Assembly: GCF_021233415.1 (NCBI RefSeq)
Contig: NZ_CP089466.1
Span: forward strand, 434,001 to 498,000
DNA length: 64,000 nucleotides
Origin: Halobacterium litoreum
GTDB lineage: Archaea; Halobacteriota; Halobacteria; Halobacteriales; Halobacteriaceae
Reading direction: 5' to 3'
In this document: positions 1 through 64,000 of the stretch, one piece after another
Layout of the letters: each line of letters begins with the position of its first letter
How positions within the stretch are numbered: the stretch's first letter is position 1
Program-made: the position numbers and the translations under genes
Notes under the pieces: model-generated
What the model saw: only the letters and a program-made list of their open reading frames with translations
Told to the model about the DNA's origin: nothing
Databases searched by the model: none

Positions 1-1711
1 CGACGATGACGACACTCTCGGCGTCCCGGTCGGCCTGAATCTCGTCACGCATCGACCCGGCCGAGCGCGCCGAGTAGTAGTACGGCGTGGAGGCGGCGAA
101 CTCGCCCGCGCAGGTGTCGACCTGCTTGAACGTGCGGTCGGGCGCGTCGGCCTCGACGTCGCCCACTTCGACGGCTCCGCCGTCGCTCGCGAGGTCCGCG
201 ACCTCGGCGTTCGTGAAGCCGAGTTCGGCGGGCGTCGCGAGGTCGCCCTCGCTCGCCGCGACCGACGCCTCCGCGACGTTCTGGAAGCGCTCGAGGTACC
301 ACTCGCGGTAGTCGGTCAGGGCGTTGACTTCCTCGACGGTGTAGCCGCGCTCGAACGCCTCGAACACCGCGTACGGGCGGTCCGGCGTCGGCGTCTCCAG
401 GTAGTCGGCTTCGAGCTCGTCGTCGCTGACCTCGGCCCACTCCACGTCCGGGTCGTACTCCGAGGAGCGAAGCGCCTTCAGCAGGGACTCCTCGAACGTC
501 CGCCCGATGGCCATCGCCTCGCCCGTGGACTTCATCGCCGTGGAGAGTTCGAAGTCCACGTCCGGGAACTTGTCCTTGGGCCATCTGGGGACTTTCGTCA
601 CGATGTAGTCGATTGCCGGCTCGAAGGCGGCGGTGGTCTCGCCCGTAATCTCGTTCTCTATCTCGTGGAGGCGCTTCCCGAGTGCCACCTTCGCGGTGAC
701 GCGGGCGATTGGGTAGCCGGTCGCCTTCGACGCGAGCGCAGAGGAACGAGAGACGCGCGGATTCACCTCGACGACGCGGTACTCGCCGCCGGGCGTGCCG
801 TCGTCGCGCCACGCGAACTGGATGTTACACCCGCCCTCGATGCCCAAATCGCGGATGACTTCGAGCGCGGCGTCCCGCATCTCCTGGTGGCCCTTGTCGG
901 GGATGACCTGCGACGGCGTGACGACCGTGGACTCGCCCGTGTGGATGCCCATCGGGTCGATGTTCTCCATGTTGCAGATGATGACGGTGGAGTCGCCGGC
1001 GTCCCGCATCACCTCGTACTCCAGTTCCACCCAGCCAGCGATGGACTCCGTGATGAGGACCTCGCTGTTCCGTGAGAGCCGGAGGCCCTTGCGAACGCGC
1101 TCGTACAGTTCCTCGATGTCTTCGACGACGCCCGACCCGGAGCCGCCGAGCGTGTACGTCGTCCGGGAGATGACGGGGAGGCCGCCGACCGCGTCGACGG
1201 CGTCGTCCACGCGGTCGCGGAGCGCGTCCTCGTCTAGGTCGGTGGTCGTCTCGTCGTCGTCGAGGACGATGGTGGTGGACTTGGGGACCGGCTGTCCCAA
1301 CTCCTCCATGCGCTGGCGGAACAGGTCGCGGTCCTCGGTGGCGTAAATCGTGTCGAGTGGCGTCCCCATCACGTCCACGTCGTACTCGTCTAAGACACCC
1401 TCCTCGGCGAGTTCGGCGGTGACGTTGAGGCCGGTCTGTCCGCCGAGGCCGGCGATGACGCCGTCGGGGTTCTCTGTTGCGATGACCTCCGCGATGGCCT
1501 CGGTCGTGATGGGTTCGATGTACACCGCGTCGGCCATCTCGGGGTCGGTCATGATGGTCGCGGGGTTGGAGTTGACGAGCACGACTCGGACGCCCTCTTC
1601 CTGGAGGGCGCGACACGCCTGCGCGCCCGAGTAGTCGAACTCCGCCGCCTGTCCGATTTGAATCGGTCCGCTCCCGATGAGCAGTACCGTCCGGTCGTCG
1701 TGCTCAGACAT
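1..1711 (-). CDS. carB: Carbamoyl-phosphate synthase large subunit, N-terminal part (runs off the window)
   Basis: About 570 N-terminal residues are present; the C-terminal half lies left of position 1. The protein opens with the CarB signature GSGPIQIGQAAEFDYSG and then VVLVNSNPAT, followed by the first ATP-grasp unit, which phosphorylates bicarbonate. The enzyme makes carbamoyl phosphate for pyrimidine and arginine synthesis. The ATG at 1709-1711 lies about 28 bases after a TTATTA box (complement of 1740-1745), so a leaderless start is likely. carA is not on the upstream side. The next gene (1839) is divergent. Confidence 0.96.
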   Translation of the reverse strand, partial: MSEHDDRTVLLIGSGPIQIGQAAEFDYSGAQACRALQEEGVRVVLVNSNPATIMTDPEMADAVYIEPITTEAIAEVIATENPDGVIAGLGGQTGLNVTAELAEEGVLDEYDVDVMGTPLDTIYATEDRDLFRQRMEELGQPVPKSTTIVLDDDETTTDLDEDALRDRVDDAVDAVGGLPVISRTTYTLGGSGSGVVEDIEELYERVRKGLRLSRNSEVLITESIAGWVELEYEVMRDAGDSTVIICNMENIDPMGIHTGESTVVTPSQVIPDKGHQEMRDAALEVIRDLGIEGGCNIQFAWRDDGTPGGEYRVVEVNPRVSRSSALASKATGYPIARVTAKVALGKRLHEIENEITGETTAAFEPAIDYIVTKVPRWPKDKFPDVDFELSTAMKSTGEAMAIGRTFEESLLKALRSSEYDPDVEWAEVSDDELEADYLETPTPDRPYAVFEAFERGYTVEEVNALTDYREWYLERFQNVAEASVAASEGDLATPAELGFTNAEVADLASDGGAVEVGDVEADAPDRTFKQVDTCAGEFAASTPYYYSARSAGSMRDEIQADRDAESVVIV

Positions 1712-1838
1712 TGCTTGTCCGTGGAGAGTTCGCTCATCGTAATAAGTCCGGCGGAACTATGCGACCTACGAAACTCAATTACGAATATCGAAACTCTCGG
1801 AACGACGGAACTTTGCGCGAGCCGGCGAACCGAGGCGC

Positions 1839-2279
1839 ATGCACCGACGCACACTGCTCACCACCGCCGCGGCTGGAACGACTGCCGCGCTCGCCGGCTG
1901 TCTCGGCGGCTCCGGCGGCGACGGCGACGCGCCCGACTCGGACGCGAACCCCCGCGACCTGCTCCCGACGGCCCCCGACGGCTGGACGCGCAGCGACGTC
2001 CAACAGCAGTCCGCCGGCATGGTCGGCGCGGAAGCCGGGTTCGGCGCGAGTTACCACACCGCCGAAGACGTCCGGTACGCCGTCGAAGTCCTGCGCTGGC
2101 CGTCCTCGGGGGACGCGAACAGCGAAGCGCCCGACGTCTACGACAGTTGGCCGGTGCTCGTCACCACCGGAAACTTCAGTTTCGCCGGGAAGGGACCGGA
2201 CGTCGGCGCCGTCGAGACGCTCCTCGGCGAGTCCTCGGCGCTCACCGTCGAGTACGTACAGAAAAACGACCAGAACTGA
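1839..2279 (+). CDS. Haloarchaeal lipoprotein of unknown function
   Basis: The product has 146 residues. The N-terminus MHRRTLLTTAAAGTTAALAGC carries a twin-arginine-like pair, a hydrophobic stretch and an LAGC lipobox with Cys21, so export and lipid anchoring are expected. A Gly/Asp-rich linker follows, then about 110 residues that I do not recognise. It stands between divergent carB and a co-directional disulfide reductase and could be co-transcribed with the latter (44-base gap). No function can be assigned. Confidence 0.8.
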   Translation: MHRRTLLTTAAAGTTAALAGCLGGSGGDGDAPDSDANPRDLLPTAPDGWTRSDVQQQSAGMVGAEAGFGASYHTAEDVRYAVEVLRWPSSGDANSEAPDVYDSWPVLVTTGNFSFAGKGPDVGAVETLLGESSALTVEYVQKNDQN

Positions 2280-2323
2280 CGGGCGCGCTAGCGCTCTTGA
2301 CCCCTGGCGTGGTATGTAATGGC

Positions 2324-3739
2324 ATGGACGAGTTCGACTTCCTCGTCGTCGGCTCCGGCTCAGGACTGACCGTCGCGAACGCCGCCGCGAACCGCGGCCA
2401 GTCGGTCGCCGTCGTTGAGAAGGGGCGACTCGGCGGCACCTGCCTGAATCGCGGCTGTATCCCGTCGAAGATGCTCCTCTACCGCGCGCACGTCCTCGAA
2501 ACCGTCGAGCGCGCGGGCGACTTCCACGTCGACGCCGAGGTTCGGGGCGTCGACTTCGAGACCATCGTGCGCGAGGTCAACGACGAGGTCCACGGCGAAG
2601 CCGACGGCATCCGGCGCGGCCTCCGCTCGTCGGACCGCCACCGCCTCTACGAGGGCGAAGCGCGGTTCGTCGGCGAGCGCGAACTCGCGGTCGTGGACGG
2701 CCCCGACGAGGGCGCGCACCTGCGGGCCGACACCGTCCTGATAGCGTCGGGGACCCGGCCCGCGATTCCGACCGTCGACGGCATCGAGGACGTGGACTAC
2801 CTCACGAGCACCGAGGCGCTCCAGCTGACGGCGCCGCCCGACCGCCTCGTCGTCGTGGGCGGCGGCTACATCGCCGCCGAACTCGGGCACTTCTTCGGGA
2901 CGTTCGGGAGCGACGTGACAATCGTCGGGCGGCGCCCTCACCTCCTCCCCGAAGCCGACCGCGAAGTCGGCGAGGCGTTCACGGAGCGCTACGCCGACCG
3001 CTTCGACGTCCACGCCGGCCACGCCGCCACCGCCGTCTCAGAGGCTGACGGCGAGGTGACAGTCGAAGCGCGGCCCTACGAGTACGGCGAGGGCGTCGAC
3101 GAGACCGCGGACCCGGTGACGGCGACCGGGGACGCCCTCCTCGTCGCCGCCGGCAGACGCCCGAACACGGACACCCTCGACGTGGCGGCGGCGGGCGTCG
3201 AGACGGACGACGAGGGGTTCGTGGAGACGGACGACCACCTCCGCACCACCGCGGACGGCGTCTGGGCGCTCGGCGACGTGGTCGGCGAGTACCTCCTCAA
3301 GCACAGCGCGAACCACGAGGCCCGCGCCGTCGTCCGCAATCTGTTCGGCGACCCCGCGCCCGTCGACTACACCGCGATGCCCTTTGCCGTCTTCGCGTCC
3401 CCCGAAGTCGCCGGCGTCGGCGCGCGCGAACAGGACCTCGACGGGCGCGAGTACGCCACGAACACGTACCGATTCGAGGACACCGCGCGCGGGAACGCGA
3501 TGCAGACCGAGGGGTTCGTGAAGGCCATCGTCGCGCCGGACGGCGAGATTCTCGGCTGTCACGTTCTCGGTCCGGGCGCCTCGACGCTAATCGAGGAAGT
3601 CGTCGTCGCGATGAAAGCCGGGTCGGGGACGGTGCGTGACCTCCGCGAGTCGGTTCACGTCCACCCCGCGCTCTCGGAAGTCGTCCAGCGCGCGTTCGCG
3701 GGGCCGTTCGCGCACGGCGACGGCCACCGTCACGCGTGA
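2324..3739 (+). CDS. FAD/NAD(P)-dependent pyridine nucleotide-disulfide oxidoreductase (mycothione/dihydrolipoamide reductase type)
   Basis: The product has 471 residues, the normal size for class I flavin disulfide reductases. An N-terminal FAD dinucleotide fold (VVGSGSG) is followed by the redox pair GGTCLNRGCIPSK near residue 40, a second NAD(P) fold (VVVGGGYIAAELG), the FAD-binding ALGDV motif, and a C-terminal dimer domain with the catalytic HPALSE His-Glu pair. The first 100 residues resemble mycothione reductase more than E3 of 2-oxoacid dehydrogenases. No 2-oxoacid dehydrogenase genes are adjacent, so a low-molecular-weight disulfide is a plausible substrate; this is inference. ATG 2324 follows GGC directly and is the first residue of the conserved domain. 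Confidence 0.9.
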   Translation: MDEFDFLVVGSGSGLTVANAAANRGQSVAVVEKGRLGGTCLNRGCIPSKMLLYRAHVLETVERAGDFHVDAEVRGVDFETIVREVNDEVHGEADGIRRGLRSSDRHRLYEGEARFVGERELAVVDGPDEGAHLRADTVLIASGTRPAIPTVDGIEDVDYLTSTEALQLTAPPDRLVVVGGGYIAAELGHFFGTFGSDVTIVGRRPHLLPEADREVGEAFTERYADRFDVHAGHAATAVSEADGEVTVEARPYEYGEGVDETADPVTATGDALLVAAGRRPNTDTLDVAAAGVETDDEGFVETDDHLRTTADGVWALGDVVGEYLLKHSANHEARAVVRNLFGDPAPVDYTAMPFAVFASPEVAGVGAREQDLDGREYATNTYRFEDTARGNAMQTEGFVKAIVAPDGEILGCHVLGPGASTLIEEVVVAMKAGSGTVRDLRESVHVHPALSEVVQRAFAGPFAHGDGHRHA

Positions 3740-3757
3740 CCGGCCCGCGTCGCAGAA

Positions 3758-3910
3758 TCAGACCGTCTGCATGCCGTCTCGCACGTCGCCGCGCGAGACG
3801 TTCATGTCGTGCATGTCGTCGGCGTGCGTTCGCACGATGTCGATGAGTTCGTCCTCGTTCTCGGACCGTACCTGGAACTCGCAACTGCCGCAACTGTATT
3901 GGTGGGCCAT
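3758..3910 (-). CDS. Small DUF1059-like protein
   Basis: The product has 50 residues from ATG 3908-3910. It begins MAHQYSCGSCEFQVRSENEDEL and contains a Cys-Gly-Ser-Cys pair followed by an Asp/Glu- and His-rich helix with HADDMHDM. This matches the pattern of the DUF1059 family of small Cys-containing proteins. The possible in-frame upstream extension is low-complexity and Arg/Pro-rich and was rejected. It converges with the disulfide reductase, with an 18-base gap. The function is unknown. Confidence 0.75.
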   Translation of the reverse strand: MAHQYSCGSCEFQVRSENEDELIDIVRTHADDMHDMNVSRGDVRDGMQTV

Positions 3911-4073
3911 GGGTGGAACGCCCGCAATCGGGCGTCCGCGTAGTCGCGGCGAATCCGGATAGTTATAGACAGACACAGGCGAGTACGCCGGTCTTACGCC
4001 CGTTTTGGATTCGATTACGCCGCCGCTCGCGTCGCTCGCGGGACTCACCGAGTTCGACTCGTCGTCCGCCCGC

Positions 4074-4622
4074 TCACGCGGGCGTATCGTACTCGTCCTC
4101 GAACTCTCGTGCTTCGCGGTACTCGTCGACGAACTCCGTCACGTCGAACTCCAGCATCTGGTCCTCGAACTCCGATTTCGACTGCTCGGTCTCGGCGTGG
4201 CTGACGGCGTGGTCCATCAGTTCCACCACCAACTCCACGACGACCTCGTGGAGGTCGCGGGCGTCCATCTCGGTCACCCACAGCAGCGCGTAGCCGACGC
4301 TCCCGTTCTCGGCGGCGTCGACGGCCACCACGTCCTCGGGCAGTTGCTCCATCACGGCGCCCATCAGGTGCGGGGTGCCGAACTCGTCGAACTCGTCGTC
4401 CTCGGCGGGCGTAATCGCTTCCTTCAGGACGCCGACGATGGACTCGGGGAAGAACCGCGACGGCGGGTGCATGTCCATCACGACGGCGTGGGTGCCGCCA
4501 CACGAGCACGCGTACTCTCGCATCCCGAGGTCGAAGTCCTGCACGTGGGCCTGCTCGCCGCAGGGGAGGTCGACCCAGTCGTCGTCTTCCTCTTCGGTGC
4601 CGGGGACGCGCGGTTCGGTCAT
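4074..4622 (-). CDS. Haloarchaeal uncharacterised protein (DUF5815-like)
   Basis: The product has 182 residues from ATG 4620-4622. A GCTTAACC box (complement of 4647-4654) about 25 bases upstream supports this start over the longer reading. The N-terminus has a Cys (DLPCGEQ), then CSCGGTHAVVMDMHP, a possible metal site. The C-terminal half is a strongly acidic helical region. I recall similar haloarchaeal-only proteins grouped as DUF5815, but the assignment is from memory. Function unknown. It is divergent from the ABC transporter at 4720. Confidence 0.78.
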   Translation of the reverse strand: MTEPRVPGTEEEDDDWVDLPCGEQAHVQDFDLGMREYACSCGGTHAVVMDMHPPSRFFPESIVGVLKEAITPAEDDEFDEFGTPHLMGAVMEQLPEDVVAVDAAENGSVGYALLWVTEMDARDLHEVVVELVVELMDHAVSHAETEQSKSEFEDQMLEFDVTEFVDEYREAREFEDEYDTPA

Positions 4623-4668
4623 CACCACGCGGTTGGCCGCGCCGGCGGTTAAGCCCCCCGGAACCCGA

Positions 4669-4695
4669 GATGAACGAACGAGCGAAACGTTCATC
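4669..4695. promoter_or_regulatory. Candidate TetR operator upstream of the ABC exporter operon
   Basis: Perfect 8-bp inverted arms GATGAACG (4669-4676) and CGTTCATC (4688-4695) are separated by 11 bases. They lie 25 bp before the ABC ATPase start and overlap the region where its TATA element should sit. The operon ends in its own TetR gene (6400-6999), so autorepression is the simple reading. This is inferred; no binding data exist here. Confidence 0.6.
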
Positions 4696-4719
4696 TATTC
4701 AGTCTGCGAGCGTTCGGGC

Positions 4720-5619
4720 ATGGCCGCCATAGAAATCGAGTCGCTCACCAAGCAGTACGGCGACGTCACCGCCGTCGACGACCTCTCGTTTTCCGTCGAG
4801 GATGGCGAGGTGTTCGGCTTCCTCGGGCCGAACGGCGCCGGGAAGACCACCGCGATTCGCACGCTCCTCGGGATGCAGGCGCCGACCGACGGGTCGGTGG
4901 CCGTCCTCGGGCGCGACACCACCGTCGAGGACGAGCGCCTCGACGCGCTCGCCGACACCGGCTTCCTCCCGTCGAACCCCCGATTCGACGAGCAGGCGAC
5001 CGGCCGCGAGGTCCTGGACCTCCACGAATCCCTGAAGGGCGGCAGCCGGCGCGAGGAACTCCTCGAGTTGTTCGAACCGCCCCTCGACCGGAAGATTCGC
5101 GCGTACTCCACGGGGAACGTCCAGAAACTCGGCATCGTGCAGGCGTTCATGCACGACCCCGACGTGGCCGTCATGGACGAACCCACGTCCGGCCTCGACC
5201 CCCTCCTCCAGGAGCGATTCAACGAGTTCCTGCGCGGGGAACGCGACCGCGGCGTCACCGTCCTGTTCTCCAGTCACGTCCTCAGCGAGGTGCGACGCAT
5301 CTGCGACCGCGTCGCCGTCATCCGCGAGGGGAAACTGGTCGCCGTCGAGGACGTGGAGACGCTCCTCGACCGGAGCGGGAAGGTCGTGCGCGTGCGAGCG
5401 AACGGCGACCTGCCCGACGACGCTTTCGACGTGCCCGGCGTCGCCGACGTGACGCGGCGGAACGGCGACGGCACCACGCACGTCTCGTTCACGTACACGG
5501 GCGACGTGGACGCGCTCGTGGACGAACTCGACCGGCACTCGCTGGTCGAACTCGACGTCGAGGAGGCGCCCCTCGAAGACGTCTTCCTCCAGTTCTACGG
5601 GGGTGAGGCGAGTGCTTGA
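4720..5619 (+). CDS. ABC transporter ATP-binding protein
   Basis: The product has 299 residues. Walker A GPNGAGKT lies near residue 40, the signature region is YSTGNVQKLGI (a degenerate LSGGQ, as is common in this exporter group), Walker B with DEPTSGLDP follows, and the switch His is in SSHVLSEV. The C-terminal 80 residues form the regulatory extension seen in ABC-2 type exporter ATPases. Its 3' end overlaps the permease start by 17 bases. It should power drug, lipid or antibiotic export together with the 5603 permease; the substrate is unknown. Confidence 0.92.
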   Translation: MAAIEIESLTKQYGDVTAVDDLSFSVEDGEVFGFLGPNGAGKTTAIRTLLGMQAPTDGSVAVLGRDTTVEDERLDALADTGFLPSNPRFDEQATGREVLDLHESLKGGSRREELLELFEPPLDRKIRAYSTGNVQKLGIVQAFMHDPDVAVMDEPTSGLDPLLQERFNEFLRGERDRGVTVLFSSHVLSEVRRICDRVAVIREGKLVAVEDVETLLDRSGKVVRVRANGDLPDDAFDVPGVADVTRRNGDGTTHVSFTYTGDVDALVDELDRHSLVELDVEEAPLEDVFLQFYGGEASA

Positions 5620-6400
5620 GTTGGCCGCGTACGGCGCCCGGAAGCGACTGAAGGGCGCCCTCGCGCTCTCGCTCGGCCTCTCCGCGTTCAGCGGCCTGTA
5701 CGCCGCGTTCTTCCCGTCGGTGACGGAGGGCATTGACCTCGACCAGTACACCGAGACGCTCCCGCCCGTCTTCGTGGAGGCCTTCGGCCTGAAGTCGCTG
5801 GGCACCATCGAGGGCTTTCTCGCCACCGAACTCTACCAGTTCGCGTGGGTCATCCTGCTCGGCCTCTACCTCGCGTACAGCGCCGCGTCCCTGATTGCGG
5901 GCGACGTTGAGACCGGACGCATGGACGTCCTGCTCTCGCTTCCCGTGTCGCGGGCGCGCCTCGTCGGCGAGCGCTTCCTCTCGCTCGCGCCCGGCATCCT
6001 CCTCGTCAACGCCGTCGTCGCGGCGGTGACGTGGACGGCGACGCGCGCCATCGGCTACCCAGTCGGCGCGGTGGACTTGCTCGTCGTGCACGCGCTCTCG
6101 CTCCCGTACCTGTTCGCGTGCGCGGGCGTCGGCCTCGCCTTCAGCGTCGCCGCGGACCGCGCGAGCGTCGCCCAGCGCGGCGCCGCCGCCACCGTCTTCG
6201 CCCTCTTTCTCGTGGAGACGCTCGTTTCGAGCACCGACTACGCGTGGGCCGGCGCAATCGCGCCGATGCGGTACTACGACCCCACTGCCATCCTCGTCGA
6301 CGGCGTCTACGACTTCGTCGGCGCCGGGATTCTCGCGGTCGCGACGCTCGCGCTCGTCGCCGTCAGCCAGTGGCACTTCGCGCGGAGGGACGTGAACTGA
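5603..6400 (+). CDS. ABC-2 type transporter permease
   Basis: The product has 265 residues with about six hydrophobic segments (for example around 15-35, 75-105, 135-165 and 235-257) and a loop containing GDVETGRMDVLLSLPVSR, characteristic of ABC-2 permeases. The start is GTG 5603, inside the ATPase gene; GTG 5612 is an alternative. The stop overlaps the ATG of the TetR gene (ATGA), so the three genes are one translationally coupled operon. Confidence 0.88.
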   Translation: MRRVLELAAYGARKRLKGALALSLGLSAFSGLYAAFFPSVTEGIDLDQYTETLPPVFVEAFGLKSLGTIEGFLATELYQFAWVILLGLYLAYSAASLIAGDVETGRMDVLLSLPVSRARLVGERFLSLAPGILLVNAVVAAVTWTATRAIGYPVGAVDLLVVHALSLPYLFACAGVGLAFSVAADRASVAQRGAAATVFALFLVETLVSSTDYAWAGAIAPMRYYDPTAILVDGVYDFVGAGILAVATLALVAVSQWHFARRDVN

Positions 6401-6999
6401 TGGCCGGATTCAGCGACGGCGAACGCGAGCGCATCCGGGCCGCCCTGCTGGACGCCGGGAGCGAGCTGTTCGCGCGCTACGGCCTCGACAAGACGACGGT
6501 CGGCGAACTCGCGGACGCCGCGGGCATCGCCACGGGGTCGTTCTACACGTTCTTCGACTCGAAGGAACGCCTCTACTACGAGGTGCTGATGGAGCGCGCG
6601 GAGGACGCGTTCGCGCGCATGACCGCCGCCGTCGAGGCCGCCGACGGCCCCGAATCCGGGACGCGCGCGTTCCTCCGCGAAGCCATCGCCATCGTGGAGG
6701 AGGACCCGCTGATTCGGAATCTCGTCTACGGGAACGAACGCGAGCGCTTGCTGCGTGCCATCTCCGACGAGGAAATCGAGGCGACCAAAGAGCGGAAGGT
6801 GGCGTTGCTCGCGCCGTACGTCGAGCGCTGGCAGGATGAGGGCGTCGTGCGCTCGGGCGACCCGGAGACGCTCGCGCTCGCCGTCCAGAGCGCTGGCTTC
6901 GTGGTCGCGCATCGCGACGAGTTCGGGAGCGAGGAAGAGTACGAGGCCGTGCGGGACGCGCTCGTCGACCTCGTGGCGGCGGGGCTGGCGTCGCCCTAG
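6400..6999 (+). CDS. TetR/AcrR family repressor of the ABC operon
   Basis: The product has 199 residues. The N-terminal helix-turn-helix is typical: AALLDAGSELFARYGLDKTTV, then ADAAGIATGSFYTFFDSKERLYYEV. The C-terminal ligand-binding domain is all-helical and diverged. It is the last gene of the ABC operon and the palindrome at 4669-4695 is its probable operator, so the export substrate or a mimic is the probable inducer. The 3' end overlaps the convergent gene by 4 bases. Confidence 0.9.
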   Translation: MAGFSDGERERIRAALLDAGSELFARYGLDKTTVGELADAAGIATGSFYTFFDSKERLYYEVLMERAEDAFARMTAAVEAADGPESGTRAFLREAIAIVEEDPLIRNLVYGNERERLLRAISDEEIEATKERKVALLAPYVERWQDEGVVRSGDPETLALAVQSAGFVVAHRDEFGSEEEYEAVRDALVDLVAAGLASP

Positions 7000-7415
7000 G
7001 GCCAGTCGTCGCGGACCGGTTCCTCGGTCGCTTGTTCCTCGTCGGCGTCCTCGGCGAGTTCCCAGTCGGCGGCCTCGGCGGCGTCCTCCAGCGGGAGGTA
7101 CTCCCAGTCGACGGCCTCCGCGAGTTCGCGGTCCTCGTCGCTCGTGCCGACGAAGACGTGGCGCTCGGTGTCGAACTGGCCTTTCACGGATTCGAGGCTC
7201 TCCTCTTTACCCTTCGGCCCGGAGAAGAAGTCCTGTCGGATGCGGCGCTTGCGCGTGAAGTTCGTGACGACGTACGTGGGTTCGTCGGAGACGACGCCGA
7301 CGTACTCGGTCCACTGGCGCGCGCCGGCGAACGCGGTGCCGGGCTTCGCGAGTTCTCGGAGCGCCGACAACTCGAAGGCGAGGGTCATGTCCGTGCTCCC
7401 CCCAGACTGATTCAT
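6996..7415 (-). CDS. Haloarchaeal uncharacterised protein (DUF7124-like)
   Basis: The product has 139 residues. The core begins MTLAFELSALRELAKPG and has VGVVSDEPTYVVTNFTRKRRIRQDFFSGP, a compact domain seen in many haloarchaeal genomes. The last 40 residues are an acidic tail ending RDDWP. ATG 7415 is taken; ATG 7388, preceded by GGGGGGAG, is an equally good start and would remove nine residues. The family name is from memory and the function is unknown. Confidence 0.72.
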   Translation of the reverse strand: MNQSGGSTDMTLAFELSALRELAKPGTAFAGARQWTEYVGVVSDEPTYVVTNFTRKRRIRQDFFSGPKGKEESLESVKGQFDTERHVFVGTSDEDRELAEAVDWEYLPLEDAAEAADWELAEDADEEQATEEPVRDDWP

Positions 7416-7542
7416 GCGAGAACGTCGGGCGCGAACGGGAAAAACGGCTTCGGTTGGCGGAAACGCCGGCGTTCGGGATTTGTCAATCTCCGCCTGGTCG
7501 TCCCTCCGTCCGACTGTAACTGATTGGTCGGCCGGCAGGCGG

Positions 7543-7656
7543 GTGGACAGAAAGGGGCGAGGCTGTGGACGACGGCGGGCGACGCAAGCACTGGAACGAG
7601 CGAAGCGAGTGAAGGGCGCAGCGAGCCCTCCGAGTCCACAACCTCGGGGCTTTCGG
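7543..7656 (+). repeat. Dispersed hairpin repeat, copy A
   Basis: This is the main content of the gene-free stretch 7416-7718. The left border GGACAGAAAGGGGC and right border GGGGCTTTCGGG enclose a stem (7559-7570 with 7634-7645; one mismatch in 12) and the conserved inner words GACGCAAGCAC and CGAAGCGAG. It is nearly the same sequence as copy B (28222-28340, opposite strand). Copies C and D share the borders but have different stems that still pair. It could be a structured RNA or a miniature mobile element. Confidence 0.75.
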
Positions 7657-7718
7657 GCCGTTGCCGTCGGTAACGACGGATACCGTGGAAAGGAGGAAAA
7701 ACCCCGGACTGTGCCCCG

Positions 7719-7931
7719 TTACTGTGCGATGTCGACGCGGTAGTAGCCGGTGAACCGTACGACTTCGCCGTCCGTGAAGGCGTCCGCGGCGGCTTCGGGG
7801 ATGGCGCCTTCGTCGCCGTGGACGGCGTCGTGGAGTGCGTTCTGTGCGTCGTCGTCGAGTTCGTCGAAGTGCCGGACCGCGTTGTCGGCGGTCACGGTCA
7901 CCGTCTCTGTGGCTTCGATAGTCGGGTGCAT
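7719..7931 (-). CDS. Small haloarchaeal protein of unknown function
   Basis: The product has 70 residues beginning MHPTIEATETVTVTADN. The composition is acidic, with DELDDDAQNALHDAVHGDE and a C-terminal VVRFTGYYRVDIAQ. The TATA-like GTATACGG (complement of about 7961-7968) lies about 30 bases upstream, consistent with a leaderless start. Codon use matches the neighbours, so I treat it as real. I do not recognise a characterised family. Confidence 0.68.
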   Translation of the reverse strand: MHPTIEATETVTVTADNAVRHFDELDDDAQNALHDAVHGDEGAIPEAAADAFTDGEVVRFTGYYRVDIAQ

Positions 7932-8071
7932 CTGTTCACCGGCACCAATTGTGCCATGCTACCGTATACCACGGTTGGTGATAAAGATTGTGCCGACGGC
8001 AGTATCTGGCAGGCGACCGCGAAAACGGCGCAAACGACGGCGAGAAACGCTGGCGCTGGCAGGGCGCGAGT

Positions 8072-9325
8072 CTACTGTTCGCTCGGAATCGCGAGTTCGT
8101 CGAGTTCGAAGTTCTCCTGCAGGAGGACGTCCTGCTGGTCGGCGACGACGGCCTCGTCCTTGATGAGCTGCTTGTACTTGGACTGGGGCGCGAGGTTCCC
8201 GATGAGCACGCCACCGATGAGCTTGCCGTCCTTGAACGTCAAGCGGCGCCACTCCGTGTCGCTGTACTTGCGCTCGCAGGACTCGTCGCCCATCGTCGGG
8301 AAGCCAAACGAGAGGAACGGGAAGTCGAAGTGCGTAATCGAGTACGACGACACCCAGCGGAACGGCTCGACTTCGACGTCGTAGCCCGCGTCCTTGAGCA
8401 TCGTCTTGCCCGCGAGCGCGCCCTGCTGTTTCGCGGAGCCCCACGAACCGTTCTGCGCGCGCTCGTCCATGATGGTGTCCCAGTACTGGGTGATGTCACC
8501 GGCCGCGTAGACGTCCTCGACGTCGGTCCGCATGTACTCGTCCACGTGGACGCCGTTGTCGATGGTCGCCTCCGTGTCCTGGAGAATCTCGACGTTGAAG
8601 TCGAGGCCGATGGCGACGCCGACGAACTCCGACTCGTGGCGGTCGCCGTTCCCGTCGACCGTCGCGACGACCTCGCCGTCGTCGTTCGTCTCGAAGTGGT
8701 CGGCGCCGGACTCGAAGACCGGCTCGACGCCCTTCTCGCGCAGGCCGTCGTGGATGATTTCCGCGCCCTCCTCCGACAGCGCGTACCGCCACCAGCGGTT
8801 GCCGCGCATCAGGTACTTCGCGTCCACGTCCTGCCCGCCGCAGATGGCCGCGAGGTCGATGCCGAGCAGACCCGCACCGACGACGACGCCCGTGTCGGCT
8901 TCCTCGGCGTGCTCGCGGATGCCGCGAGCGTCCTGGAACGTCCAGAAGTGGTGGACGCCCTCCGCGTCGGAGTTCTCGACCGGCAACTGGTTCGGCGTGC
9001 CGCCCGCCGCGACCAGCAGTTTGTCGTACTCGATTTCGTCGCCCTCGTGGGTGCGGACGACGTGGGCGTCCGGGTCCACGTCCGTGACGAGCGTGTTCAA
9101 CTGGATGTCGATGTCGCGCTCGTCGTACCAGTCGGGGTCGTGGATGGAGATGGGCGCCTCGGGGAGTTTCCCCTTCGCGAACTCCTTGATGAGAATGCGA
9201 TTGTACAGGGTTTCACCCTCGTCGGTGACGACGGTGATGTCGACGTCGGAGGCCTCCTCGCGGAGGGCTTCGGCGGCGGAACTGCCAGCGATGCCGTCGC
9301 CGATTATCACGTACGACTCGCTCAT
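8072..9325 (-). CDS. FAD-dependent NAD(P)H oxidoreductase (NirB-N/rubredoxin-reductase-like)
   Basis: The product has 417 residues from ATG 9323-9325. A CTTTAACC box (complement of 9346-9353) fits a leaderless start. The first FAD fold has IIGDGIAGSSAAEALR, the second dinucleotide fold VVVGAGLLGIDLA, and the FAD end motif VYAAGDITQY. No redox-active Cys pair is present. The C-terminal 100 residues are Trp/Tyr-rich and probably form the dimer or partner-binding domain. The electron acceptor is unknown and no rubredoxin or nitrite reductase gene is adjacent. Confidence 0.87.
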   Translation of the reverse strand: MSESYVIIGDGIAGSSAAEALREEASDVDITVVTDEGETLYNRILIKEFAKGKLPEAPISIHDPDWYDERDIDIQLNTLVTDVDPDAHVVRTHEGDEIEYDKLLVAAGGTPNQLPVENSDAEGVHHFWTFQDARGIREHAEEADTGVVVGAGLLGIDLAAICGGQDVDAKYLMRGNRWWRYALSEEGAEIIHDGLREKGVEPVFESGADHFETNDDGEVVATVDGNGDRHESEFVGVAIGLDFNVEILQDTEATIDNGVHVDEYMRTDVEDVYAAGDITQYWDTIMDERAQNGSWGSAKQQGALAGKTMLKDAGYDVEVEPFRWVSSYSITHFDFPFLSFGFPTMGDESCERKYSDTEWRRLTFKDGKLIGGVLIGNLAPQSKYKQLIKDEAVVADQQDVLLQENFELDELAIPSEQ

Positions 9326-9651
9326 ACTCGGAGTGATGCCTTCGGGGTTAAAGTGGATTGCTATCTCCTCGGCGCGCCGAATCCGGGCGACTGGCGCCCG
9401 CGACGCCCGCTGTCCGGTCGGCGTGATGCCGGCTAACCACTCGTTAGTCGTGGGTCCGACTGCCAATCGCCCAGCGAGTAGGTGTGACTTTCGACGACTA
9501 GGGGCGTCCGGGGCGCCGCGAGGGGCGAGCCTACGCAGTCGGAAGGCGTGCCCACGCCTCCCAGTAATTCGACGTTAGACGCGCTCGGAGTGCTGAATTC
9601 GCGTAAACTATCGGCGCAGTTTATCTGCAATCCCGTCGATGATTCGTCTGT

Positions 9652-9666
9652 CCCGGACCATCCGGG
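9652..9666 (+). promoter_or_regulatory. Short hairpin in the 5' leader of the Q-rich/Hsp20 operon
   Basis: CCCGGA (9652-9657) pairs perfectly with TCCGGG (9661-9666) across a 3-base loop, ending 12 bases before the ATG at 9679. A TATA-like GTTTATCT lies at about 9618-9626. The hairpin sits where it could affect ribosome access. The rest of 9326-9678 holds the divergent TATA box of the oxidoreductase and a 14-base palindrome at 9545-9558 (GGCGTG-CC-CACGCC). I see no gene in that stretch. Confidence 0.4.
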
Positions 9667-9678
9667 GCTGACGCACAC

Positions 9679-10512
9679 ATGTACGAGCAGTCACCGCTCC
9701 AACAGCCGTCGCTATCGTCACTCGAACAGTTCGGCCGGTCGCAGGCCGCGGGCGCACAGGAGTACGCCCAGCAGGGCGCCGGACAGTCCCAGCAGCCACA
9801 GCAGTTCGCGGGCGTCCAGCAGCCACAGACCCAGCAGTACGCACAGCAGTCGCCGATTCAGCAACCGACCGCCCAGCAGTACGCACAGCAGCCGACCGCC
9901 CAGCAGTCGCCGATTCAGCAGGCACAGCCCCCGCAGGCCGTACAGACACAGCCACAGCAGACGCCGGTCCAGCAGCCCCAGCAGACACAGCCCCAGCAGT
10001 TCGGCGCGCCGAGCCAGATTCTCGGCCAGCAGCCGACCGCCCAGCAGTTCCAGCAGCCGCGGCTGCCGTCCCAGTTCGGGAGCATCGGCGCGCAGTCGAC
10101 GTGGGCGCAGTCCCAGCAGCCGCAGTTCCAGCAGCCACAGCCCACCCCGCAGGTCGGACAGTCGTCACAGCAGACGGGACAGGCCCAGCAGATTCCGGTT
10201 GGGTCGGTTCCCTCCGAGTCACCACAGCAGATTCCCGTCGAACACGGCCAACACGCCGCCCAGCAGACCCCGTGGCAGTCCTTCGGCCAACACGAACTCA
10301 CCCGGCAGAGCGTCGAGATGGCGGACACACCGACGCTCGCGGACGCCCTCGCGCGCCGGCTCGGGCTGACCAGCCAGCAGCTCGCACAGGTGCTCCCGCA
10401 ACTCGGCGCCGCGCTCGGCGCGCCGACACACGGACAGCAACTCGGCGTCGCGAGCCAGGCGGCGATGCCCCAGCAGGGACCGACGCCGATTCAGCCCGGC
10501 ATCCAGCAATGA
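9679..10512 (+). CDS. Glutamine-rich, prion-like low-complexity protein
   Basis: The product has 277 residues. Residues 20-205 are dominated by Gln with Pro, Ala, Ser and Thr and contain short recurring units such as QQSPIQQ, PTAQQYAQQ and QQPQQT. Only about nine acidic residues are visible in the whole protein, very unusual for a haloarchaeal cytosolic protein. A short ordered segment follows (about 215-250, TLADALARRLGLTSQQLAQVLPQLG), a predicted amphipathic helix pair, and then another Gln-rich tail. No signal peptide or membrane segment is visible. The stop overlaps the ATG of the Hsp20 gene (ATGA), so the two are translationally coupled. Function unknown; a phase-separating or aggregating client or scaffold for the sHSP is an inference. 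Confidence 0.8.
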   Translation: MYEQSPLQQPSLSSLEQFGRSQAAGAQEYAQQGAGQSQQPQQFAGVQQPQTQQYAQQSPIQQPTAQQYAQQPTAQQSPIQQAQPPQAVQTQPQQTPVQQPQQTQPQQFGAPSQILGQQPTAQQFQQPRLPSQFGSIGAQSTWAQSQQPQFQQPQPTPQVGQSSQQTGQAQQIPVGSVPSESPQQIPVEHGQHAAQQTPWQSFGQHELTRQSVEMADTPTLADALARRLGLTSQQLAQVLPQLGAALGAPTHGQQLGVASQAAMPQQGPTPIQPGIQQ

Positions 10513-11015
10513 GTTACGACCCCCAGTGGCCCAACGGGTCGCCGTACGCGGCGTTCGGCGGCGTCGGCGGCCAGCCGCCGGTCGGGCCCGCTGGCCCGGT
10601 CGGCCCCGCCACGCCAGCGGGACAGTCGGGCGTCCCGTCGGGCGCCGCGCCCCAACAGGGCGAACAGGTCGAGGCGCGTCCGCCGGCCGCGATTCCGATG
10701 GTGGACATCGTGGAGTCCGCTGACGAACTCGTGGTGCGTCTCGACGCGCCGGGCTTCGAGGAGGACCAGATCGAGATACACGCGGACGCGAACAACCTGT
10801 TCGTGACCGCCGACCGCTCCCAGCAGCCGGGGTTCGACCCCGAGCGCGGCGAGCGCGCGCTGCTCTCCGAGCGCCCGATGCGACTGGAGCGAACTATCTC
10901 GCTTCCGGCGCACATCGACCCGGAGCAGGCCACTGCGACCCACGAGAACGGCGTCTGCAAGATCGTCGTCCAGAAGGACGACGAGGACCGTCGCCACGAG
11001 ATCGGCTTCCAGTAG
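10509..11015 (+). CDS. Hsp20/alpha-crystallin small heat-shock protein
   Basis: The product has 168 residues. The first 60 residues are a Gly/Pro/Gln/Ala-rich disordered arm (GGVGGQPPVGPAGPVGPATP) related in composition to the upstream Q-rich protein. The alpha-crystallin domain runs from about 65 to 165, with VDIVESADELVVRLDAPGF and ERTISLPAHID. The C-terminal IxI motif is not obvious; the protein ends RRHEIGFQ. It binds unfolding proteins without ATP. Overlap with the upstream gene implies stoichiometric production and a possible physical partnership. Confidence 0.9.
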   Translation: MSYDPQWPNGSPYAAFGGVGGQPPVGPAGPVGPATPAGQSGVPSGAAPQQGEQVEARPPAAIPMVDIVESADELVVRLDAPGFEEDQIEIHADANNLFVTADRSQQPGFDPERGERALLSERPMRLERTISLPAHIDPEQATATHENGVCKIVVQKDDEDRRHEIGFQ

Positions 11016-11170
11016 CCGTCACGCGGTAATCCCCGCTTTCGACGCTTTTCGCGCTCTATAACCTCGGATTTGTCGCCGCGTCTTCAGTTGCCGAAACGGT
11101 CTTAAGCGACTGGTGCTACCACCTCTCATAGACCGATAGTCGCGGCTTACCGCGGCGCGGCGACTGCCAG

Positions 11171-11356
11171 ATGTCAGCGCAAAACTACAAACTCGTCACG
11201 GAACTCGTTCGCCCCGGCGACCACCTCGACTGCCCACGGGACTCCCAGCCGGTCGTCGAACCGAGCGCCCGCCCCGGATTCCTCCGCGTCACCTACCTCA
11301 AGCCGGTGACACGCGTCCCGTTCGAGGACGACTCGCCGGTGACCTACGTCGACTGA
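11171..11356 (+). CDS. Small conserved haloarchaeal protein
   Basis: The product has 61 residues beginning MSAQNYKLVTELVRPGDHLDCP. A single Cys and a PVVEPSARPGFLRVTYLKPVTRVPFED core suggest a small beta-rich domain. Codon usage and the 155-base leader region with CTTAAG near 11102 support a real gene. I do not recognise a characterised family. It lies between the Hsp20 operon and the 11402 gene on the same strand. Confidence 0.65.
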   Translation: MSAQNYKLVTELVRPGDHLDCPRDSQPVVEPSARPGFLRVTYLKPVTRVPFEDDSPVTYVD

Positions 11357-11401
11357 GCCGGCGTCGGGACGTTCTTTGTCGTTGGCCTCGTAGCGCCGGG
11401 C

Positions 11402-11977
11402 ATGAAACTCCGTCAGAACGTCCGGCACTTCGCGTCCCGGAAGGCCCTCGAGCTCCCCGGCGTTCGGAACGTCGTCCGCCCGAAACTGGTCGACCTCCAC
11501 GTCGGCATCTTCGGCGACAAAGCCCCGGAAGCCGACCGTCCGGAGCGCGAAGAACACCTGGAAGGCTTCTTCGACGCGACGATGGACATGTACCTCGCCG
11601 CGCTCAACGAGGGGTACACCGAGGCCGAGGCCCGAGAGACCACCCACATCGTCGCGAACTTCGACTTCTACAACCACGGCTGGGCGGAGATGATGGAGTT
11701 CCCGCCAGCGGAACTGTCCGAGCACTACGAGCGCTACGCCGACTTCTTCGACCGCCACGGCGTCAGCATCGACGACCCGCTCGGGGAGTTCCGACCGGAG
11801 GACGGCATTCCCGACGCGCCCACCACGCCCGAGCGCCTCGACGACGCGGACTTCGAGAACGCGGACGCGGGCTACGAGGACGACGTCTACGTCGAGACGG
11901 AGGACGGCGATGTCCAGCGCGGCGACGTCGAGGAGCCCGAGGACGTGGACGCCGAGGACAGTCCGTTCACCGACTGA
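11402..11977 (+). CDS. Haloarchaeal uncharacterised protein (DUF6149-like)
   Basis: The product has 191 residues. An N-terminal amphipathic section (MKLRQNVRHFASRKALELPG) is followed by a helical domain with ETTHIVANFDFYNHGWAEMMEFP and a long acidic tail rich in Glu and Asp from about residue 135. No membrane segment is visible. The 3' end overlaps the convergent metallo-hydrolase gene by 11 bases. The family name is from memory; function unknown. Confidence 0.72.
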   Translation: MKLRQNVRHFASRKALELPGVRNVVRPKLVDLHVGIFGDKAPEADRPEREEHLEGFFDATMDMYLAALNEGYTEAEARETTHIVANFDFYNHGWAEMMEFPPAELSEHYERYADFFDRHGVSIDDPLGEFRPEDGIPDAPTTPERLDDADFENADAGYEDDVYVETEDGDVQRGDVEEPEDVDAEDSPFTD

Positions 11978-12641
11978 GTCGCACGAGCGCTTCGCGGCCC
12001 CGCGCCCGCAGCGGGTCGCCGTGTCCGACACACGCCACCTCGAAGTCGGGCGCGCGGTCGAGGACGCGGCGGATGCTCTCCGCTACTTCGTCGGTGTCGT
12101 ACGAGAGGAGCGCTGGCGACGGCTCGAGTTCGCCGCCGTCCTCGCGCACGAGGTCGCCGAGCATCGCGGTCTCCAGTCCCTCGTGGACGAAGACGGTGTG
12201 GCCGGGCGTGTGACCGGGCGCGTGAATCGCCTCGAAGCCGCCGATTCGGTCGCCGTCGTCGACGGCGCGTATCGACGCCCGCACGGACGGCACGAGGACG
12301 CCGGTGAGCCGCTGGAACACCCCTTTCCGGTTGTCCCACGGGGGTTTCCGGCGGCCCGCGAGCACGTCGGCGTCGCGCGCGCCGCAGTACACCTCGACGT
12401 CGCCCGCGCCGTCCAGCAGGGAGCGCAGGCCGCCGACGTGGTCGAGGTCGTAGTGCGTGACGAGCACGCGGTCGACGTCCCGCATCGAGAACCCCGCGAC
12501 TTCGAGTTGGCGGCGTATCTCGCCGGCCTGCCACGGCATCCCCGCGTCGACGAGCGTCAGCGCGTCGCCGTCCTCCACGAGGTACGCGTTCACGCCCCTG
12601 AGGGCGAGATGCCAGACGCCCGGTCGGAGTTCCGCGGTCAT
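11967..12641 (-). CDS. MBL-fold metallo-hydrolase
   Basis: The product has 224 residues. The zinc motif appears as THYDLDHVGG (HxDxDH in place of the commoner HxHxDH) near residue 62, with a later metal His in APGHTPGHTV, the bridging Asp in MLGDLV, and the final His in CVGHGDP. The fold is that of glyoxalase II/beta-lactamase-type hydrolases. The substrate is unknown. The first metal His being Tyr in the HxH pair is worth noting. Confidence 0.88.
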   Translation of the reverse strand: MTAELRPGVWHLALRGVNAYLVEDGDALTLVDAGMPWQAGEIRRQLEVAGFSMRDVDRVLVTHYDLDHVGGLRSLLDGAGDVEVYCGARDADVLAGRRKPPWDNRKGVFQRLTGVLVPSVRASIRAVDDGDRIGGFEAIHAPGHTPGHTVFVHEGLETAMLGDLVREDGGELEPSPALLSYDTDEVAESIRRVLDRAPDFEVACVGHGDPLRARGREALVRLSR

Positions 12642-12677
12642 ACGTGGACGTTCGGCGGCGCGCCGTTTAGCCCTTCG

Positions 12678-14171
12678 CTAGTCGTCGACCGCCTCCGGGT
12701 CGCCGTCCACGTCCGGCGTCGGGCCGGGGCCGGGCGTCCCCGGTCCCTCGACGACGCTGTCTTTCCACGTCCCGCGCGTGAACCACGCGAACGCGACGAT
12801 TGCGGTGGCGACGTTCGAGAGCGCGGTCGCCCAGAACACGCCCGCTGCGCCCATGTCGAAGTACGCTAGGAGGACGTACGCGGGCGGCACGCGGAACACC
12901 CACAGCGAGAGGATGGTGAACACCATCGCCGTCCGGGTGTTCCCGCTCCCGCGGAACGCGGACGCCGTCACGCGGTAGATGCCGAGGAAGAGGAACGACG
13001 GCGCGACGATGTAGAGGTACTCCGCGCCGATGGCGATGACGTTCGGTTCGCCGGGGATGAACACGCCGACGATGGTCTCGGCGTACGTGAACGCGACCAC
13101 CGCGACGCCGGCGAGGACGACGGCGATGAGGCCGGACGCGTAGTACACCGCGCGCTCGGCGCGTTCGGCCTTCTCCGCGCCGAGGTTCTGACCGACGATG
13201 GTCGCCGTCCCCTGTGCGAGGCCGATGGCCGGCAGGAACACCAGCGAGTTCAAGCGGTTGCCGATGCCGAACGCGGCGACGGCGTCGTCGCCGGCGAGCG
13301 CGACGATGGCGGTGAGGACGGTGACGCCGAGCGCGCGCGTCGACTGGTCGATGCTCGCGGGCGCGCCGATGGTGACGATCTTCTTCACCGTCTCCTTCTT
13401 CAGGTAGAGGTCCTCGCGGGAGATGGTGATGCCGAGCCGACCCGAGAACAGCCACGCGAGACCGACGACGGCGCCGATGCCTCGGGAGAGGACGGTGGCG
13501 ATGGCGGCGCCCTGCACGCCGAACCCGGCGAACCCGGTCGCCGCGTACAACTGCTCTTGGAGGCCGCCGAGGCCGAAGACCGTGAACAGGAGGTTGTCCT
13601 GGAACCCGAGGACGAGAAACGGGTCGATGACGACGTTCAACACGACCCCGAAGAACATCAGGTACATCGGCGTCTTCGTGTCGCCCCAGCCGCGCAACAG
13701 CGCCTGGAACATGAAGAACCCGAACATGAAGAACACGCCGAGGAGGATGGTGCGGACGTACTCGACGGCGAGCGTGTACTCGGTGGAGCCGGGCGCCGCG
13801 CCGATGAGTCCCACGAGCGTCGGCGCCGCGAGGTAGCCGACGACGGAGAGCGCGACCGAACACAACACGACGAACGCGATGGTCTGTCCGGCGACGTGGT
13901 TCACGCGGTCGTGGTTGCCCGCGCCCTTGTTCTGCGAGACGAGTGCGGTGCCGGCGACGGAGAAGCCGCCCGCGACGCTGATGACGAGGAAGACGATGGG
14001 CCACGCGTAGGAGAGCGCGCTCACGGGCGCCTGCCCGAGTTGCCCGACCCAGAAGGTGTCCGCGAGGTTGTACGCCACCTGCATGAGCTGGCTGGCGACG
14101 ATGGGCAGCGACAGCACGAGCAGGGGTTTGAGGAGGTCGCCGTCGGTGAGGTTGACGTCGCGTGCGCTCAT
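12678..14171 (-). CDS. MATE family multidrug/sodium antiporter
   Basis: The product has 497 residues with about 12 hydrophobic helices in two similar halves. The early sequence DGDLLKPLLVLSLPIVASQLMQ and VAYNLADTFWVGQLG is the classic MATE opening. It exports organic cations or other compounds in exchange for sodium or protons. It begins inside the end of the upstream TetR gene (4-base ATGA overlap), so it is the second cistron of a repressor-exporter operon. Confidence 0.93.
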   Translation of the reverse strand: MSARDVNLTDGDLLKPLLVLSLPIVASQLMQVAYNLADTFWVGQLGQAPVSALSYAWPIVFLVISVAGGFSVAGTALVSQNKGAGNHDRVNHVAGQTIAFVVLCSVALSVVGYLAAPTLVGLIGAAPGSTEYTLAVEYVRTILLGVFFMFGFFMFQALLRGWGDTKTPMYLMFFGVVLNVVIDPFLVLGFQDNLLFTVFGLGGLQEQLYAATGFAGFGVQGAAIATVLSRGIGAVVGLAWLFSGRLGITISREDLYLKKETVKKIVTIGAPASIDQSTRALGVTVLTAIVALAGDDAVAAFGIGNRLNSLVFLPAIGLAQGTATIVGQNLGAEKAERAERAVYYASGLIAVVLAGVAVVAFTYAETIVGVFIPGEPNVIAIGAEYLYIVAPSFLFLGIYRVTASAFRGSGNTRTAMVFTILSLWVFRVPPAYVLLAYFDMGAAGVFWATALSNVATAIVAFAWFTRGTWKDSVVEGPGTPGPGPTPDVDGDPEAVDD

Positions 14172-14779
14172 TCGTCGCCCTCCGCGTCGACAGTCAGCGG
14201 GTCGAGGACGTGTTCGACGAGGGCGTCGTGGACGACCTCGGGCGTGTCGTCTTCGAGGACGACGCGTTCGGTGCGCGCGCCGTCCATCGCGGCGAGCACG
14301 AGGCGCGCCGTCGCGTCCGGGTCGACGTCGCGGAAGTCGCCGGCGTCGACGCCGGCGCGCACGATGTCGGCGACGTGGTCGCGCATGAACTGTTCGTTGC
14401 GCGCGAGTTGTTCGCGGTACGCGTCGTCGTAGGGCGCTTGGGCCTGCAGTTCGAGGAGCGCGGTGGCGAACGCCCAGTCCTCGTCGTCGCTGTCCACGAG
14501 GCCGCCCGCGACGAAGTTCCGGAGGCGTTCGGCGGGCGGTTCGTCCTCGTGTTCGGCGGCGCGTTCTTTCCCGCGCTCGATGAGGTGTTCGAGGAACGCG
14601 ACGAGCAGGTCCTGTTTGGTGTCGTAGTGGTAGTGAAGCAGGCTCTTGGACTTCTCCGCCTCGTCCGCGATGTCCTGCATCGTGAGGGCGGCGAACCCGT
14701 GGTCGAGGAGGGCGCGGTAGGTCGCACCCATGATGTCCTCGTGGGCCTCGGGGGCCGTCGAGGAGTCGCTGTCGCTCAT
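14168..14779 (-). CDS. TetR/AcrR family repressor of the MATE operon
   Basis: The product has 203 residues. The helix-turn-helix is FAALTMQDIADEAEKSKS followed by LLHYHYDTKQDLLVAFLEH. The C-terminal helices form the ligand domain. It is the promoter-proximal gene ahead of the MATE exporter. A near-perfect operator lies between its own TATA box and start codon, so the protein should repress itself and the exporter until an exported compound binds. Confidence 0.92.
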   Translation of the reverse strand: MSDSDSSTAPEAHEDIMGATYRALLDHGFAALTMQDIADEAEKSKSLLHYHYDTKQDLLVAFLEHLIERGKERAAEHEDEPPAERLRNFVAGGLVDSDDEDWAFATALLELQAQAPYDDAYREQLARNEQFMRDHVADIVRAGVDAGDFRDVDPDATARLVLAAMDGARTERVVLEDDTPEVVHDALVEHVLDPLTVDAEGDE

Positions 14780-14780
14780 T

Positions 14781-14800
14781 GACTGACTGGTTAGTCAGTC
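14781..14800. promoter_or_regulatory. TetR operator between TATA box and start of the tetR-MATE operon
   Basis: The arms GACTGACT (14781-14788) and AGTCAGTC (14793-14800) are perfect inverted repeats with a 4-base spacer. The CTTAACC box is the complement of 14804-14810 and the ATG ends at 14779, so the operator fills the gap where RNA polymerase would initiate. Repression by steric block is the natural inference. Confidence 0.75.
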
Positions 14801-14873
14801 GGTGGTTAAGAGGTTTCGACCGGCGAACCGGTTGCCGGGGAACTCCAGGCCCACTGCCGAGAAAACGACTGCG

Positions 14874-16187
14874 TTACTCCGCGTCCGTCGCCGCGTCCGC
14901 CGCCTCGTAGCCCGCGACGATGCCGCCGTTCAGCGAGCGCTCGGGGTACTGCGCGCGACTCGCCATCCCCGCGTAGTAGACGCCCTCGTGGCCCTCGCCG
15001 GCGAGGTCGTAGGGAATCACCATGTCGAGGTAGCCGCGCTCGTAGACGGGCGCCGTCCGGGGGTTCCGGAACGTCTCCACCCAGTTCACGTGCGAGCGGT
15101 CGAACTCGGGGAACAGGTCCTCGATGCCCGACAGCCAGTGGTCGCGGACCTCCTCGTCGCTCATCTGCCAGACCTCGTCGTCGCGGCTCTGCACGTACTT
15201 CGGGACGTACAGCAGGTGTTCGCCGCCGTACCGCTTCTCGCTGATGAAGTTCGTGTGCTCGATGAGCGCGCCGAACGGCGCGTCGTCCGCGATGTTCAGC
15301 CAGTACGTGTCGGTGAGCGACCGGTCCATGCTCACGATGGAACAGACGGTCCCCTGGAACGTGATGTCACACTCGTAGCCCGTCAGGTCTTCGAGGACGT
15401 TCGGCATCGCCGCGACCACCACGCCGTCGGCGTCCAGCGTCTCGCTCCCGTCCTCGCGCTCGACGGTGACGCCCGCCACGCCGTCGTCGCCGCGGTGAAT
15501 CTCGGTCACGCGCGTCCCCGTCTCGATGACGTCGCGGCCCACGTCCTCGACCATCGCGTCCAGCAGGCGCCCGAATCCCCCGTCGAGGTAGCCCAATGGT
15601 TCGCCGCGCAGCAGGTCGCGTTCGCCGCGGAACTTGATGCGGCCGAGCAGCCACGCGGCCGACACGTCGTCCATTCGCTCCCCGAACTTCGCCTCCAGCA
15701 GCGGTTCGAAGAACTGCTCGTAGACGCCACGGGTCGTGTGGTCAACGAGGAACTCCTCGATGGGGACGTCCTCGAAGTCCTCCAGATTCTCGTAGGTGTC
15801 GAAAGAGGGCACGCCGCCGCGAACGTCGATTTCCTGCGTGAGCATCGCGAGGCGGAACGTGTCGTAGAGGCTCATGTGCGGGAACGCCAGAATCTCCCAC
15901 GGCTTGTCCATCGGGTGGACCGTGCCGTCGACGTAGTACGCGTTCTTCCCGATTGGCCACCGCAGGTCGTCGCCGAGACCGAGTTCCTCCAGCACGTCGA
16001 CGATGGTCTCCTCGGAGGCGGAGAGGTGGTGGTAGAACTTCTCGATGGGGTCGCCCGCGGTCTCCCGGGTCGCCGCGAGGCCGCCCACCTGCTCGGACGC
16101 CTCGAAGACGCGCGCCTCGACGCCGCGGGACTGGAGGCGGCGCGCGGCCGCGAGGCCCGCGATACCGCCGCCGACGATGGCAATCAT
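14874..16187 (-). CDS. NAD(P)/FAD-dependent amine-oxidase-like oxidoreductase
   Basis: The product has 437 residues. The N-terminal dinucleotide motif IVGGGIAGLAAARRLQ and the following GGLAATRE place it in the protoporphyrinogen oxidase/phytoene desaturase/amine oxidase group. The middle has PIEKFYHHLSASEE and KFGERMDDVSAAWLLGRIKFR, as in UDP-galactopyranose-mutase-like and haloarchaeal desaturase-like members. The substrate cannot be given. ATG 16185-16187 starts right at the FAD motif. No carotenoid or haem gene is adjacent. Confidence 0.85.
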   Translation of the reverse strand: MIAIVGGGIAGLAAARRLQSRGVEARVFEASEQVGGLAATRETAGDPIEKFYHHLSASEETIVDVLEELGLGDDLRWPIGKNAYYVDGTVHPMDKPWEILAFPHMSLYDTFRLAMLTQEIDVRGGVPSFDTYENLEDFEDVPIEEFLVDHTTRGVYEQFFEPLLEAKFGERMDDVSAAWLLGRIKFRGERDLLRGEPLGYLDGGFGRLLDAMVEDVGRDVIETGTRVTEIHRGDDGVAGVTVEREDGSETLDADGVVVAAMPNVLEDLTGYECDITFQGTVCSIVSMDRSLTDTYWLNIADDAPFGALIEHTNFISEKRYGGEHLLYVPKYVQSRDDEVWQMSDEEVRDHWLSGIEDLFPEFDRSHVNWVETFRNPRTAPVYERGYLDMVIPYDLAGEGHEGVYYAGMASRAQYPERSLNGGIVAGYEAADAATDAE

Positions 16188-16288
16188 GGCCACAGGTCGG
16201 GCGGGACTCCGGGTTAGCGTTACGGTCCGCCGGCGAACGGGCCGACGGCCGACACGCCTTTTACAACGACACTCCTTCGGCTGGTAGG

Positions 16289-17932
16289 ATGGCGCTGCAG
16301 GTGACGCCCTACACGTTGCCGCTCGCAGTCTGTGGCGTGGCGTTCGTCGCCGTGAGCGTGCGCCTTGCGCGCCGCACCGACGACCGCTCGTCGGCCACGT
16401 TCCTCGCGGTGCCGCTGCTCGCCGCCACCGCGGTGTGGACGCTCGGCTACGCCGCCGAACTCTCGGCCACGACGAGAGCGACACAACTGCTCTTCGCGCG
16501 CGTCCAGTACGTCGGCAACGCGTTCACGCCGCTGCTCTGGTTCGGGTACGTCCTCGCCTACGTCGGGCATGCGGACGCGGTCGACCGCCGGTGGTGGGCG
16601 GCGCTTGCCGTTCCGCCGGTCGCTGTCGTCGCGCTCGCGGTCACGTACCCCGCGACCGACCTCCTCTGGACGAGCGTCGAAACCGTGCGCACCCGCGACT
16701 TCGCCGTGCTCGTCACCGACCACGGCGTCCTCTTCTACGCGTTCATCGCGTACGTCTACTCGCTCGTCGCCGCCACGACGGTTCTCCTCGCGCGCCGAGT
16801 GCGGAACGCACGCGGCCTCTACCGGCGGCAAGCCCTCGCCTTGCTCGCCGGGTCGCTCGCGCCCGCGCTCGCCGGCATCGTCTACGTCGCCGGCGCCAGC
16901 CCCGTGCCCGGCCTGAATCTCCCGGCGCTCGCGTTCGTCGTCACCGGGTTCGTCGTCCTGTGGAGCGCCCAGCAGTCCGGCCTGTTCACCGTCGAACCGG
17001 TCGCGTGGGAGACCGCCGTCGGCCAACTCGACGACCCGGTGTTCGTCGTGGACACCGAGCACCGCGTCGTCGCCGCGAACGACGCCGGTCGCTCGTTCAC
17101 CGACGTCACGGTCGGTCAACCGGCCGCCGACGCGCTCGGCGACGTGTTCGACGAACCGTACTGGAGCCGGCCCGGTGACCACGAATTCGGCGCACACAAG
17201 GACGGCGCAACGCGCGTCTACGACCTCTCGGTGACGCCCGTCGAACGGCGCGGCACCCACCTCGGGAACGTCCTCGTGATGCGTGACGTGACTGAACGCT
17301 ACCGCCGCGAGGAGCGCTTAAGTGAGTTCGCGAGCGTCGTCAGCCACGACCTCCGGAACCCCCTGAACGTCGCGCGTGGCCACCTCGAACTCGGCCGCGA
17401 GACCGGCGACGACGACCACTTCGCGGAGACCGACGAGGCCCTCGAACGCATGGAGCGCATCATCGAGGACTTGCTCACGCTCGCCCGCGAGGGCGAGTCC
17501 GAACCCGACGGCGAGGAGCGCTCGCTCGCCGCGACGGCGCGCACCGCGTGGACCGTCGCCGACTCGCTGGACGCCGACGCCCGCCTCGAAATCGGGGACG
17601 ACCGGACCCTCGTCGCCGACGAGACCGCGCTCCTCCGGTTGCTGGAGAACCTCTTCCGGAACAGTGCGGAACACGGCTCGGTCGAGGACCGGGACGAACC
17701 GGTGACGGTGACGGTCGGCGCGACCGACGACGGCTTTTTCGTCGCCGACGACGGCCCCGGCATCCCCGCCGAGGAACGCGACACCGTCTTCGACCGCGGG
17801 TACACGACGAGCGAGGACGGGACCGGGTTCGGCCTCGCCATCGTCAGCGCCGTCGCCGAGGCACACGACTGGAGCGTCGCCGCCTCCGAGAGCGACAGCG
17901 GCGGCGCGCGCTTCGACGTCACCGTCGAATAA
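16289..17932 (+). CDS. Sensor histidine kinase with 7TM input and PAS domain
   Basis: The product has 547 residues. Seven hydrophobic helices occupy about 1-225 (the HisKA_7TM type of input domain), then a PAS domain from about 240 to 345 (DDPVFVVDTEHRVVAANDAGRS), a HisKA helix with the phospho-acceptor in VVSHDLRNPLNVARG, and an HATPase domain with N-box RNSAEH, G1 DDGPGIP and G2 GTGFGLAIV. A CTTTTACA box at 16258-16265 fits a leaderless start at 16289. No response regulator is adjacent. Confidence 0.93.
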   Translation: MALQVTPYTLPLAVCGVAFVAVSVRLARRTDDRSSATFLAVPLLAATAVWTLGYAAELSATTRATQLLFARVQYVGNAFTPLLWFGYVLAYVGHADAVDRRWWAALAVPPVAVVALAVTYPATDLLWTSVETVRTRDFAVLVTDHGVLFYAFIAYVYSLVAATTVLLARRVRNARGLYRRQALALLAGSLAPALAGIVYVAGASPVPGLNLPALAFVVTGFVVLWSAQQSGLFTVEPVAWETAVGQLDDPVFVVDTEHRVVAANDAGRSFTDVTVGQPAADALGDVFDEPYWSRPGDHEFGAHKDGATRVYDLSVTPVERRGTHLGNVLVMRDVTERYRREERLSEFASVVSHDLRNPLNVARGHLELGRETGDDDHFAETDEALERMERIIEDLLTLAREGESEPDGEERSLAATARTAWTVADSLDADARLEIGDDRTLVADETALLRLLENLFRNSAEHGSVEDRDEPVTVTVGATDDGFFVADDGPGIPAEERDTVFDRGYTTSEDGTGFGLAIVSAVAEAHDWSVAASESDSGGARFDVTVE

Positions 17933-17978
17933 TCGGTCGTCCGCTACCCTTTTCTCCCACCCCACGCTACGACGTGGC

Positions 17979-18854
17979 ATGATTGCCGTTCGCGCGCCGG
18001 CGACCAGCGCCAACCTCGGGAGCGGATTCGACGTGTTCGGGGTGGCCCTCGACCGGCCCGCGGACGTCGTTCGCGTCGAACGCGCCGCGGAGACCACCAT
18101 CGAGGTGACCGGCGCGGGCGCCCAGTACATCCCCGAAGACCCCGCGAAGAACACCGCCGGCGTCGTCGCCGCCGAACTCGGCGCGCCCGCACACATCCGC
18201 ATCGACAAGGGCGTCCGCCCCTCCTCCGGGCTCGGGTCGTCGGCGGCGAGCGCCGCCGGCGCGGCCGTCGCGCTCGCGGAACTGTACGACCGCTCGCTCT
18301 CAGACGAGGAACTCGTCAGAATCGCCGCCGAGGGCGAGGCGGCGGTCTCCGGCGACGCCCACGCCGACAACGTCGCGCCCGCCATCCTCGGCGGCTTCAC
18401 CGTCGTGCGCGACGACGGCATCGAGCGCGTGAACGCCGACCTCTCGCTGGTCGCCTGCCTCCCCGACATCGTCGTCTCCACGCGGGACGCCCGCGGCGTC
18501 GTCCCCGACTCCGCCGCGATGAGCGACGTGGTGGACACGGTCGGGTCCGCGGCGACGCTCGTCCTCGGCATGTGCCGGAACGACCCCGAGCGCGTCGGCC
18601 GCGGCTTCGAGGAGCACGTCGTCACGCCCGCTCGCGCCGCGCTCGTGGACGGCTACGCGGACGCCTGCGACGCCGCGCGCGACGCGGGTGCGACCGGCGT
18701 CACGGTCAGCGGCGCCGGCCCGGGCGTCCTCGCCGTCTGCCGGGAGCGCGACCAGAAGCGCGTCGCCGGCGCGCTCGTCGGCGGCTTCGACGACGCCGGC
18801 GTCGACGCGACGGCGTACCGCACGACCGTCGGCGACGGCGCCACGATTCTCTGA
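17979..18854 (+). CDS. thrB: Homoserine kinase
   Basis: The product has 291 residues of the GHMP kinase family. The N-terminus MIAVRAPATSANLGSGFD, the ATP motif RPSSGLGSSAASAAGA and the C-terminal VSGAGPGVLAV are diagnostic for ThrB. It phosphorylates L-homoserine on the way to threonine, which in turn feeds isoleucine synthesis. It stands next to, but convergent with, the leucine/isoleucine operon. The gap 18855-18964 contains nothing recognisable. Confidence 0.95.
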   Translation: MIAVRAPATSANLGSGFDVFGVALDRPADVVRVERAAETTIEVTGAGAQYIPEDPAKNTAGVVAAELGAPAHIRIDKGVRPSSGLGSSAASAAGAAVALAELYDRSLSDEELVRIAAEGEAAVSGDAHADNVAPAILGGFTVVRDDGIERVNADLSLVACLPDIVVSTRDARGVVPDSAAMSDVVDTVGSAATLVLGMCRNDPERVGRGFEEHVVTPARAALVDGYADACDAARDAGATGVTVSGAGPGVLAVCRERDQKRVAGALVGGFDDAGVDATAYRTTVGDGATIL

Positions 18855-18964
18855 CGAAGATTCAAAAGGCAGGACGGGACCACCGTCGCGCGTGACCTGA
18901 CGACTCGACCGCGGCGGCGAGCGGGAGCGTGGCACACCGCCGCGGACGGCGCCGAACCCACCTG

Positions 18965-19933
18965 CTAGCCCAACTGCGCGAGCAACGCGTCCCGCATCTC
19001 CTTGGTGGACGCCTCGCCGCCAACGTCGGGCGTCCGCGGCCCCTCCGCGAGCACCGTCTCGACCGCGGAGCGAACGCGCTGTCCCTCGTCGTCGTGGCCG
19101 AGGAACTCCAGCAGCATCGCGGCCGACAGCACCGTCGCCGCCGGGTTCGCGACGCCCTCGCCCGCGATGTCCGGCGCTGAGCCGTGAACCGGCTCGAACA
19201 GCCCGCGCTCCGGCCCGAGATTCGCCGACGGCAGCAATCCGAGGCCGCCGACGAGACCCGCGGAGAGGTCCGACAGCACGTCGCCCGCGAGGTTCGGACA
19301 CACCACCACGTCGTAGTCCTCGGGGGACTGCACGAGATGCATCGCGAGCGCGTCCATCAGTGCGTCCTCGGTCGGCACGTCGTTCCCCTCGGCCACGTCC
19401 TCGACGGTCTGCTTGAACAGGCCGTCCGTCTCCCGCATCACGTTCGCTTTGTGCGCGACCGTGAACCCCTCGGGCGCGTAGTCGCACGCGAACTCGGCGA
19501 GTCGCGCCGACGCCTCGCGCGTCACCACGCGCGTCGTCGTCGTCACGCCGTCCGCGAGCGTCGCCTCGTGGCCCGCGTACACGCCCTCCGTGTTCTCCCG
19601 CAGGAACACGAGGTCGGTGTCGGGCTGGAGCGCGTCCACGCCCGGGTACGTGCGCGCCGGCCGCACGTTCACGAACGAGTCCACCGCGCTCCGAAGCGGC
19701 AACACCACGTCGGCGGCCGTCTCGCCCGCCGCGCCGAACAGCGTCGCGTCCGCCGCCGCGGCGGCCTCGCGGGTCTCCTCGGGGAGCGGGTCGTCGGTCT
19801 CCGCGGCGACCGCGTCCCCGGCGTCCGCGTGTACGAACGAGAAGTCGCCGACCGCGTCGAGGACGTCCACCGCGACCGGAACGACCTCCGCGCCGATGCC
19901 GTCGCCGGGGACGACTGCTATCTCCTCAGACAT
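18965..19933 (-). CDS. leuB: 3-isopropylmalate dehydrogenase
   Basis: The product has 322 residues. The isocitrate/isopropylmalate dehydrogenase signatures are [25 protein letters not shown], the AHKANVM substrate site, the catalytic region [18 protein letters not shown], and [13 protein letters not shown] for NAD binding. It oxidises 3-isopropylmalate to 2-ketoisocaproate. Its start overlaps leuD by 8 bases. It is the last gene of the ilvBNC-leuCDB operon. Confidence 0.95.
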
Positions 19934-20534
19934 CGGTGTAGGGGAGATTCGCAGCGGTCTCGGCCACGGCGTCGGCGTTCGACCCCATCAGCGCGGTCGT
20001 GTCCCAGACGCCGTCGACGAGCGCGCGGTGCTGGGCGTCGTCCATGTCCGCGTCTATCGTGGTGTCGCCGTACCGGACTTCCTCGTTCACGACGTCCACC
20101 TCGACGTCGCCGTCGGGGTTCTCCGCAATCCAGTCCTGGAGCGCGCGCACGTCCTCGGCGTCCGCGGTGACCGTCGGGATGCCGAGCGCGAGGCAGTTCC
20201 CCGCGAAGATTTCGGCGAACGACTCGCCCACGACGGCGTCGATGCCCCACCGCATCAGCGCCTGTGGTGCGTGCTCCCGCGAGGAGCCACAGCCGAAGTT
20301 TGCGTTCACCGCGAGCACGGACGCGCCCTGGTACTGCGGTTCGTTGAACGGGTGGGCTTTCGGTTCGTCATCGTCGTCGAAGCGCTGGTCGAAGAACGCG
20401 AACTCGCCGAGCCCGTCGAACGTGACGACTTTGAGGAAGCGCGCCGGAATTATCTGGTCCGTGTCGATGTCGTTCCCGCGCACGGGCACGCCCGCCCCGG
20501 TGACTTCGGTGACGGTGTCGGCGGGCCCGCTCAT
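19926..20534 (-). CDS. leuD: 3-isopropylmalate dehydratase small subunit
   Basis: The product has 202 residues. The swivelling aconitase domain is identified by [13 protein letters not shown] and [14 protein letters not shown], both near the N-terminus. It pairs with LeuC to isomerise 2-isopropylmalate to 3-isopropylmalate. The ATG overlaps the leuC stop by 4 bases (ATGA) and its end overlaps leuB, so translation is coupled. Confidence 0.95.
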
Positions 20535-21955
20535 GCTTCCACCTCCGGGCGGCGCTCCAGTTCGCGCACGTCCGTCACTTCGCCGGTGACCGCCGCGGCG
20601 GCGACCATCGGCGGACTCATCAGGACGGTGCGGCCGTCCTTCGACCCCTGCCGCCCGACGAAGTTCCGGTTCGACGAGGACGCACAGCGCTCGTCGCCGA
20701 CCAACTGGTCTTCGTTCATGCCGAGGCACATCGAACAGCCGGCGCCCCGCCAGTCGAAGCCGGCTTCCTCGAACACCTCGTCCAAGCCTTCGGCTTCGGC
20801 GGCGCGCTTGACGCGCTGGCTGCCGGGGACGACCATCGCGCGCACGTCGTCGTGGACCTCGCGGCCGCGAACGATTTCGGCGGCCTCGCGGAGGTCCGGC
20901 AGGCGCGCGTTCGTGCAACTGCCGAGGAACGCCACGTCGATGGGATAGCCGTCCATCGTGTCGCCGGGGTCGACTTCCATGTGGGCTTGTGCGCTCTCGG
21001 CGACCTCGCGGTCCTCCGCGGGGAGGGCCTCGGGGTCTGGAATCGGCTCCGAGATGCCGACGCTCTGTCCGGGCGTCGTCCCCCACGTCACGGTCGGTTC
21101 GAGGGCGTCGCCGTCGATTTCCACCACGTCGTCGTAGGTGGCGTCGCCGTCCGAGCGAATCGACTCCCAGTACTGCTTGAGTTCCTCGAATGCGTCGCCC
21201 TCGGGCACCTCGTCGCGGCCCTCCAGGTAGTCGTAGGTGGTCTCGTCGGGTTCGACGTATCCCGCGCGAGCGCCGCCCTCGATGCTCATGTTGCAGATGC
21301 TCATCCGGCCCGCCATGTCCATCTCGCGGACCGCGGGGCCGCCGTACTCGTAGACGTAGCCGACGCCGCCGTCGGTGCCGAGTTCCCCGATGACGGCGAG
21401 AATCACGTCCTTCGGCGTGACGCCGTCGCCGAGTTCGCCCGTCACCTCGATGCGGCGGACCTGCTGTTTCTCCATCGCGATACAGCCCGTGGCGAGCACG
21501 TCCCGAATCTGGGACGTGCCGATGCCGAACGCGAGCGCGCCGAACGCGCCGTGGGTCGCGGTGTGGGAGTCCCCGCAGACGATGGTCATTCCGGGTTGCG
21601 TGAGGCCCTGTTCGGGGCCGACGACGTGGACGATGCCCTGTCGGCCCGTCGTCGGGTCGTCGAACTCGATGCCGGCGTCGCGGACGTTCGCTTCGAGTTC
21701 GCTCATCATCTCCTCGGCGGCGTCGTCGCCGTACGGCCGGCTCTGGTCGGCGGTCGGGACGATGTGGTCGACGGTGGCGTGCGTCCGCTCGGGGTACGCC
21801 ACGTCGAGGCCGCGCTCTTCGAGCATCCCGAACGCCTGCGGGCTCGTCACCTCGTGGACGAGGTGGAGGCCGACGAACAACTGGGTCTGTCCGGTCGGCA
21901 GTTCGGTGACCGCGTGTTCGTCGAAGACCTTGTCGTACAGCGTGCCCTCGCTCAT
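20531..21955 (-). CDS. leuC: 3-isopropylmalate dehydratase large subunit
   Basis: The product has 474 residues, the normal size. Key motifs are [43 protein letters not shown] and GCSMCLGMN, providing the Cys ligands of the 4Fe-4S cluster. It starts one base after the stop of the small repeat protein gene. It works with leuD in the leucine branch. Confidence 0.95.
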
Positions 21956-21956
21956 C

Positions 21957-22211
21957 CTACTCCTCGGCCTCCTCTGGTACCGGCTTCTCGCCGCCGCGCT
22001 CCCAGACGCGGTTCGCGGTGGCTTCCTCGTCCTCGGGGTTGCGCTGGCTCACGTCCTTCATCTTCTGTTCCCCGTTTTCCTCGTCGCTCTCGTCGTCGAC
22101 CCGCTGTCCGCCGTCCGCGGCGACCACCGGTCCGCGCTGGAACACGCGGCTGACCGCGTGCTCGGGGTCGGCGGGGTTGCGCTGGCTCACGTCGCCCATC
22201 CGGCTAGTCAT
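21957..22211 (-). CDS. Small repeat-containing protein inside the branched-chain amino acid operon
   Basis: The product has 84 residues. Two imperfect 20-residue units are visible: [20 protein letters not shown] and [20 protein letters not shown], each followed by RG, joined by an acidic linker ([11 protein letters not shown]). The sequence looks disordered apart from these units. The gene overlaps the end of ilvC by 8 bases and ends one base before leuC, so it is embedded in the operon and co-translated. An alternative start is ATG 22197-22199. I know no function; a bridging or regulatory role is an inference from its position. Confidence 0.75.
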
Positions 22212-23259
22212 CGGCGGACACCTCCGTCTCGCGGTCGGTTTCGGCTGTCTCCGTCTCCTCGGCCCACGCGAACAGGTCGCGGAGGCGCTCGCCCACGTCC
22301 TCGATGTCGTGGTTCTGCTCTGCTTTCCGGCGCTGGCGGTAGGACGGCCGCCCGGCCTGATTCTCTGCGACCCACTCGGTCGCGAACGTGCCGTTCTGGA
22401 CCTCGTCCAGCACTTCCTCCATGTTCTCGCGGACGGACTCGTCGACGACGCGCTCGCCCCGGGTCAGGCCGCCGTATTCGGCCGTGTCGGAGACCGAATT
22501 CCACATCGCCGCCAACCCACCCTCGTACATCAGGTCGACGATGAGTTTGATCTCGTTCATGCACTCGAAGTACGCCATCTCGGGGCTGTACCCGGCGTCC
22601 ACGAGCGTCTCGTAGCCCATCTTCGTGAGTTCGGCGATGCCGCCACACAGCACGGCCTGCTCGCCGAACAGGTCGGTCTCGGTCTCCTCGCGGAACGTCG
22701 TCTCCACGATGCCGGCGCGCGCACAGCCGATGGCGTCGCCGTACGCGAGCGCTTCCTGTCGCGCCGTCCCGGTGGCGTTCTGGTACACTGCGAGCAGGGC
22801 GGGGGTGCCCTCGTCGGCCTGGTAGTTCCGGCGGACGAGGTGGCCGGGCGCCTTCGGCGCAATCATCGTCACGTCCACGTCCTCGGGGGGTTCGATCTGG
22901 CCGTAGTGGACGTTGAAGCCGTGTGCGAACTGGAGCGTGTCGCCGGCGTCCAGTTCCGGCTCGATGTCTTCGAAGACGGCCGGCTGGACGGTGTCCGGCA
23001 CGAGCACGGAGACGACGTCCGCCTCGCTCGCGGCTTCCGTCGGCGTCGTCACGCGCAGGCCGTCGGCCTCCGCGGCCGACCGCGACGAGGAGTCCTCTCG
23101 CAGGCCGACCACCACGTCGACCCCGCTGTCCGCGAGGTTCTGGGCGTGCGCGTGGCCCTGGCTGCCGTAGCCGAGCACGGCGACGGTCTTGTCGGTGATG
23201 TGTCGTCGGTCTGCGTCTGATTCGTGGTACACTGGCTGGGTGAAATCTGCGTCTGTCAT
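22204..23259 (-). CDS. ilvC: Ketol-acid reductoisomerase
   Basis: The product has 351 residues (class I, short form). The NADPH fold has VLGYGSQGHAHAQNL, the second motif APKAPGHLVRRNY, and the C-terminal knotted domain EAYFEC-type region is MAYFECMNEIKLIVDLMYEGG with the metal-binding acids. It converts acetolactate or acetohydroxybutyrate to dihydroxy acids. It overlaps ilvN by 4 bases. The C-terminal extension is acidic. Confidence 0.96.
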   Translation of the reverse strand: MTDADFTQPVYHESDADRRHITDKTVAVLGYGSQGHAHAQNLADSGVDVVVGLREDSSSRSAAEADGLRVTTPTEAASEADVVSVLVPDTVQPAVFEDIEPELDAGDTLQFAHGFNVHYGQIEPPEDVDVTMIAPKAPGHLVRRNYQADEGTPALLAVYQNATGTARQEALAYGDAIGCARAGIVETTFREETETDLFGEQAVLCGGIAELTKMGYETLVDAGYSPEMAYFECMNEIKLIVDLMYEGGLAAMWNSVSDTAEYGGLTRGERVVDESVRENMEEVLDEVQNGTFATEWVAENQAGRPSYRQRRKAEQNHDIEDVGERLRDLFAWAEETETAETDRETEVSADD

Positions 23260-23870
23260 TTCAAGTAATCTGGAACGACTGCCGTCTTCGTCTCGCCGCG
23301 CGCCAGCGCCGTCTGGCCGGTGCGCGCTATCTCCCGGATGTTGAACTGCCGGTAGGCGTCGATGGCGTCGTCTATCTTCTGCTCGTCTCCGGTGAGCTCG
23401 ACCGTAATCGTCCGCGGGCCGGCGTCCAGCGTCCGGCCGCCGTACATGTCGGTGATGGCCTGCACTTCGTGTGGCTTGTCGGCGTCCACTTTCACGACCA
23501 CGAGTTCGCGCGTGAGCGCGTCGTCTTCCAGTTCGCGGACGTGGATGACGGGGACGACCTTCGCCAGTTGCTTCTCTATCTGGTCGATGCCGGGGTCGGG
23601 TTCCTCGACGACGACGGTGATTCGCGCCCAGTCGTCGTTCTGGGTGTCCGCCACGGTCAGCGACTCGATGTTGAACTGGCGGCGGCTGAACAGCCCGGAG
23701 ACGCGCGCCAGCACGCCCGGTTCGTGTTCCACCAGCGCCGAGATGACCGTGCGCCGGGGCGGGTGTTCGGCCTCCGCCTCGGGGTCGATGCGGATGCCCT
23801 GGGAGTTCCGGCGGCCCGTCGGCCGTTCGCGGTCCTCGGGCGCCGGGCCGGGCAGTCCCTGCCCGCTCAT
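23256..23870 (-). CDS. ilvN: Acetolactate synthase small (regulatory) subunit
   Basis: The product has 204 residues. After a 40-residue Arg/Pro/Glu-rich lead, an ACT domain begins at TVISALVEHEPGVLARVSGLFSRR (about 40-110), followed by the second regulatory domain. It confers valine-type feedback on IlvB. Start ATG 23868-23870 overlaps the ilvB stop (ATGA). The long unstructured lead before the ACT domain is longer than in bacterial IlvN. Confidence 0.94.
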   Translation of the reverse strand: MSGQGLPGPAPEDRERPTGRRNSQGIRIDPEAEAEHPPRRTVISALVEHEPGVLARVSGLFSRRQFNIESLTVADTQNDDWARITVVVEEPDPGIDQIEKQLAKVVPVIHVRELEDDALTRELVVVKVDADKPHEVQAITDMYGGRTLDAGPRTITVELTGDEQKIDDAIDAYRQFNIREIARTGQTALARGETKTAVVPDYLK

Positions 23871-25654
23871 AGGTGGCCCTCCGACAGCGCGAACTGTCCG
23901 TTGTCGCCGCCCGAGGGGACCATCGGGTAGACGTTCTCCGTCGGGTCGATGTAGACGTCCACGACGCTCGGGCCGTCGACGGCCAGCGCCTCTTGGACGG
24001 TGTCGGCCACGTCGTCGTACTCCTCGATGCGGAAGCCCGCGACGCCGAACGCCTCCGCGAGGCGGTCGAACTGCGGCACCCACGGGTACTCCGAGGCCAT
24101 CCGGCGTCCTTCGAAGAAGGCGTCCTGCCACTGGCGCACCATCCCGATGGCCTCGTTGTTCAACACGAACACCGTGATGTCGAGGTTCTCGCGGGCCGCG
24201 ACGACGAGTTCCTGACACGTCATCAGGAACGACCCGTCGCCGTCGAAGCAGACGACCGACTGGTCGTCGTCGGCCGCGAGTCGCGCGCCGACGGCGGCGG
24301 GGACGCCGTATCCCATCGTGCCGAGGCCGTGGCTCGAAATCCACGTCCGGGGCTCGGTGTACGTCCAGTACTGGCAGGCCCACATCTGGTGTTGGCCGAC
24401 GCCCGTCGTGACAATCGTGTCGTCGTCGGTGGCTTCGTCCACCGTCTCGACGACGTACTGCGGTTTCACGGGGTCGTCCTCGGACACCGCGTAGTCCATC
24501 GGGTACTCGGCCTGCCACTCGGCGCACTGGTCGCGCCACGCCTCGGTGTCCGGCGAGTTCGGCATCGCGTCGGCAATCTGTTCGACGACGGTTCCGGCGT
24601 CCCCGACCAGCGGGTGGTCGGCCTCGACGTTCTTCGAGATTTCAGCCGGGTCGATGTCCACGTGGACGACCTCGGCGTCCGGCGCGAACGAGTCGACGCC
24701 GCCCGTGAGTCGGTCGTCGAAGCGCGTGCCGACCGCAATCAGGCAGTCGGTGAGCGTGATTGCCATGTTCGCGTAGCCGGTGCCGTGCATCCCCGCCATC
24801 TCCATCGAGAGGTCGTGGTCCTCGGGGAACGCGCCGATGCCGGGCATCGTCGTCACCACGGGAATCCCGTGCTCGACGGCGAACGCGCGGACTTCGTCGG
24901 TCGCTTCGCCCTTGATGACACCGCCGCCCGCGAGAATCACGGGGCGGTCGGCGGCCGCGATGGTTTCGGCGGCCTCCTCGACGTCTTCGGCGTCGGCGCG
25001 CTCCCGGACGCGCACCGTGTCCGGAACGGACGGTTCGCTCGCGCCGGCGTCGGTGTCGTCGGTCGTCACGTCCTTCGGCAGGTCGACGAGCGTCGGTCCC
25101 TGCCGGCCGTTCGCGGCGAGCGCGAACGCCGTGCTCACGTCGTCGCCGACGGTGTCGGCGCTCGACGCGAAATAGTTCGACTTCGTGATGGGCGTCGTGA
25201 CGCCGACCGTGTCGGTCTCCTGGAACGCGTCGTTCCCGACCAACTCCGTGGGGACCTGGCCGGTCAGCGCGACCACCGGGTCGGAGTCCATGTTGGCGTC
25301 CGCCAGCCCGGTGACGAGGTTCGTCGCGCCGGGGCCGGAGGTCGCCATGCAGACGCCGGGGTCGCCCGTGACCGCGCCGTAGGCGTCCGCGGCGTGCGCG
25401 GCCGCCTGCTCGTGGGCCATCGTCACGTGGCGAATCCCGGAGTCGTAGAGCGCGTCGTAGACGGGCATGATGGCGCCGCCCTGCACGCCGAACACGGTGT
25501 CGACGCCCGCGCCTTCGAGCGTCGCGACGACCGAGGACGCGCCGGTCTGTCCGGTCGTCGCTCCGTCGTCGGGCGTCTCGTCGGCGCCCTCGGTCGGCGC
25601 CGCGTCGTCGGCTGACGCGCCGGTCGGCTCTCGCACCGTTCCCTGTTCTGTCAT
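23867..25654 (-). CDS. ilvB: Acetolactate synthase large (catalytic) subunit
   Basis: The product has 595 residues. A 50-residue acidic, Thr/Ala-rich lead precedes the thiamine-diphosphate enzyme core: GVDTVFGVQGGAIMPVYDAL, the catalytic Glu in HVTMAHEQAAAHAADAYG, and the ThDP motif GDGSFLMTCQELVVA. It condenses pyruvate with pyruvate or 2-ketobutyrate. ATG 25652-25654 is chosen because a GGAGGGGG ribosome-binding sequence (complement of about 25660-25667) stands before it; GTG 25669 would add five residues. It is the first gene of the operon and follows a structured leader. Confidence 0.95.
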   Translation of the reverse strand: MTEQGTVREPTGASADDAAPTEGADETPDDGATTGQTGASSVVATLEGAGVDTVFGVQGGAIMPVYDALYDSGIRHVTMAHEQAAAHAADAYGAVTGDPGVCMATSGPGATNLVTGLADANMDSDPVVALTGQVPTELVGNDAFQETDTVGVTTPITKSNYFASSADTVGDDVSTAFALAANGRQGPTLVDLPKDVTTDDTDAGASEPSVPDTVRVRERADAEDVEEAAETIAAADRPVILAGGGVIKGEATDEVRAFAVEHGIPVVTTMPGIGAFPEDHDLSMEMAGMHGTGYANMAITLTDCLIAVGTRFDDRLTGGVDSFAPDAEVVHVDIDPAEISKNVEADHPLVGDAGTVVEQIADAMPNSPDTEAWRDQCAEWQAEYPMDYAVSEDDPVKPQYVVETVDEATDDDTIVTTGVGQHQMWACQYWTYTEPRTWISSHGLGTMGYGVPAAVGARLAADDDQSVVCFDGDGSFLMTCQELVVAARENLDITVFVLNNEAIGMVRQWQDAFFEGRRMASEYPWVPQFDRLAEAFGVAGFRIEEYDDVADTVQEALAVDGPSVVDVYIDPTENVYPMVPSGGDNGQFALSEGHL

Positions 25655-25669
25655 CGATACCCCCTCCAC

Positions 25670-25699
25670 GGTGTCGTGTCGCGGTGTCGTGGTGTCGTG
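25670..25699 (-). repeat. Three CACGACACC repeats between leader hairpin and ilvB ribosome-binding site
   Basis: On the minus (transcribed) strand CACGACACC occurs at 25691-25699, 25683-25691 and 25670-25678. The copies end just before the GGAGGGGG sequence of ilvB. Direct repeats in this place could be a protein-binding site on RNA or DNA, or alternative pairing partners for the leader. This is a direct observation; the role is unknown. Confidence 0.6.
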
Positions 25700-25714
25700 T
25701 GCATGTCGGCTGCT

Positions 25715-25807
25715 GCGGTGGCTGTCGGTCGAGCGCTGTACGAATCGGGACGAGGAGAGTGAGGTGTAGGGGAGCTTACGCCCCTACAATACCGACAGCC
25801 ACACCGC
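25715..25807 (-). promoter_or_regulatory. Structured leader (nested hairpin) of the ilvBNC-leuCDB operon
   Basis: In the transcript, GCGGTG-UG-GCUGUCGGU pairs with ACCGACAGC-CACCGC (plus-strand arms 25715-25729 and 25791-25807), a 15-bp stem with a 2-base bulge. Inside it GTAGGGG (25766-25772) pairs with CCCCTAC (25781-25787) around an 8-base loop. The 253-base gap between leuA and ilvB holds this structure, a TTTAC-type promoter candidate near 25872, and the CACGACACC repeats. Attenuation or ligand control by branched-chain amino acids is an inference. Confidence 0.6.
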
Positions 25808-25907
25808 TGACCGCGAGTCGACGACGTGCGGTGTGCGGTAGCATCGTACGCTGGTCGAGGGGAGCCGGGCGTAAAGCAGTTGCTCGGCGCGCAACGTTTG
25901 CCGGGCA

Positions 25908-27107
25908 TCACGCCGACACCTCCTCCTGTGCTCGCTCCACGCCGACCTCGCCGGCGAACGCTCGCACGTCGGCGTCGGTCACCGCGCCCTCGTCGCTCGC
26001 GTGGGCCTTGACCTTCCGTGTCACCTCTCGTACCTCGGTCTCGGTCGGGTCGTAGCCCGCCTCGCGCAGGTGCTGGCGGACGGCGTGCGTGCCCGAGTGC
26101 TTCCCGAGCACGACCTCGCGTTCGGTGCCGACCATCTCCGGCGTCATCACGCCGGGCTCGAACGTCTCGCTGTTCTCGATGACGCCCGCCGCGTGGATGC
26201 CGGACTCGTGGGCGAACGCGTTCGCGCCCACAACCGGCTTGTTCACGGGGACGGGCACCGACGAGCGCTCCGCGACCTCGCGGGAGACGTCGGCGATGGC
26301 GGTCGTGTCGACGCCCGTGTCGGCGCCGTAGACGCTCTCCGCGCTCATCACGACCTCCTCGAAGGCGGCGTTCCCGGCGCGCTCGCCGATGCCGTTGACG
26401 GACACCTGCACCTGGTCCGCGCCGGCCTCGACGCCAGCGAGCGCGTTCGCCGTCGCCAACCCGAAGTCGTCGTGCGTGTGGACGTCGATGCGGGCGTCCG
26501 TGTGTTCACCGACGAACGCGACGAGGTCGCCGAATCGATTGGGGGTGGCGACCCCACAGGTGTCGGGGATGTTCACCCAGTCGACGCCCACGTCGTCGAC
26601 CGCTTCGACGATTTCCGCGAGGAACTCGGGGTCGGTCCGGGTGGCGTCCATCGGCGAGAACATCACGTCGGCGCCCGCGTCCCGCACCTGCTGGACGGCG
26701 GCGACGGAGCGTTCCACGACGTCCTCGCGCGTGCTGTGCATGGAGTCTTCGATCTGTACGTCGCTCGTCGACGCGAACACGTGGACCATCTCCACGCCGG
26801 TGTCGACGGCGGCGGTCACGTCCGACTCCACGACGCGGGCCAGCCCGCAGGTCGTGGCGTCGGTCGCGGCCGCGATGTCCGCGACGGCTTCGGCCTCGTC
26901 GGGGCCGTTCGCCGGGAACCCCGCTTCGACGACGTGGACGTTCGCGTCGTCCAGCGCGGCGGCTATCGCGCGCTTGTCGTCGTAGTCGAAGGAAGTCCGC
27001 GGTGTCTGCTCCCCGTCGCGGAGCGTGGTGTCGAAAACTCGTACCGTGTCGAATTCGTTACGCTGGGCTAACGTGCCCTGGAAGAACTCGGTCCCCCGGG
27101 TTTGCAC
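25908..27107 (-). CDS. leuA: 2-isopropylmalate synthase (LeuA; citramalate synthase possible)
   Basis: The product has about 399 residues from GTG 27105-27107. The HMGL-like TIM barrel has RVFDTTLRDGEQTPRTSF, VEAGFPANGPDEAEAV, and the metal motif RIDVHTHDDFGLATANALAG followed by NGIGERAGNAAFEE. The length is short of full LeuA, so the C-terminal LeuA dimer domain that binds leucine is missing, as in short LeuA/CimA forms. It condenses 2-ketoisovalerate (or pyruvate, if CimA) with acetyl-CoA. The start is uncertain: the TATA box is correctly spaced for ATG 27127-27129, which is out of frame. Confidence 0.88.
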   Translation of the reverse strand: MQTRGTEFFQGTLAQRNEFDTVRVFDTTLRDGEQTPRTSFDYDDKRAIAAALDDANVHVVEAGFPANGPDEAEAVADIAAATDATTCGLARVVESDVTAAVDTGVEMVHVFASTSDVQIEDSMHSTREDVVERSVAAVQQVRDAGADVMFSPMDATRTDPEFLAEIVEAVDDVGVDWVNIPDTCGVATPNRFGDLVAFVGEHTDARIDVHTHDDFGLATANALAGVEAGADQVQVSVNGIGERAGNAAFEEVVMSAESVYGADTGVDTTAIADVSREVAERSSVPVPVNKPVVGANAFAHESGIHAAGVIENSETFEPGVMTPEMVGTEREVVLGKHSGTHAVRQHLREAGYDPTETEVREVTRKVKAHASDEGAVTDADVRAFAGEVGVERAQEEVSA

Positions 27108-27154
27108 CGGGCGTGTCGTTGTGAGACATCGTACCAGTCTCGGAGGCGGGCCCA

Positions 27155-27162
27155 CATATACG
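27155..27162 (-). promoter_or_regulatory. TATA box of leuA
   Basis: The complement reads CGTATATG, about 26 bases before ATG 27127-27129 and 48 bases before the in-frame GTG 27105-27107. The spacing predicts transcription starting at the ATG of a 23-codon out-of-frame reading (MSHNDTPGANPGD...). The rest of 27130-27408 contains nothing else I recognise apart from an AT-rich AAAAATACTA before the divergent gene. Confidence 0.55.
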
Positions 27163-27408
27163 TCTTTCCCCCTGACAGACTGTCGCTCGCGACACTCGTT
27201 CACGAACGACGGTGGGAGTCGCACAAAACGCAAGACGGCGGCGTGTGCAAGGGTGTATAAGGTGTATGGTCGCGTACCCAGTGTACCGTATCTGAGAACC
27301 GAAGGGTTCGCCGCCGACACCGCGATTCGCCCCCGTTCGGCGGGGGTCTGATTCGGGCGCGCGCTCTGTGGCGCGCTCTCACGGAGCAAAAATACTAAGT
27401 CTCCAGAC

Positions 27409-28179
27409 ATGAGTTTGCCGGCCATGTCGACCACGTCAGTACGGGGCACGATTCGCGGCCTCGGCACTCGCGCGAACCCCGCGTTCGCCACCGGCATCGT
27501 CGCGCTCCCGCTCGCCGCGCTCGCGTACGTCGCCGCGTTCGGGACCGTCCAACAACACACCTACGTCCACGTCATGGCCGGCATCCTCTGGACCGGCATC
27601 GACCTCTTCATGGCGCTCGTCCTCGGCCCCGTCGTCGGCGGCCTCGACCTCGACGAACGCGCCAGTTTCTTCGAACGCCTCACCCCCAAGACCACCTTCC
27701 TCCTCCCGACGCTCGCGCTCGTCACCATCGCCGGCGGCGTCACCCTCGCGCTCCGCCTCCCCTACCTCTTCGAGCACCCCCACGTCTGGCTCGCCATCCT
27801 CACCGCGCTCTCCCTCGTCCCGTCGCTCGCGCTCGTCGGCTGGCAACTCGACGTCTTAGACGACTGGCGCTGGCAAGCCTGGTTCGGCCTCGCCGTCGCC
27901 GTCAGCGGCGCCTACCTCGCCGCCACCCTCCCCAACTTCGCGTGGACCGAACCCGTCTTCGTCGCCGCCATCCTCGTCGTCGCCGCGCTCTCCGTCCTCG
28001 GCTTCGGCGTCCTCATGCCCGGCGAAATCCGGATGTACCGCGAGATGACCTCCGCGAACCCCGACAAACAACTCATCGCCGACATCGGCATGCGCAACGC
28101 CAAACTCGGCGGCGTCCAAGGCGCCCTCCAGTTGGTCGTCGTCGCCACCATGGTCTACATTCGCTACGGCGGCTTCTAG
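27409..28179 (+). CDS. Seven-helix membrane protein of unknown function
   Basis: The product has 256 residues, with hydrophobic helices at about 28-46, 52-75, 93-115, 122-142, 150-170, 180-205 and 230-252. Notable features are a His-rich loop (QQHTYVHVMAGILWTGIDLF) in helix 2, similar to copper-resistance D/haem-binding-like membrane proteins, and RLTPKTTFLLPTLALVTIAGG. It resembles the DUF2269/CopD-like group, but I am not certain. ATG 27409 closely follows an A/T-rich promoter. It is divergent from leuA. Confidence 0.75.
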   Translation: MSLPAMSTTSVRGTIRGLGTRANPAFATGIVALPLAALAYVAAFGTVQQHTYVHVMAGILWTGIDLFMALVLGPVVGGLDLDERASFFERLTPKTTFLLPTLALVTIAGGVTLALRLPYLFEHPHVWLAILTALSLVPSLALVGWQLDVLDDWRWQAWFGLAVAVSGAYLAATLPNFAWTEPVFVAAILVVAALSVLGFGVLMPGEIRMYREMTSANPDKQLIADIGMRNAKLGGVQGALQLVVVATMVYIRYGGF

Positions 28180-28221
28180 TTCGGGTCGCCTCGCTCGTCT
28201 TTGACGCTGACGAGAACGTCT

Positions 28222-28340
28222 CCTCGAAAGCCCCGAGGCTGTGGGCTTGGGGGACTTGCTGCGCGCTTCCCTCGCTTCGCTCGGTTCAGTGCTTGCGTCG
28301 TCCGCCGTCGCCCACAGCCTCGCCCCTTTCAGTCCCACCC
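28222..28340 (-). repeat. Dispersed hairpin repeat, copy B
   Basis: Read on the minus strand it begins GGTGGGACTGAAAGGGGC and ends GGGGCTTTCGAGGA. The stem GAGGCTGTGGGC (28235-28246) pairs perfectly over 12 bp with 28310-28321. Compared with copy A, an A-U pair has become G-C with both sides changed. The inner words GACGCAAGCACTGAACCGAG and CGAAGCGAG are shared with A. The element takes up the middle of the 259-base gap between a membrane protein and pdxS. The flank 28341-28438 contains no gene. Confidence 0.78.
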
Positions 28341-28438
28341 CGTCGGTTGGCCGGGTGCTGTAGCCGTCGGCTGGTCGGAGTGCTGTCGCTGTCGGCTGTC
28401 GAGGATAGAAACGAGAGAATCGAGTGTCGGCTAGCCGG

Positions 28439-29347
28439 TCAGTTCCCGCGGCCCTGCATCTTCTCCTCTTCGGGCAGGTCGACGTTCGCCTCGCCCTTCA
28501 TGCCGGACCCGATGTTCGAGGAGATTTCCGCGAGTCGCTCCGGGTCGTCCCAGTTGTTCACGGCGTCCACGACGGCGCGACCCATCGACTCGGGGTCCTC
28601 CGCGCCGAAGATGCCGGAGCCGACGAAGATGCCGTCGCACTCGTGGTGCATCATCAAGGCGGCGTCCGCGGGCGTCGCGATGCCGCCCGCCGCGAAGTTC
28701 ACGACCGGGAGCCGCCCCATCTCGGCGGTCTCGTGGACGAGTTCGGCGGGCGCCTCGATGTCGCGGGCGTAGTGCTCGCGCTCCTCGTGGGTCATCCCCT
28801 CGAGTTCGCGAATCGCGCCCTTGATGGTGCGCTGGTGGTGGACGGCCTGATTCACGTCGCCCGTGCCGGCCTCGCCCTTCGTGCGAATCATCGCCGCGCC
28901 CTCGTCGATGCGCCGGAGCGCCTCGCCGAGGTTGCGCGCGCCACACACGAACGGCGCGGTGAAATCGCGCTTGTCGATGTGGTACTTGTCGTCGGCGGGC
29001 GTCAGCACCTCGGACTCGTCGATCATGTCCACGCCCGTCGCCTCCAGAATCTCGGCCTCCTTCGTGTGGCCGATGCGGGACTTCCCCATCACCGGGATGG
29101 AGACCGCGTCGATGATTTCCTGGACGTCAGCCGGGTCGGCCATCCGCGCGACGCCGCCGCGCTTCCGGATGTCGGCGGGCACCGCCTCCAGTGACATCAC
29201 CGCGACCGCGCCGGCTTCCTCCGCTATCTTCGCCTGCTCGGCGTTCACGACGTCCATGATGACGCCGCCCTTCTGCATCTTCGCGAACCCGCGTTTCACG
29301 AGTTCGCTCCCGCGTCGCAGTTCCTCGAGGTCGGTCTCCGTAGCCAT
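28439..29347 (-). CDS. pdxS: Pyridoxal 5'-phosphate synthase, PdxS subunit
   Basis: The product has 302 residues, very highly conserved. It has [32 protein letters not shown] at the start of a TIM barrel, the catalytic Lys in VMGKSRIGH, the second Lys region ([10 protein letters not shown]), and [16 protein letters not shown]. It builds PLP from ribose 5-phosphate, glyceraldehyde 3-phosphate and ammonia supplied by PdxT, which is not adjacent. The long upstream extension is an artefact; ATG 29345-29347 is right. Confidence 0.97.
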
Positions 29348-29449
29348 ACCAGAGGGTAGCGGGCGCCGCCGCTTAATTGGGTCGGTCGCGGAACGCGGGC
29401 GTCGCGGACATGCCAACGCATTTGACGCGCGCCGCCGGACGCCCCAACG

Positions 29450-31345
29450 ATGACTGACGGAGACGACGCGGACGCGGCGTCCACGCCGGACAGGGACCGA
29501 CCACCGAACGCGCAGTCGGACCCGGACCCCGACCTCGCGTCCGAGACGGCGCCCGACCCCGAGGAGTCGGTCCGCGAGGCGGTCGAGCGCTCGCGGAGCG
29601 GCGCGCCGGCCGTCGGGTCGGTCGTCCGCGACCGGTTCACGAGCGACGAAATCTTCCAGCGAATCATCGCGGCCGCCGACGAGGAAATCACCTCCGGCAG
29701 CCGCGAACTGTTCTTCAGCGCGCTCGCCGCCGGGTTCGCGATTACGATTACGTTCATGCTGTACGTCTCCCTGACCGCCACGACTGGCGGCGACCCCGTC
29801 GTGAGCGCGATGCTCTACCCGCTGGGGTTCATCTACATCATCATCGGCGGCTACCAGTTGTACACGGAGAACACGCTGCCGCCGGTCGCGCTCACGCTCG
29901 AACGCCTCGCCAGCGTCCCGGCGCTGTTGCGGAACTGGACGGTCGTGCTCGCGGGGAACTTCCTCGGCGGCGCGCTCGGCGCCGCGGCGCTCGCGTTCGG
30001 CGGCGTCATCTCGCCGGAGGCCGCCGCGGTGGCGGCCGACCTCGGCAGGAAGGGCGTCGAAACGGCGTGGTGGAGCCTGTTCTCGAAGGCCGCGTTCGCC
30101 GGCCTCATCGTCGCCGGCGTCGTCTGGGTGGAGTACGCCGCCCGCGACACCATCTCCCGGATGGTCGTCGTCTACGTCGCGTTCCTCGCGATTCCGCTCG
30201 GCGGTCTCTACCACTCCGTCGTCTCGTTCACGGAGATGACGTATCTCGTCCTGCAGGGGTCGCTGGGAATCCCGACGGGCCTCTGGGAGTTCGTGGTGCC
30301 CGTGTTGCTCGGGAACACCGCCGGCGGCGTCGTCCTCGTCACGGTCGTGAACTACTTCCAGACGACCGACCACCGACTCGCGTCGGCGCGCTTCGAGGGC
30401 GCCGACCGCCAACTCTCGGTTCGGGAGTGGCTGTTCGGCGGCCTCGTCGGCCGGTCGTACGTCCCCCTCATCGACCACACCGACGACGCGCTCGCGAACG
30501 CCGACGACCACCGCATCGTGGTCCCCATCTCGAACCCGCGAACCGAGACCAACCTCGTCGAACTGGCGTGCACGCTCGCCAGCCAGCGACCCGGCGCGTC
30601 CGTCCACGTCGTCCACATCGTCCAGAAGCCCGACCGGACGCCGCGAGGCTACCGCGTCGACCAGCACGAGCGCATCGTCGCCAACTCCGACGAACTGATG
30701 GCCGACATCCGAGCGGTCGCCGCGGAGTTCGACGTTCCCTGCGAGACGTCGACGGTGGTGTCCCACCGGTCCTTCGAGGAGATTTTCGACGTGGCCAAGC
30801 GCAAGCGCGCCGACCGCCTCGTGATGGGGTGGGGCGACGACCGCATGTGGTCGAACGGCCGCGCCGAACGCCCGCTCGACGAACTCACGAACCGACTGCC
30901 CTGTGACGTGCTCGTGTTCAGGGACCGCGGGCTGGACGCGTCCCGCATCCTCCTCCCGGTCGCGGACAACCCCCACGCGGACCTGAACGCGGAGGTCGCG
31001 CGAACGCTCCGCGCGACCGCCGGGTCGGCGGTCACTCTCCTCCGGGTCGTCGACGGTCCCGACGAGCGCGAGGCGGGCGAGCAGTTCCTCGCCGACTGGG
31101 CCGCCGAACACGACCTCGAAGACGCGACGCGGGTCGTCGACGACTCCGGCGACGTCGAGGCCGCCATCGCCGACGAGTGCGGCGACCACACCCTGCTGTT
31201 GGTCGGCGCCACCTCGCAGGGCCTGCTCTCGCGGCTCGTCCGCGACTCGCTGCACTACGACGTGCTCCGGGACACCGACACGTCGATGATTCTCGCGGAG
31301 CGACCGACCGACCGCGGCGTCCTCCAGCGCCTCTTCGGTCGGTAG
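29450..31345 (+). CDS. Formate/nitrite transporter fused to two universal stress domains
   Basis: The product has 631 residues. An acidic lead (1-50) is followed by an FNT channel domain at about 80-305 ([56 protein letters not shown] in the last helix), then two cytoplasmic UspA-type domains at about 345-490 and 500-625 ([33 protein letters not shown]). FNT pores conduct formate, nitrite or hydrosulfide. The stress domains could gate the pore in response to nucleotide or energy state; that is inference. Confidence 0.88.
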
Positions 31346-31407
31346 CCGCGGGCGTCCGGTCTCCGAGACCGCAAGCGCTATGCGGCGGCCACGACACGCA
31401 CACCCGT

Positions 31408-32088
31408 ATGTCGACGCCGTCCCGTCGGGACCTCCCGTGGTACGTCGCGCCGCTCCCCGACTGGCTGGCGGACCTCGCGCTCCGCCTCGCGTGGGTCATC
31501 GCCGCCGTCAACCTCGCGGGGACGGCGTTCGGCTTTTGGTACTACCGCGTCCAGTTCGCCGACACCCCGATTGCGGCGTGGCCGCTCGTCCCCGACAGCC
31601 CGGTGGCGACGCTGTTCATCGCGCTGTCGCTGATAGCGTACAAGATGGACTGGGACGCGGACTGGCTGCACGCGCTCGCGTTCTTCGGCTGTCTCAAACT
31701 CGGGCTGTGGACGCCGTTCGTCCAGTTGGTGGTGAACGGACAGGGCGGCCTCTGGTGGGTGATGTACTGGTTCCTGATTCTCAGCCACCTCGGGATGGCC
31801 CTCGAAGCGTTCCTGATTCACCGGTACGCGACGTTCTCGGTGCCCGCCGTCGCCGTCGCGCTCGCGTGGTACGGCTTCAACGACCTCGTGGACTACTTCG
31901 TCTCCGTTCTGGGCGGCCCCCACCACACGCTCCTGCGCGCCGAGCAGACGCTCGCGGGCTACGACCACTCGCTTGCCGCCCACGACCTCGCCGCGGCGTG
32001 CGCCGTCGCGCTCACCCTGCTCGCGACGTTCCTCGCGCTCGCCACGCGCGTGAAGCAACTCGAAGTCGAACTCGCTGCGGACCCCTGA
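31408..32088 (+). CDS. DUF1405 membrane protein
   Basis: The product has 226 residues and about six transmembrane helices. Family hallmarks include [50 protein letters not shown] and [10 protein letters not shown]. Proteins of this family occur in Bacillus and archaea with no assigned function. ATG 31408 lies 62 bases after the FNT gene and 30 bases before the next gene, so a loose operon is possible. Confidence 0.85.
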
Positions 32089-32118
32089 CTTTTCCCGCCG
32101 GCCCGCGAACGCCCGGTC

Positions 32119-33156
32119 ATGTACGACGCCGTCGCCGACCTTCTCGTGACCGTCGAGTCCGTCGAACTGGAGCGTCGCGCCCGCGACACGCCCGAGTTCG
32201 AGCGCGTGACCACCGTCGTCTCGCTCTCGGGTGACGGCGAGACGGGCCGCGGCGAGGACGTGACCTACGAGGCGGAACACCACGACGACCTGCTCGACGC
32301 CGACCCCGATTTCGACCTCGCGGGCGAGTACACGTTCGCCGAGTTCTCGGCGCGCCTCGACGACGCCGACTTCTGGCCGACCGGCCTCCCCGAGCGCCGC
32401 GACTTCGTGGACTACCGGCGCTGGGCGTTCGAGGCCGCCGCACTCGACCTCGGACTGCGACAGGCTGGCGAGACGCTCGCGGACCGCCTCGACCGCGCGT
32501 TCGACCCCGTGCGCTTCGTCGTCTCCAGTCGCGTCCCGGAGGGCGACACGGGCCGCATCGAGACCCTCCTCGACCGCTACCCGGCCGCCGAACTGAAACT
32601 CGACGTGAGCGACGAGTGGACCGACGACACCTTCGACTACCTCGAATCGACGGGCGCGGTGCGCGTCCTCGACCTGAAGGGCCAGTACGAGGGAACCGAA
32701 GTGGACACCGTACCCGACGCCGCGCTCTACGAGCGCGTGTTCGAGACGTTCCCCGACGCCGTCGTCGAGGACCCCGGCCTGACCGACGAGACGCGCCCCG
32801 TCGTCGACCGGTACGCCGACCAGATTTCGTGGGACGCCATCATCCACGGCCTCGACGACGTGCGCTCGCTCCCGTTCGAACCGGACTGGCTGAATATCAA
32901 GCCCTCGCGGTTCGGCACGCTCGAATCCCTCCTCGAAACGGTCGCGTGGGCGCTCGACAACGACGTGGCGCTGTACGGCGGCGGCCAGTTCGAACTCGAC
33001 GTGGGTCGCGGCCAACTCCACGAAGTCGCCTCGCTGTTCTACGCCGACGGCCCGAACGACGTGGCGCCACGCGCGTACAACGACGCCGAACTCCCCGAGA
33101 ATCCGCCGGAGAGCCCGATTCAGGCGCCCGAGGACCACGACGGGTTCGGGTTCTAG
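32119..33156 (+). CDS. Enolase-superfamily-like protein (haloarchaeal)
   Basis: The product has 345 residues. The N-terminal capping-domain-like part (VTVESVELERRARDTPEFERVTTVV) and barrel segments LKLDVSDEWTDDTF, VRVLDLKGQYEG, VVEDPGL and LNIKPSRFGTLESLLE follow the order of muconate lactonising/mandelate racemase enzymes. Catalytic Lys and acid residues are plausible (LKLDV, LDLKG, VEDPG, NIKPS). The reaction is unknown. The end overlaps the convergent gene by 4 bases. Confidence 0.78.
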   Translation: MYDAVADLLVTVESVELERRARDTPEFERVTTVVSLSGDGETGRGEDVTYEAEHHDDLLDADPDFDLAGEYTFAEFSARLDDADFWPTGLPERRDFVDYRRWAFEAAALDLGLRQAGETLADRLDRAFDPVRFVVSSRVPEGDTGRIETLLDRYPAAELKLDVSDEWTDDTFDYLESTGAVRVLDLKGQYEGTEVDTVPDAALYERVFETFPDAVVEDPGLTDETRPVVDRYADQISWDAIIHGLDDVRSLPFEPDWLNIKPSRFGTLESLLETVAWALDNDVALYGGGQFELDVGRGQLHEVASLFYADGPNDVAPRAYNDAELPENPPESPIQAPEDHDGFGF

Positions 33157-34061
33157 TCGCCGTTCTCGTGGGCGCGAACCCACAGTTCGCCGATGCGCGA
33201 CAGTCGCGTCCGGTACGACTTCCCGTGTTCCTCGCGTTCGACGTACCCCTTCCCGCCGGGGCCGAGTTTGTCCACGGTGTACGTGACCTTCGACCGGAAA
33301 CTGTCCGTGTACTCCTCGTTCAGGTCGTCCGCGAGCGTCTCCGCGAGTTCGCTGACGGAGTCGAACTCGCCGTGTTCGCCGAGCGTGAAGAGAATGAGTT
33401 CCTCGAAGGGCTTGACGTTCGAGAACGACGCCACCGGCAGTTCGGCGACGTGGCTGCCGTCGATTTCGGTGGCGCCGATGGTGGTGCCCCGTTCGTCGAA
33501 CTCCGCGAGCAGGTCGCGGGCCGCCGACAGGCGCTCGGCGACCGCGTCGGCGTCCACGTCGTCCCCGAGGTCGCCCGCCGCGACGTCGGCGAGCAGGTCG
33601 GCGCTCGCGCGAAGTTCCTCCGCGAGTTCGGTTTCGAGGTACTTCTCGGGCGCCGTGTAGTACGTGTGGATGCGGTCGCGGTCGTCCTGTCGCTCCACCA
33701 TGATGGAGTGGGCGGCGGTCGCGAACGCGAACGAGACGGTGCGGGGCATCGACGCGATGTTCACCCACACCTCGCCCTCGGGGTCGGCGTCGAGTTCGTC
33801 CTCGATGAGGTCGAAGGCCTGCTCGAACGCCGCGTCGTAGTCGTAGACGTCCGCGACGGAGACGCGCTCGGTCGCCGCGCCGAGCAGATTCCGGAAGTCC
33901 TGTTCGAGTTTCTCGGCGATGCGCTGGCTGTACTCCACGTTCGCCTCGCTGCCGACCGCGCCCTCGAGGAGGATGACGCGGTCCACGGCCAACTGTTCGC
34001 GCACGAGCGGCGCGATGAGCCGGTCGTAGTCGAAGCCGACCGGCACGACGTGCGTCTGCAT
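33153..34061 (-). CDS. CARF-like sensor with C-terminal winged helix (DUF6293/HFX_2341-type regulator)
   Basis: The product has 302 residues. Residues 1-140 have a Rossmann-like order: MQTHVVPVGFDYDRLIAPL, then EVWVNIASMPRTVSFAFATAAHSIM, where the NIASMPR turn matches the ligand loop of CARF domains. The C-terminal 90 residues (FSNVKPFEELILFTLGEHGEFDSVSELAETL) form a winged helix-turn-helix. This architecture is like Csa3, the regulator that senses cyclic oligoadenylate, yet no CRISPR genes are in the window. ATG 34059-34061. Confidence 0.8.
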   Translation of the reverse strand: MQTHVVPVGFDYDRLIAPLVREQLAVDRVILLEGAVGSEANVEYSQRIAEKLEQDFRNLLGAATERVSVADVYDYDAAFEQAFDLIEDELDADPEGEVWVNIASMPRTVSFAFATAAHSIMVERQDDRDRIHTYYTAPEKYLETELAEELRASADLLADVAAGDLGDDVDADAVAERLSAARDLLAEFDERGTTIGATEIDGSHVAELPVASFSNVKPFEELILFTLGEHGEFDSVSELAETLADDLNEEYTDSFRSKVTYTVDKLGPGGKGYVEREEHGKSYRTRLSRIGELWVRAHENGD

Positions 34062-34114
34062 ACCCTCGGCTTGGGAACTGGACTGCAAAAGGCTACCCGT
34101 GACGGGTCGCCGAC

Positions 34115-34993
34115 CTACGCCGGGGCCGACACGACGAGCGCGCCCTCGAATCGCGGCGACCCGAGCAGGCTCGGGCGCGGGACCGACGACGCGACCTTCA
34201 GTCCTAGTCGGTCGTCGCCGGGTCGAACTCCCAGCGCCCGGTAGCGGACGGCGTGCGCGACCACGCCGTCGAGTGGCCACCGGTAGGTCTCGCCGCGCCC
34301 TTCGTACTCGGGCGTCGCCGCCCGCGCGGTCGTCGCGTCCGACACGAGGGCGTCGACGACGCCGGCGAGTGTGAGGCGGTCGGCGAGTCCGGTGTCGGTG
34401 TCCGTGCGTGCGAGCAGCGGGCGCGCCGTCTTCAGGTCCCGCCCCGCCTCGAACCGGTCGTCCGGGACGACGTGCTTCCGGACCGCGGCGGGGTCGTCGA
34501 GCGCTGACGGGTCGAGGCCGGTCGCCTCGGCCACCGCCTCGGGGGGCCGCACGACGCCGCTCGCGAGCATGTCTCCCTCGCCGCTGTCGACGCCCCGCGT
34601 CCCCGTGTCGTCGACGCCGCGGACGCCCAGTCTGTGCGTGCCGAGCAGGCCACCGTTCCCGAGCAGCGTCGACCGCCGACCCACCGCGACGGCGAGCACG
34701 TCGAAGTCGACCTCCTCGCTACCGCCGTCGGCGCCGACGTGTCGCACGGCGAGCGACTGCTCGACGTCCGCGTCGGCCACGCCCGGCGAGTGAGTGGCAG
34801 TCCAGACGTCGCCTTCGGTGGGTTTCGCGTCGGTGTCTCGCGTCGCCGTCTCGTGCACGGACGACCGGTGGACGGGGTTGTTCGTGCCGTACGCGAGCGC
34901 GCCGAGTCCGCCGACGGTGGCAGTCGCGCCGCCCGCGAGGACCTGCCGCCGCGTCGGGCCGGCGTCACGCCCGTCGGCGTCGTCGCTTCCCAT
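34115..34993 (-). CDS. Twin-arginine-exported protein of unknown function
   Basis: The product has 292 residues from ATG 34991-34993. The signal PTRRQVLAGGATATVGGLGALAYG has the RR pair and hydrophobic core of a Tat substrate with no lipobox Cys. The mature part contains FDVLAVAVGRRSTLLGNGGLLGTHRLG and a ligand-like C-terminal half I do not recognise. A TATATT-type box (complement of 35021-35030) lies 28 bases upstream, supporting this start. Function unknown. Confidence 0.7.
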   Translation of the reverse strand: MGSDDADGRDAGPTRRQVLAGGATATVGGLGALAYGTNNPVHRSSVHETATRDTDAKPTEGDVWTATHSPGVADADVEQSLAVRHVGADGGSEEVDFDVLAVAVGRRSTLLGNGGLLGTHRLGVRGVDDTGTRGVDSGEGDMLASGVVRPPEAVAEATGLDPSALDDPAAVRKHVVPDDRFEAGRDLKTARPLLARTDTDTGLADRLTLAGVVDALVSDATTARAATPEYEGRGETYRWPLDGVVAHAVRYRALGVRPGDDRLGLKVASSVPRPSLLGSPRFEGALVVSAPA

Positions 34994-35085
34994 CGTGTTC
35001 CATTCGGCCCGCCGACCGGCGTATATTTTGTGGAGCGGGCGTGCCGACCGCCAGCGGTTTCTCGGCGTGTGGCCTACCCCGGGCC

Positions 35086-35361
35086 ATGAGCAAGTGGCTC
35101 GAATCGGGGCTGCGGCGGGACGTCTGCGTCGTCGTCTGCGGGGAGGGAGACCCGACACAGCAGGCGGTCAAGCGGGCGATAGAGCGGAAGAACGACGACC
35201 GCATCCGCCCGAAGCGGTTCAACGGCGCGGTGAAGAAACTGGAGTCCGCGGGCATCCTCGAACGCACGCCGGACGGCCTCCACGACCGCCTGTCGCTGAC
35301 GGAGGCGGGGGAGACGCGACTGCGAGAGCACCGCGAGTGGGAGGCCGAGTACCTCGGTTAG
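35086..35361 (+). CDS. Small winged-helix DNA-binding protein
   Basis: The product has 91 residues. KRFNGAVKKLESAGILERTPDGLHDRLSLTEAGETRLREHREWE is a PadR/MarR-like wing and recognition helix, but the N-terminal part (DVCVVVCGEGDPTQQAVKRAIERKN) is shorter than in PadR. It is probably a one-domain haloarchaeal transcription factor. It ends with a 4-base overlap with the convergent symporter gene, and its target is unknown. Confidence 0.75.
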   Translation: MSKWLESGLRRDVCVVVCGEGDPTQQAVKRAIERKNDDRIRPKRFNGAVKKLESAGILERTPDGLHDRLSLTEAGETRLREHREWEAEYLG

Positions 35362-36845
35362 TCGGCGCGCGACGGGTCGAAGTACGCCTCGCGGTTCTCG
35401 GAGGTGGCGGGCGCGGTGACGGCGGAGACGCCGACGGTGAGCGCGAGGCCGAGGACGAGGCCGACGATTTGGTTGAACCACCCGAAGTACGTCGACGCGA
35501 GAATCGGAACGCCGGCGACTGAGAGGGTCGGGCCGAACGTCGTCGCGAGGTAGAACGCCTGGCTGCCGGCGACGCCCGCGAGCATCCCGGACTTGGTGGT
35601 GTGGCGCCAGTAGAGCGCGACGGCGACCGGCGGCGCGAGTTGGGCGAACCCGCCGAACGCGGTCTCGCCGACTTCCAGTAGGCTGCCGGGGCGGAACAGG
35701 CTCCCGACGAACGCCGCGATGGCGAACGCGGCGACGCCGACGCGCCCGAGGAAGTCCTCGCGGCGGTCGCTCGCGTCGGCGTTGACGAACGGCCGGTAGA
35801 GGTCCCGCGTGAAGTACGACGACCCGGAGAGCAGCATCGAGTCCGAGGAACTCATCATCGCGGCGAGCGCGCCGGCGACGACGAGCGCGGCGAACCAGCC
35901 GGGCGTGTACTCGTTCAGGAGGACGGGGACGATGTTCTCGCCCTGCGGGAGCGCGATGCCGACGCCCTGCGCCCACGCGCCCATCAGGAACGCCGGAACG
36001 AACAGGAGCACGACCAGCAGCGGCCACACCGCGAACGTGCGTTTGAGGACGCGTTCGGACTTCGCGACGAAAAAGCGCTGGTTCACCTGCGGGAACATCG
36101 TCACGCCGAACGCGATGCCGATGGCCTGCGAGAGCATCCACTGCGGGGTGTTCGGGCCGCCGCCGAGCGCGCGGAACTCCGCGGTGAGCGCGCCCGAGAG
36201 GCCGCCGGTCGTTCCCGATATCTCCGCGGCAATCCAGAGGAACGCGACCCACGTGACGCCGAGCATGAACACGCCCTGCAGGGTGTCGGTCCACGCGACG
36301 CCGCGCATCCCGGAGAGCGCGACGTACAGTATCATGAACAGCGTGATGAAGCCCGCGCCGGCCCAGTACGGCACGGCCCCGTTCGTGAGGCCGGCTAGCG
36401 CTTCGCCCGCGCCGATTTGCTGGAGCATCACGTACGGGAACAGCCAGAAGATGGAGACAGCGGCGACGAGGCCGCGGAGGGTGCGGGAGCCAAAGCGGTC
36501 GCCGAGCATCTCGCCGAGCGTGACGTAGCCGTGTTCGTTGCCGAGGAGCCACTGGCGGTAGCCGAGCAGATACCAGAGCAGGCCGAAGAGGACGCCGTCC
36601 ATCAGCCCCATCACGAGAATCCACTCGGGGCCGGTGGCGTACGCGATGTTCGGGCCGGCGAAGAACGTGAACGCGGACAGCAGCGTGGCGAACGTCGTGA
36701 ACAGGAGGACGCCGGTGCCGAGGCCGCGCCCGGCGAGGTAGTAGTCTTCGGCCGTGCGGTCGGTGGCGCGGTACGCGACGACGCCGACAGCGAGCGCGAC
36801 CACCATGTAGGCGGCGACGACGCCGATTTCGACGAGGACGCTCAC
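35358..36845 (-). CDS. Sodium:solute symporter (SSS family)
   Basis: The product has 495 residues and about 13 transmembrane helices. Early sequence VGVVAYRATDRTAEDYYLAGR and GNEHGYVTLGEMLGDRFGS are the SSS signature; ALAAMMSSSDSMLLSGSSYFTRDLY contains the Na2-site Ser/Thr. The start is GTG 36843-36845, overlapping the stop of the DUF3311 gene. The substrate is probably an organic acid or amino acid; the specific one is unknown. Confidence 0.92.
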   Translation of the reverse strand: MSVLVEIGVVAAYMVVALAVGVVAYRATDRTAEDYYLAGRGLGTGVLLFTTFATLLSAFTFFAGPNIAYATGPEWILVMGLMDGVLFGLLWYLLGYRQWLLGNEHGYVTLGEMLGDRFGSRTLRGLVAAVSIFWLFPYVMLQQIGAGEALAGLTNGAVPYWAGAGFITLFMILYVALSGMRGVAWTDTLQGVFMLGVTWVAFLWIAAEISGTTGGLSGALTAEFRALGGGPNTPQWMLSQAIGIAFGVTMFPQVNQRFFVAKSERVLKRTFAVWPLLVVLLFVPAFLMGAWAQGVGIALPQGENIVPVLLNEYTPGWFAALVVAGALAAMMSSSDSMLLSGSSYFTRDLYRPFVNADASDRREDFLGRVGVAAFAIAAFVGSLFRPGSLLEVGETAFGGFAQLAPPVAVALYWRHTTKSGMLAGVAGSQAFYLATTFGPTLSVAGVPILASTYFGWFNQIVGLVLGLALTVGVSAVTAPATSENREAYFDPSRAD

Positions 36846-37051
36846 GCGGACCCCTCCACGAACGTCCCCCAGTCGCGGCGCGCGAACGCGGCGAACGCGA
36901 GGCTGGCGGCGACCATCCAGCCGACGTGCCACCACAGCCACAGCGGGAGACCGGCGACGAGCGTGTCGTTCCGCCAGAGGAACCACGGGATGCTAAACGC
37001 CACGAGCGCGGCGAAGACGACGCCCCACCCGACGGCTTCGCGAGACGGCAT
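36842..37051 (-). CDS. DUF3311 small membrane protein, partner of the symporter
   Basis: The product has 69 residues and two hydrophobic helices (GVVFAALVAFSIPWFLW and WWHVGWMVAASLAFAAFA). DUF3311 proteins are commonly encoded just before SSS symporters, and here the stop overlaps the symporter start (GTGA). A TTTAACC box (complement of 37078-37084) gives a leaderless start. It may be an accessory subunit. Confidence 0.85.
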   Translation of the reverse strand: MPSREAVGWGVVFAALVAFSIPWFLWRNDTLVAGLPLWLWWHVGWMVAASLAFAAFARRDWGTFVEGSA

Positions 37052-37197
37052 ATCGACGAGACGTTCCCTACACGCACGGTTAAACGTTGCTTACGGTCGC
37101 CGAATCGGCGTTTCGGAGAACTTTTCTCTCGGGCAGTCGGTCGTCGCGACAGCTATTTCCCGCGCGCCCGCCTACCACACTGACAGAACCGAGACCG

Positions 37198-38469
37198 ATG
37201 GAGGACACCGCGAAGTACCTGATTCACGCCGACCTCGTCGCCGACGGTATCGTGGAGCGAAGCGACGTCGTCGGGGCGGCGTTCGGGCAGACCGAGGGGT
37301 TGCTCGGGGACGACCTCGACATCCGCGACCTGCAGGACTCCGCGAAACTCGGCCGCATCGACGTCTCCGTCGATAGCGAGGGCGGCCAGTCCTTCGGTCA
37401 CATCACCATCGCGTCCAGTCTCGACCGCGTGGAGACGGCGACGCTCGCGGCCGCACTGGAGGCCGTCGAGCGCATCGGGCCGTGTCGCGCGCAGGTCGAA
37501 GTCAACCGCATCGAGGACGTGCGCGCGGCCAAGCGCCGCGAGGTCGTCGACCGCGCGAAGGAACTGCTCGCGAACGCCTTCGACGAGGGCGCCATCGACT
37601 CCGACGACATCCTCCGGGAGGTCCGGGAGAGCGTGCGCGTCGAGGACATCACCGACTACGAGGGCTACCCCGCCGGGCCGAACGTCGCGTCCAGCGACGC
37701 CGTCGTGGTCGTCGAGGGGCGGGCCGACGTGGTGACGCTTCTCGGCTACGGCATCAAGAACGCCGTCGCCGTCGAGGGGACGAACGTCCCGGAGGAAATC
37801 GCGGCGCTCACGAACGAACGCACGACGACGGCGTTCCTCGACGGCGACCGCGGCGGCGACCTCATCCGCCGGGAACTCGAACAGGTCGGGGACGTGGACT
37901 ACGTCGCTCGCGCGCCCGCCGGCGAGTCAGTCGAAGACCTCTCCCGGCAGGCCGTCGACACCGCGCTCCGCGAGAAGCAGCCGGTCGGGGACGCCGAGGA
38001 CGCCGCGGGCGCGAACGTCGACGCCGCACTCGGCGCCGAGGAAGACGAGGCGACCGCGGCGACGGACGGGAGCGCGACCCCGGCGCCCGCCGCGACCGAC
38101 GCCGAGTCGCCGAGCGAACCGAGCGTCGAGGATTCGGCGACCGAGGCGGACGACGCGGCGGCCGAACCCGCCGACGAGGCGGTGCCGAAGACGCTCGCCG
38201 ACCACGTCGACGAGGTCGTCGGCGCCGGGACGGTGCGTCTGCTCGGGGACGACCTCGACGCCGTCTGCGAGTCGCCGGCCGGCGACGCCTTCGACGCGCT
38301 CGAAAGCGCGGACACGGCGCCGAACGTGGTGGTCGTGGACGGCACCGTCACCCAGAAACTACTCGACTTGGCGGCTCAGCGCGGCGTCGGCACGGTCGTC
38401 GGCGCCGACACCGGCGAGTTCGTGAAACAGCCGGCGAGCGTGCGCGTTCACGACGCGACCGCCTACTGA
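37198..38469 (+). CDS. dnaG: Archaeal DnaG-type primase
   Basis: The product has 423 residues. The N-terminus MEDTAKYLIHADLVADGIVE is the archaeal DnaG domain; the TOPRIM domain has DAVVVVEGRADVVTLL with its Glu and then FLDGDRGGDL with the DxD pair. An Ala/Glu/Asp-rich low-complexity linker (about 265-330) separates a C-terminal domain. Archaeal DnaG binds the exosome and can make primers; which role dominates here cannot be told. ATG 37198-37200. Confidence 0.96.
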   Translation: MEDTAKYLIHADLVADGIVERSDVVGAAFGQTEGLLGDDLDIRDLQDSAKLGRIDVSVDSEGGQSFGHITIASSLDRVETATLAAALEAVERIGPCRAQVEVNRIEDVRAAKRREVVDRAKELLANAFDEGAIDSDDILREVRESVRVEDITDYEGYPAGPNVASSDAVVVVEGRADVVTLLGYGIKNAVAVEGTNVPEEIAALTNERTTTAFLDGDRGGDLIRRELEQVGDVDYVARAPAGESVEDLSRQAVDTALREKQPVGDAEDAAGANVDAALGAEEDEATAATDGSATPAPAATDAESPSEPSVEDSATEADDAAAEPADEAVPKTLADHVDEVVGAGTVRLLGDDLDAVCESPAGDAFDALESADTAPNVVVVDGTVTQKLLDLAAQRGVGTVVGADTGEFVKQPASVRVHDATAY

Positions 38470-38531
38470 TTAGGGTGTGGTTTTCTCGGACAGGTACTGT
38501 TGGAGTTCTAAAACAGCGTTTTGGATACCAT

Positions 38532-38648
38532 CTCGAAATCCCCTGCTCGCTCGCGGTCGCTCGCTGGCATATCGCTCACTCCGTTCTCGATAGCGGCCAC
38601 CGAGACGACCACGACGAACGCGAGCGAGCAGCCCCTTTCAATCCCACC
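38532..38648 (-). repeat. Dispersed hairpin repeat, copy D
   Basis: Read on the minus strand it begins GGGATTGAAAGGGGC and ends GGGGATTTCGAGA. The stem TGCTCGCTCGCG (38544-38555) pairs perfectly over 12 bp with CGCGAGCGAGCA (38619-38630). The stem sequence is unrelated to those of A, B and C, yet the border words are nearly the same. The loop has GGAGTGAGCGAT instead of CGAAGCGAG. It is head-to-head with copy C. Confidence 0.72.
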
Positions 38649-38677
38649 CTCGACCGGTTGGTCAGCCGGTATTGGAC

Positions 38678-38787
38678 GGGACTGAAAGGGGCGGTCGGCT
38701 CGGTGAACCTCGGCGACGCAAGGACCGCAGGCTGGAGGCCGAGGACCGAAGCGAGCCGCGGGAGCCGAGCCGACCGGGGCTTTCGAG
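38678..38787 (+). repeat. Dispersed hairpin repeat, copy C
   Basis: The borders are GGGACTGAAAGGGGC (38678-38692) and GGGGCTTTCGAG (38776-38787). The stem GGTCGGCTCGG (38693-38703) pairs perfectly with 38765-38775. An inner stem CCTCGG/CCGAGG brackets GACGCAAG (38715-38722), followed by CGAAGCGAG. Together C and D fill most of the 357-base gap between dnaG and the DUF92 gene; there is no gene there. Confidence 0.75.
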
Positions 38788-38826
38788 GTGGAACTAACAC
38801 CGACGACGTCCTCCGAACCGGCCACT

Positions 38827-40149
38827 TCAAACGAGACCGACCGCGAGCGCCAGCAGGCCGCCGGCGACGCCGCCGGTGAGCGTCGCGAGGAAGTTCACGC
38901 CCTGATTCCCGACGATGCCGCCCTCGACGGTGGCGCCGGCGAGGCTGTCGGCGGTCATGCCCGCGATACCGGCGAGGACGACGACGCCCGTCGCCGCCGC
39001 GCCGAAGTCGAAGACGGCGACGCAGAGTCCCGCGATGACGGCGGCGCCCGCGACGCCCGCGAGTTCGCCCTGCCACGTCACCGCGCCGTCGGTGCCGGGT
39101 TCGACGCGCTCGAAGGTCGTGACCAGCCGCGGGTCGTCGAAGAGGCCGCCGACCTCCGAGGACAGCGTGTCCGCGAGCGCGGTGGCGATGCTGCCGGCGT
39201 AGGCGAACTGGTAGGCCGTGTCCGACAGCGGTACGTGGGCGTGGGCGGCGTACAACAGGAGCGCGAACAGCGCCGCGGCGGAGTTCCCGAGGACGTTTCC
39301 GGTGCCGCGAGCGCCCTCGTTGGGCTCCGCGACGCCGCGTTCGAGTTTCTGGTCGTACCGGAACTTCGTCGTCAGACTCCCCACCGCGAAGAACGCGATG
39401 AGCAACACGAACCAGCCGTAGCCGCCGAGTACGACGGCGAGCAGACCGAGGAAGACGCCCGTGAGCATCCCCGCGACCGAGGTCGCGCCGAGCGCGTGGG
39501 AGGCGTAGCCGAACGCGGCGGTGACGCCGAGCGCCACCAGCACGCGCTCCCACGCGGTCGCCGGCGGAACGGCGTCGAGGGGCGCGAGCACGGCGAACAG
39601 CCACAGCAGGAGCGCGACCGTCACCAAGACGACGGGGTCGTCGCGAACGGAGAAGAACGTCCGCAGGATGCCCGCGAGCAGCGCCGCGCTCGACGCGATG
39701 AACACCCAGTGGGGGTAGTTCGCGGTCGCGTCGGTGAGCGCGGCGACGACTGCCTGGCCGGCGAGCGCGGCGAGCGCGCCGAGCACGACGAAGCCGACCA
39801 TCGAGAGCGCCCGGTGTTCCCGGTACTGGAGCACGAGACGGCGCCCGAGGTCGCCGTACCCGACGACGAGCACGCTCGCGACGAACACGCCGACCGGCAC
39901 GTCGAATATCGGGACGAGCAGGCCGACGCCGGTCGCGGCGAGCGCGAACGACACGAGCGTCCGCAGGCGCTCGTCGCGTCGGTCGCGGGCCGTCGAGAAC
40001 ACCTCGAACAGCCAGCCGTCGGTTATCGTCGCGCCGAGGACGGCGACCACGGCGAACGGCACCGCGGCTGCGCGGCCCAACAGCGGTGCCGACAGCGACA
40101 GCGTCGCCACGAGCGCGAACGCCGCGGCGCGCCGCAGACTCCAGTTCAC
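38827..40149 (-). CDS. DUF92-family membrane protein (prenyl-phosphate kinase-like), two-part
   Basis: The product has 440 residues and about 12 hydrophobic helices. The C-terminal half (about 200-440) is the DUF92/TMEM19 domain: HALGATSVAGMLTGVFLG, KFRYDQKLERGVAE, GTGNVLGNSAAALFALL, ATALADTLSSEVGGL and DSLAGATVEGG. Plant VTE6 of this family phosphorylates phytyl phosphate. The N-terminal half resembles dolichol/phytol-kinase-like membrane proteins. Its divergent neighbour is a cis-prenyltransferase homologue, which suggests polyprenol phosphate metabolism; this is inference. Confidence 0.82.
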   Translation of the reverse strand: MNWSLRRAAAFALVATLSLSAPLLGRAAAVPFAVVAVLGATITDGWLFEVFSTARDRRDERLRTLVSFALAATGVGLLVPIFDVPVGVFVASVLVVGYGDLGRRLVLQYREHRALSMVGFVVLGALAALAGQAVVAALTDATANYPHWVFIASSAALLAGILRTFFSVRDDPVVLVTVALLLWLFAVLAPLDAVPPATAWERVLVALGVTAAFGYASHALGATSVAGMLTGVFLGLLAVVLGGYGWFVLLIAFFAVGSLTTKFRYDQKLERGVAEPNEGARGTGNVLGNSAAALFALLLYAAHAHVPLSDTAYQFAYAGSIATALADTLSSEVGGLFDDPRLVTTFERVEPGTDGAVTWQGELAGVAGAAVIAGLCVAVFDFGAAATGVVVLAGIAGMTADSLAGATVEGGIVGNQGVNFLATLTGGVAGGLLALAVGLV

Positions 40150-40235
40150 GTCCTCCGTCGGTTGACCGGGGCCGCACTTAACTTCCCCGAACCCGGACCC
40201 GCAACGTTTTGAACGACGGCGGCCGATTCGAGTGC

Positions 40236-40844
40236 GTGGGACTGTACGACCGCTACCTCGCGCTCCGGGTGCGCAGACACGACGCCGCGGCGCCCGACCA
40301 CGTCGCGCTCGTCATCACGGAGCGCGACCTGCTGGAAGCCGGCGCGTACGACACGCTCGCGGCGTTCTACGACTGGGCGTTCGACTACGGCGCCGAGCGC
40401 GTCACCGTCTACGTGAGCGTGCTCGACGAGGCCGCGGTGCCGACGCTCGAACGGGAACTCGCGAACGTTCCGGCGCCCCGCGAGGTCGCGGTGCGCGGCC
40501 CCGAGGACGACCGGCGCGCCGACGCCCCGATTCAGGTGAGCGTCGGGCACGGCGGCAAACGCGAGTTCGCGACGGCCGTCCGGAACGTCGCCGAGGCCGT
40601 CGACGCCGGCGACCTCGACCCCGAGGACGTGGACGAGTCGACCGTCGAGTCCGAACTCGTGTTCCCCGAGGAACCCGACCTCGTCATCAAGACCGGCGCG
40701 GAGCGCCTCTCGGATTTCATGATTTGGCAGTCGGTCTACTCGGAACTCTACTTCACGGACGTGAACTGGCGGGACTTCCGCAAGCGGGACTACCTGCGCG
40801 CGGTCTTGGACTACGAGAACCGACAGCGCCGGTTCGGCCGGTAA
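40236..40844 (+). CDS. Non-catalytic cis-prenyltransferase-like subunit
   Basis: The product has 202 residues from GTG 40236 (MGLYDRYLALRVRRHD); TTG 40209 was rejected. It follows the UppS fold but where UppS has DGNRR it has TERDLL, so the catalytic Asp motif is lost. Later parts are recognisable: RNVAEAVDAGDLDPEDV is shared with the catalytic paralogue at 41762, then LVIKTGAERLSDFMIWQ. It ends RRFGR, giving an RxG motif at residues 199-201, a feature of the NgBR/Nus1-type subunit. It probably forms a heterodimer with the 41762 product. Confidence 0.82.
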   Translation: MGLYDRYLALRVRRHDAAAPDHVALVITERDLLEAGAYDTLAAFYDWAFDYGAERVTVYVSVLDEAAVPTLERELANVPAPREVAVRGPEDDRRADAPIQVSVGHGGKREFATAVRNVAEAVDAGDLDPEDVDESTVESELVFPEEPDLVIKTGAERLSDFMIWQSVYSELYFTDVNWRDFRKRDYLRAVLDYENRQRRFGR

Positions 40845-40872
40845 TCCCTGGGGCCCGGACGGTAAGCCCGGC

Positions 40873-41718
40873 TTACTCGCCGTCCTGCGGCGGCGTCCCC
40901 CACGCCGCCCGCGCTTCCTCGACGGCCTCGCCGACGAACGCGCCTCGGTAGCCGAAGATGTCGTCGTAGCCCGTCTCGGACATCAGAATCGGGTAGAACG
41001 ACTCGTCGGCCACGAACTCCTCGTCGGTCGTCTCGGCGTACGTCTCGCCGGCCTCGACGCGCTCGAAGTTCTGTGCGAGCAACTGGGCGTCCTCCTCTTC
41101 GGGCTTCTCGGCGACGCTCTCGGCGGTGTAGAAGTCCGGGTCGCTCTCGGGGGGCTCCTCGGGGAGCGCGTCGGTCAGGCGGAGGAACGCGCGCACCATC
41201 TTCGTCGCGTTCGTCGTCGCGTTCTCCGTGAGTTGACGGCCCGCCTCCACGGTGACGACGCCCTCGCAGGACGTGAACGCGCCGTCCACCGCCGGGTCGT
41301 GGTTCACGACGTTCGACACCGGCAGTTGGCTCGCCACGGCCTGCGCGTCCGGGTTCGACCCGGAGACGAACGCCAGCGGCTCCACGGAGGAGTGCGTCGA
41401 GTGAATCGAGAGCGTCAGGCAGTCCGCGAGCTCGGCCTTCAGTTCCGCGGCGAGCCGACGCTCCCGGTCCTCGGAGCCCGGGTCGCCGGGGAACACGCGG
41501 TTCATGTCCGCGTCGAGATACCGGCGGTGTGCGACCGCCGCGGCGGGGTTCGCGAGCACGAACTTCACCGGACGCTGGAGTTCCGGGTCCCTGTCGAGGA
41601 CGTGCTGTATCGCGCGCGGCCCGCTCGGTTCGTCGCCGTGAACGCCGCCGACCACGGCGAGGTCCGGGTCGCCGTCCCCCAGTACTGTCGTGTCGATGTG
41701 GACGTCGTCGCCGAACAC
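40873..41718 (-). CDS. Succinylglutamate desuccinylase/aspartoacylase-type zinc hydrolase
   Basis: The product has 281 residues from GTG 41716-41718. The zinc motif HGDEPSG near residue 27, NPAAAVAHRRYLDADMNRVFPG, and the later His in SIHSTHSS are typical of the AstE/AspA carboxypeptidase-like fold. The C-terminal beta-domain is Glu-rich. The substrate is unknown. It lies 43 bases after uppS on the same strand, so they may be co-transcribed. Confidence 0.87.
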   Translation of the reverse strand: MFGDDVHIDTTVLGDGDPDLAVVGGVHGDEPSGPRAIQHVLDRDPELQRPVKFVLANPAAAVAHRRYLDADMNRVFPGDPGSEDRERRLAAELKAELADCLTLSIHSTHSSVEPLAFVSGSNPDAQAVASQLPVSNVVNHDPAVDGAFTSCEGVVTVEAGRQLTENATTNATKMVRAFLRLTDALPEEPPESDPDFYTAESVAEKPEEEDAQLLAQNFERVEAGETYAETTDEEFVADESFYPILMSETGYDDIFGYRGAFVGEAVEEARAAWGTPPQDGE

Positions 41719-41761
41719 GCCACGTACTACTGCCAGCGCGCACGTAAGGCCGGTGGCCGAC

Positions 41762-42670
41762 TCAGTCAGCCGACCGACCGTCGCCGTCCACGTCCTCCGG
41801 GGGGTCGGGGAGCGTCCCCTTCAGTCGGTCGAGGACGCGCCGCGCCTCCTTGACTTCGGTGCCGAGCGACCGGACGAGCGCGAGCGCGCGCTTCGCTCGC
41901 GTGCGCCGCCACGACGCCTCGCGGGACTCGTAGGTACGGACGGCGCGCAGGAAGTCGACCTTCGAGAACTCCGGCCAGTACGGCGTACAGAAGAAGACCG
42001 CGGCCTCGCTCCCGTTGGCGTGCCACGGTAGGAAATTCGACGTGCGCTCGGCGCCGCCGGTGCGGATGATGAGGTCGACGTCCCGCGCGGGACTGGCGTG
42101 GAGCCGGGACTCGATTTCGCTCACGCCCACGTCCTCGGGGTCGAGGTCGCCGGCGTCGACGGCCTCGGCGACGTCTCGTGCGGCGCCGAGCAGTTCGGCT
42201 CGCCCGCCGTACGCGAGCGCGATGTTCAGCGTGAAGCCGTCGTAGCCCGCGGTGCGGCGCTGGGCGTAGTCGACGGCGTCCTGCACGCGGTCGGGGAGCA
42301 GGTCGGTGTCGCCGATGGCGCGAATCCGGACGCCCTGCTCGTGGACGCGGTCGGCGTCCGCGAACTCGCGGAGTTTCTCCACGAGCAGGTCGAAGAGGTG
42401 TTCGTTCTGGTCGTCCGGGCGGTCGAAGTTCTCCGTGGAGAACGTGTACAGCGTGAGTTCCTCGACGCCCATCTCGGCACACCAGTCGAGAACCCGCTCG
42501 GTGGTCTGGGCGCCGTGCTGGTGGCCGCGGCTCGCGTCCTGCCCGCGCTCGCGAGCGTACCGTCGGTTACCGTCCTGGATGACGGCGACGTGCGCGGGCG
42601 CGCCGTCGATTTCGCGCCGGAGCACGCGCTCGTACACCGCGTCGACTGCCCCGCGAGCCCACTCTCGCAT
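41762..42670 (-). CDS. uppS: Catalytic cis-prenyltransferase (undecaprenyl/dolichyl diphosphate synthase)
   Basis: The product has 302 residues from ATG 42668-42670. A CTCATAC box (complement of 42695-42701) is correctly spaced; GTG 42692-42694 is the alternative. Catalytic Asp33 lies in AVIQDGNRRYAR, with FSTENFDRP and RTGGAERTSNFLPW downstream. The C-terminus continues about 50 residues past the usual end and has no RxG motif, unlike homodimeric bacterial UppS. The product should be the polyprenyl carrier for N-glycosylation. Together with the 40236 protein it looks like a two-subunit enzyme. Confidence 0.92.
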   Translation of the reverse strand: MREWARGAVDAVYERVLRREIDGAPAHVAVIQDGNRRYARERGQDASRGHQHGAQTTERVLDWCAEMGVEELTLYTFSTENFDRPDDQNEHLFDLLVEKLREFADADRVHEQGVRIRAIGDTDLLPDRVQDAVDYAQRRTAGYDGFTLNIALAYGGRAELLGAARDVAEAVDAGDLDPEDVGVSEIESRLHASPARDVDLIIRTGGAERTSNFLPWHANGSEAAVFFCTPYWPEFSKVDFLRAVRTYESREASWRRTRAKRALALVRSLGTEVKEARRVLDRLKGTLPDPPEDVDGDGRSAD

Positions 42671-42829
42671 CGGTTGAACGGACGGCAGACTCACGTATGA
42701 GTTTTCTGCTCCGGTGGAGATAGTCGCAAAAACGACTCGCGGGCCGGCTCCGCGGGGGCGAGCCGGGAGACGGCGCCGAGAGCCGGTCGAATCGCCACAC
42801 GTATTGCGGGCAACGTCTACCCTTCAGGC

Positions 42830-43246
42830 ATGAGCGAGACGGCGAACGCGGACCTCTATCGGCGGACGGTCGACCTCCTCCAGCCCGGCGACATCGAACT
42901 CGCTGGCGCGGTCGTCCACACCGACTACGACAGCGACGAGGAGAGCCTGCTCCACCAACTGACCCTCGACGCGGGCGACGCAATCGCGGGCCACGCCGAG
43001 AAGGGCGACACGTACGTCTACTCGGGCAACGACAGCGACGAGTTCGGCGTGAACCAGCACCAGGGGCTGACCCTCGACGGCGACGAGTTCGTCTGGGAGT
43101 GCCAGCAGTTGCTCCGTGACGGGCGCTTCGACCTCGTACTGTACTGGGAGGCGACCGGCGACCACGACGCCGTCCTCGAGGACATCCGGGCGGTCGAGGG
43201 CGCCGGCGAGGTGGTCGGCGTCACCGAGGACGGGTTCGACGCCTGA
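42830..43246 (+). CDS. Haloarchaeal uncharacterised protein (DUF5778-like)
   Basis: The product has 138 residues beginning MSETANADLYRRTVDLLQPGD. It is strongly acidic with a compact alpha/beta order ending ILEDIRAVEGAGEVVG-like sequence, and has no membrane segment. Many haloarchaea carry it; the family number is from memory. It lies 53 bases before the siroheme genes and could be co-transcribed. Function unknown. The gap 42671-42829 shows only the uppS promoter. Confidence 0.72.
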   Translation: MSETANADLYRRTVDLLQPGDIELAGAVVHTDYDSDEESLLHQLTLDAGDAIAGHAEKGDTYVYSGNDSDEFGVNQHQGLTLDGDEFVWECQQLLRDGRFDLVLYWEATGDHDAVLEDIRAVEGAGEVVGVTEDGFDA

Positions 43247-43298
43247 GGAGGCTCGCTGGAGTCGGGTCGTTTATTGGGCGTGACGCCCGACTACGCGT

Positions 43299-44354
43299 AT
43301 GGACATCGCGGACCTCGACGACCGGGACCGCGCAGTATTGAACGCCTTCCAGGGCGGATTCCCGGTCGTCGAACACCCCTTCGAGCCGGCGGCCCACGCG
43401 CTCCGGTCGCGGGGGGTGGAGATGACGCCCGACGACCTCCTCGATCGCGTGCGGACCCTCGACGACGAGGGCGTGCTGACGCGGTTCGGCGCGCTCATCA
43501 ACGCCGAGGAAATCGGCGGGAGCGCTTCGCTGGTGGCGATGCACGCGCCAGAGGAGGAGTTCGACGAAATCGCCGACACCGTCAACGACCACCGGGAGGT
43601 CGCGCACAACTACGAGCGCGAACACCCACACCTGAACATGTGGTTCGTCGTGTCGGTCGCCGACGAGGACCGCGTCGAGAGCGTGCTCGCGGAAATCGAA
43701 GACGAGACCGGGCAAGAGACGTACAATCTCCCGAAGCAACGCGAGTTCCGCGTGGAGGCGAAGTTCCTCGTGGACGGCCCCGTCTCGGACGGCGACGTCG
43801 ACCTCTCTCACCTGGGGACGACGCCGGAACCGACAGACAGGGGAACCATCACGCCCGCGGAGCGCGACCTCGTGTTGGCGGTGCAGGACGGCCTCCCCAT
43901 CGTGGAGACGCCGTACCGCGCCGTCGCGGACGACATCGGCAAAGACTCCGAGTGGGTCGTGCAGACGCTCCGACGGTTCAACGAGGAGGGGAAGGTGCGC
44001 CGGGTCGGCGTCATCCCGAACCACTACGCGCTCGGGTACACGGAGAACGGGATGACCGTCTGGGACGTGCCCGACGAGAAAGTCAACGAGGTCGGACCCG
44101 CCGTCGCCAGTCTGGACTTCGTGACCCACTGCTACGAGCGCCCGCGCCACGACGGCGTGTGGCCGTACAACTTCTTCGCGATGACACACGGGCGCAGCGA
44201 GGAAGAGAGCGAGCAGCGAATCGAGCAGGTCCGGGAGGTGATGGCCGACCACTGGGACGTCGGCGACGACGACTGGGACACGCTGTTCTCGACGCAGATT
44301 CTGAAGAAGACGGGCATCCGGTTGGACGAGCGCGCGGACGCGAACACCGCCTGA
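43299..44354 (+). CDS. Siroheme decarboxylase, fused AhbA-AhbB type
   Basis: The product has 351 residues. Two tandem Lrp/AsnC-like units are visible: residues 1-165 (LDDRDRAVLNAFQGGFPVVEHPF ... VLTRFGALIN ... AHNYEREHPHLNMWFVV) and 180-345 (LVLAVQDGLPIVETPYRAVADDIG ... VRRVGVIPNHYALGYTENGMTVWDV ... THCYERPRHDGVWPYNFFAM). The His/Tyr motifs NYEREHPHLNMWF and CYERPRHDGVWPYN are those of NirDLGH/AhbAB, not of DNA regulators. It removes the acetate carboxyls of siroheme on the alternative haem route. The stop overlaps the next ATG. Confidence 0.92.
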   Translation: MDIADLDDRDRAVLNAFQGGFPVVEHPFEPAAHALRSRGVEMTPDDLLDRVRTLDDEGVLTRFGALINAEEIGGSASLVAMHAPEEEFDEIADTVNDHREVAHNYEREHPHLNMWFVVSVADEDRVESVLAEIEDETGQETYNLPKQREFRVEAKFLVDGPVSDGDVDLSHLGTTPEPTDRGTITPAERDLVLAVQDGLPIVETPYRAVADDIGKDSEWVVQTLRRFNEEGKVRRVGVIPNHYALGYTENGMTVWDVPDEKVNEVGPAVASLDFVTHCYERPRHDGVWPYNFFAMTHGRSEEESEQRIEQVREVMADHWDVGDDDWDTLFSTQILKKTGIRLDERADANTA

Positions 44355-45010
44355 TGATTCCGCTGGTCCACGACTTCCGCGGGGCGACCGTCTTGGTCGT
44401 CGGCGGCGGACCGGTGGGCGCGCGGAAGGCCCGCCGGTTCGCGAGCGAAGCCGACGTTGTCGTCGTCAGCCCCGCGTTCGCGGACGCCGACTTCGGGGGC
44501 GCGGAACGCGTGCGCGCCGAACCCACGCCTGGGGAGGCGGGCGACTGGATAGAGCGAACCGACCCCGCGCTGGTCGTCGCGGCGACCGGCGACGAAGAGG
44601 TGAACGCGGCGTTCGCGGCGGCGGCGCGGGACGCCGGCGCGCTCGTCAACCGCGCCGACGAGGCGGGCGCTCGCGACGCCGAGAGCGTCGTCGTGCCGGC
44701 GACGTTCGAGGACGACCCCGTGACCGTCGCCGTCTCCACGAGCGGCGAGAGCCCCGCGCTCTCGAAGTACCTCCGCGAGCGCCTCGACGAGGAGTTCGCG
44801 GGCGCCGGCGAGATGGCGGGCCTGACGGGCGACCTGCGCGCCGACCTGAAAGCGGCGGGCGTCGCCGCGGACCGCCGCCGTGACGCGGTGCGCGCCGTCG
44901 TGCGGTCGAACGCGGTTTGGAAGGCTTTACGTACTGGAAGTTCCAACCCTCGGAAAACGGCCGAGGGCGTGGTTTCGGACGCGCTCGGCGATGTGGAGTG
45001 GTCTACGTGA
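44354..45010 (+). CDS. Precorrin-2 dehydrogenase/sirohydrochlorin ferrochelatase (Met8/CysG-N type)
   Basis: The product has 218 residues. The NAD fold VLVVGGGPVGARKARRF is followed by VVVSPAFADADF, the catalytic-Asp segment ATGDEEVNAAF, and VAVSTSGESPALSKYLRERL. It oxidises precorrin-2 to sirohydrochlorin and may insert iron, supplying the upstream decarboxylase. ATG overlaps the upstream stop and GTG of hemA overlaps its own stop. Confidence 0.93.
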   Translation: MIPLVHDFRGATVLVVGGGPVGARKARRFASEADVVVVSPAFADADFGGAERVRAEPTPGEAGDWIERTDPALVVAATGDEEVNAAFAAAARDAGALVNRADEAGARDAESVVVPATFEDDPVTVAVSTSGESPALSKYLRERLDEEFAGAGEMAGLTGDLRADLKAAGVAADRRRDAVRAVVRSNAVWKALRTGSSNPRKTAEGVVSDALGDVEWST

Positions 45011-46314
45011 ACGGAAACACTGGCGTCGTCTCCGGCCTGCGCGTCTCCCACGAGACGGCCTCGCTCGCGGAACTCGAGGCCGCGAGCGCCGACTCTGCCG
45101 AGGACGCGCTCGACGCGCTGCTCGACCGGCCCGCCGTCGAGGAGGCGTTCGTCCTCCAGACGTGCCACCGAGTCGAGGCGTACGCGGTGACCCAAGACCC
45201 GGCGTCGGGCCGTCGCGCGCTCGCCGCCGCGGGCTTCGACCCGGCGGCCGCGGGCGCCGTCTCGATGGGCCACGAGGAGAGCCTGCGACACCTCCTCCGG
45301 GTCGCCGCCGGCCTCGAATCGCTCGTCGTCGGCGAGGACCAGATTCTCGGACAGATTCGGGACGCGTACGACGCCGCCCAGGACGCGGGCGGCATCGACC
45401 GCGTGCTCCGGCAGGCGGTGACGAAGGCGATTCACGTCGGCGAGCGCGCGCGCACCGAGACCGCCATCAACGAGGGGGCGACCTCTCTCGGCACGGCGGC
45501 GGTGCGACTCGCCGAGCGCCGGACGGAACTGGACGACGCCACCGCGCTCGTCGTGGGCGCCGGCGAGATGGGCGCGCTCGCGGCGAAGGCGTTCGCGAGC
45601 GCGGGCGTCGCCGAGGTTGTCGTCGCGAACCGCACGCGGGAGCGCGCCGACCGCGTGGCGGAGTCGGTGGACGCGCCGGCGGAGACGGCGACCCTGGACG
45701 ACGCCCGCGACCGCACCGGTGACGCGGACGTGGTGGTCGCGGCGACGAGCAGTCCCGGCTACGTCCTCGACAGCGCGTCGTTCGCGGGCGCCGGCGAGAC
45801 GGTCGTCGTCGACCTCGCGAAACCGCGGGACGTCGAACCCGAGGCGGGCGAGGTCGCCGAGGTGTCCGTCCACGACCTCGACGCGCTGGAAGCGGTGACC
45901 GAGGCGACCCGCGAGCGCCGCGAGGACGCCGCTCGCGAGGTCGAGTCGATGATCGCCGAGGAGTTCGAGCACCTGCTCGCGCAGTACAAGCGCAAGCGCG
46001 CCGACGAGGTCATCGCGCGGATGTACGAGAGCGCGGAGGGCCTGAAGAACCGCGAGGTCGCGACCGCGCTGCGGCGCCTCGAAGCCGAGACCGGCGAGGT
46101 CTGCGAGGCCGAACGCGAGGTCGTGGAGTCGATGGCGGACGCGCTGGTCAGCCAACTGCTCGCCGCGCCGACGAAGAGTCTGCGTGACGCCGCCGCCGAA
46201 GACGACTGGTCGACCATCGCGACCGCGCTCCAGTTGTTCAACCCCGAGTTCGAGGACGGGATGCCGTTCGACGCCGCGCCGAGCGACGCGACGCCCGCCG
46301 AGAGCGAGGACTGA
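45007..46314 (+). CDS. hemA: Glutamyl-tRNA reductase
   Basis: The product has 435 residues. The catalytic Cys is in VLQTCHRVEAYAV near residue 55, followed by LLRVAAGLESLVVGEDQILGQIRDAYDAA and the NADPH motif VVGAGEMGALAAKAF; the C-terminal helical dimer domain is intact. It makes glutamate-1-semialdehyde for tetrapyrroles. GTG 45007 overlaps the previous stop (GTGA); a longer N-terminal reading was rejected because the family begins near VSGLRVSHE. Confidence 0.95.
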   Translation: MNGNTGVVSGLRVSHETASLAELEAASADSAEDALDALLDRPAVEEAFVLQTCHRVEAYAVTQDPASGRRALAAAGFDPAAAGAVSMGHEESLRHLLRVAAGLESLVVGEDQILGQIRDAYDAAQDAGGIDRVLRQAVTKAIHVGERARTETAINEGATSLGTAAVRLAERRTELDDATALVVGAGEMGALAAKAFASAGVAEVVVANRTRERADRVAESVDAPAETATLDDARDRTGDADVVVAATSSPGYVLDSASFAGAGETVVVDLAKPRDVEPEAGEVAEVSVHDLDALEAVTEATRERREDAAREVESMIAEEFEHLLAQYKRKRADEVIARMYESAEGLKNREVATALRRLEAETGEVCEAEREVVESMADALVSQLLAAPTKSLRDAAAEDDWSTIATALQLFNPEFEDGMPFDAAPSDATPAESED

Positions 46315-46376
46315 TTCTGCGTCACGCGAGCGCGCCGGCGAGTATCGTTATGTGGCTGGCGGGCGACACCTCGGGT

Positions 46377-46652
46377 ATGGCAGACGTGCTCGACGACGGC
46401 GAGATAGCGGACCGACTCCCCGACGGGTGGGAACTGGACGGCGACGAAATCGCGCGCATCTACGAGTTCGACGACTACCTCGCGGGCGTGGCGTTCGCCT
46501 CGGAGGTCGGCGAAATCTCGGAGGAGCAGTTCCACCACCCCGAGATTCGGATTCGGTACGAGGAGGTCGAAGTGCGCTTTACGAGCCACGAGGCGGGCGG
46601 CGTCACCGAACAGGACCTCGACATGGCGGCGCGCTGTGACGAACTCCGGTAG
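46377..46652 (+). CDS. 4a-hydroxytetrahydrobiopterin dehydratase (PCD/DCoH family)
   Basis: The product has 91 residues. The family motif is HHPEIRIRYEEVEVRFTSHEAGGVTEQD, with the active-site His pair and the later His. The enzyme dehydrates pterin-4a-carbinolamine; in archaea without biopterin hydroxylases it may act in molybdopterin or methanopterin-related chemistry. It ends directly before the start of the LWR protein (46653). Confidence 0.92.
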   Translation: MADVLDDGEIADRLPDGWELDGDEIARIYEFDDYLAGVAFASEVGEISEEQFHHPEIRIRYEEVEVRFTSHEAGGVTEQDLDMAARCDELR

Positions 46653-47033
46653 ATGGACGCCGCGTACGTGTTCGCGGTGCGGTTCCGGCTCGACCCGTCG
46701 CGTGACGTGCGCGTGGAGCCACGGGTGTTCGAGACGACGCTCCGGCGGCCCGCCGACCCGCCCGGCGAGCCGGGGTGGCTGTTCTTCCGGGACAACCTCT
46801 GGCGGGGCGACCTCGCGGACCCGGAGTCGTTTCGCGACCTGACGAGCGAGGCGCTCGGCGTGCCCGTGGAGTCCGTCGAGTTCCGAGCGTTCGAGACCGA
46901 CCGCGAGTACGACGACGCGCTCCGCGAGGAGATTGCGGCGGACCTCGCGCCGTTCAAGGCCGACAGCGTCTCCGAGGTCGTCTCGAAGTACCTCGGGAGT
47001 TCGGTGGAAGTCGTCGGCCCGGAAGACACTTAG
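46653..47033 (+). CDS. LWR-type small haloarchaeal protein
   Basis: The product has 126 residues. It contains WLFFRDNLWRGDLADPESF, the DNLWRG word that gives the LWR family its name, and an acidic C-terminal helix. The start codon immediately follows the stop of the pterin dehydratase gene. I know it as a haloarchaeal family of unknown role. There is no signal peptide or membrane segment. Confidence 0.78.
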   Translation: MDAAYVFAVRFRLDPSRDVRVEPRVFETTLRRPADPPGEPGWLFFRDNLWRGDLADPESFRDLTSEALGVPVESVEFRAFETDREYDDALREEIAADLAPFKADSVSEVVSKYLGSSVEVVGPEDT

Positions 47034-47059
47034 TTTCGGCTTCCGTACGTTCGTGTCTG

Positions 47060-47707
47060 ATGCCCTCCCCGTCAGACTACGACGTGTGGCTGTTCGACCT
47101 CGACGGGACGCTCGTCGACACCGAGTGGTCGTACACGCGCGAGGTGTTCGACCGCGTCGGCGACCGAATGGGAACGCAGTTCTCGGACCGCGAAGCCGAG
47201 GTGCTCTGGCACGGCCTCGGCGGGTCGCGGAACGTCCAACTCCGCGAGTGGGGGTTCGACCCGCCCGCGTTCTGGGACGCCTTCCACGAGATAGAGGACC
47301 CGCAGGCGCGCGCCGAGGCGACCTACCTCTACGACGACGCCGCGTACGTCGCTGACCTCGACGCGCCCGTCGGGGTCGTCACGCACTGCCAGGAGTTCCT
47401 CGCGGACCCCGTCCTCGACGCGCTCGACGTCCGGGACTGGTTCGACGTGGTGCTGTGCTGTGACGACGACACGGGTTGGAAGCCCGACCCGCGCCCGCTC
47501 GAACTCGCGCTCGGCGACGTGGGCGCCGACCCCGACCACGACGCCGTGTACGCGGGCGACGCCGCGAGCGACGTGGGCGCCGCGATGAACGCCGGCCTCG
47601 ACGCGGTCCACGTGGAGCGCCACGCGCCCGAGAAGCGCGGGCACTGCGTGCTCGGCGACCACCGCGTCGAGTCTTTCGACGACCTGTTCGACGCGCGCGC
47701 CGAGTGA
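47060..47707 (+). CDS. HAD-superfamily hydrolase (phosphoglycolate phosphatase-like)
   Basis: The product has 215 residues. Motif I is LFDLDGTLVDTEW, motif II is around VGVVTHCQE, motif III is GWKPDPRPLELAL, and motif IV is AVYAGDAASDVGAAMNAG. A small helical cap follows motif I. It is a phosphatase of unknown substrate. A second HAD gene fragment is at the right end of the window (63853). Confidence 0.92.
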   Translation: MPSPSDYDVWLFDLDGTLVDTEWSYTREVFDRVGDRMGTQFSDREAEVLWHGLGGSRNVQLREWGFDPPAFWDAFHEIEDPQARAEATYLYDDAAYVADLDAPVGVVTHCQEFLADPVLDALDVRDWFDVVLCCDDDTGWKPDPRPLELALGDVGADPDHDAVYAGDAASDVGAAMNAGLDAVHVERHAPEKRGHCVLGDHRVESFDDLFDARAE

Positions 47708-47777
47708 CCCGTCGGTCTCCCCCGGTCGATTCTCCGGTTCGCTCCGAGATTCGGAGAGTCGGGTGCAGTCACGCGAT

Positions 47778-47802
47778 TAAGCCCGATTAATTCGGCTTAA
47801 CC
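47778..47802 (+). promoter_or_regulatory. Candidate promoter with dyad ahead of the five-hairpin region
   Basis: TAAGCC (47778-47783) and GGCTTA (47794-47799) are inverted arms around a TTAA centre. The right arm forms GGCTTAACC (47794-47802), the same CTTAACC-type box found about 25 bases before at least four annotated starts in this window. It predicts a start near 47826, well before the Hsp20 ATG at 48128. Confidence 0.5.
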
Positions 47803-47825
47803 GTCGGCAATCCGGGGCCAGCGAG

Positions 47826-48102
47826 TCCAGCGTTGAATACCCTCGCGGCCTTCGAGTTGATTGGCGGCACTCGGCCGCCACCTGTCAGGGCACAGGGTCC
47901 GGGTGCTGGACGCCGGCGGCCACTCCCCCTCCCGCCGCCGGCCATCCCAGTCGGACCGCGCTCGTCCCCCTCTCCCCCTCGTGCGCGGTCCACCCGTTCC
48001 GGGGTGTCAGTCTTCTGTCGGTCGCGCGGCGCTCCACCGGTCCGCGCGACCGATTCGTGCCGCGGCACCGTCGGGTGGCGGTGCCGCGACCACCGGCTTT
48101 TT
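47826..48102 (+). ncRNA. Candidate structured non-coding RNA (five perfect hairpins)
   Basis: The stretch has no plausible protein. Five stems pair perfectly in order: 47862-47868 with 47874-47880 (7 bp), 47912-47920 with 47934-47942 (9 bp), 47953-47961 with 47983-47991 (9 bp), 48018-48029 with 48042-48053 (12 bp), and 48061-48070 with 48079-48088 (10 bp). A TTTTT run at 48098-48102 follows, as in archaeal termination. The start is inferred from the CTTAACC box. I see no RNase P core words, SRP RNA features, or box C/D pairs. It could also be a long leader of the Hsp20 gene. Confidence 0.5.
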
Positions 48103-48127
48103 CGATGCGCCGTCCCAAGGCAGGGGT

Positions 48128-48478
48128 ATGTCCCGCTTGCGCGAAGCGCTGGGGAACCTGCCCGAGTCCGTGTTCGTCGACGTGTTCGACGGCGACGACG
48201 CCTACCTCTTCGTCGTGGACGTGCCGGGCGTCACCGCCGACGACGTCGACGTGCGCGTCGACGGCCGCACGCTCGTCGTGGACGCCCACCGGGCGAAGTC
48301 GGTCCCCGAGGGGTTCGACTACCGGACCGAGGAGCGGTCGCTGTTCCTCGATTTGGAACTCCCGTTCCCGCCGGACGCCACCGACGACGGCGCGTCGGCG
48401 TCTGTCGAGAGCGGCGTCCTCGAAGTCCGCCTGCCGAAGCGCGGGGAGACGACGCGCAGCGTCCCCATCGAGGGCTAG
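48128..48478 (+). CDS. Hsp20-like small chaperone
   Basis: The product has 116 residues, almost nothing but an alpha-crystallin domain: VFVDVFDGDDAYLFVVDVPGV, VRVDGRTLVVDAHR and LEVRLPKRGETTRSVPIEG. It is shorter than typical Hsp20 and has no N-terminal arm, so large oligomers are less likely. It ends 3 bases before the ABC1 kinase gene, forming an operon. Confidence 0.85.
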   Translation: MSRLREALGNLPESVFVDVFDGDDAYLFVVDVPGVTADDVDVRVDGRTLVVDAHRAKSVPEGFDYRTEERSLFLDLELPFPPDATDDGASASVESGVLEVRLPKRGETTRSVPIEG

Positions 48479-48481
48479 CAC

Positions 48482-50143
48482 GTGGCGGTACTCCGGTCGT
48501 ATCGTCGGTTCGTCGTCGTCGTGTGGCAGTTCCTCCCGCTCGTCTGGGGCTACCTCCGCGACCGCCGCCGGTTCGTGTTGTTCGGCGGGAAACGCCGGGT
48601 CACGTCGGAGATGCGCGTCGAGCGCGCGCAGCGACTGCTCGACTCGCTGTTGACCCTCGGGCCGACGTTCATCAAACTCGGGCAGTTGCTGTCGACGCGC
48701 CCGGACGTGCTGCCCCCCGAGTACGTGGACGTGCTCTCTGACCTCCAAGACCGCGTGCCGCCCGCCGACTGGGCGGACGCCCGTGTGGTGTTGGAGGACG
48801 AACTCGGTCCCGTCGACGAGGCGTTCGACGACTTCGACACGGACGCCATCAGCGGCGCGAGCCTCGGGCAGGTGTACACCGCCGAGGTGGACGGCGAACC
48901 GGTCGCGGTGAAGGTCCGTCGGCCCGGCATCGAGGACTTAGTGGAGGCCGACCTCCGCGTCATCAAGTGGACGCTCCCGCTCGTGGTGCGGTTCGTCGGC
49001 GAGGGGCAGGCGTTCAGCCTACAGAGTCTCGCCGACGAGTTCGCGAAGACGATTCGCGAGGAGATGGACTACGCGCGGGAGGCCGAGATGCTCGCGGAAA
49101 TCCGGGAGAACTTCGCTGACGACCCGAACGTGGTCGTCCCGTCCGTCTACGAGGATTACTCGGACAGTCGGGTGTTGACGATGCAGTACGTCTCCGGCAC
49201 GAAGATTTCGGACGTCGAGGAACTCGACCGGCAGGGAATCGACCGGTCTGCGGTCGCGGAGACCCTCGAACGCACCTACCTCCAGATGATAATCGAGGAC
49301 GGCGTGTTCCACGCCGACCCCCACCCCGGGAATCTCGCGGTGCGCGAGGACGGCGCCGTCGTCTTCTACGACTTCGGGATGAGCGGGCGCGTCGACGAGT
49401 TCGTCCAGGAGAAGATCGTGGACTTCTACGTCGCCGTCGCGAACCAGGACATCGACGCGATTCTGGACGCGCTCGTGGAGATGGGGACGCTGTCGCCGGA
49501 GGCCGACCGCGCGACGATGGCCGAAGTGATGGAACTCGCGATTCAGGACGCGCGCGGCGAGTCCATCGAGACGTACCGCGTCCAGCAGATCGTCGGCAAG
49601 GTCGAGGACACCATCTACGAGTTCCCGCTGCGCCTGCCGTCGAATCTCGCGCTCGTGTTGCGCGTGGCGACCGTCGTGGAAGGCGTCTGTGTCACGCTCG
49701 ACCCGGACTTCGACTTCATCTCGGTGGCGACCGACTTCCTCACCGAGCAGGGCTACCGCGAGGAGTCCATCAAGCAGTTCGCCACGCAGACCGCCGAGCA
49801 GTTCCAGCAGTCCGCGCAGTCGGCGGTGCGCCTCCCGCAGAAACTCGACCGCGCGCTGGACCGCGTGGAGCGCGAGGACCTCCACGTGCGCGCCGACCTC
49901 GAGGACGGAAACGGCGTCGTCGACCGGCTCGCGCGCCGCATCGTCCTCGGGCTCGTGTTGGCGACGAGCGTCCCGACGACGGCGCTGCTCTACGTCACCG
50001 CGGACCTCACCGCGACTGGCGTCTCCGCGGCGTTCACGGGTGCGGTGGCGCTCGCGCTCTACCGGTCGTTCAAGAAGCGCCGGGGAATCCGGACCACGCC
50101 GCAGTTCACGCGACAGAGCCTCCGCGACCGGGGCGGCGACTGA
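48482..50143 (+). CDS. ABC1 (AarF/UbiB) family atypical kinase
   Basis: The product has 553 residues from GTG 48482. It has the KxGQ helix TLGPTFIKLGQLLSTRPDVLP, the nucleotide loop SGASLGQVYTAEVDGEPVAVKV (here SGAS where AAAS is usual), HADPHPGN and YDFGMSG. Two transmembrane helices are at the C-terminus (about 495-540). UbiB proteins are ATPases/kinases for isoprenoid quinone production; menaquinone is the likely context here. Confidence 0.92.
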   Translation: MAVLRSYRRFVVVVWQFLPLVWGYLRDRRRFVLFGGKRRVTSEMRVERAQRLLDSLLTLGPTFIKLGQLLSTRPDVLPPEYVDVLSDLQDRVPPADWADARVVLEDELGPVDEAFDDFDTDAISGASLGQVYTAEVDGEPVAVKVRRPGIEDLVEADLRVIKWTLPLVVRFVGEGQAFSLQSLADEFAKTIREEMDYAREAEMLAEIRENFADDPNVVVPSVYEDYSDSRVLTMQYVSGTKISDVEELDRQGIDRSAVAETLERTYLQMIIEDGVFHADPHPGNLAVREDGAVVFYDFGMSGRVDEFVQEKIVDFYVAVANQDIDAILDALVEMGTLSPEADRATMAEVMELAIQDARGESIETYRVQQIVGKVEDTIYEFPLRLPSNLALVLRVATVVEGVCVTLDPDFDFISVATDFLTEQGYREESIKQFATQTAEQFQQSAQSAVRLPQKLDRALDRVEREDLHVRADLEDGNGVVDRLARRIVLGLVLATSVPTTALLYVTADLTATGVSAAFTGAVALALYRSFKKRRGIRTTPQFTRQSLRDRGGD

Positions 50144-50197
50144 GGCGACGGCCGCGGGCGCAGTCACCTTTTCACCCCCACGGAGCGAACTGCGGGC

Positions 50198-51259
50198 ATG
50201 GACATCGACGCCTTCGAACTGGAGCGGTGGTTCGCGGAGTACGAACACGACGCCGACGTGATGCTCGCGGAGAGCGGCGTGCGGAGTCTGCCCGCGAGTC
50301 GCTTCGACACGGACCCCGGTGACCTCGATTACGTGATTCCGACGGCGGGCGCGCCCGACGTGCGCGAGACGATTGCCGAGGAGTACGACCGGACCGCCGA
50401 CGAGGTGGTCTGTACAGTCGGAACACAGGAGGCGAACTTCCTCGCGTTCCAGTCGCTTCTGGCGCCGGGCGACCACGCCGTCGTCGTCACGCCGACCTAC
50501 CAGAGCCTCCACGCGATTCCCGAGAGCATCTGCGACGTGACTCGCGTCCCGCTGGAGCCGCCGGAGTGGACACTCGACACCGACGCGGTGGCCGACGCGA
50601 TTCGGCCGGAGACGGAACTCGTCGTCGTGAACAACCCGAACAATCCGACGGGCCGCCAGCACGACGAGGCAACCGTTCGAGAACTCTACGACATCGCGGC
50701 CGAGGCCGACGCCTACCTGCTCTGTGACGAGGTGTACCGCGAACTCTCGCCCGACCCCGTCCCGCCGGTGGCGAGCATGGGCGAGTACGGCATCAGCACC
50801 GCCAGCCTCACGAAGGCGTACGGGCTGGCGGGCCTCCGGTTCGGGTGGCTCGCCGGCCCCCGCGAGGTGGTCGAGGGCGCCGAAGTGTGGAAGGACTACA
50901 CCACGATTTCGCCGACGAAGTTCGGCCAGCACGTCGCCCGGCAGGTGCTCGACGACCCCGAGGGCCTCCGGCGAGAGGCGCTGGCACACGTCCGCGCGAA
51001 CGCCGAAATCACGTCCGAGTGGGCCGACGACCACGGTCTCGGGTGGAGCGACCCCGTCGGCTGTAACGTCTTCCTCGACGTGCCCGAGGGGTTCGACGGC
51101 TCCCGGGAGTTCTGCCGGACGGTCGTCGAGGACGCGTCAGTGGTGCTCGCGCCCGGGGACTGCTTCGGGGACGCTTACGACGACTACTTCCGGCTCGGGT
51201 TCGGGCTGCCGACCGACGAACTCCGGGACGGACTCGCTCGGGTCGCTGACGTGTTGTAG
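50198..51259 (+). CDS. Class I/II PLP-dependent aminotransferase
   Basis: The product has 353 residues. Substrate and PLP motifs are in order: [45 protein letters not shown], and the PLP-binding Lys in [17 protein letters not shown]. The protein is short for the family. The amino acid substrate cannot be deduced. It is followed by the independently promoted eIF5A gene. Confidence 0.92.
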
Positions 51260-51300
51260 GGCGCGTGGCGGCCTCTCCCGGCCCAGCGCGTTCCAAACGG

Positions 51301-51306
51301 TTTATA
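51301..51306 (+). promoter_or_regulatory. TATA box of eIF5A
   Basis: TTTATA ends 25 bases before ATG 51331. This is standard spacing for a leaderless haloarchaeal transcript, and it marks eIF5A-agmatinase as a unit separate from the aminotransferase upstream. Confidence 0.7.
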
Positions 51307-51330
51307 CAGGGCAGGCGAGAATCCGGTTGC

Positions 51331-51714
51331 ATGGCGAAAGAGCAGACGGAAGTGCGCGACCTGCAGGAAGGCAACTACGTGATGATCGAGGACACGCCCT
51401 GCAAAATCAACGCCTACAGCACCGCCAAGCCCGGCAAGCACGGCAGTGCGAAGGCACGCATCGAGGCCGAGGGCGTCTTCGACGGCAAGAAGCGCTCCCT
51501 GAGCCAGCCCGTCGACGCGAAGATCTGGATTCCCATCGTCGACCGGAAGCAGGGCCAGATCGTCTCCCTCGAGTCCGACACCGTCGCGCAGGTCATGGAC
51601 CTCGATACGTACGAGACCGTGACGATGCAGATTCCCGCCGACCTCGACCTCTCCGCGGACGACAACATCGAGTACCTCGAGTTCGAGGGCCAGCGGAAGA
51701 TTCTCCAGGACTAA
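51331..51714 (+). CDS. eif5A: Translation factor aIF5A
   Basis: The product has 127 residues. The hypusination loop [17 protein letters not shown] places the modified Lys at residue 36. The C-terminal OB domain is complete. The factor rescues ribosomes stalled on difficult sequences such as polyproline. The next gene is agmatinase, starting 4 bases after the stop. Confidence 0.97.
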
Positions 51715-51717
51715 CGG

Positions 51718-52530
51718 ATGTTCCCGGGCGCCCGCGACGCGGACCCGGCGTCGGCCGGCGAACGCGCCGACTACGTGGTCGTGGGCGCGCCACTCGACGT
51801 CTCTACCTCGTTCCGTCCGGGCGCGCGCTTCGGCCCGGACGAGGTCCGCAAGTTCGCGCGGACGTTCGAGGACTACCACCCTTCTTCCGGCACGCACTTC
51901 TCCGAACTCGGTGTCACCGACTACGGTGACGTCCACGCGTGGAACGACGCCGCCGAGTACCTCGACTACCTCGAAGGCGTGCTGACTGACGTCCACTGGA
52001 ACGACGCCATTCCCCTCCTCGTCGGCGGCGAGCACACCGTCTCGGTGGCGGGCGTGCGCGCCGCCGACCCCGACGTGTTCGTCGCGCTGGACGCCCACCT
52101 CGACCTGCGCGAGGACCTCGACGGCGACCCCCTGAGTCACTCGACGGTGACCCGACACGCCCTCGACGTGGCCGACGAGGCCGTCGTCGTCGGCGCTCGC
52201 TCGGGCAACGAGCACGAGTGGGAGCGCGCCACCGAGAGCGACGTGACCGTCGTCCCGCCCGAGGACGCCGCCGACTGGACGCCCGACGTCGACGGCGATG
52301 TCTACCTGAGCGTCGACATCGACGCCGCCGACCCGGCGTTCGCGCCCGGCACCGGCACCCCGGAGCCGTTCGGCCTCGACTCCGCGACGATGCGCGACCT
52401 CGTCCGCGAGGTGGCGCCCGAGTCGGTCGCCTTCGACGTGGTGGAGGTCAACGACCGCGACGACGGGCAGGCCGCGACGCTCGCCGCGAAACTCCTCCGG
52501 GAGTTCGTGCACTCTCACGCCGACGCGTAA
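51718..52530 (+). CDS. speB: Agmatinase
   Basis: The product has 270 residues of the ureohydrolase family. Manganese ligands are in LLVGGEHTVSVAG, VALDAHLDLREDLDG and LSVDIDAADPAFAPGTGTPEP. It removes urea from agmatine; the DAHLDLR segment keeps the two Asp ligands but has Leu where many arginases have other residues. Its place directly after eIF5A fits the idea that haloarchaeal hypusine formation goes through agmatine chemistry. Confidence 0.94.
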   Translation: MFPGARDADPASAGERADYVVVGAPLDVSTSFRPGARFGPDEVRKFARTFEDYHPSSGTHFSELGVTDYGDVHAWNDAAEYLDYLEGVLTDVHWNDAIPLLVGGEHTVSVAGVRAADPDVFVALDAHLDLREDLDGDPLSHSTVTRHALDVADEAVVVGARSGNEHEWERATESDVTVVPPEDAADWTPDVDGDVYLSVDIDAADPAFAPGTGTPEPFGLDSATMRDLVREVAPESVAFDVVEVNDRDDGQAATLAAKLLREFVHSHADA

Positions 52531-52581
52531 CTCGCGGTCCGCCCCGACGCTTAGAAGTCCCTCGCGCTCGCCACCTCTCCT

Positions 52582-53343
52582 ATGGACCTCGCCGACATCG
52601 TCAGCCAGTGGAACGACCGATTGCGCGTCGACGACTACGAGGACGCCGCGACGAACGGCCTGCAAGTGGGGCCGCGGGACGCCGACGTGGACCGAATCGC
52701 GTTCGCCGTCGACACCGCCGTGGAGACCGTCGAGGCGGCGGTCGAGTGGGACGCCGACCTGCTCGTCGCACACCACGGCGTCGTCTGGGGCGGCCTCGGT
52801 TCGGTGACGGGCCGCGAGTTCGACCGCATCCGGCCGCTCGTCGACGGCGACTGCGCGCTGTACGCGGTCCACCTGCCGCTGGACGGCCACCCGGAACTCG
52901 GGAACGCGGCGGGGCTGGCGGATTTACTCGGCGTCGAGGAACGCGAACCGTTCGGCGACGCCGGCGGCGAACACGTCGGCGTCCGGGGGACGTTCGCGTC
53001 GCCGTTCGCGAGCGACGAACTCGCGGCGCGCCTCGACGCCGACCTCGACACGGGCGGCCGGGACGTGCAGGTGTTGGACTTCGGGCCCGACGAACTCGAG
53101 GACGTGGCGGTGTTGACGGGCGGCGGCGCGGACTGGATTCGGGAGGCCGAGGCCGCCGGCGTGGACGCGTTCGTGACCGGCGAGGGCAAGCAGAAACTCT
53201 ACCACGAGGCCCGTGAGGCGGGTATCTCGGTGTTCCTCGCGGGGCACTACGCGACGGAGACGTTCGGCGTGCGCGCGCTCCAGTCTGTCGCCGAGGCGTG
53301 GGGCGTGGAGACGACCTTCCTCGACCGCCCGACCGGCCTTTGA
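52582..53343 (+). CDS. Nif3-like dinuclear metal protein
   Basis: The product has 253 residues. The NIF3 fold shows DDYEDAATNGLQVGP, the metal His pair in LLVAHHGVVWGG, and the C-terminal GHYATETFGVRALQ. Its members are conserved in all domains; some have GTP cyclohydrolase-like or phosphatase activity, but the role is not settled. It follows speB by 51 bases and may belong to the same transcript. Confidence 0.92.
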   Translation: MDLADIVSQWNDRLRVDDYEDAATNGLQVGPRDADVDRIAFAVDTAVETVEAAVEWDADLLVAHHGVVWGGLGSVTGREFDRIRPLVDGDCALYAVHLPLDGHPELGNAAGLADLLGVEEREPFGDAGGEHVGVRGTFASPFASDELAARLDADLDTGGRDVQVLDFGPDELEDVAVLTGGGADWIREAEAAGVDAFVTGEGKQKLYHEAREAGISVFLAGHYATETFGVRALQSVAEAWGVETTFLDRPTGL

Positions 53344-53458
53344 CTGGTATCCGATAGGTCGGAATCCGTAGAACCGGAAACAGTTGCCGAGACACGCTAT
53401 CACGCGCGAAAACTGGAGGCCAACCCTTTTGTCAGATACCGTCGAGTGATGTACAGGA

Positions 53459-55729
53459 ATGGGGATTACCCGACAACTCAAGCGGGTTCGGGGGAGTTAC
53501 GCCGCGAAACTCACCGTGGCGCTACTGGTCGTGGTGGCGCTGACGGTGGGCGTCGGCGTGCTTGTCTACCAGCAGACGAACCAACAACTCGAAGACGACG
53601 TGCGTGCGGACCTGACGTCGACGGCCGACGCTCGCGCCGCGCAACTCGACTCGTGGCTCGCGAACGCGCGCGGCCAGACGCGACTCGCGTCCACGCAGGA
53701 AGCGTTCTCGTCGGGCAGCGACGGCGAGATAACCGCGAGACTCGACTCGCTCGCGGCCAGCGACTCGCTGCCCGAGGGCGTGGTCGCGGTCCACTACTAC
53801 GACGCCGCGTCGACGACCATCGAACAGAGTTCCAACGACCAGTTCGTCGGCGTGAACCCCGGCGAGCAGGGCGCGCCGTTCGCCACCGACCCGCCCGACT
53901 TCGAGGGGACGGGCGACGTGGCCGTGACGGCGCCCTTCGAAGTGCCGGTCGCCGACTTCCCGGTCATCTCCGTCGTGTCGCCGGTGGAGGGAGCGACGGA
54001 CAAGCGCCTCGTCTACATGGTGAACGTGAACTCGCTGACCGACGGCTTCACGCAGACCGTCTCCGAGAGCGAGACGGTGGTCGTCAACGAGGCGGGGACG
54101 TACGTCGCCCACCCGGACGACTCGCAACTGCTGACCGAGCACTCGGGCACCGACGCGATGCTCGAGCGCTCGCTGTCCGAGCAGACGTTCACGACCGACG
54201 ACGGCACCGTGATGGCGGCCGCGCCGGTCGAGAGCGCGCCGTGGACCGTGATGGTCCACGCGCCCCGCGGACAGGCGTTCGCGCTCGGCGACTACGTGGC
54301 GTCGAGCGTCGTCGGTCTCATCCTCGTGACCGTCGTCGGCCTCGCGCTCGTCGGCGTGACGCTCGGAAGTACTACTGTCGTCTCGCTGCGCCAACTCTCG
54401 AATCGCGCCGACGAGATGGCCGCCGGCGACCTCGACAGACGAATCGAAACCGGGCGAACGGACGAGTTCGGGTCGCTCGCGGACTCCTTCCGGCAGATGC
54501 GGGACTCGCTGTCCGAGTCGCTCGCGGAGGCCGAGGAAGCGAAATCCGAGGCCGAGGCCGCGGAGGCAGAGGCGGAGTCCCAGCGCCGGGAAGCCGAGCA
54601 GGCGCGGGAAGCCGCCCAGCGCACCGCCCGCGAACTCGAAGCCGCGGCCGACGACTACGACGCCGCGATGTCGGCGGTTGCGGCCGGCGACCTCACGCAG
54701 CGCGTGGACGCCGACCGCTCGCATGACGCGATGTCTCGCGTCGGCCGGTCGCTGAACGAGATGCTCGACGACATCGAGACGAGCGTCGCCGCGGCGTCCG
54801 CGTTCGCCGACCACGTCTCCGGTGCGGCCGAGCGCGTGGACGCCGGCGCGACCGACGCGATGGACGCCGGCACCGGCGTCTCCGCGTCCGTCGACGAGAT
54901 TTCCGACGGCGCGACCGAGCAGACAGAACGCCTCCACGACGTGGCGGGCGAGGTCGACGACCTCTCCGCGAGCGCCGAGGAGGTCGCCGAGACCGTGAAG
55001 TCTCTCGCCGACACCGCCGGGCAGGCCGCCGACGCGGTCGAGGACGGCCGCGCGGCTGCCGAGGACGCGGTCGACACGATGGACGAGGTCTCCGAGGAGG
55101 CCGAGGCCGCGGCGGACGCGATGGACGACCTCGACGCGGAGATGGACGACCTCGGCGAGGTCGTGGACGTCATCGCGGACATCGCCGAGCAGACGAACCT
55201 GCTCGCGCTGAACGCCTCCATCGAGGCGGCCCGGACGGGCGCCGAGGGTGACGGCTTCGCCGTCGTCGCCGACGAGGTCAAGAGCCTCGCGGAGGAGTCC
55301 CGGGCGGCCGCCGAGGACGTCGAGGACCGCCTGATGGACCTCCAGGACGAGGTCAGCGAGGTCGCCGACGAGATGCGGGAGACCAGCCAGCACGTCTCGA
55401 ACGGGCGCGCGACGGTCGACGAGACCGCGACCGCGCTCGACGACGTGGTGGAGTTCGTCGCGGAGACGGACTCCGCGGCGGGCGAGATTCGGGACGCGAC
55501 CGACCGGCAGGCAGAGGCCGCCTCCCGGGTCGCGGGCGCCGTCGACGAGGTGGCGTCCATCAGCGAGGAGACCGCCGCGCAGGCCACCGACGTGGCCGAC
55601 GCTGCGGACGAACAGACCGAGACGCTGTCCGTGGTCGGGGACGCCGCCGCCGACCTCGCGGACCGCGCCGTGAAACTGGACGACTTGCTCGCGGACTTCG
55701 ACGCTCGCGGCGACGAGGAGGTGAACTGA
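53459..55729 (+). CDS. htrII: Phototaxis transducer HtrII (large extracellular domain form)
   Basis: The product has 756 residues. TM1 is at about 17-40, a Cache-like extracellular domain at about 41-280, and TM2 at about 283-312. The HAMP region begins after it ([16 protein letters not shown]), with a second HAMP-like unit at about 395-445. The methyl-accepting coiled coil runs to the end, with the tip sequence [19 protein letters not shown]. The gene is directly upstream of sensory rhodopsin II. The extracellular domain is like that of transducers that also sense amino acids such as serine. A CCCTTTTGT box at about 53424-53432 may be the promoter. Confidence 0.93.
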
Positions 55730-55730
55730 A

Positions 55731-56426
55731 ATGGACCCGACGACGTGGTTCTGGGTCGGCGCCGCCGGGATGGCTCTCGGCACGCTGCTGCCGGTCCGGG
55801 ACTTCTTCCGACGCCCGTCGCATCGCCGCTACAACCTCGTGCTCGCCGGCGTCACCGGCATCGCCACCGTCGCGTACGTGCTGATGGCGCTCGGCGTGAG
55901 CGCCGTCACCGTCGGCGACCACACCGTCTACATCGCGAGGTACGTCGACTGGCTGTTGACGACGCCGCTGCTGGTGTTGTACCTCGCGATGCTCGCACGC
56001 CCCAGCACCCGGACGTACCTCGCGCTCGTGGGGTTGGACGTGCTCGTCATCGGCGCCGGCATCGCCGCCGCGCTCACGCCGACGGCCGAGAAGTGGCTGT
56101 TCTACGCGGTCGGCGGCGTCGCGTACGTGGCGCTCGTCTACGGCCTGCTGGTGACGCTGCCGCGCGCGCTCGGCGAGGACGCCGACCCGCGCGTCTCGGC
56201 GACGTTCACGACGCTGCGCAACCTCACGGTCGTGCTGTGGACGCTGTACCCCGTGGTCTGGGTGCTGTCGCCGACTGGCATCGGCGTCCTCCAGCCGGAG
56301 ATGGAGGCCATCGTCGTGGTCTACCTCGACTTCATCAGCAAGGTCGGATTCGTCGCGTTCGCCGCGCTCGGGACGAGCGCCGTCGACCGCATCGAGTCCG
56401 GCGTCGCGGCGGCGACCGCGGACTGA
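55731..56426 (+). CDS. sopII: Sensory rhodopsin II
   Basis: The product has 231 residues and seven helices. Helix C is RYVDWLLTTPLLVLYL: Arg70, the counterion Asp73, and Tyr84 where proton pumps have the donor Asp96, so it is a sensor rather than a pump. Helix G is YLDFISKVGF with Asp200 and the retinal Lys204. Trp170, Tyr173 and Trp177 line the retinal pocket. It starts one base after the htrII stop. The Thr next to the retinal Lys, which is important for signalling in the Natronomonas protein, is Ser203 here. Confidence 0.96.
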   Translation: MDPTTWFWVGAAGMALGTLLPVRDFFRRPSHRRYNLVLAGVTGIATVAYVLMALGVSAVTVGDHTVYIARYVDWLLTTPLLVLYLAMLARPSTRTYLALVGLDVLVIGAGIAAALTPTAEKWLFYAVGGVAYVALVYGLLVTLPRALGEDADPRVSATFTTLRNLTVVLWTLYPVVWVLSPTGIGVLQPEMEAIVVVYLDFISKVGFVAFAALGTSAVDRIESGVAAATAD

Positions 56427-56471
56427 CCGCGGCCGAAACCCGGATTTCCCTCCGTCCCCAAACCGGGCGGC

Positions 56472-58226
56472 ATGGGTGGCCCCCACGGACTCGACGGGCG
56501 GGACGAACCGGCGCGACGCGACGACGACCACGCGGAACTGCTCTCCGAGTTAGACGGGCACGACCTCGCGCTCGCGCTCGACGTGGTGGACGCCAGCGAC
56601 GCCGACGCCCTCGACTTCGACCCGGACGCCGACCCCGACGAGGTGTTCCCGCAGTCGGTCGCCAGCGGCGGCCCGACGCCGTCGGGCGTCATCCTCTGGA
56701 CGCGCGTCGCGGCCGACGCCTTCGACCCGGAGACGCCACTCGGCGTGCAGGTCGCTCGCGACGAGGACTTCGAGACGGTCGTCTACGACGGCGTCGTGAC
56801 CGACGGCGACCGAATCCGCGCCCACGACCACACGGTCAAGGTCGACTTAGACGGGCACCTCGACCCGGACTCGACGTACCACTACCGGTTCGTCTACGAC
56901 GGCGTCGCCACCCGAACCGGGCGGTGTCGCACGCTCCCGCGTCCCGACGACTCCCCGGAGTCGGTGCGCTTCGCGGTGCTCGCGTGCCAGAACTACCTCA
57001 ACGGCTACTACCCCGCGTTCCACCACGTCGCCGAGGAAGACGTGGACTTCCTCGTGCACGTCGGCGACTTCGTCTACGAGTCCGACGACGGCCACTTCAA
57101 GGGTCTCGGCTCCTACGACTATCCGGGTCGAGACCTCTCGCTCCCGAGCGGCCACGACCGCGTGTGGACGCTCGAAGACTACCGCTACCTCTACCGCACG
57201 TACCGCGAGGACGACTTCCTGCAGGAGGCGCTGGAATCCCACACGCTCGTCGCCGGCTGGGACGACCACGAACTCGTCAACGACGTCTACTGGGACTCCC
57301 GGACCGACGCGCCGGCGGGCGACCACCCGCGCGGCGACGACCCCGAGTTCATGACCGAACTCGTCGCCGACGGGATGCACGCGTGGTGGGAGTACATGCC
57401 CGCTCGCGTCGACTACGACCCGAGCGGCGACCGCCTGCAGGACCGCTTCCGGCTGTGGCGTGACTTCGAGTTCGGCGACCTCGTGACCCTCGCGATGACC
57501 GACGAGCGCCTCTTCCGGGACCCGCCCCGCGAGGCGATTCCGACGCCGGACAACGTCGGCCCGCAGTACGAACCGCCCGGTCGGACGATGCTCGGCGACG
57601 AGCAACGCGAGTGGCTGATAGACACCGTCACCGAGTCCGACTCGACGTGGACGGTGTGGGCCGACGAGGTGCTGACGGTGCCGTTCCGCTTCGGCTCCGG
57701 CCCGCTCTCGGTCTACCCCGTGCAGGGCGGCTGGGACGGCTACACCCGAGAGCGCCAACAAATTACTGAAGCCGTCGACGCCGCCGACGTAGAGAACTTC
57801 GTCACGCTCACCGGCGACATGCACTGCTACGTCGCCGCCTACCAGCAGTCCTCGTACCCCGGCCGCGTCTCCGGCGGCGAGGGCGTCGCGGCCGGCGACC
57901 GCATCGGCGTGGAGTTCATGACGCCCGCCGTCACCTCGCTGAACGTCGCCGAAGCGCTCCACCTCACTCGGGGCTGGCGCGGGAAACTCACCGAACCCCT
58001 GCTGACGTGGCTGATTACCGCGATGAACCCCCACATCGAGTTCTTCGACAGCCACAACTGGGGGTACTCGGTCGTGGAGTTCACGCGCGAAGACTGCACG
58101 TACGTCGGCTACGCCGTCGACAAGACCGAGAACTCCCCGGACGCCGACCGAGACGTCGTCACCGCCTACCGCGTCCCCGAGGGCGTCGTCAACTTAGAGG
58201 ACGTCACCGACGAGTTCGACGGCTGA
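56472..58226 (+). CDS. PhoD-type alkaline phosphatase/phosphodiesterase
   Basis: The product has 584 residues. A PhoD N-terminal beta-domain (about 55-160, QSVASGGPTPSGVILWTRV) precedes the metallophosphatase domain with VLACQNYLNGYYPAFHHVAEEDVDF, VHVGDFVYES, AGWDDHELVNDVYWDS and LTGDMHCYVAAYQ. No signal peptide is visible; the start MGGPHGLDGRDEPARR is acidic and soluble. PhoD enzymes are usually exported, so an intracellular or alternatively secreted form is odd. Confidence 0.9.
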   Translation: MGGPHGLDGRDEPARRDDDHAELLSELDGHDLALALDVVDASDADALDFDPDADPDEVFPQSVASGGPTPSGVILWTRVAADAFDPETPLGVQVARDEDFETVVYDGVVTDGDRIRAHDHTVKVDLDGHLDPDSTYHYRFVYDGVATRTGRCRTLPRPDDSPESVRFAVLACQNYLNGYYPAFHHVAEEDVDFLVHVGDFVYESDDGHFKGLGSYDYPGRDLSLPSGHDRVWTLEDYRYLYRTYREDDFLQEALESHTLVAGWDDHELVNDVYWDSRTDAPAGDHPRGDDPEFMTELVADGMHAWWEYMPARVDYDPSGDRLQDRFRLWRDFEFGDLVTLAMTDERLFRDPPREAIPTPDNVGPQYEPPGRTMLGDEQREWLIDTVTESDSTWTVWADEVLTVPFRFGSGPLSVYPVQGGWDGYTRERQQITEAVDAADVENFVTLTGDMHCYVAAYQQSSYPGRVSGGEGVAAGDRIGVEFMTPAVTSLNVAEALHLTRGWRGKLTEPLLTWLITAMNPHIEFFDSHNWGYSVVEFTREDCTYVGYAVDKTENSPDADRDVVTAYRVPEGVVNLEDVTDEFDG

Positions 58227-58324
58227 CCGCCAGCGTCTTCTCGCCCCGCCGACTACGTCCGCGTGGCCGATGACGACGCCACCGGGCCGACCCGGGGTGG
58301 CTCCCGCGGGACGACGAGCCCTAT

Positions 58325-58339
58325 GAGTACCGAGGCCGA
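58325..58339. repeat. 15-bp direct repeat, left end of the low-GC segment
   Basis: GAGTACCGAGGCCGA is identical to 59378-59392. The flanking bases differ at both copies, so the match is exactly 15 bp. The gap 58227-58449 also contains the TATATTATGG box (58411-58420) of the 58450 gene. Confidence 0.65.
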
Positions 58340-58449
58340 ACTATTACCGAAGACGACCGTTCACCTGTTCGTGAGCCGGCGATTTCAGGACGGGGTCCGC
58401 GATACGAACCTATATTATGGGGTTTTGCTAACGTGTTGTAGTTACGGCG

Positions 58450-59016
58450 ATGAGTGAGGCTCCAGCCTATCTACGTGAGGCAACTACGTATCTGAACAGT
58501 AATGGCTGGGACACCTCTCGGAAGCGAGTTCGAGAGGGGACGTTTCTCGTACTGGGGGCGAAAACCGGTCTCGAGGGCGAAAAGCGATTGCTGGCGATGG
58601 TCGTGACGGCGGCTGCGGGGAGCGTGACGAAAGACCATCTCAAGTATCTCTTGCAGACTGCTCGGAAACAGGACGCGGATACAGTGGTGATCACTGCGGA
58701 GTTCGGAATCGGCGACCCCATCGAGAAGGCAGCGAAGGAACACGGAATTGGCACAATCAGTACCGGTCTTGTTGCGGGCGACAGTTCGGATGGACGTGGT
58801 GGAACGCAGTCCGAGCCCTCTTCGGAGTCTACATCGTGGGTCGATTCCGACGAACAAGAAGATGATACTGAGGGGGTCTGGACTCGTCGCCGGTTACTGA
58901 TTGGGGGCGGCGTCGGCGTTTTGGGTGGCGCCCTGCTGGTCGGTGACCGAGTACTTGGGTTGGGCGGTGGCGGCTCAGGGAAGTTCACCACCGAGCGAGC
59001 AGCCACGGAACTCTAA
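58450..59016 (+). CDS. Membrane protein with nuclease-fold-like N-terminal domain, truncated by an in-frame stop
   Basis: The product has 188 residues. Residues 1-100 (GTFLVLGAKTGLEGEKRLLAMVVT, HLKYLLQTARKQDADTVVITAEFG, EKAAKEHGIGTIS) have the strand-helix order of restriction-endonuclease-like domains, but the usual catalytic Lys after the central strand is not seen. An acidic Ser/Glu linker is followed by one membrane helix (TRRRLLIGGGVGVLGGALL, about 147-165). The TAA at 59014-59016 is in frame with the 59017-59310 reading. Function unknown. Confidence 0.62.
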   Translation: MSEAPAYLREATTYLNSNGWDTSRKRVREGTFLVLGAKTGLEGEKRLLAMVVTAAAGSVTKDHLKYLLQTARKQDADTVVITAEFGIGDPIEKAAKEHGIGTISTGLVAGDSSDGRGGTQSEPSSESTSWVDSDEQEDDTEGVWTRRRLLIGGGVGVLGGALLVGDRVLGLGGGGSGKFTTERAATEL

Positions 59017-59310
59017 AACGAGGTGGAAGCACACGAAGACGTCAACCGGATTGAGACGACAGCCCGAGAAAACAGTGACGTCGAGGTTCGAGTCTGGTAC
59101 ACGCAGCAAGAAGAGGGTGAGCGAATCAATTTGCTGGATGTCTACGCTCGCCTCGTCGACGACGGATACGACATCGGGGATTTGGTCGTTCAGTTGCACG
59201 TGAGCATCATCGATGCCGAGGTCATCGTACAGCGAGCGTGGGCCGAACAGTACAATGCCGGCGAGATGACTAGAGACGAATTCAGCGCGAAGGTCAACGA
59301 CCAAATCTGA
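59017..59310 (+). pseudogene. Downstream in-frame part of the 58450 gene, separated by TAA
   Basis: The frame continues for 97 codons from the stop to TGA 59308-59310, reading NEVEAHEDVNRIETTARENS, then VRVWYTQQEEGERINLLDVYARLV and ending EFSAKVNDQI. GTG 59023 could start it independently, but no promoter or ribosome-binding site is near. The two parts are most simply one protein (about 286 residues) with a nonsense codon; a true two-gene arrangement or readthrough is possible. Confidence 0.5.
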
Positions 59311-59377
59311 GTATTCGACCGACTGTGTTCCGGTGGTGACCCCGCCCAGAGTAGCGTTGTTACACGGTCGATGATTC

Positions 59378-59392
59378 GAGTACCGAGGCCGA
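59378..59392. repeat. 15-bp direct repeat, right end of the low-GC segment
   Basis: GAGTACCGAGGCCGA is identical to 58325-58339. It lies 18 bases beyond the end of the rhodanese gene. Composition returns to high GC to its right. Confidence 0.65.
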
Positions 59393-59410
59393 CCGGTTCT
59401 CGACGCGTAC

Positions 59411-59776
59411 TCAGAACAGTTTCCAGAGAATCGACCGGAGCCGGTAGCCGAGCGTGCCCTTCTGGTAGCCTCGCCAGCCGCTCATGCCGCCCGAGAGCGT
59501 CGCGGCGTCGTAGCCTTCAGCGTCGAGAACGCGGGTCGCGCGCTTGGCGACGATGCCCATCTTGCAGATTGTCACGACCTCGCGGTCGCGGGGCACGTCG
59601 TCGAGCGCGTCTCGGAGCGCGTCGTCGTCGCCGGAGCGCAGGTCGTCGTAGACCGGGACGTTGTGGCTGCCGTCGACGTGCCCTGCTCGGTAGTCGTCCC
59701 GCGGTCGGATGTCGAGGAGGAACGTGTCGTCTCCGTCGGGACGGGAGTCCAGTTCGGCTGGACGGATTTTGCTCAT
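59411..59776 (-). CDS. Rhodanese-like protein
   Basis: The product has 121 residues, a single rhodanese domain: FLLDIRPRDDYRAGHVDGSHNVPVYDDL and the active-site Cys in VVTICKMGIVAKRATRVL, then GYDAATLSGGMSGWRG. It transfers sulfur from a persulfide to an acceptor. The Arg/Tyr-rich C-terminus (GYRLRSILWKLF) may contact membrane or a partner. Much longer upstream readings are artefacts; ATG 59774-59776. Confidence 0.9.
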   Translation of the reverse strand: MSKIRPAELDSRPDGDDTFLLDIRPRDDYRAGHVDGSHNVPVYDDLRSGDDDALRDALDDVPRDREVVTICKMGIVAKRATRVLDAEGYDAATLSGGMSGWRGYQKGTLGYRLRSILWKLF

Positions 59777-59840
59777 CGTCCCCGCTAGTGAGCGGGGTCG
59801 GTAAAGCGTTGCTTCGGGACCGCCCCAACCAACACGAACT

Positions 59841-59850
59841 TTTATTATAG
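59841..59850 (+). promoter_or_regulatory. TATA box of the 59875 two-cistron unit
   Basis: TTTATTATAG ends 25 bases before ATG 59875, an AT-rich word in otherwise GC-rich sequence. Spacing predicts a leaderless transcript whose first codon is the uORF ATG. Confidence 0.65.
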
Positions 59851-59874
59851 ATTCGGTCGTCGGTGCCGACACCG

Positions 59875-59958
59875 ATGCATCTCGTACTCGCACCCGACGC
59901 CAGCCCCGACGGACCGCCGACAAATCGCCGCCGACCGTATCCGACACCCACCAGATGA
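59875..59958 (+). CDS. 27-residue leader peptide/uORF
   Basis: It reads MHLVLAPDASPDGPPTNRRR and ends PYPTPTR. Its TGA (59956-59958) overlaps the ATG (59955-59957) of the next reading frame. It has correct leaderless spacing to the TATA box. It is Pro/Arg-rich with no known family. It may serve only to deliver ribosomes to the following frame. Confidence 0.4.
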   Translation: MHLVLAPDASPDGPPTNRRRPYPTPTR

Positions 59959-60182
59959 AGACAGCCACCGACACGACAGTCGACGCCGTCCTCCCCGACG
60001 TCGAACCGACCGACACGACCAAGCCCGCCGAACCCACCGACGACGCCGCCCGTGATACAGGCACCTCGCCGCCAGACACCGACGAGTCGTGGGTGGCGAA
60101 GTGCCAGCGCCAGTTCTCTGACAGCGACCGCCGTCTGGGCAACCTCGTCGACGGCGAGAACGCGGTCGTCGACGGCGCGTGA
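59955..60182 (+). CDS. Small acidic Thr/Pro/Asp-rich protein
   Basis: The product has 75 residues: MKTATDTTVDAVLPDVEPTD followed by a Thr/Pro/Asp linker and a more ordered end, DESWVAKCQRQFSDSDRRLG then NLVDGENAVVDGA. It has one Cys and no membrane segment. Translation is presumably coupled to the preceding uORF by the ATGA overlap. I know no homologue. It is divergent from rhodanese and followed by UspA. Confidence 0.5.
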   Translation: MKTATDTTVDAVLPDVEPTDTTKPAEPTDDAARDTGTSPPDTDESWVAKCQRQFSDSDRRLGNLVDGENAVVDGA

Positions 60183-60245
60183 CCGACGCCCGAGACACGC
60201 GACGAAATCCCGTCGCCTATTACCCGCGTGCTCGTAGCGCCGCCC

Positions 60246-60677
60246 ATGTACGACCGGATTCTGGTGCCGACCGACGAGAGCGAGTCGATGTCGCGAGTCT
60301 ACGAACACGCCGCGGACATCGCCGCGCGCCGCGACGCGACCGTCCACGTGCTGTACGTGCTCGACGACCGCGCGTTCCTCACGCTCGACGAGGAGATGCA
60401 GGACGAGGCCACCGAACAACTGCGCGAGGGCGGGGACGCGGCGCTCGCGCGCGCCACCGAGCAGTTCGAGGACGCCGGCGTGTCCGTGGAGACGGCGACC
60501 CGGGAGGGCGACCCCGCCGAGGAGATTCTGACGTACGCCGACGAGGCGGCCGTCGACCTCGTCGTGATGGGGACGCGCCGCGAGAACTTCGAACAGACGA
60601 TGCTCGGGAGCGTCTCCCGGCAGGTCGTGGAGTCCGCGGACGTCCCCGTGCTCACGATGTCCGTCGCGGAGGAGTAG
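60246..60677 (+). CDS. Universal stress protein (UspA family)
   Basis: The product has 143 residues: MYDRILVPTDESESMSRVYE, VHVLYVLDDRAF, EILTYADEAAVDLVVMGTRR and TMLGSVSRQVVESADVPVLTM. The ATP-binding G-2x-G-9x-G(S/T) motif is incomplete (GTRREN, then LGS), so it may not bind ATP. A CCTATTAC box at 60216-60223 gives a leaderless start. Confidence 0.92.
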   Translation: MYDRILVPTDESESMSRVYEHAADIAARRDATVHVLYVLDDRAFLTLDEEMQDEATEQLREGGDAALARATEQFEDAGVSVETATREGDPAEEILTYADEAAVDLVVMGTRRENFEQTMLGSVSRQVVESADVPVLTMSVAEE

Positions 60678-60778
60678 CGGTCGCTGCGGGGCGGAAACGA
60701 CCGTCGGCGAGAACACCGCCGAGTGTCGAGTAGTTCAGCGAACGAGGTGGCTGCGGGGCCGCCCGGCGCGTCGCACAG

Positions 60779-61063
60779 TTAACTGATGTGGCCTTCTTCG
60801 CGGAGCTGGTCCGCGTCCTGTTCGTCGTAGCGCCACTCGACGTTCGCCTTCTCGTCCTGCCAGTCCCACGGCTCCACGAGGACGACGTCGCCCTCGTTGA
60901 TCCAGGTCCGGTACTTCATGCGGCCGGGGATGCGACCCATCCGTTCCTCGCCGTCCTCGCAGCGCACGCGCACGTGGTTCCCGCCGTTGTGTTCCGTCAC
61001 TACGGCGAAGAGTTCGTCTCCGTTGGGCATTCGAAGGTTTCGACGCCCTGATTCGTCACTCAC
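60779..61063 (-). CDS. eif1A: Translation initiation factor aIF1A
   Basis: The product has 94 residues, an OB-fold: [58 protein letters not shown]. It helps place initiator tRNA on the small subunit. The start is GTG 61061-61063, with a CTTAACC box (complement of 61086-61092) 23 bases before it. It is a single gene on this strand between UspA and the receiver protein. Confidence 0.96.
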
Positions 61064-61188
61064 ACCTGTCCTAGAACCGCGAGACGGTTAAGTCATCGGC
61101 GAACCATGCTAGCACGAGACACGGGGGGTGGTGGCTGCGGGCTGACACGAGGGGGAACGGCCAAGTGTCTGACCTCTGAAGAGGGGGT

Positions 61189-62133
61189 ATGAGTTGGCTC
61201 GCCGAGTCGTCCGGCGGCGGAACGTCCGGGGCGACCGGCGAGATTCGTCTCCTCCACGTCGAAGACGACGAGGCGTTCGCCGACCTCGCCGCGACGTTCC
61301 TCGAACGCGACGACCGAGGGGCACCCATCGAGGTCTGGACCGAGACCGACCCGCGGGACGCCGTCGACGCCATCGGCGACGTGGACTGCGTGCTGTCGGA
61401 CCACGACATGCCCGGAATGAACGGTCTCGACCTCCTCGGCGTCGTTCGCGACGAACACCCGAACCTGCCGTTCGTCTTGCTCACCGGGCGCGGGAGCGAG
61501 GAGATAGCGAGCGACGCCATCAGTGCCGGCGTCACGGACTACGTGCGTAAAGACGGCTCCAGCGACCAGTTCGCGGTGCTCGCGAACACGATTCGGAACG
61601 CGGTCGAACGCCGCGTCGCGCGCCGGGACGCCGAACTCGGCGAGCGCCGCCTCAGGCGGGTCGTGGACGCGCTCCCGGAGTGCGTGCTCGTGAAGACGCT
61701 CGACGGCGAGTACCTCCTCGTGAACGAGGCCGGCGCCGCACACTACGACGCCACGCCCGCGGAACTCGAAGGCCGGAACGAACGCGAGTTTCTCCGCGAC
61801 GACCTCGCCGACCGGTTCCGGGCCGAGGACCGCGAGGTGGTGGCCGCCGGCGAACCCCTGGACGTCGGCGAACAGCGCGTCCGGAACCCGGACGGCACCG
61901 AGCGCGTCGAACACGTACGCAAGATTCCGTTCGAGACGCCGACGCGCGAGGACTCGTCGGTGCTCGTCGTCGCCGGGGACGTCACCGGCGAGGTCACCCG
62001 TCGGAACCGCGTCGACGAGATTGCGGAACTGCTCTCGGACGCGCTGGCGGTCCACGACGGGGACGACCGCGTGGGGTCGCTCGTCTCGGCGGCGCGCGAC
62101 ATCGCGGTGGCCGACCGCGTCGACAGCGACTAG
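61189..62133 (+). CDS. Receiver-PAS protein (output-less response regulator)
   Basis: The product has 314 residues. The receiver domain (about 18-140) has LLHVEDDEAFADL, the phospho-Asp in CVLSDHDMPGMNG, and the Thr/Lys switch in LLTGRGSEEIASDAISAGVTDYVRKDG. A PAS domain (about 150-275) follows, and a short helical end. There is no DNA-binding or kinase domain. A GAGGGGG sequence directly precedes the ATG. Haloarchaeal two-component pathways use such proteins as relays. Confidence 0.9.
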   Translation: MSWLAESSGGGTSGATGEIRLLHVEDDEAFADLAATFLERDDRGAPIEVWTETDPRDAVDAIGDVDCVLSDHDMPGMNGLDLLGVVRDEHPNLPFVLLTGRGSEEIASDAISAGVTDYVRKDGSSDQFAVLANTIRNAVERRVARRDAELGERRLRRVVDALPECVLVKTLDGEYLLVNEAGAAHYDATPAELEGRNEREFLRDDLADRFRAEDREVVAAGEPLDVGEQRVRNPDGTERVEHVRKIPFETPTREDSSVLVVAGDVTGEVTRRNRVDEIAELLSDALAVHDGDDRVGSLVSAARDIAVADRVDSD

Positions 62134-62181
62134 TACGCGTCTCGGTGCGAGGGCGACCGCCTCGTTCGGCCCGAACGTCGG

Positions 62182-62511
62182 TCAGCCGTGGGCGCTTGAG
62201 GTCACTTGGAGGCCCGCGATTCCCACGACGACGAGGCCGATGCAGGCGACCCGCAGGAGTGACACGGACTCGTCGAAGAGGTAGACGCCGAGTATCGCCG
62301 TGGAGACGGCGCCGATGCCGGTCCACACCGCGTACGCCGTCCCGACGGGGAGTTCCTGGACTGCCTGCGAGAGCAAGTAGACGGAGACGGCCATCGCGGC
62401 GAGCGTGACCGCCGACGGCGCCGGTTCGGTGAAGCCGTCGGTGTACGCGAGGCCGATTGCCCACACCGCCTCGAACAGTCCCGCGACGAACAACACCAGC
62501 CACGCGCTCAT
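62182..62511 (-). CDS. Small multidrug resistance (SMR) transporter
   Basis: The product has 109 residues and four helices. It has WLVLFVAGLFEAVWAIGLAYTDGFT with the essential Glu near residue 14, ELPVGTAYAVWTGIGAVSTAILG and the final helix IGLVVVGIAGLQ. The length and GTAYAVWTGIGA match the SugE/Gdx branch, so guanidinium export is possible; quaternary amine export is the alternative. Confidence 0.9.
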   Translation of the reverse strand: MSAWLVLFVAGLFEAVWAIGLAYTDGFTEPAPSAVTLAAMAVSVYLLSQAVQELPVGTAYAVWTGIGAVSTAILGVYLFDESVSLLRVACIGLVVVGIAGLQVTSSAHG

Positions 62512-62588
62512 GGCCGGGCCGATGGGGCCGGGCGCCGTGAAGCCGTCGGTCGGGAACGGGCAGCGAGCTCGCGGCCGTCGCTTCTCGG

Positions 62589-63779
62589 TCAGTTCGTGGA
62601 GATGATTTCGACCACGTCCCGGGCGTCGAGTTCGTGGTCGGCGGCTATCTGGCGCTTCGCGCGGCAGTCTTTGGCGTGCAGGAAGCCGTCGCCGATGTCG
62701 GAGTGGACGGCGTACGCGAAGTCCTCCGCCGTCGCGTAGTCCGGGAGCAAGAAGACGTCGGGGAGGACGCGGCCGTCCGCGGTGCCGAGGCCGTTGGCGG
62801 ACCCCGGGAACACGGGCTTCACGCCGAGCGCGTCGAACAGCGCGGTCTCGATGGCGTCCTGGACGCCCGTGCCGCCGTACTCGGCGACGAACTCGCGGAT
62901 GGCTTCGAGGCCGGCGCGCTGGTCGTCGCTCGGGTCGCCGACGATGTCGAACTCGCCGTCGCCCGGCCGGTACTCCACGACGTCGTTCTCCGCGGCCTGC
63001 TTGAGCGCCTTCTCGGCGTGCGCGCTCACCGGCACGAAGTCGAGGTGGTCGTAGTCGTCGTCCTCGGTGATTTCGTCCCAGTTCGCCTGTGCCTCGGGGG
63101 TGTCCATCTTGTTCGCGGCGACGACCATCGGCTTCGTGCGCTTGCGAATCTCGCGGGCGAGCGCCATCCGGTCGTCGGCCTCCCACGCGTCGGGGTCCAA
63201 GTCGAGGCCGAGGGACAGAACCACTTGCTTGATTTCGTCCTCGTTGGTGCGGAACGCGCTCATCTGCTCCGCGAGCTCGGTCTCGATGTCCGCCTCGACC
63301 ATGTGCTGGCTCTCGTAGCGCTCGATGCCTTTCTCTAAGATGTCGAGGTACCACTGGTCGAGTTCGTCCTCGAGGAAGTCGATGTCCTCGCGGGGGTCGT
63401 GGCCCTCGGTCGGTTCGCCCTCGATGTCCGTCTCGCCGGAGAAGTCGACGACGTGGACGAGCACGTCCGCCTCGTTCAGGTCAGTGAGGAACTGATTGCC
63501 GAGGCCCTTGCCCTCGTGGGCGCCCGGAATCAGGCCCGCGACGTCCACGAGTTTCGTCGGCACGAATCGCATGCCGTCCTCGCAGTACCCCGTCGACGGG
63601 GTACACTCCTCGCCGAAGTCCGGGGCCGCACACTCCACTCGCACGTACGCCTCGCCGACCGCCGGGTCGATTGTCGTGAACGGGTACGCGCCCTCCGGCA
63701 CGTCGTTCATCGTCGCCGCGTTGAAGAACGTGGACTTCCCCACCGAGGGCTTGCCCACGAGACCGATTCGGTGACTCAT
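62589..63779 (-). CDS. ychF: Obg/YchF-type GTPase with TGS domain
   Basis: The product has 396 residues from ATG 63777-63779. A CGTTTAGG box (complement of 63803-63810) is well spaced. G1 is GLVGKPSVGKSTFF, G3 VDVAGLIPGAHEGKGLGNQFL, and G4 NKMD; the C-terminal TGS domain ends DGRVLPDVFLLPDYATAEDFA. Archaeal members are Obg-like and thought to act on ribosomes or stress control. Confidence 0.93.
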   Translation of the reverse strand: MSHRIGLVGKPSVGKSTFFNAATMNDVPEGAYPFTTIDPAVGEAYVRVECAAPDFGEECTPSTGYCEDGMRFVPTKLVDVAGLIPGAHEGKGLGNQFLTDLNEADVLVHVVDFSGETDIEGEPTEGHDPREDIDFLEDELDQWYLDILEKGIERYESQHMVEADIETELAEQMSAFRTNEDEIKQVVLSLGLDLDPDAWEADDRMALAREIRKRTKPMVVAANKMDTPEAQANWDEITEDDDYDHLDFVPVSAHAEKALKQAAENDVVEYRPGDGEFDIVGDPSDDQRAGLEAIREFVAEYGGTGVQDAIETALFDALGVKPVFPGSANGLGTADGRVLPDVFLLPDYATAEDFAYAVHSDIGDGFLHAKDCRAKRQIAADHELDARDVVEIISTN

Positions 63780-63852
63780 TGACACCGGAAACGGGCGTGT
63801 CGCCTAAACGGATTGCTACCTGTCGGCCGTCTGCGAACCCGTCGCACGCCCG

Positions 63853-64000
63853 TCAGAGGACGGTCTGGAGGTCGCGGAGGCTGTCGAGTTCGTGGTCGGG
63901 TTCGACGCCGAGGTCGTAGTCCGCGCGGTGGTCCCGCCACAGGAACGCCGAGTCAGTGCCTGCGTTGTGCGCGGCCTCCACGTCGCTCTGGCTGTCCCCG
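63853..64000 (-). CDS. HAD-superfamily hydrolase, C-terminal end (runs off the window)
   Basis: The last 49 residues are visible: the frame reads GDSQSDVEAAHNAGTDSAFL, followed by WRDHRADYDLGVEPDHELDS. GDSQSDVEAAHNAG is HAD motif IV with the metal-binding Asp pair. The tail ends SLRDLQTVL. It is a phosphoglycolate-phosphatase-like enzyme by this motif; the rest lies to the right of the window. Confidence 0.85.
   Translation of the reverse strand, partial: GDSQSDVEAAHNAGTDSAFLWRDHRADYDLGVEPDHELDSLRDLQTVL

What the first reader, a model, noticed from the sequence alone, without database searches (positions are those of the whole stretch)
7543..7656. Four-copy hairpin element with constant borders and a covarying stem
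Copies at 7543-7656 (+), 28222-28340 (-), 38678-38787 (+) and 38532-38648 (-) all lie between genes. All begin with a GA(C/T)TGAAAGGGGC-like word and end with GGGG(C/A)TTTCG. Just inside the borders is a stem of 11-12 bp. It is perfect in three copies and has one mismatch in A. The stem sequence differs between A/B, C and D, while pairing is kept; A and B differ by a compensatory pair (A-U to G-C). A, B and C share the words GACGCAAG and CGAAGCGAG inside. Conservation of pairing over sequence points to RNA or single-stranded DNA structure rather than simple duplication. I do not know a named family for it.
Basis: seen in the sequence. Interest (0 to 1): 0.75.

Follow-up and report, generated by a model that had tools for sequence, protein, structure and literature searches.

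The report
Haloarchaeal swappable-stem intergenic hairpin repeats
The four "copies" belong to an uncatalogued family of about 105-base hairpins scattered between genes across haloarchaea (about 40 in this genome), whose ends stay constant while the paired stem is repeatedly replaced, so the folded shape rather than the sequence is being kept.

Summary
The four copies are members of a dispersed intergenic family: 38 model hits in this 2.7 Mb Halobacterium genome, and exact-border copies in 126 of 392 genomes (50 of 95 genera) of the order, with one reversed-pattern control hit. Structure: GAAAG/CTTTC, a constant GGG/GGG internal loop, a 13-bp stem, then a rod with conserved small loops. Among 145 distinct outer stems, pairing is 11.1 of 12 (5.0 shuffled). 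G-U mismatches exceed A-C, so one strand is selected as a single-stranded fold. About half the copies form head-to-head pairs 42-49 nt apart; C and D are such a pair. Copies A and C/D are insertions absent from all 12 other genomes of the genus. Sites shared between species often carry different hairpins; one clean case shows replacement between conserved flanks. The hairpin's 3' end sits 42-65 nt from stop codons here and about 98 nt from start codons elsewhere. No Rfam match; no link to a Y1 transposase or TnpB. Best reading: a REP/BIME-like non-autonomous repeat kept as a single-stranded fold, mobiliser unknown. RNA function is the main rival. Homology to the closest published class, Haloquadratum "small mobile repeats", was not testable.

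The parts
7550..7654 (+). copy A, hairpin element, type I internal module
   Evidence: R1 102.6 bits; folds at -51.7 kcal/mol, z -3.9
7520..7549 (+). conserved 5' flank of A (half centre, contains GGTCGGCCGGCAGGCGGGTGGACA)
   Evidence: same kind of flank in most copies
7455..7712 (.). segment holding copy A that is missing from the orthologous gap in 12/12 other genus genomes
28226..28330 (-). copy B, hairpin element, type I; 3' end 46 nt from the stop of the + gene ending at 28179
   Evidence: R1 98.4 bits; gene call
28331..28360 (-). conserved 5' flank of B (contains CCGGCCAACCGACGGGGTGGGACT)
38535..38639 (-). copy D, hairpin element, type II internal module (CTATC...GATATG); left half of a head-to-head pair; 3' end about 65 nt from the stop at 38469
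   Evidence: R1 31.2 bits
38640..38683 (.). 44-nt centre shared by D and C, containing the CCGGTTGGTCAGCCGG palindrome
38684..38784 (+). copy C, hairpin element, type I; right half of the pair; 3' end 42 nt from the stop of the - gene whose 3' end is at 38827
   Evidence: R1 101.3 bits
38471..38831 (.). segment holding the C/D pair, missing from the orthologous gap in 12/12 other genus genomes

Best explanation
A family of non-autonomous, dispersed intergenic hairpin repeats of haloarchaea, comparable in organisation to bacterial REP/BIME/REPIN elements. The unit is a rod-like hairpin of about 105 nt with constant borders, often set head-to-head as a pair around a 42-49 nt centre. Shown: genome-wide dispersal, presence/absence differences at orthologous sites, strand-specific conservation of the fold, non-random distance to genes, turnover of hairpins at shared sites. 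Inferred: the single-stranded hairpin (most likely ssDNA exposed during replication or transcription, possibly RNA) is what an unidentified enzyme recognises. The constant borders (GGGTGGGACTGAAAGGGGC and GGGGCTTTCGAGG) act as recognition or crossover sequences, letting one copy's hairpin replace another's by recombination. Pairing is kept because unpaired replacements are lost.
For: Dispersal: 31 BLAST places and 38 model hits in the own genome; 126/392 genomes of the order; 43 plasmid records and no phage record. Insertion: A and C/D sites empty in 12/12 congeners, and the pair at L289 empty in four genomes. Exchange: L255 versus L272 has flanks 0.94-0.97 and 0.82-0.97 identical but hairpin 0.57; L274 versus L306 has adjoining flanks 0.91 and 0.85 but hairpin 0.70. 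Hairpins at 47 orthologous comparisons have median identity 0.70, random pairs 0.68; element and adjoining 50 nt diverge more than other intergenic DNA (0.71 and 0.62 versus 0.80). Fold: 145 distinct stems at 11.1/12 pairs versus 5.0 shuffled, G-U 43 versus A-C 17; inner pair CG 70, TG 17, TA 10, CA 1; covariation score 0.584 versus 0.155, 0/500 shuffles. Pairs: 86/168, spacing mostly 42-49. Synteny breakpoints fall at element copies.
Against: No mobilising enzyme identified. Exact ends of the inserted segment not resolved: inserted stretches include about 40-90 nt of non-conserved sequence outside the hairpins, and no clear target duplication was seen. Only four orthologous copies have alignable immediate flanks, so clean replacement is shown in one or two cases; elsewhere the whole gap has turned over. 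The conserved small internal loops and the spacing to genes suggest a host function that a purely selfish repeat would not need.
Confidence: 0.55

Rival explanations
1. A cis-acting structured RNA or bidirectional boundary element. Transcripts entering the gap fold the hairpin, which blocks read-through or protects mRNA ends. The head-to-head pair makes it work from either side.
For: G-U over A-C excess means the + strand fold is selected. Internal loop sequence is conserved across genera. Never overlaps predicted genes in 55 clusters and 117 other copies. 3' end 85-112 nt from start codons in 26/55 versus 5.2 expected; 45-54 nt from stops in the genus. Very stable folds.
Against: No orientation bias relative to transcription in other genera (18 sense, 15 antisense). 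No T-run terminator. Some congeners lack the element at sites where others have it. One congener (G064) has no model hit at all. Whole hairpins of a different module (I versus II) occupy the same site in different species. No transcript data.
Confidence: 0.3
2. REPIN-like elements mobilised in trans by an IS200-type (Y1, RAYT-like) transposase that cleaves the single-stranded hairpin.
For: Head-to-head pairs, intergenic location and strand-specific hairpin resemble REP/REPIN (PMC3116915, PMC3733652).
Against: No Y1 transposase in this genome or in five other congeners that carry the element, while G064 has Y1 genes and no model hit. No GTAG/CGTC tag at the hairpin foot; units are about three times longer.
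Confidence: 0.08
3. Ends of TnpB/IS605 elements (omega RNA) or PATE remnants.
For: PATEs are common in Haloquadratum and have near-terminal palindromes (PMC3119063).
Against: Single TnpB match in the genome; R1 finds no element in the 3.2 kb around it. About 40 copies occur without an IS605 gene beside them in the stretches read.
Confidence: 0.03
4. Plain ectopic gene conversion and slippage among old dispersed repeats, with hairpin pairing maintained by DNA-level palindrome correction, and no function or mobility.
For: Constant GGGGC direct repeats flank the hairpin and a deletion product GAAAGGGGCTTTC is seen in L282. Loop inversions in a few copies. Single copies in two species are identical and vertical. 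G-U pairs are only about 3% of cells.
Against: Does not explain gain at the A and C/D sites, the G-U/A-C asymmetry, or the spacing to genes.
Confidence: 0.2

Closest known systems
SMR-A small mobile repeats of Haloquadratum walsbyi (HqIRS42/43/55; PMC3119063)
   Same: Haloarchaeal, about 110 bp, prominent terminal inverted repeats, no transposase gene, many copies, no clear target duplication, unknown mobilisation.
   Different: SMR-A insert into palindromes of PATE/IS605 elements and each type is commonly >95% uniform. This family lies beside host genes and its stems vary freely.
REP / BIME / REPIN elements of bacteria (PMC3116915, PMC3733652)
   Same: Dispersed intergenic hairpins, mostly head-to-head dimers with conserved spacers.
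   Different: About 105 nt instead of 20-40, internal loops conserved, no GTAG/CGTC tag, stems differ within one genome, no associated Y1 transposase.
PATE / IS605-type elements
   Same: Haloarchaeal, transposase-free, palindromic, no obvious target duplication.
   Different: No near-terminal palindromes at the two ends of a longer body; no link to TnpB or Y1.
Structured RNA families in Rfam 15
   Same: Covarying stem with conserved loops.
   Different: No family reaches its threshold; weak hits are unrelated microRNA hairpins over the palindromic centre.

Membership tests
REP/REPIN | dispersed intergenic hairpins, often as inverted pairs | tested here: met
REP/REPIN | GTAG or CGTC tag and 20-40 bp unit | tested here: not met
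   borders are GACTGAAAGGGGC/GGGGCTTTCG, unit about 105 nt
REP/REPIN | cognate RAYT/Y1 transposase in the genome | tested here: not met
   none in G000 and five other carriers
PATE/IS605 | near-terminal palindromes shared with an IS605 element | tested here: not met
   only TnpB locus of this genome has no element
SMR-A | about 110 bp with inverted terminal repeats and no transposase | tested here: met
SMR-A | insertion into PATE/IS605 palindromes | tested here: inconclusive
   the palindromic centre could be read as a target, but no hairpin-free centre was found in the sites examined
SMR-A | sequence homology to HqIRS42/43/55 | not testable with these tools
   SMR sequences are in supplements not open here
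MITE | terminal inverted repeats of a known transposon plus target duplication | tested here: inconclusive
   outer ends CCTCGAAAGCCCC/GGGGCTTTCGAGG are inverted in pairs, but no transposon or duplication was found
Rfam family | score above gathering threshold | tested here: not met
functional cis-acting RNA | transcribed, with an effect on expression | not testable with these tools
   no RNA-seq available

The most novel reading that the evidence does not exclude
A haloarchaea-wide structured RNA class with interchangeable stem cassettes that works from both strands as a boundary between neighbouring transcripts, placed at a set distance from promoters and stop codons, and renewed by replacing hairpins between constant borders.
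Probability: 0.25. Interest if true: 0.85.

Novelty: new variant of a known kind. Interest (0 to 1): 0.62.

Why it matters
It is an abundant, sequence-defined element in many haloarchaeal genera, with no Rfam entry, no annotated feature under most of the matched plasmid places, and no description found in the papers searched. It combines strong covariation with high turnover, so it separates conservation of shape from conservation of sequence unusually cleanly. It also marks places where gene order breaks between species, gives a ready test for an unknown mobilising enzyme in archaea, and provides a model (R1) for genome annotation.

Tried and rejected
Rfam at gathering and relaxed thresholds: nothing relevant. 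Y1/RAYT link: weakened by distribution. TnpB link: rejected. Phage carriage: none in two searches. Haloquadratum plasmid PL47 as a source of SMR copies: no R1 hit. Literature search by border sequence: only unrelated papers in the listed results; a REP survey that includes archaea does not mention haloarchaea. A CRISPR-repeat resemblance of GGTGGGACTGAAAG was considered from memory and not pursued. A G-quadruplex from the four G runs was considered; no test available. The claim that hairpins are always swapped at shared sites was tried and cut back, because at most sites the adjoining 40 nt is also unalignable.

Full report
OBSERVATION. The four copies are present as described. A covariance model built from 19 type I copies places them at 7550-7654 (+), 28226-28330 (-), 38684-38784 (+) and 38535-38639 (-); A, B and C were part of its seed. 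The fold common to A, B and C is GAAAG/CTTTC, a GGG/GGG internal loop, 13 paired positions, then a rod of short helices with small loops. A has one C-A mismatch in the stem. C and D form one head-to-head pair around a 44-nt centre. D carries a different inner module.

FAMILY. BLAST with copy A finds 31 places in this genome. The exact-border pattern finds 19 copies with no hit for the reversed control, and the model finds 38. In the order, TGAAAGGGGCN{58,88}GGGGCTTTCG occurs in 126 of 392 genomes and 50 of 95 genera, with one control hit overall. Named carriers include Halobacterium, Halomarina, Natronococcus, Halorarius, Haloterrigena, Halobaculum and others. The bacterial records in that scan lack the conserved flank and look like chance matches. 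43 plasmid records match, all of the listed ones haloarchaeal by organism name; no phage record matches. In the same family but outside the genus, copies are few, zero to five per genome.

ANATOMY. 5' flank: consensus CGGGTGGGACT preceded by a CCGGTTGGTCAGCCGG-like palindrome. 3' flank: GAGGTG. 86 of 168 exact-border copies have an inverted partner border upstream, mostly 42-49 nt away. A second border type, GAAAGGGCGAGG...CCGAGGGCTTTC, occurs in this genome. Two inner modules occur: type I (GACGCAAGCAC...GCGCAGCGAG) and type II (CTATC...GATATG). In a few copies the inner part is inverted relative to the borders.

FOLD UNDER SELECTION. Of 170 copies, 145 outer stems are distinct; 11.1 of 12 positions pair, against 5.0 when 3' arms are shuffled. 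On alignment A2, 97.3% of cells pair, 20 of 31 pairs show changes on both sides, and the covariation score is 0.584 against 0.155 shuffled, never reached in 500 shuffles; slid controls give 0.07-0.09. Mismatches are asymmetric. Counting once per stem family, G-U outnumbers A-C 43 to 17 (p = 0.001); one inner pair is CG 70, TG 17, TA 10, CA 1. In double-stranded DNA the two mismatches are equivalent, so this asymmetry means one strand is selected as a single-stranded fold. It does not tell RNA from single-stranded DNA. G-U cells are only about 3%, which is low for an RNA helix by my own knowledge and leaves room for DNA-level correction.

INSERTION AND EXCHANGE. The gaps holding A (7455-7712) and C/D (38471-38831) shrink to short gaps in all 12 other genomes of the genus. 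Another pair (G107, L289) is absent from four congeners. The missing stretch includes about 40-90 nt of non-conserved sequence on each side of the hairpins, so the true ends of the mobile unit are not known. Among five Halobacterium genomes, many orthologous gaps hold an element. Hairpin identity there has a median of 0.70, against 0.68 for random pairs, with 13 of 47 at 0.8 or more against 5%. Only four orthologous copies have alignable immediate flanks. Of these, L255/L272 is a clean replacement (upstream 0.94-0.97, downstream 0.82-0.97, hairpin 0.57), L274/L306 a likely one, and two are conserved. Over 15 locus pairs, identity is 0.88 coding, 0.80 ordinary intergenic, 0.62 in the 50 nt beside the element and 0.71 in the element. 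In contrast, single copies in two species of another genus are identical at the same place. Gene order breaks at element copies in several comparisons. GGGGC is a direct repeat at both ends of the hairpin, and a hairpin-free GAAAGGGGCTTTC is seen in L282, as expected for deletion between those repeats.

POSITION. No copy overlaps a predicted gene in 55 Halobacterium clusters or 117 copies elsewhere. In Halobacterium the hairpin's 3' end is a median 47 nt (IQR 45-54) from a stop codon or 98 nt (IQR 93-113) from a start codon; these counts include orthologous sites, so they are not all independent. In other genera 26 of 55 lie 85-112 nt from a start codon, against 5.2 expected by random placement in the same gaps (maximum 14 in 2000 trials). 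Window copies A, B, C and D lie 64, 46, 42 and 65 nt from stop codons. There is no sense/antisense preference in other genera (18 to 15). The gene calls are my own codon-usage predictions, not curated annotation.

ENZYME. No Y1 transposase occurs in this genome or in five other carriers, while G064 has Y1 genes and no model hit. The only TnpB locus carries no element.

VERDICT. A haloarchaeal family of REP/BIME-like repeats, kept as a strand-specific hairpin and renewed by exchange between constant borders, is the best-supported reading; the agent of movement is unknown. A cis-acting RNA role is the chief rival and cannot be excluded. The closest published class is the SMR-A repeats of Haloquadratum (PMC3119063); homology to it could not be tested.

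Noticed in passing
L250 about 2985-3075, L257 about 2840-2910, L284 about 2970-3025: A small double hairpin (GGCGGTCGGC..GCCGACCGCC, spacer, GTGGCGGC..GCCGCCAC) sits inside hairpins of the family, like a nested small mobile repeat.
   Followed up: partly
L275 about 3050-3120, L282 about 3205-3270, L293 about 3105-3165: Another double hairpin (GAGCGAACGC..GCGTTCGC and GGAAGACGAACG.AGTGAGTCTTCC) lies beside the border, flanked by a repeated GGGACT in L275 and L282.
   Followed up: no
L264/L265/L278, L255/L301/L302, L327/L328: Gene-order breakpoints between species coincide with element copies, suggesting recombination between copies rearranges chromosomes.
   Followed up: partly
L327, L328, L330: Two species of another genus share an identical hairpin at one place, but upstream DNA differs from the element border on; L330 has a similar hairpin 2.4 kb from a different one, in opposite orientation.
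   Followed up: partly
window 58265-58337: C/D-box guide RNA sR-tMet (Rfam RF02163, 63.9 bits).
   Followed up: no
L022 992-1098: A copy whose 5' border has become GAAAGCCCC, making the border fully palindromic with GGGGCTTTC.
   Followed up: no

Follow-up and report, generated by a model that had tools for sequence, protein, structure and literature searches.

A glutamine-rich, prion-like protein encoded directly upstream of one clade of haloarchaeal small heat-shock proteins

Why should a haloarchaeon encode a glutamine-rich protein with very few charged residues directly in front of, and overlapping with, a small heat-shock protein (sHSP)? The question is raised by a locus of Halobacterium litoreum, whose genome comprises 2.7 Mb, and was pursued in a stretch of 64,000 nucleotides (contig NZ_CP089466.1, positions 434,001 to 498,000 of the forward strand), hereafter called the window, together with other haloarchaeal genomes. 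Most 2-kb steps of the window have a G+C content of 66–74%, and the lowest value, 61.4%, was found at 58001–60000. The first gene of the locus and the tract that makes up most of its product are as follows:

9679..10512, + strand: gene of the Gln-rich protein, including the stop codon (open reading frame, composition, dN/dS, PLAAC-like score)
9679..10296, + strand: low-complexity Gln/Pro/Ala/Ser tract, approximately residues 1–206, predicted to be disordered (AlphaFold pLDDT mostly below 50)

The encoded protein has 277 amino acids (stop codon TGA at 10510–10512) and consists of 31.0% Gln, 12.3% Pro, 10.8% Ala, 7.9% Ser and 7.6% Gly, with 1.4% His and only 9 acidic (D+E) and 5 basic (K+R) residues, which bears out an earlier reading of this DNA (the original prediction) that the protein is dominated by Gln, Pro, Ala and Ser and poor in charged residues. 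That such a protein is exceptional in this genome was also upheld. A comparison set of 3191 stop-to-stop frames, each 80 amino acids or longer, was drawn from 464 kb of the genome (the window and 20 further stretches, each of 20 kb); the densest 80-residue stretch of the Gln-rich protein contains 37 Gln, against 17 and 14 for the runners-up, and the protein is an extreme outlier in Gln density within this sample. Its composition also resembles that of yeast prion domains. A PLAAC-like score, calculated over 60 residues with yeast prion frequencies and not with the PLAAC program itself, reached 40.2, compared with 8.1 for the next frame (the overlapping sHSP frame) and 6.1 for the one after that in the same 464-kb sample. 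While prion-likeness was judged from this score, disorder was judged from the confidence of an AlphaFold model built from six alignment rows, in which most of the protein has a pLDDT below 50 and two helices are predicted near the C-terminus. Prion-like composition and predicted disorder across most of the chain, both of them expected, were found; FoldIndex gave near-neutral, uninformative values for this protein.

The second gene overlaps the stop codon of the first and shows the following features:

10509..10512, + strand: ATGA, in which the sHSP start overlaps the stop of the Gln-rich gene (identical in 10/10 close orthologues)
10509..11015, + strand: sHSP gene, including the stop codon, 168 amino acids (open reading frame, Pfam match)
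10509..10694, + strand: N-terminal Pro/Gly/Ala/Gln-rich arm of the sHSP, residues 1–62 (composition, alignment)
10704..10991, + strand: alpha-crystallin (Hsp20) domain, residues 66–161 (PF00011, E 9e-13, 48.6 bits)
10995..11012, + strand: C-terminal H-E-I-G-F-Q end of the sHSP (near-invariant in an alignment of ten close orthologues)

The predicted overlap with an Hsp20 start was thus found as a shared 4-nt ATGA. The alpha-crystallin domain was recognized well above the PF00011 cut-off of 20.8 bits, and profile comparison matched the sHSP to sHSPs of known structure, Hsp16.5 among them. Its ending, H-E-I-G-F-Q, is one that we take to be possibly an anchor of the I-x-I type. The arm, with four charged residues, had been described as rich in Gly, Pro and Gln; Pro (21%) and Gly (19%) are indeed abundant, but Gln is modest here (10%) and Ala (16%) is prominent instead.

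Searching 98 related genomes with the sHSP yielded nine close orthologues besides that of the window, set off from other Hsp20s by a gap in E-value (1.5e-28 versus 5.4e-15). Each of the 10 is immediately preceded, on its own strand, by a frame with 22–39% Gln, and ATGA joins the genes in 10/10 loci, one of which, L012, is cut by a contig end. Named relatives with the pair, H. salinarum DSM 3754 among them, belong to the genus Halobacterium. A class-wide profile search of 391 genomes then returned 30 loci: 24 with a separate upstream Gln-rich gene, two fusions in sister sHSPs (L063 and L070) in which a Gln-rich region and an alpha-crystallin domain lie in one chain, two with Gln-rich arms on the sHSP (L066 and L069; with L143, three such arms in all) and two with neither (L072 and L073). 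The 24 paired loci span five families by computed labels (f1, 9; f5, 10; f4, 2; f8, 2; f11, 1), of which f5 includes Halobaculum (Haloferacaceae). Within f5, a search of 170 genomes found 13 strong sHSP members, 12 of them paired (10 already counted in the class search) and one, L142, belonging to the sHSP clade without a Gln-rich gene; a plasmid locus of Halobaculum lipolyticum, L076, is one further paired member. In total, 27/28 members of the clade, from five haloarchaeal families, have a Gln-rich gene directly upstream at an intergenic distance of −4 to +17 nt. The original prediction had named the lack of a conserved pairing in other genomes as grounds for abandoning it; the pairing was found to be conserved, and the claim is strengthened by the natural fusions, but it holds for one sHSP clade and not for Hsp20s generally. 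The original prediction is thus supported in part, and the condensates, amyloid-like assemblies, stress granules or storage that it suggested are conjectural. The partner goes under the name “hypothetical protein” in the annotation of two plasmids.

The distribution of the pair is patchy: it was found in 24/391 class genomes, and 5/13 genomes of the window's own genus have no sHSP of the paired clade, so the module appears to be dispensable, though useful. In Halobaculum, the pair lies on large plasmids near an orc1/cdc6 replication gene (L074, NZ_CP081960.1; L076, NZ_CP126155.1), a location that may account for the patchy spread. Downstream of the pair, the window encodes a DUF6149 protein (11402–11977), and a similar gene adjoins the pair in L012 and L013, which suggests local synteny in the genus. 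A scan of genome contigs with the single sHSP as query and scans of viral contigs yielded nothing useful.

A general association of Hsp20s with Gln-rich genes was rejected, since none of 42 distinct ordinary Hsp20 loci has a Gln-rich neighbour, defined as a frame with at least 16 Gln in 80 residues, with flanks of mostly 1.5 kb on each side. The raw counts were 0/20 (L017–L036), 0/14 (L110–L123) and 0/16 (L144–L159), plus L073, an ordinary Hsp20 without Gln-rich gene or arm; for the 42, repeated places were counted once, L018 was dropped as the same sHSP as L072, and L073 was added. L072 itself (genome G017) is a neighbouring sHSP that lacks an adjacent Gln-rich gene and has a long, charged arm of Glu/Arg/Pro repeats, and the window holds a second, divergent Hsp20 (48038–48457), likewise with no Gln-rich frame nearby. 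In a first tree of the alpha-crystallin domain, 24 paired sHSPs fell on one side of a branch with support 95/77. A larger tree, which omits the long or gappy rows L024, L082 and L086 and repeated loci, separated 27 paired, three Gln-armed, two fused and two bare sHSPs from 32 controls (95/48) and placed the 27 paired sHSPs and L142 on one side of a branch (86/78). Support is moderate because the trees have only about 113 columns (113–114).

Upstream of the pair, an alignment of nine regions revealed one more feature:

9593..9624, + strand: conserved block resembling a promoter, with a TATA-like TTTAT (9620–9624) at its end

In the window, this TTTAW motif starts 59 nt before the ATG of the Gln-rich gene, and it lies 56 or 59 nt before that ATG in 9/9 upstream regions examined, against a background of 36 occurrences in 400,000 positions of the genome sample. 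As judged from sequence, the motif and the wider conserved block fit a single putative promoter for both genes. The Gln-rich frame itself shows a dN/dS of 0.21–0.70, below 1 in 8/8 pairs compared. Its Gln codons comprise 79 CAG and 7 CAA, and aligned Gln–Gln sites are often encoded by different codons (15/79 and 30/92 in two examples). No more than two Gln follow one another in the window's protein, which therefore has no slippage tract.

The composition of the partner proteins is conserved and their sequence is not: the Gln-rich tracts align poorly. The window's protein nevertheless contains a conserved part near its C-terminus:

10297..10425, + strand: conserved 43-residue helical segment, approximately residues 207–249 (alignments, AlphaFold model, genome search)

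Helices are predicted at residues 217–227 and 232–245 of this segment, which is common to six Halobacteriaceae partners; across the 391 class genomes it was detected at E ≤1e-23 only in those six, beside an sHSP of the paired clade, and six more matches at E 0.003–0.01 were taken as chance. It is missing from two partners of the window's genus (L049 and L050, in genomes G001 and G010), which are rich in Gln, His and Gly, with about 40% Gln and 1% Pro. Nine partners of f5 or f8 type have another C-terminal domain, about 100 residues long, predicted in a Haloferacaceae-type protein (L067) to form a four-helix bundle with a pLDDT of about 90. Helical segments at the C-terminus, which differ from lineage to lineage, make the partners more than pure low-complexity proteins, and this corrects the original prediction.

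A Foldseek search with the four-helix domain listed copper storage proteins (Csp) at the top (E about 0.01, probability 1.0). With VIA-align, the first 25 rows were Csp entries, PA2107 (also inside designed fusions) and Nmul_A1745 structures, with BsCsp3 as the best match (Z 14.5, rmsd 1.9 over 102 residues); the first designed bundle came next at Z 11.6, and helical bundles in general can give Z values of up to about 13. By its predicted model, the L067 domain is likely to have the Csp four-helix bundle fold, helical bundles being common. No Csp or DUF326 relationship of the partners was found by sequence, and 18 rows of the domain contain few Cys and no conserved one, in contrast to the Cys-lined core of Csp; at most the fold is therefore held in common, not the copper chemistry. 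The window's C-terminal segment, modelled as two short helices, gave no profile match to the Csp-like domain. No Pfam domain scored above its cut-off in the partners, and weak matches to DprA_WH, UBA_6, DUF445, ApoLp-III and Phasin_2 were treated as chance. The Csp-like four-helix domain occurs in 69/391 class genomes. Twelve loci outside the paired set (L168–L179) encode Gln-rich proteins with this domain and no sHSP among the frames listed, and one of these proteins (L168, frame 1174–2331) contains two copies of the domain. Gln-rich four-helix proteins without an sHSP point to a wider haloarchaeal Gln-rich family, part of which is sHSP-paired.

A link to stress comes from H. salinarum, whose orthologue of the window's sHSP (L015, L039, L081) has a computed mass of 18.54 kDa. 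In the available text of a report on strain NRC-1, sHsp-2 has a predicted mass of 18.53 kDa and is induced more than 2-fold at 49 °C, with spots assigned by gel position (PMC1475562). The orthologue thus matches sHsp-2, by mass alone (pI 4.23 computed versus 4.07 listed); two other H. salinarum Hsp20 loci, at 14.16 and 14.31 kDa, match sHsp-1 (14.15) and Hsp-5 (14.3) of the same report. What that text describes of sHsp-2 is its induction only, and the Gln-rich neighbour goes unmentioned. Two further sources, as far as their available text goes, give no help to the stress link: hsp5 was the sHSP most affected by heat in a microarray study (PMC1971269), and chaperones showed no rise in halite (PMC9976938).

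The recurring pairing and the occasional fusion suggest that the two partners cooperate in collecting or retaining proteins under stress. We favour the reading that the Gln-rich gene and the sHSP form one stress module, a split sequestrase that makes reversible deposits in the manner of yeast Hsp42, and we consider it about evenly balanced between right and wrong. It is based on ATGA in 10/10 loci, the 27/28 pairing in the clade versus 0/42 in controls, the fusions L063 and L070, the grouping of paired sHSPs in the trees, the TTTAW spacing in 9/9 regions, a composition kept while the sequence drifts at a dN/dS of 0.21–0.70, the heat induction of sHsp-2 through the mass match, and the Hsp42 precedent. 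Against it stand the unpaired L142 and the patchy occurrence of the pair, the C-terminal domains that differ between lineages without matching each other, and the four-helix domain with Gln-rich tails that also occurs without an adjacent sHSP. By analogy, we infer that the pair may be physically partnered, may co-assemble and may sequester clients: the low-complexity arm of the sHSP would associate with the Gln-rich protein, whose Gln/Pro tract would offer many weak uncharged contacts and whose C-terminal helical domain would drive oligomerisation. Together they would concentrate misfolding proteins in deposits or condensates that can be reversed, a task that in yeast falls to the prion-like domain inside Hsp42; here the sequestrase would be split into two polypeptides, with Gln-based contacts expected to tolerate molar KCl. 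A bolder version, which we offer tentatively and would sooner doubt than accept, is a dedicated haloarchaeal two-gene sequestrase, made of this sHSP clade and a prion-like scaffold, that forms a regulated stress organelle at molar KCl; the scaffold would keep its Gln-rich composition while its oligomerisation domain was exchanged between lineages, in one case for a Cys-less bundle of the copper-storage type.

The main alternative is that the Gln-rich protein is a client with a structural, storage or matrix role (a granule coat, a filament or a functional amyloid) and the sHSP its dedicated chaperone, holding it in solution until it is required. An aggregation-prone protein encoded first, with an overlapping chaperone gene second, would suit this arrangement, and the related Gln-rich proteins that have a folded domain and no sHSP neighbour may have a role of their own; however, the fusions to the alpha-crystallin domain and the Gln-rich arms of L066, L069 and L143 better fit a working partner, and by eye no secretion signal is apparent at the N-terminus, so that we consider the client explanation unlikely, if still the most serious competitor. 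Rather improbable is a disordered, hydrophilin-like shield against drying or dilution, made together with the sHSP because both are stress-induced and with no physical partnership. The protein is hydrophilic, largely uncharged and predicted to be disordered, and the H. salinarum sHSP has its heat link, but the fusions and the strict limitation to one sHSP clade suggest more than shared regulation, and conserved helical domains would be superfluous in a shield. A metal role, with partners descended from copper-storage-like proteins and Gln/His-rich versions binding metal, could draw on the predicted Csp-like fold and on the Gln/His/Gly-rich partners in G001 and G010; we regard it as very improbable, and metal storage was not favoured, given the rare, unconserved Cys, the missing Csp or DUF326 match by sequence, and the window's own protein, which is poor in His and ends in a different C-terminal segment with no Csp profile match. 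Finally, a spurious open frame or CAG-repeat artefact is scarcely credible: the preponderance of CAG in a GC-rich genome and the poor alignment outside the C-terminal segment would suit it, but chance and CAG slippage were rejected on the outlier status in Gln, the dN/dS below 1 and the fixed TTTAW spacing, and the short Gln runs, the conserved helical segment and the natural fusions to the alpha-crystallin domain also speak against it.

A literature search, largely of openly available papers, returned no description of a Gln-rich gene paired with an sHSP. Surveys of prion domains count archaeal candidates, and their available main text does not mention sHSP pairs (PMC3654983, PMC4606120); the available text of a review of haloarchaeal stress proteins does not mention the pair either (PMC7601130). 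If the split-sequestrase reading is true, archaea have a chaperone-organised sequestration that relies on a prion-like scaffold, and since its two parts are separately encoded, they can be separated genetically. H. salinarum, which has the pair, would then offer a tractable system for asking how low-complexity assembly proceeds where molar salt screens charge interactions, and the scaffold would be a clear example of a protein that evolves through its composition and not its sequence, beside a conserved chaperone.

Among known systems, the archaeal Hsp14 and Hsp20 equivalogs of NCBIfam have the alpha-crystallin domain in common with the window's sHSP, which scored 69.6 and 53.5 bits against them, below the cut-offs of 100 and 140; unlike them, the paired clade has its own arm, its own ending and its own partner. 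Csp1 and Csp3 (PDB 5fjd, 6wkt) resemble the Haloferacaceae-type partner domain in its predicted fold, but these partners have almost no Cys, no sequence-level match and a long Gln-rich tail. By analogy, the closest functional model for the pair would be yeast Hsp42, an sHSP with a disordered prion-like domain described, in the available text, as essential for its sequestrase function (PMC6813348); the action of sHSPs on low-complexity condensates is treated in the available part of a review (PMC13287201). As in Hsp42, an alpha-crystallin domain is combined with a disordered prion-like region, in one chain in L063 and L070 only; unlike in Hsp42, the prion-like part is not in the same chain but in a separate upstream gene in 27 loci, including that of the window. 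The haloarchaeal prion-like part is further distinguished by being rich in Gln and Pro, the organism and its salt regime differ, and its sequestrase activity is putative. What is new here is that the prion-like part of an sHSP system is encoded apart, by a conserved gene that overlaps or adjoins that of the chaperone.
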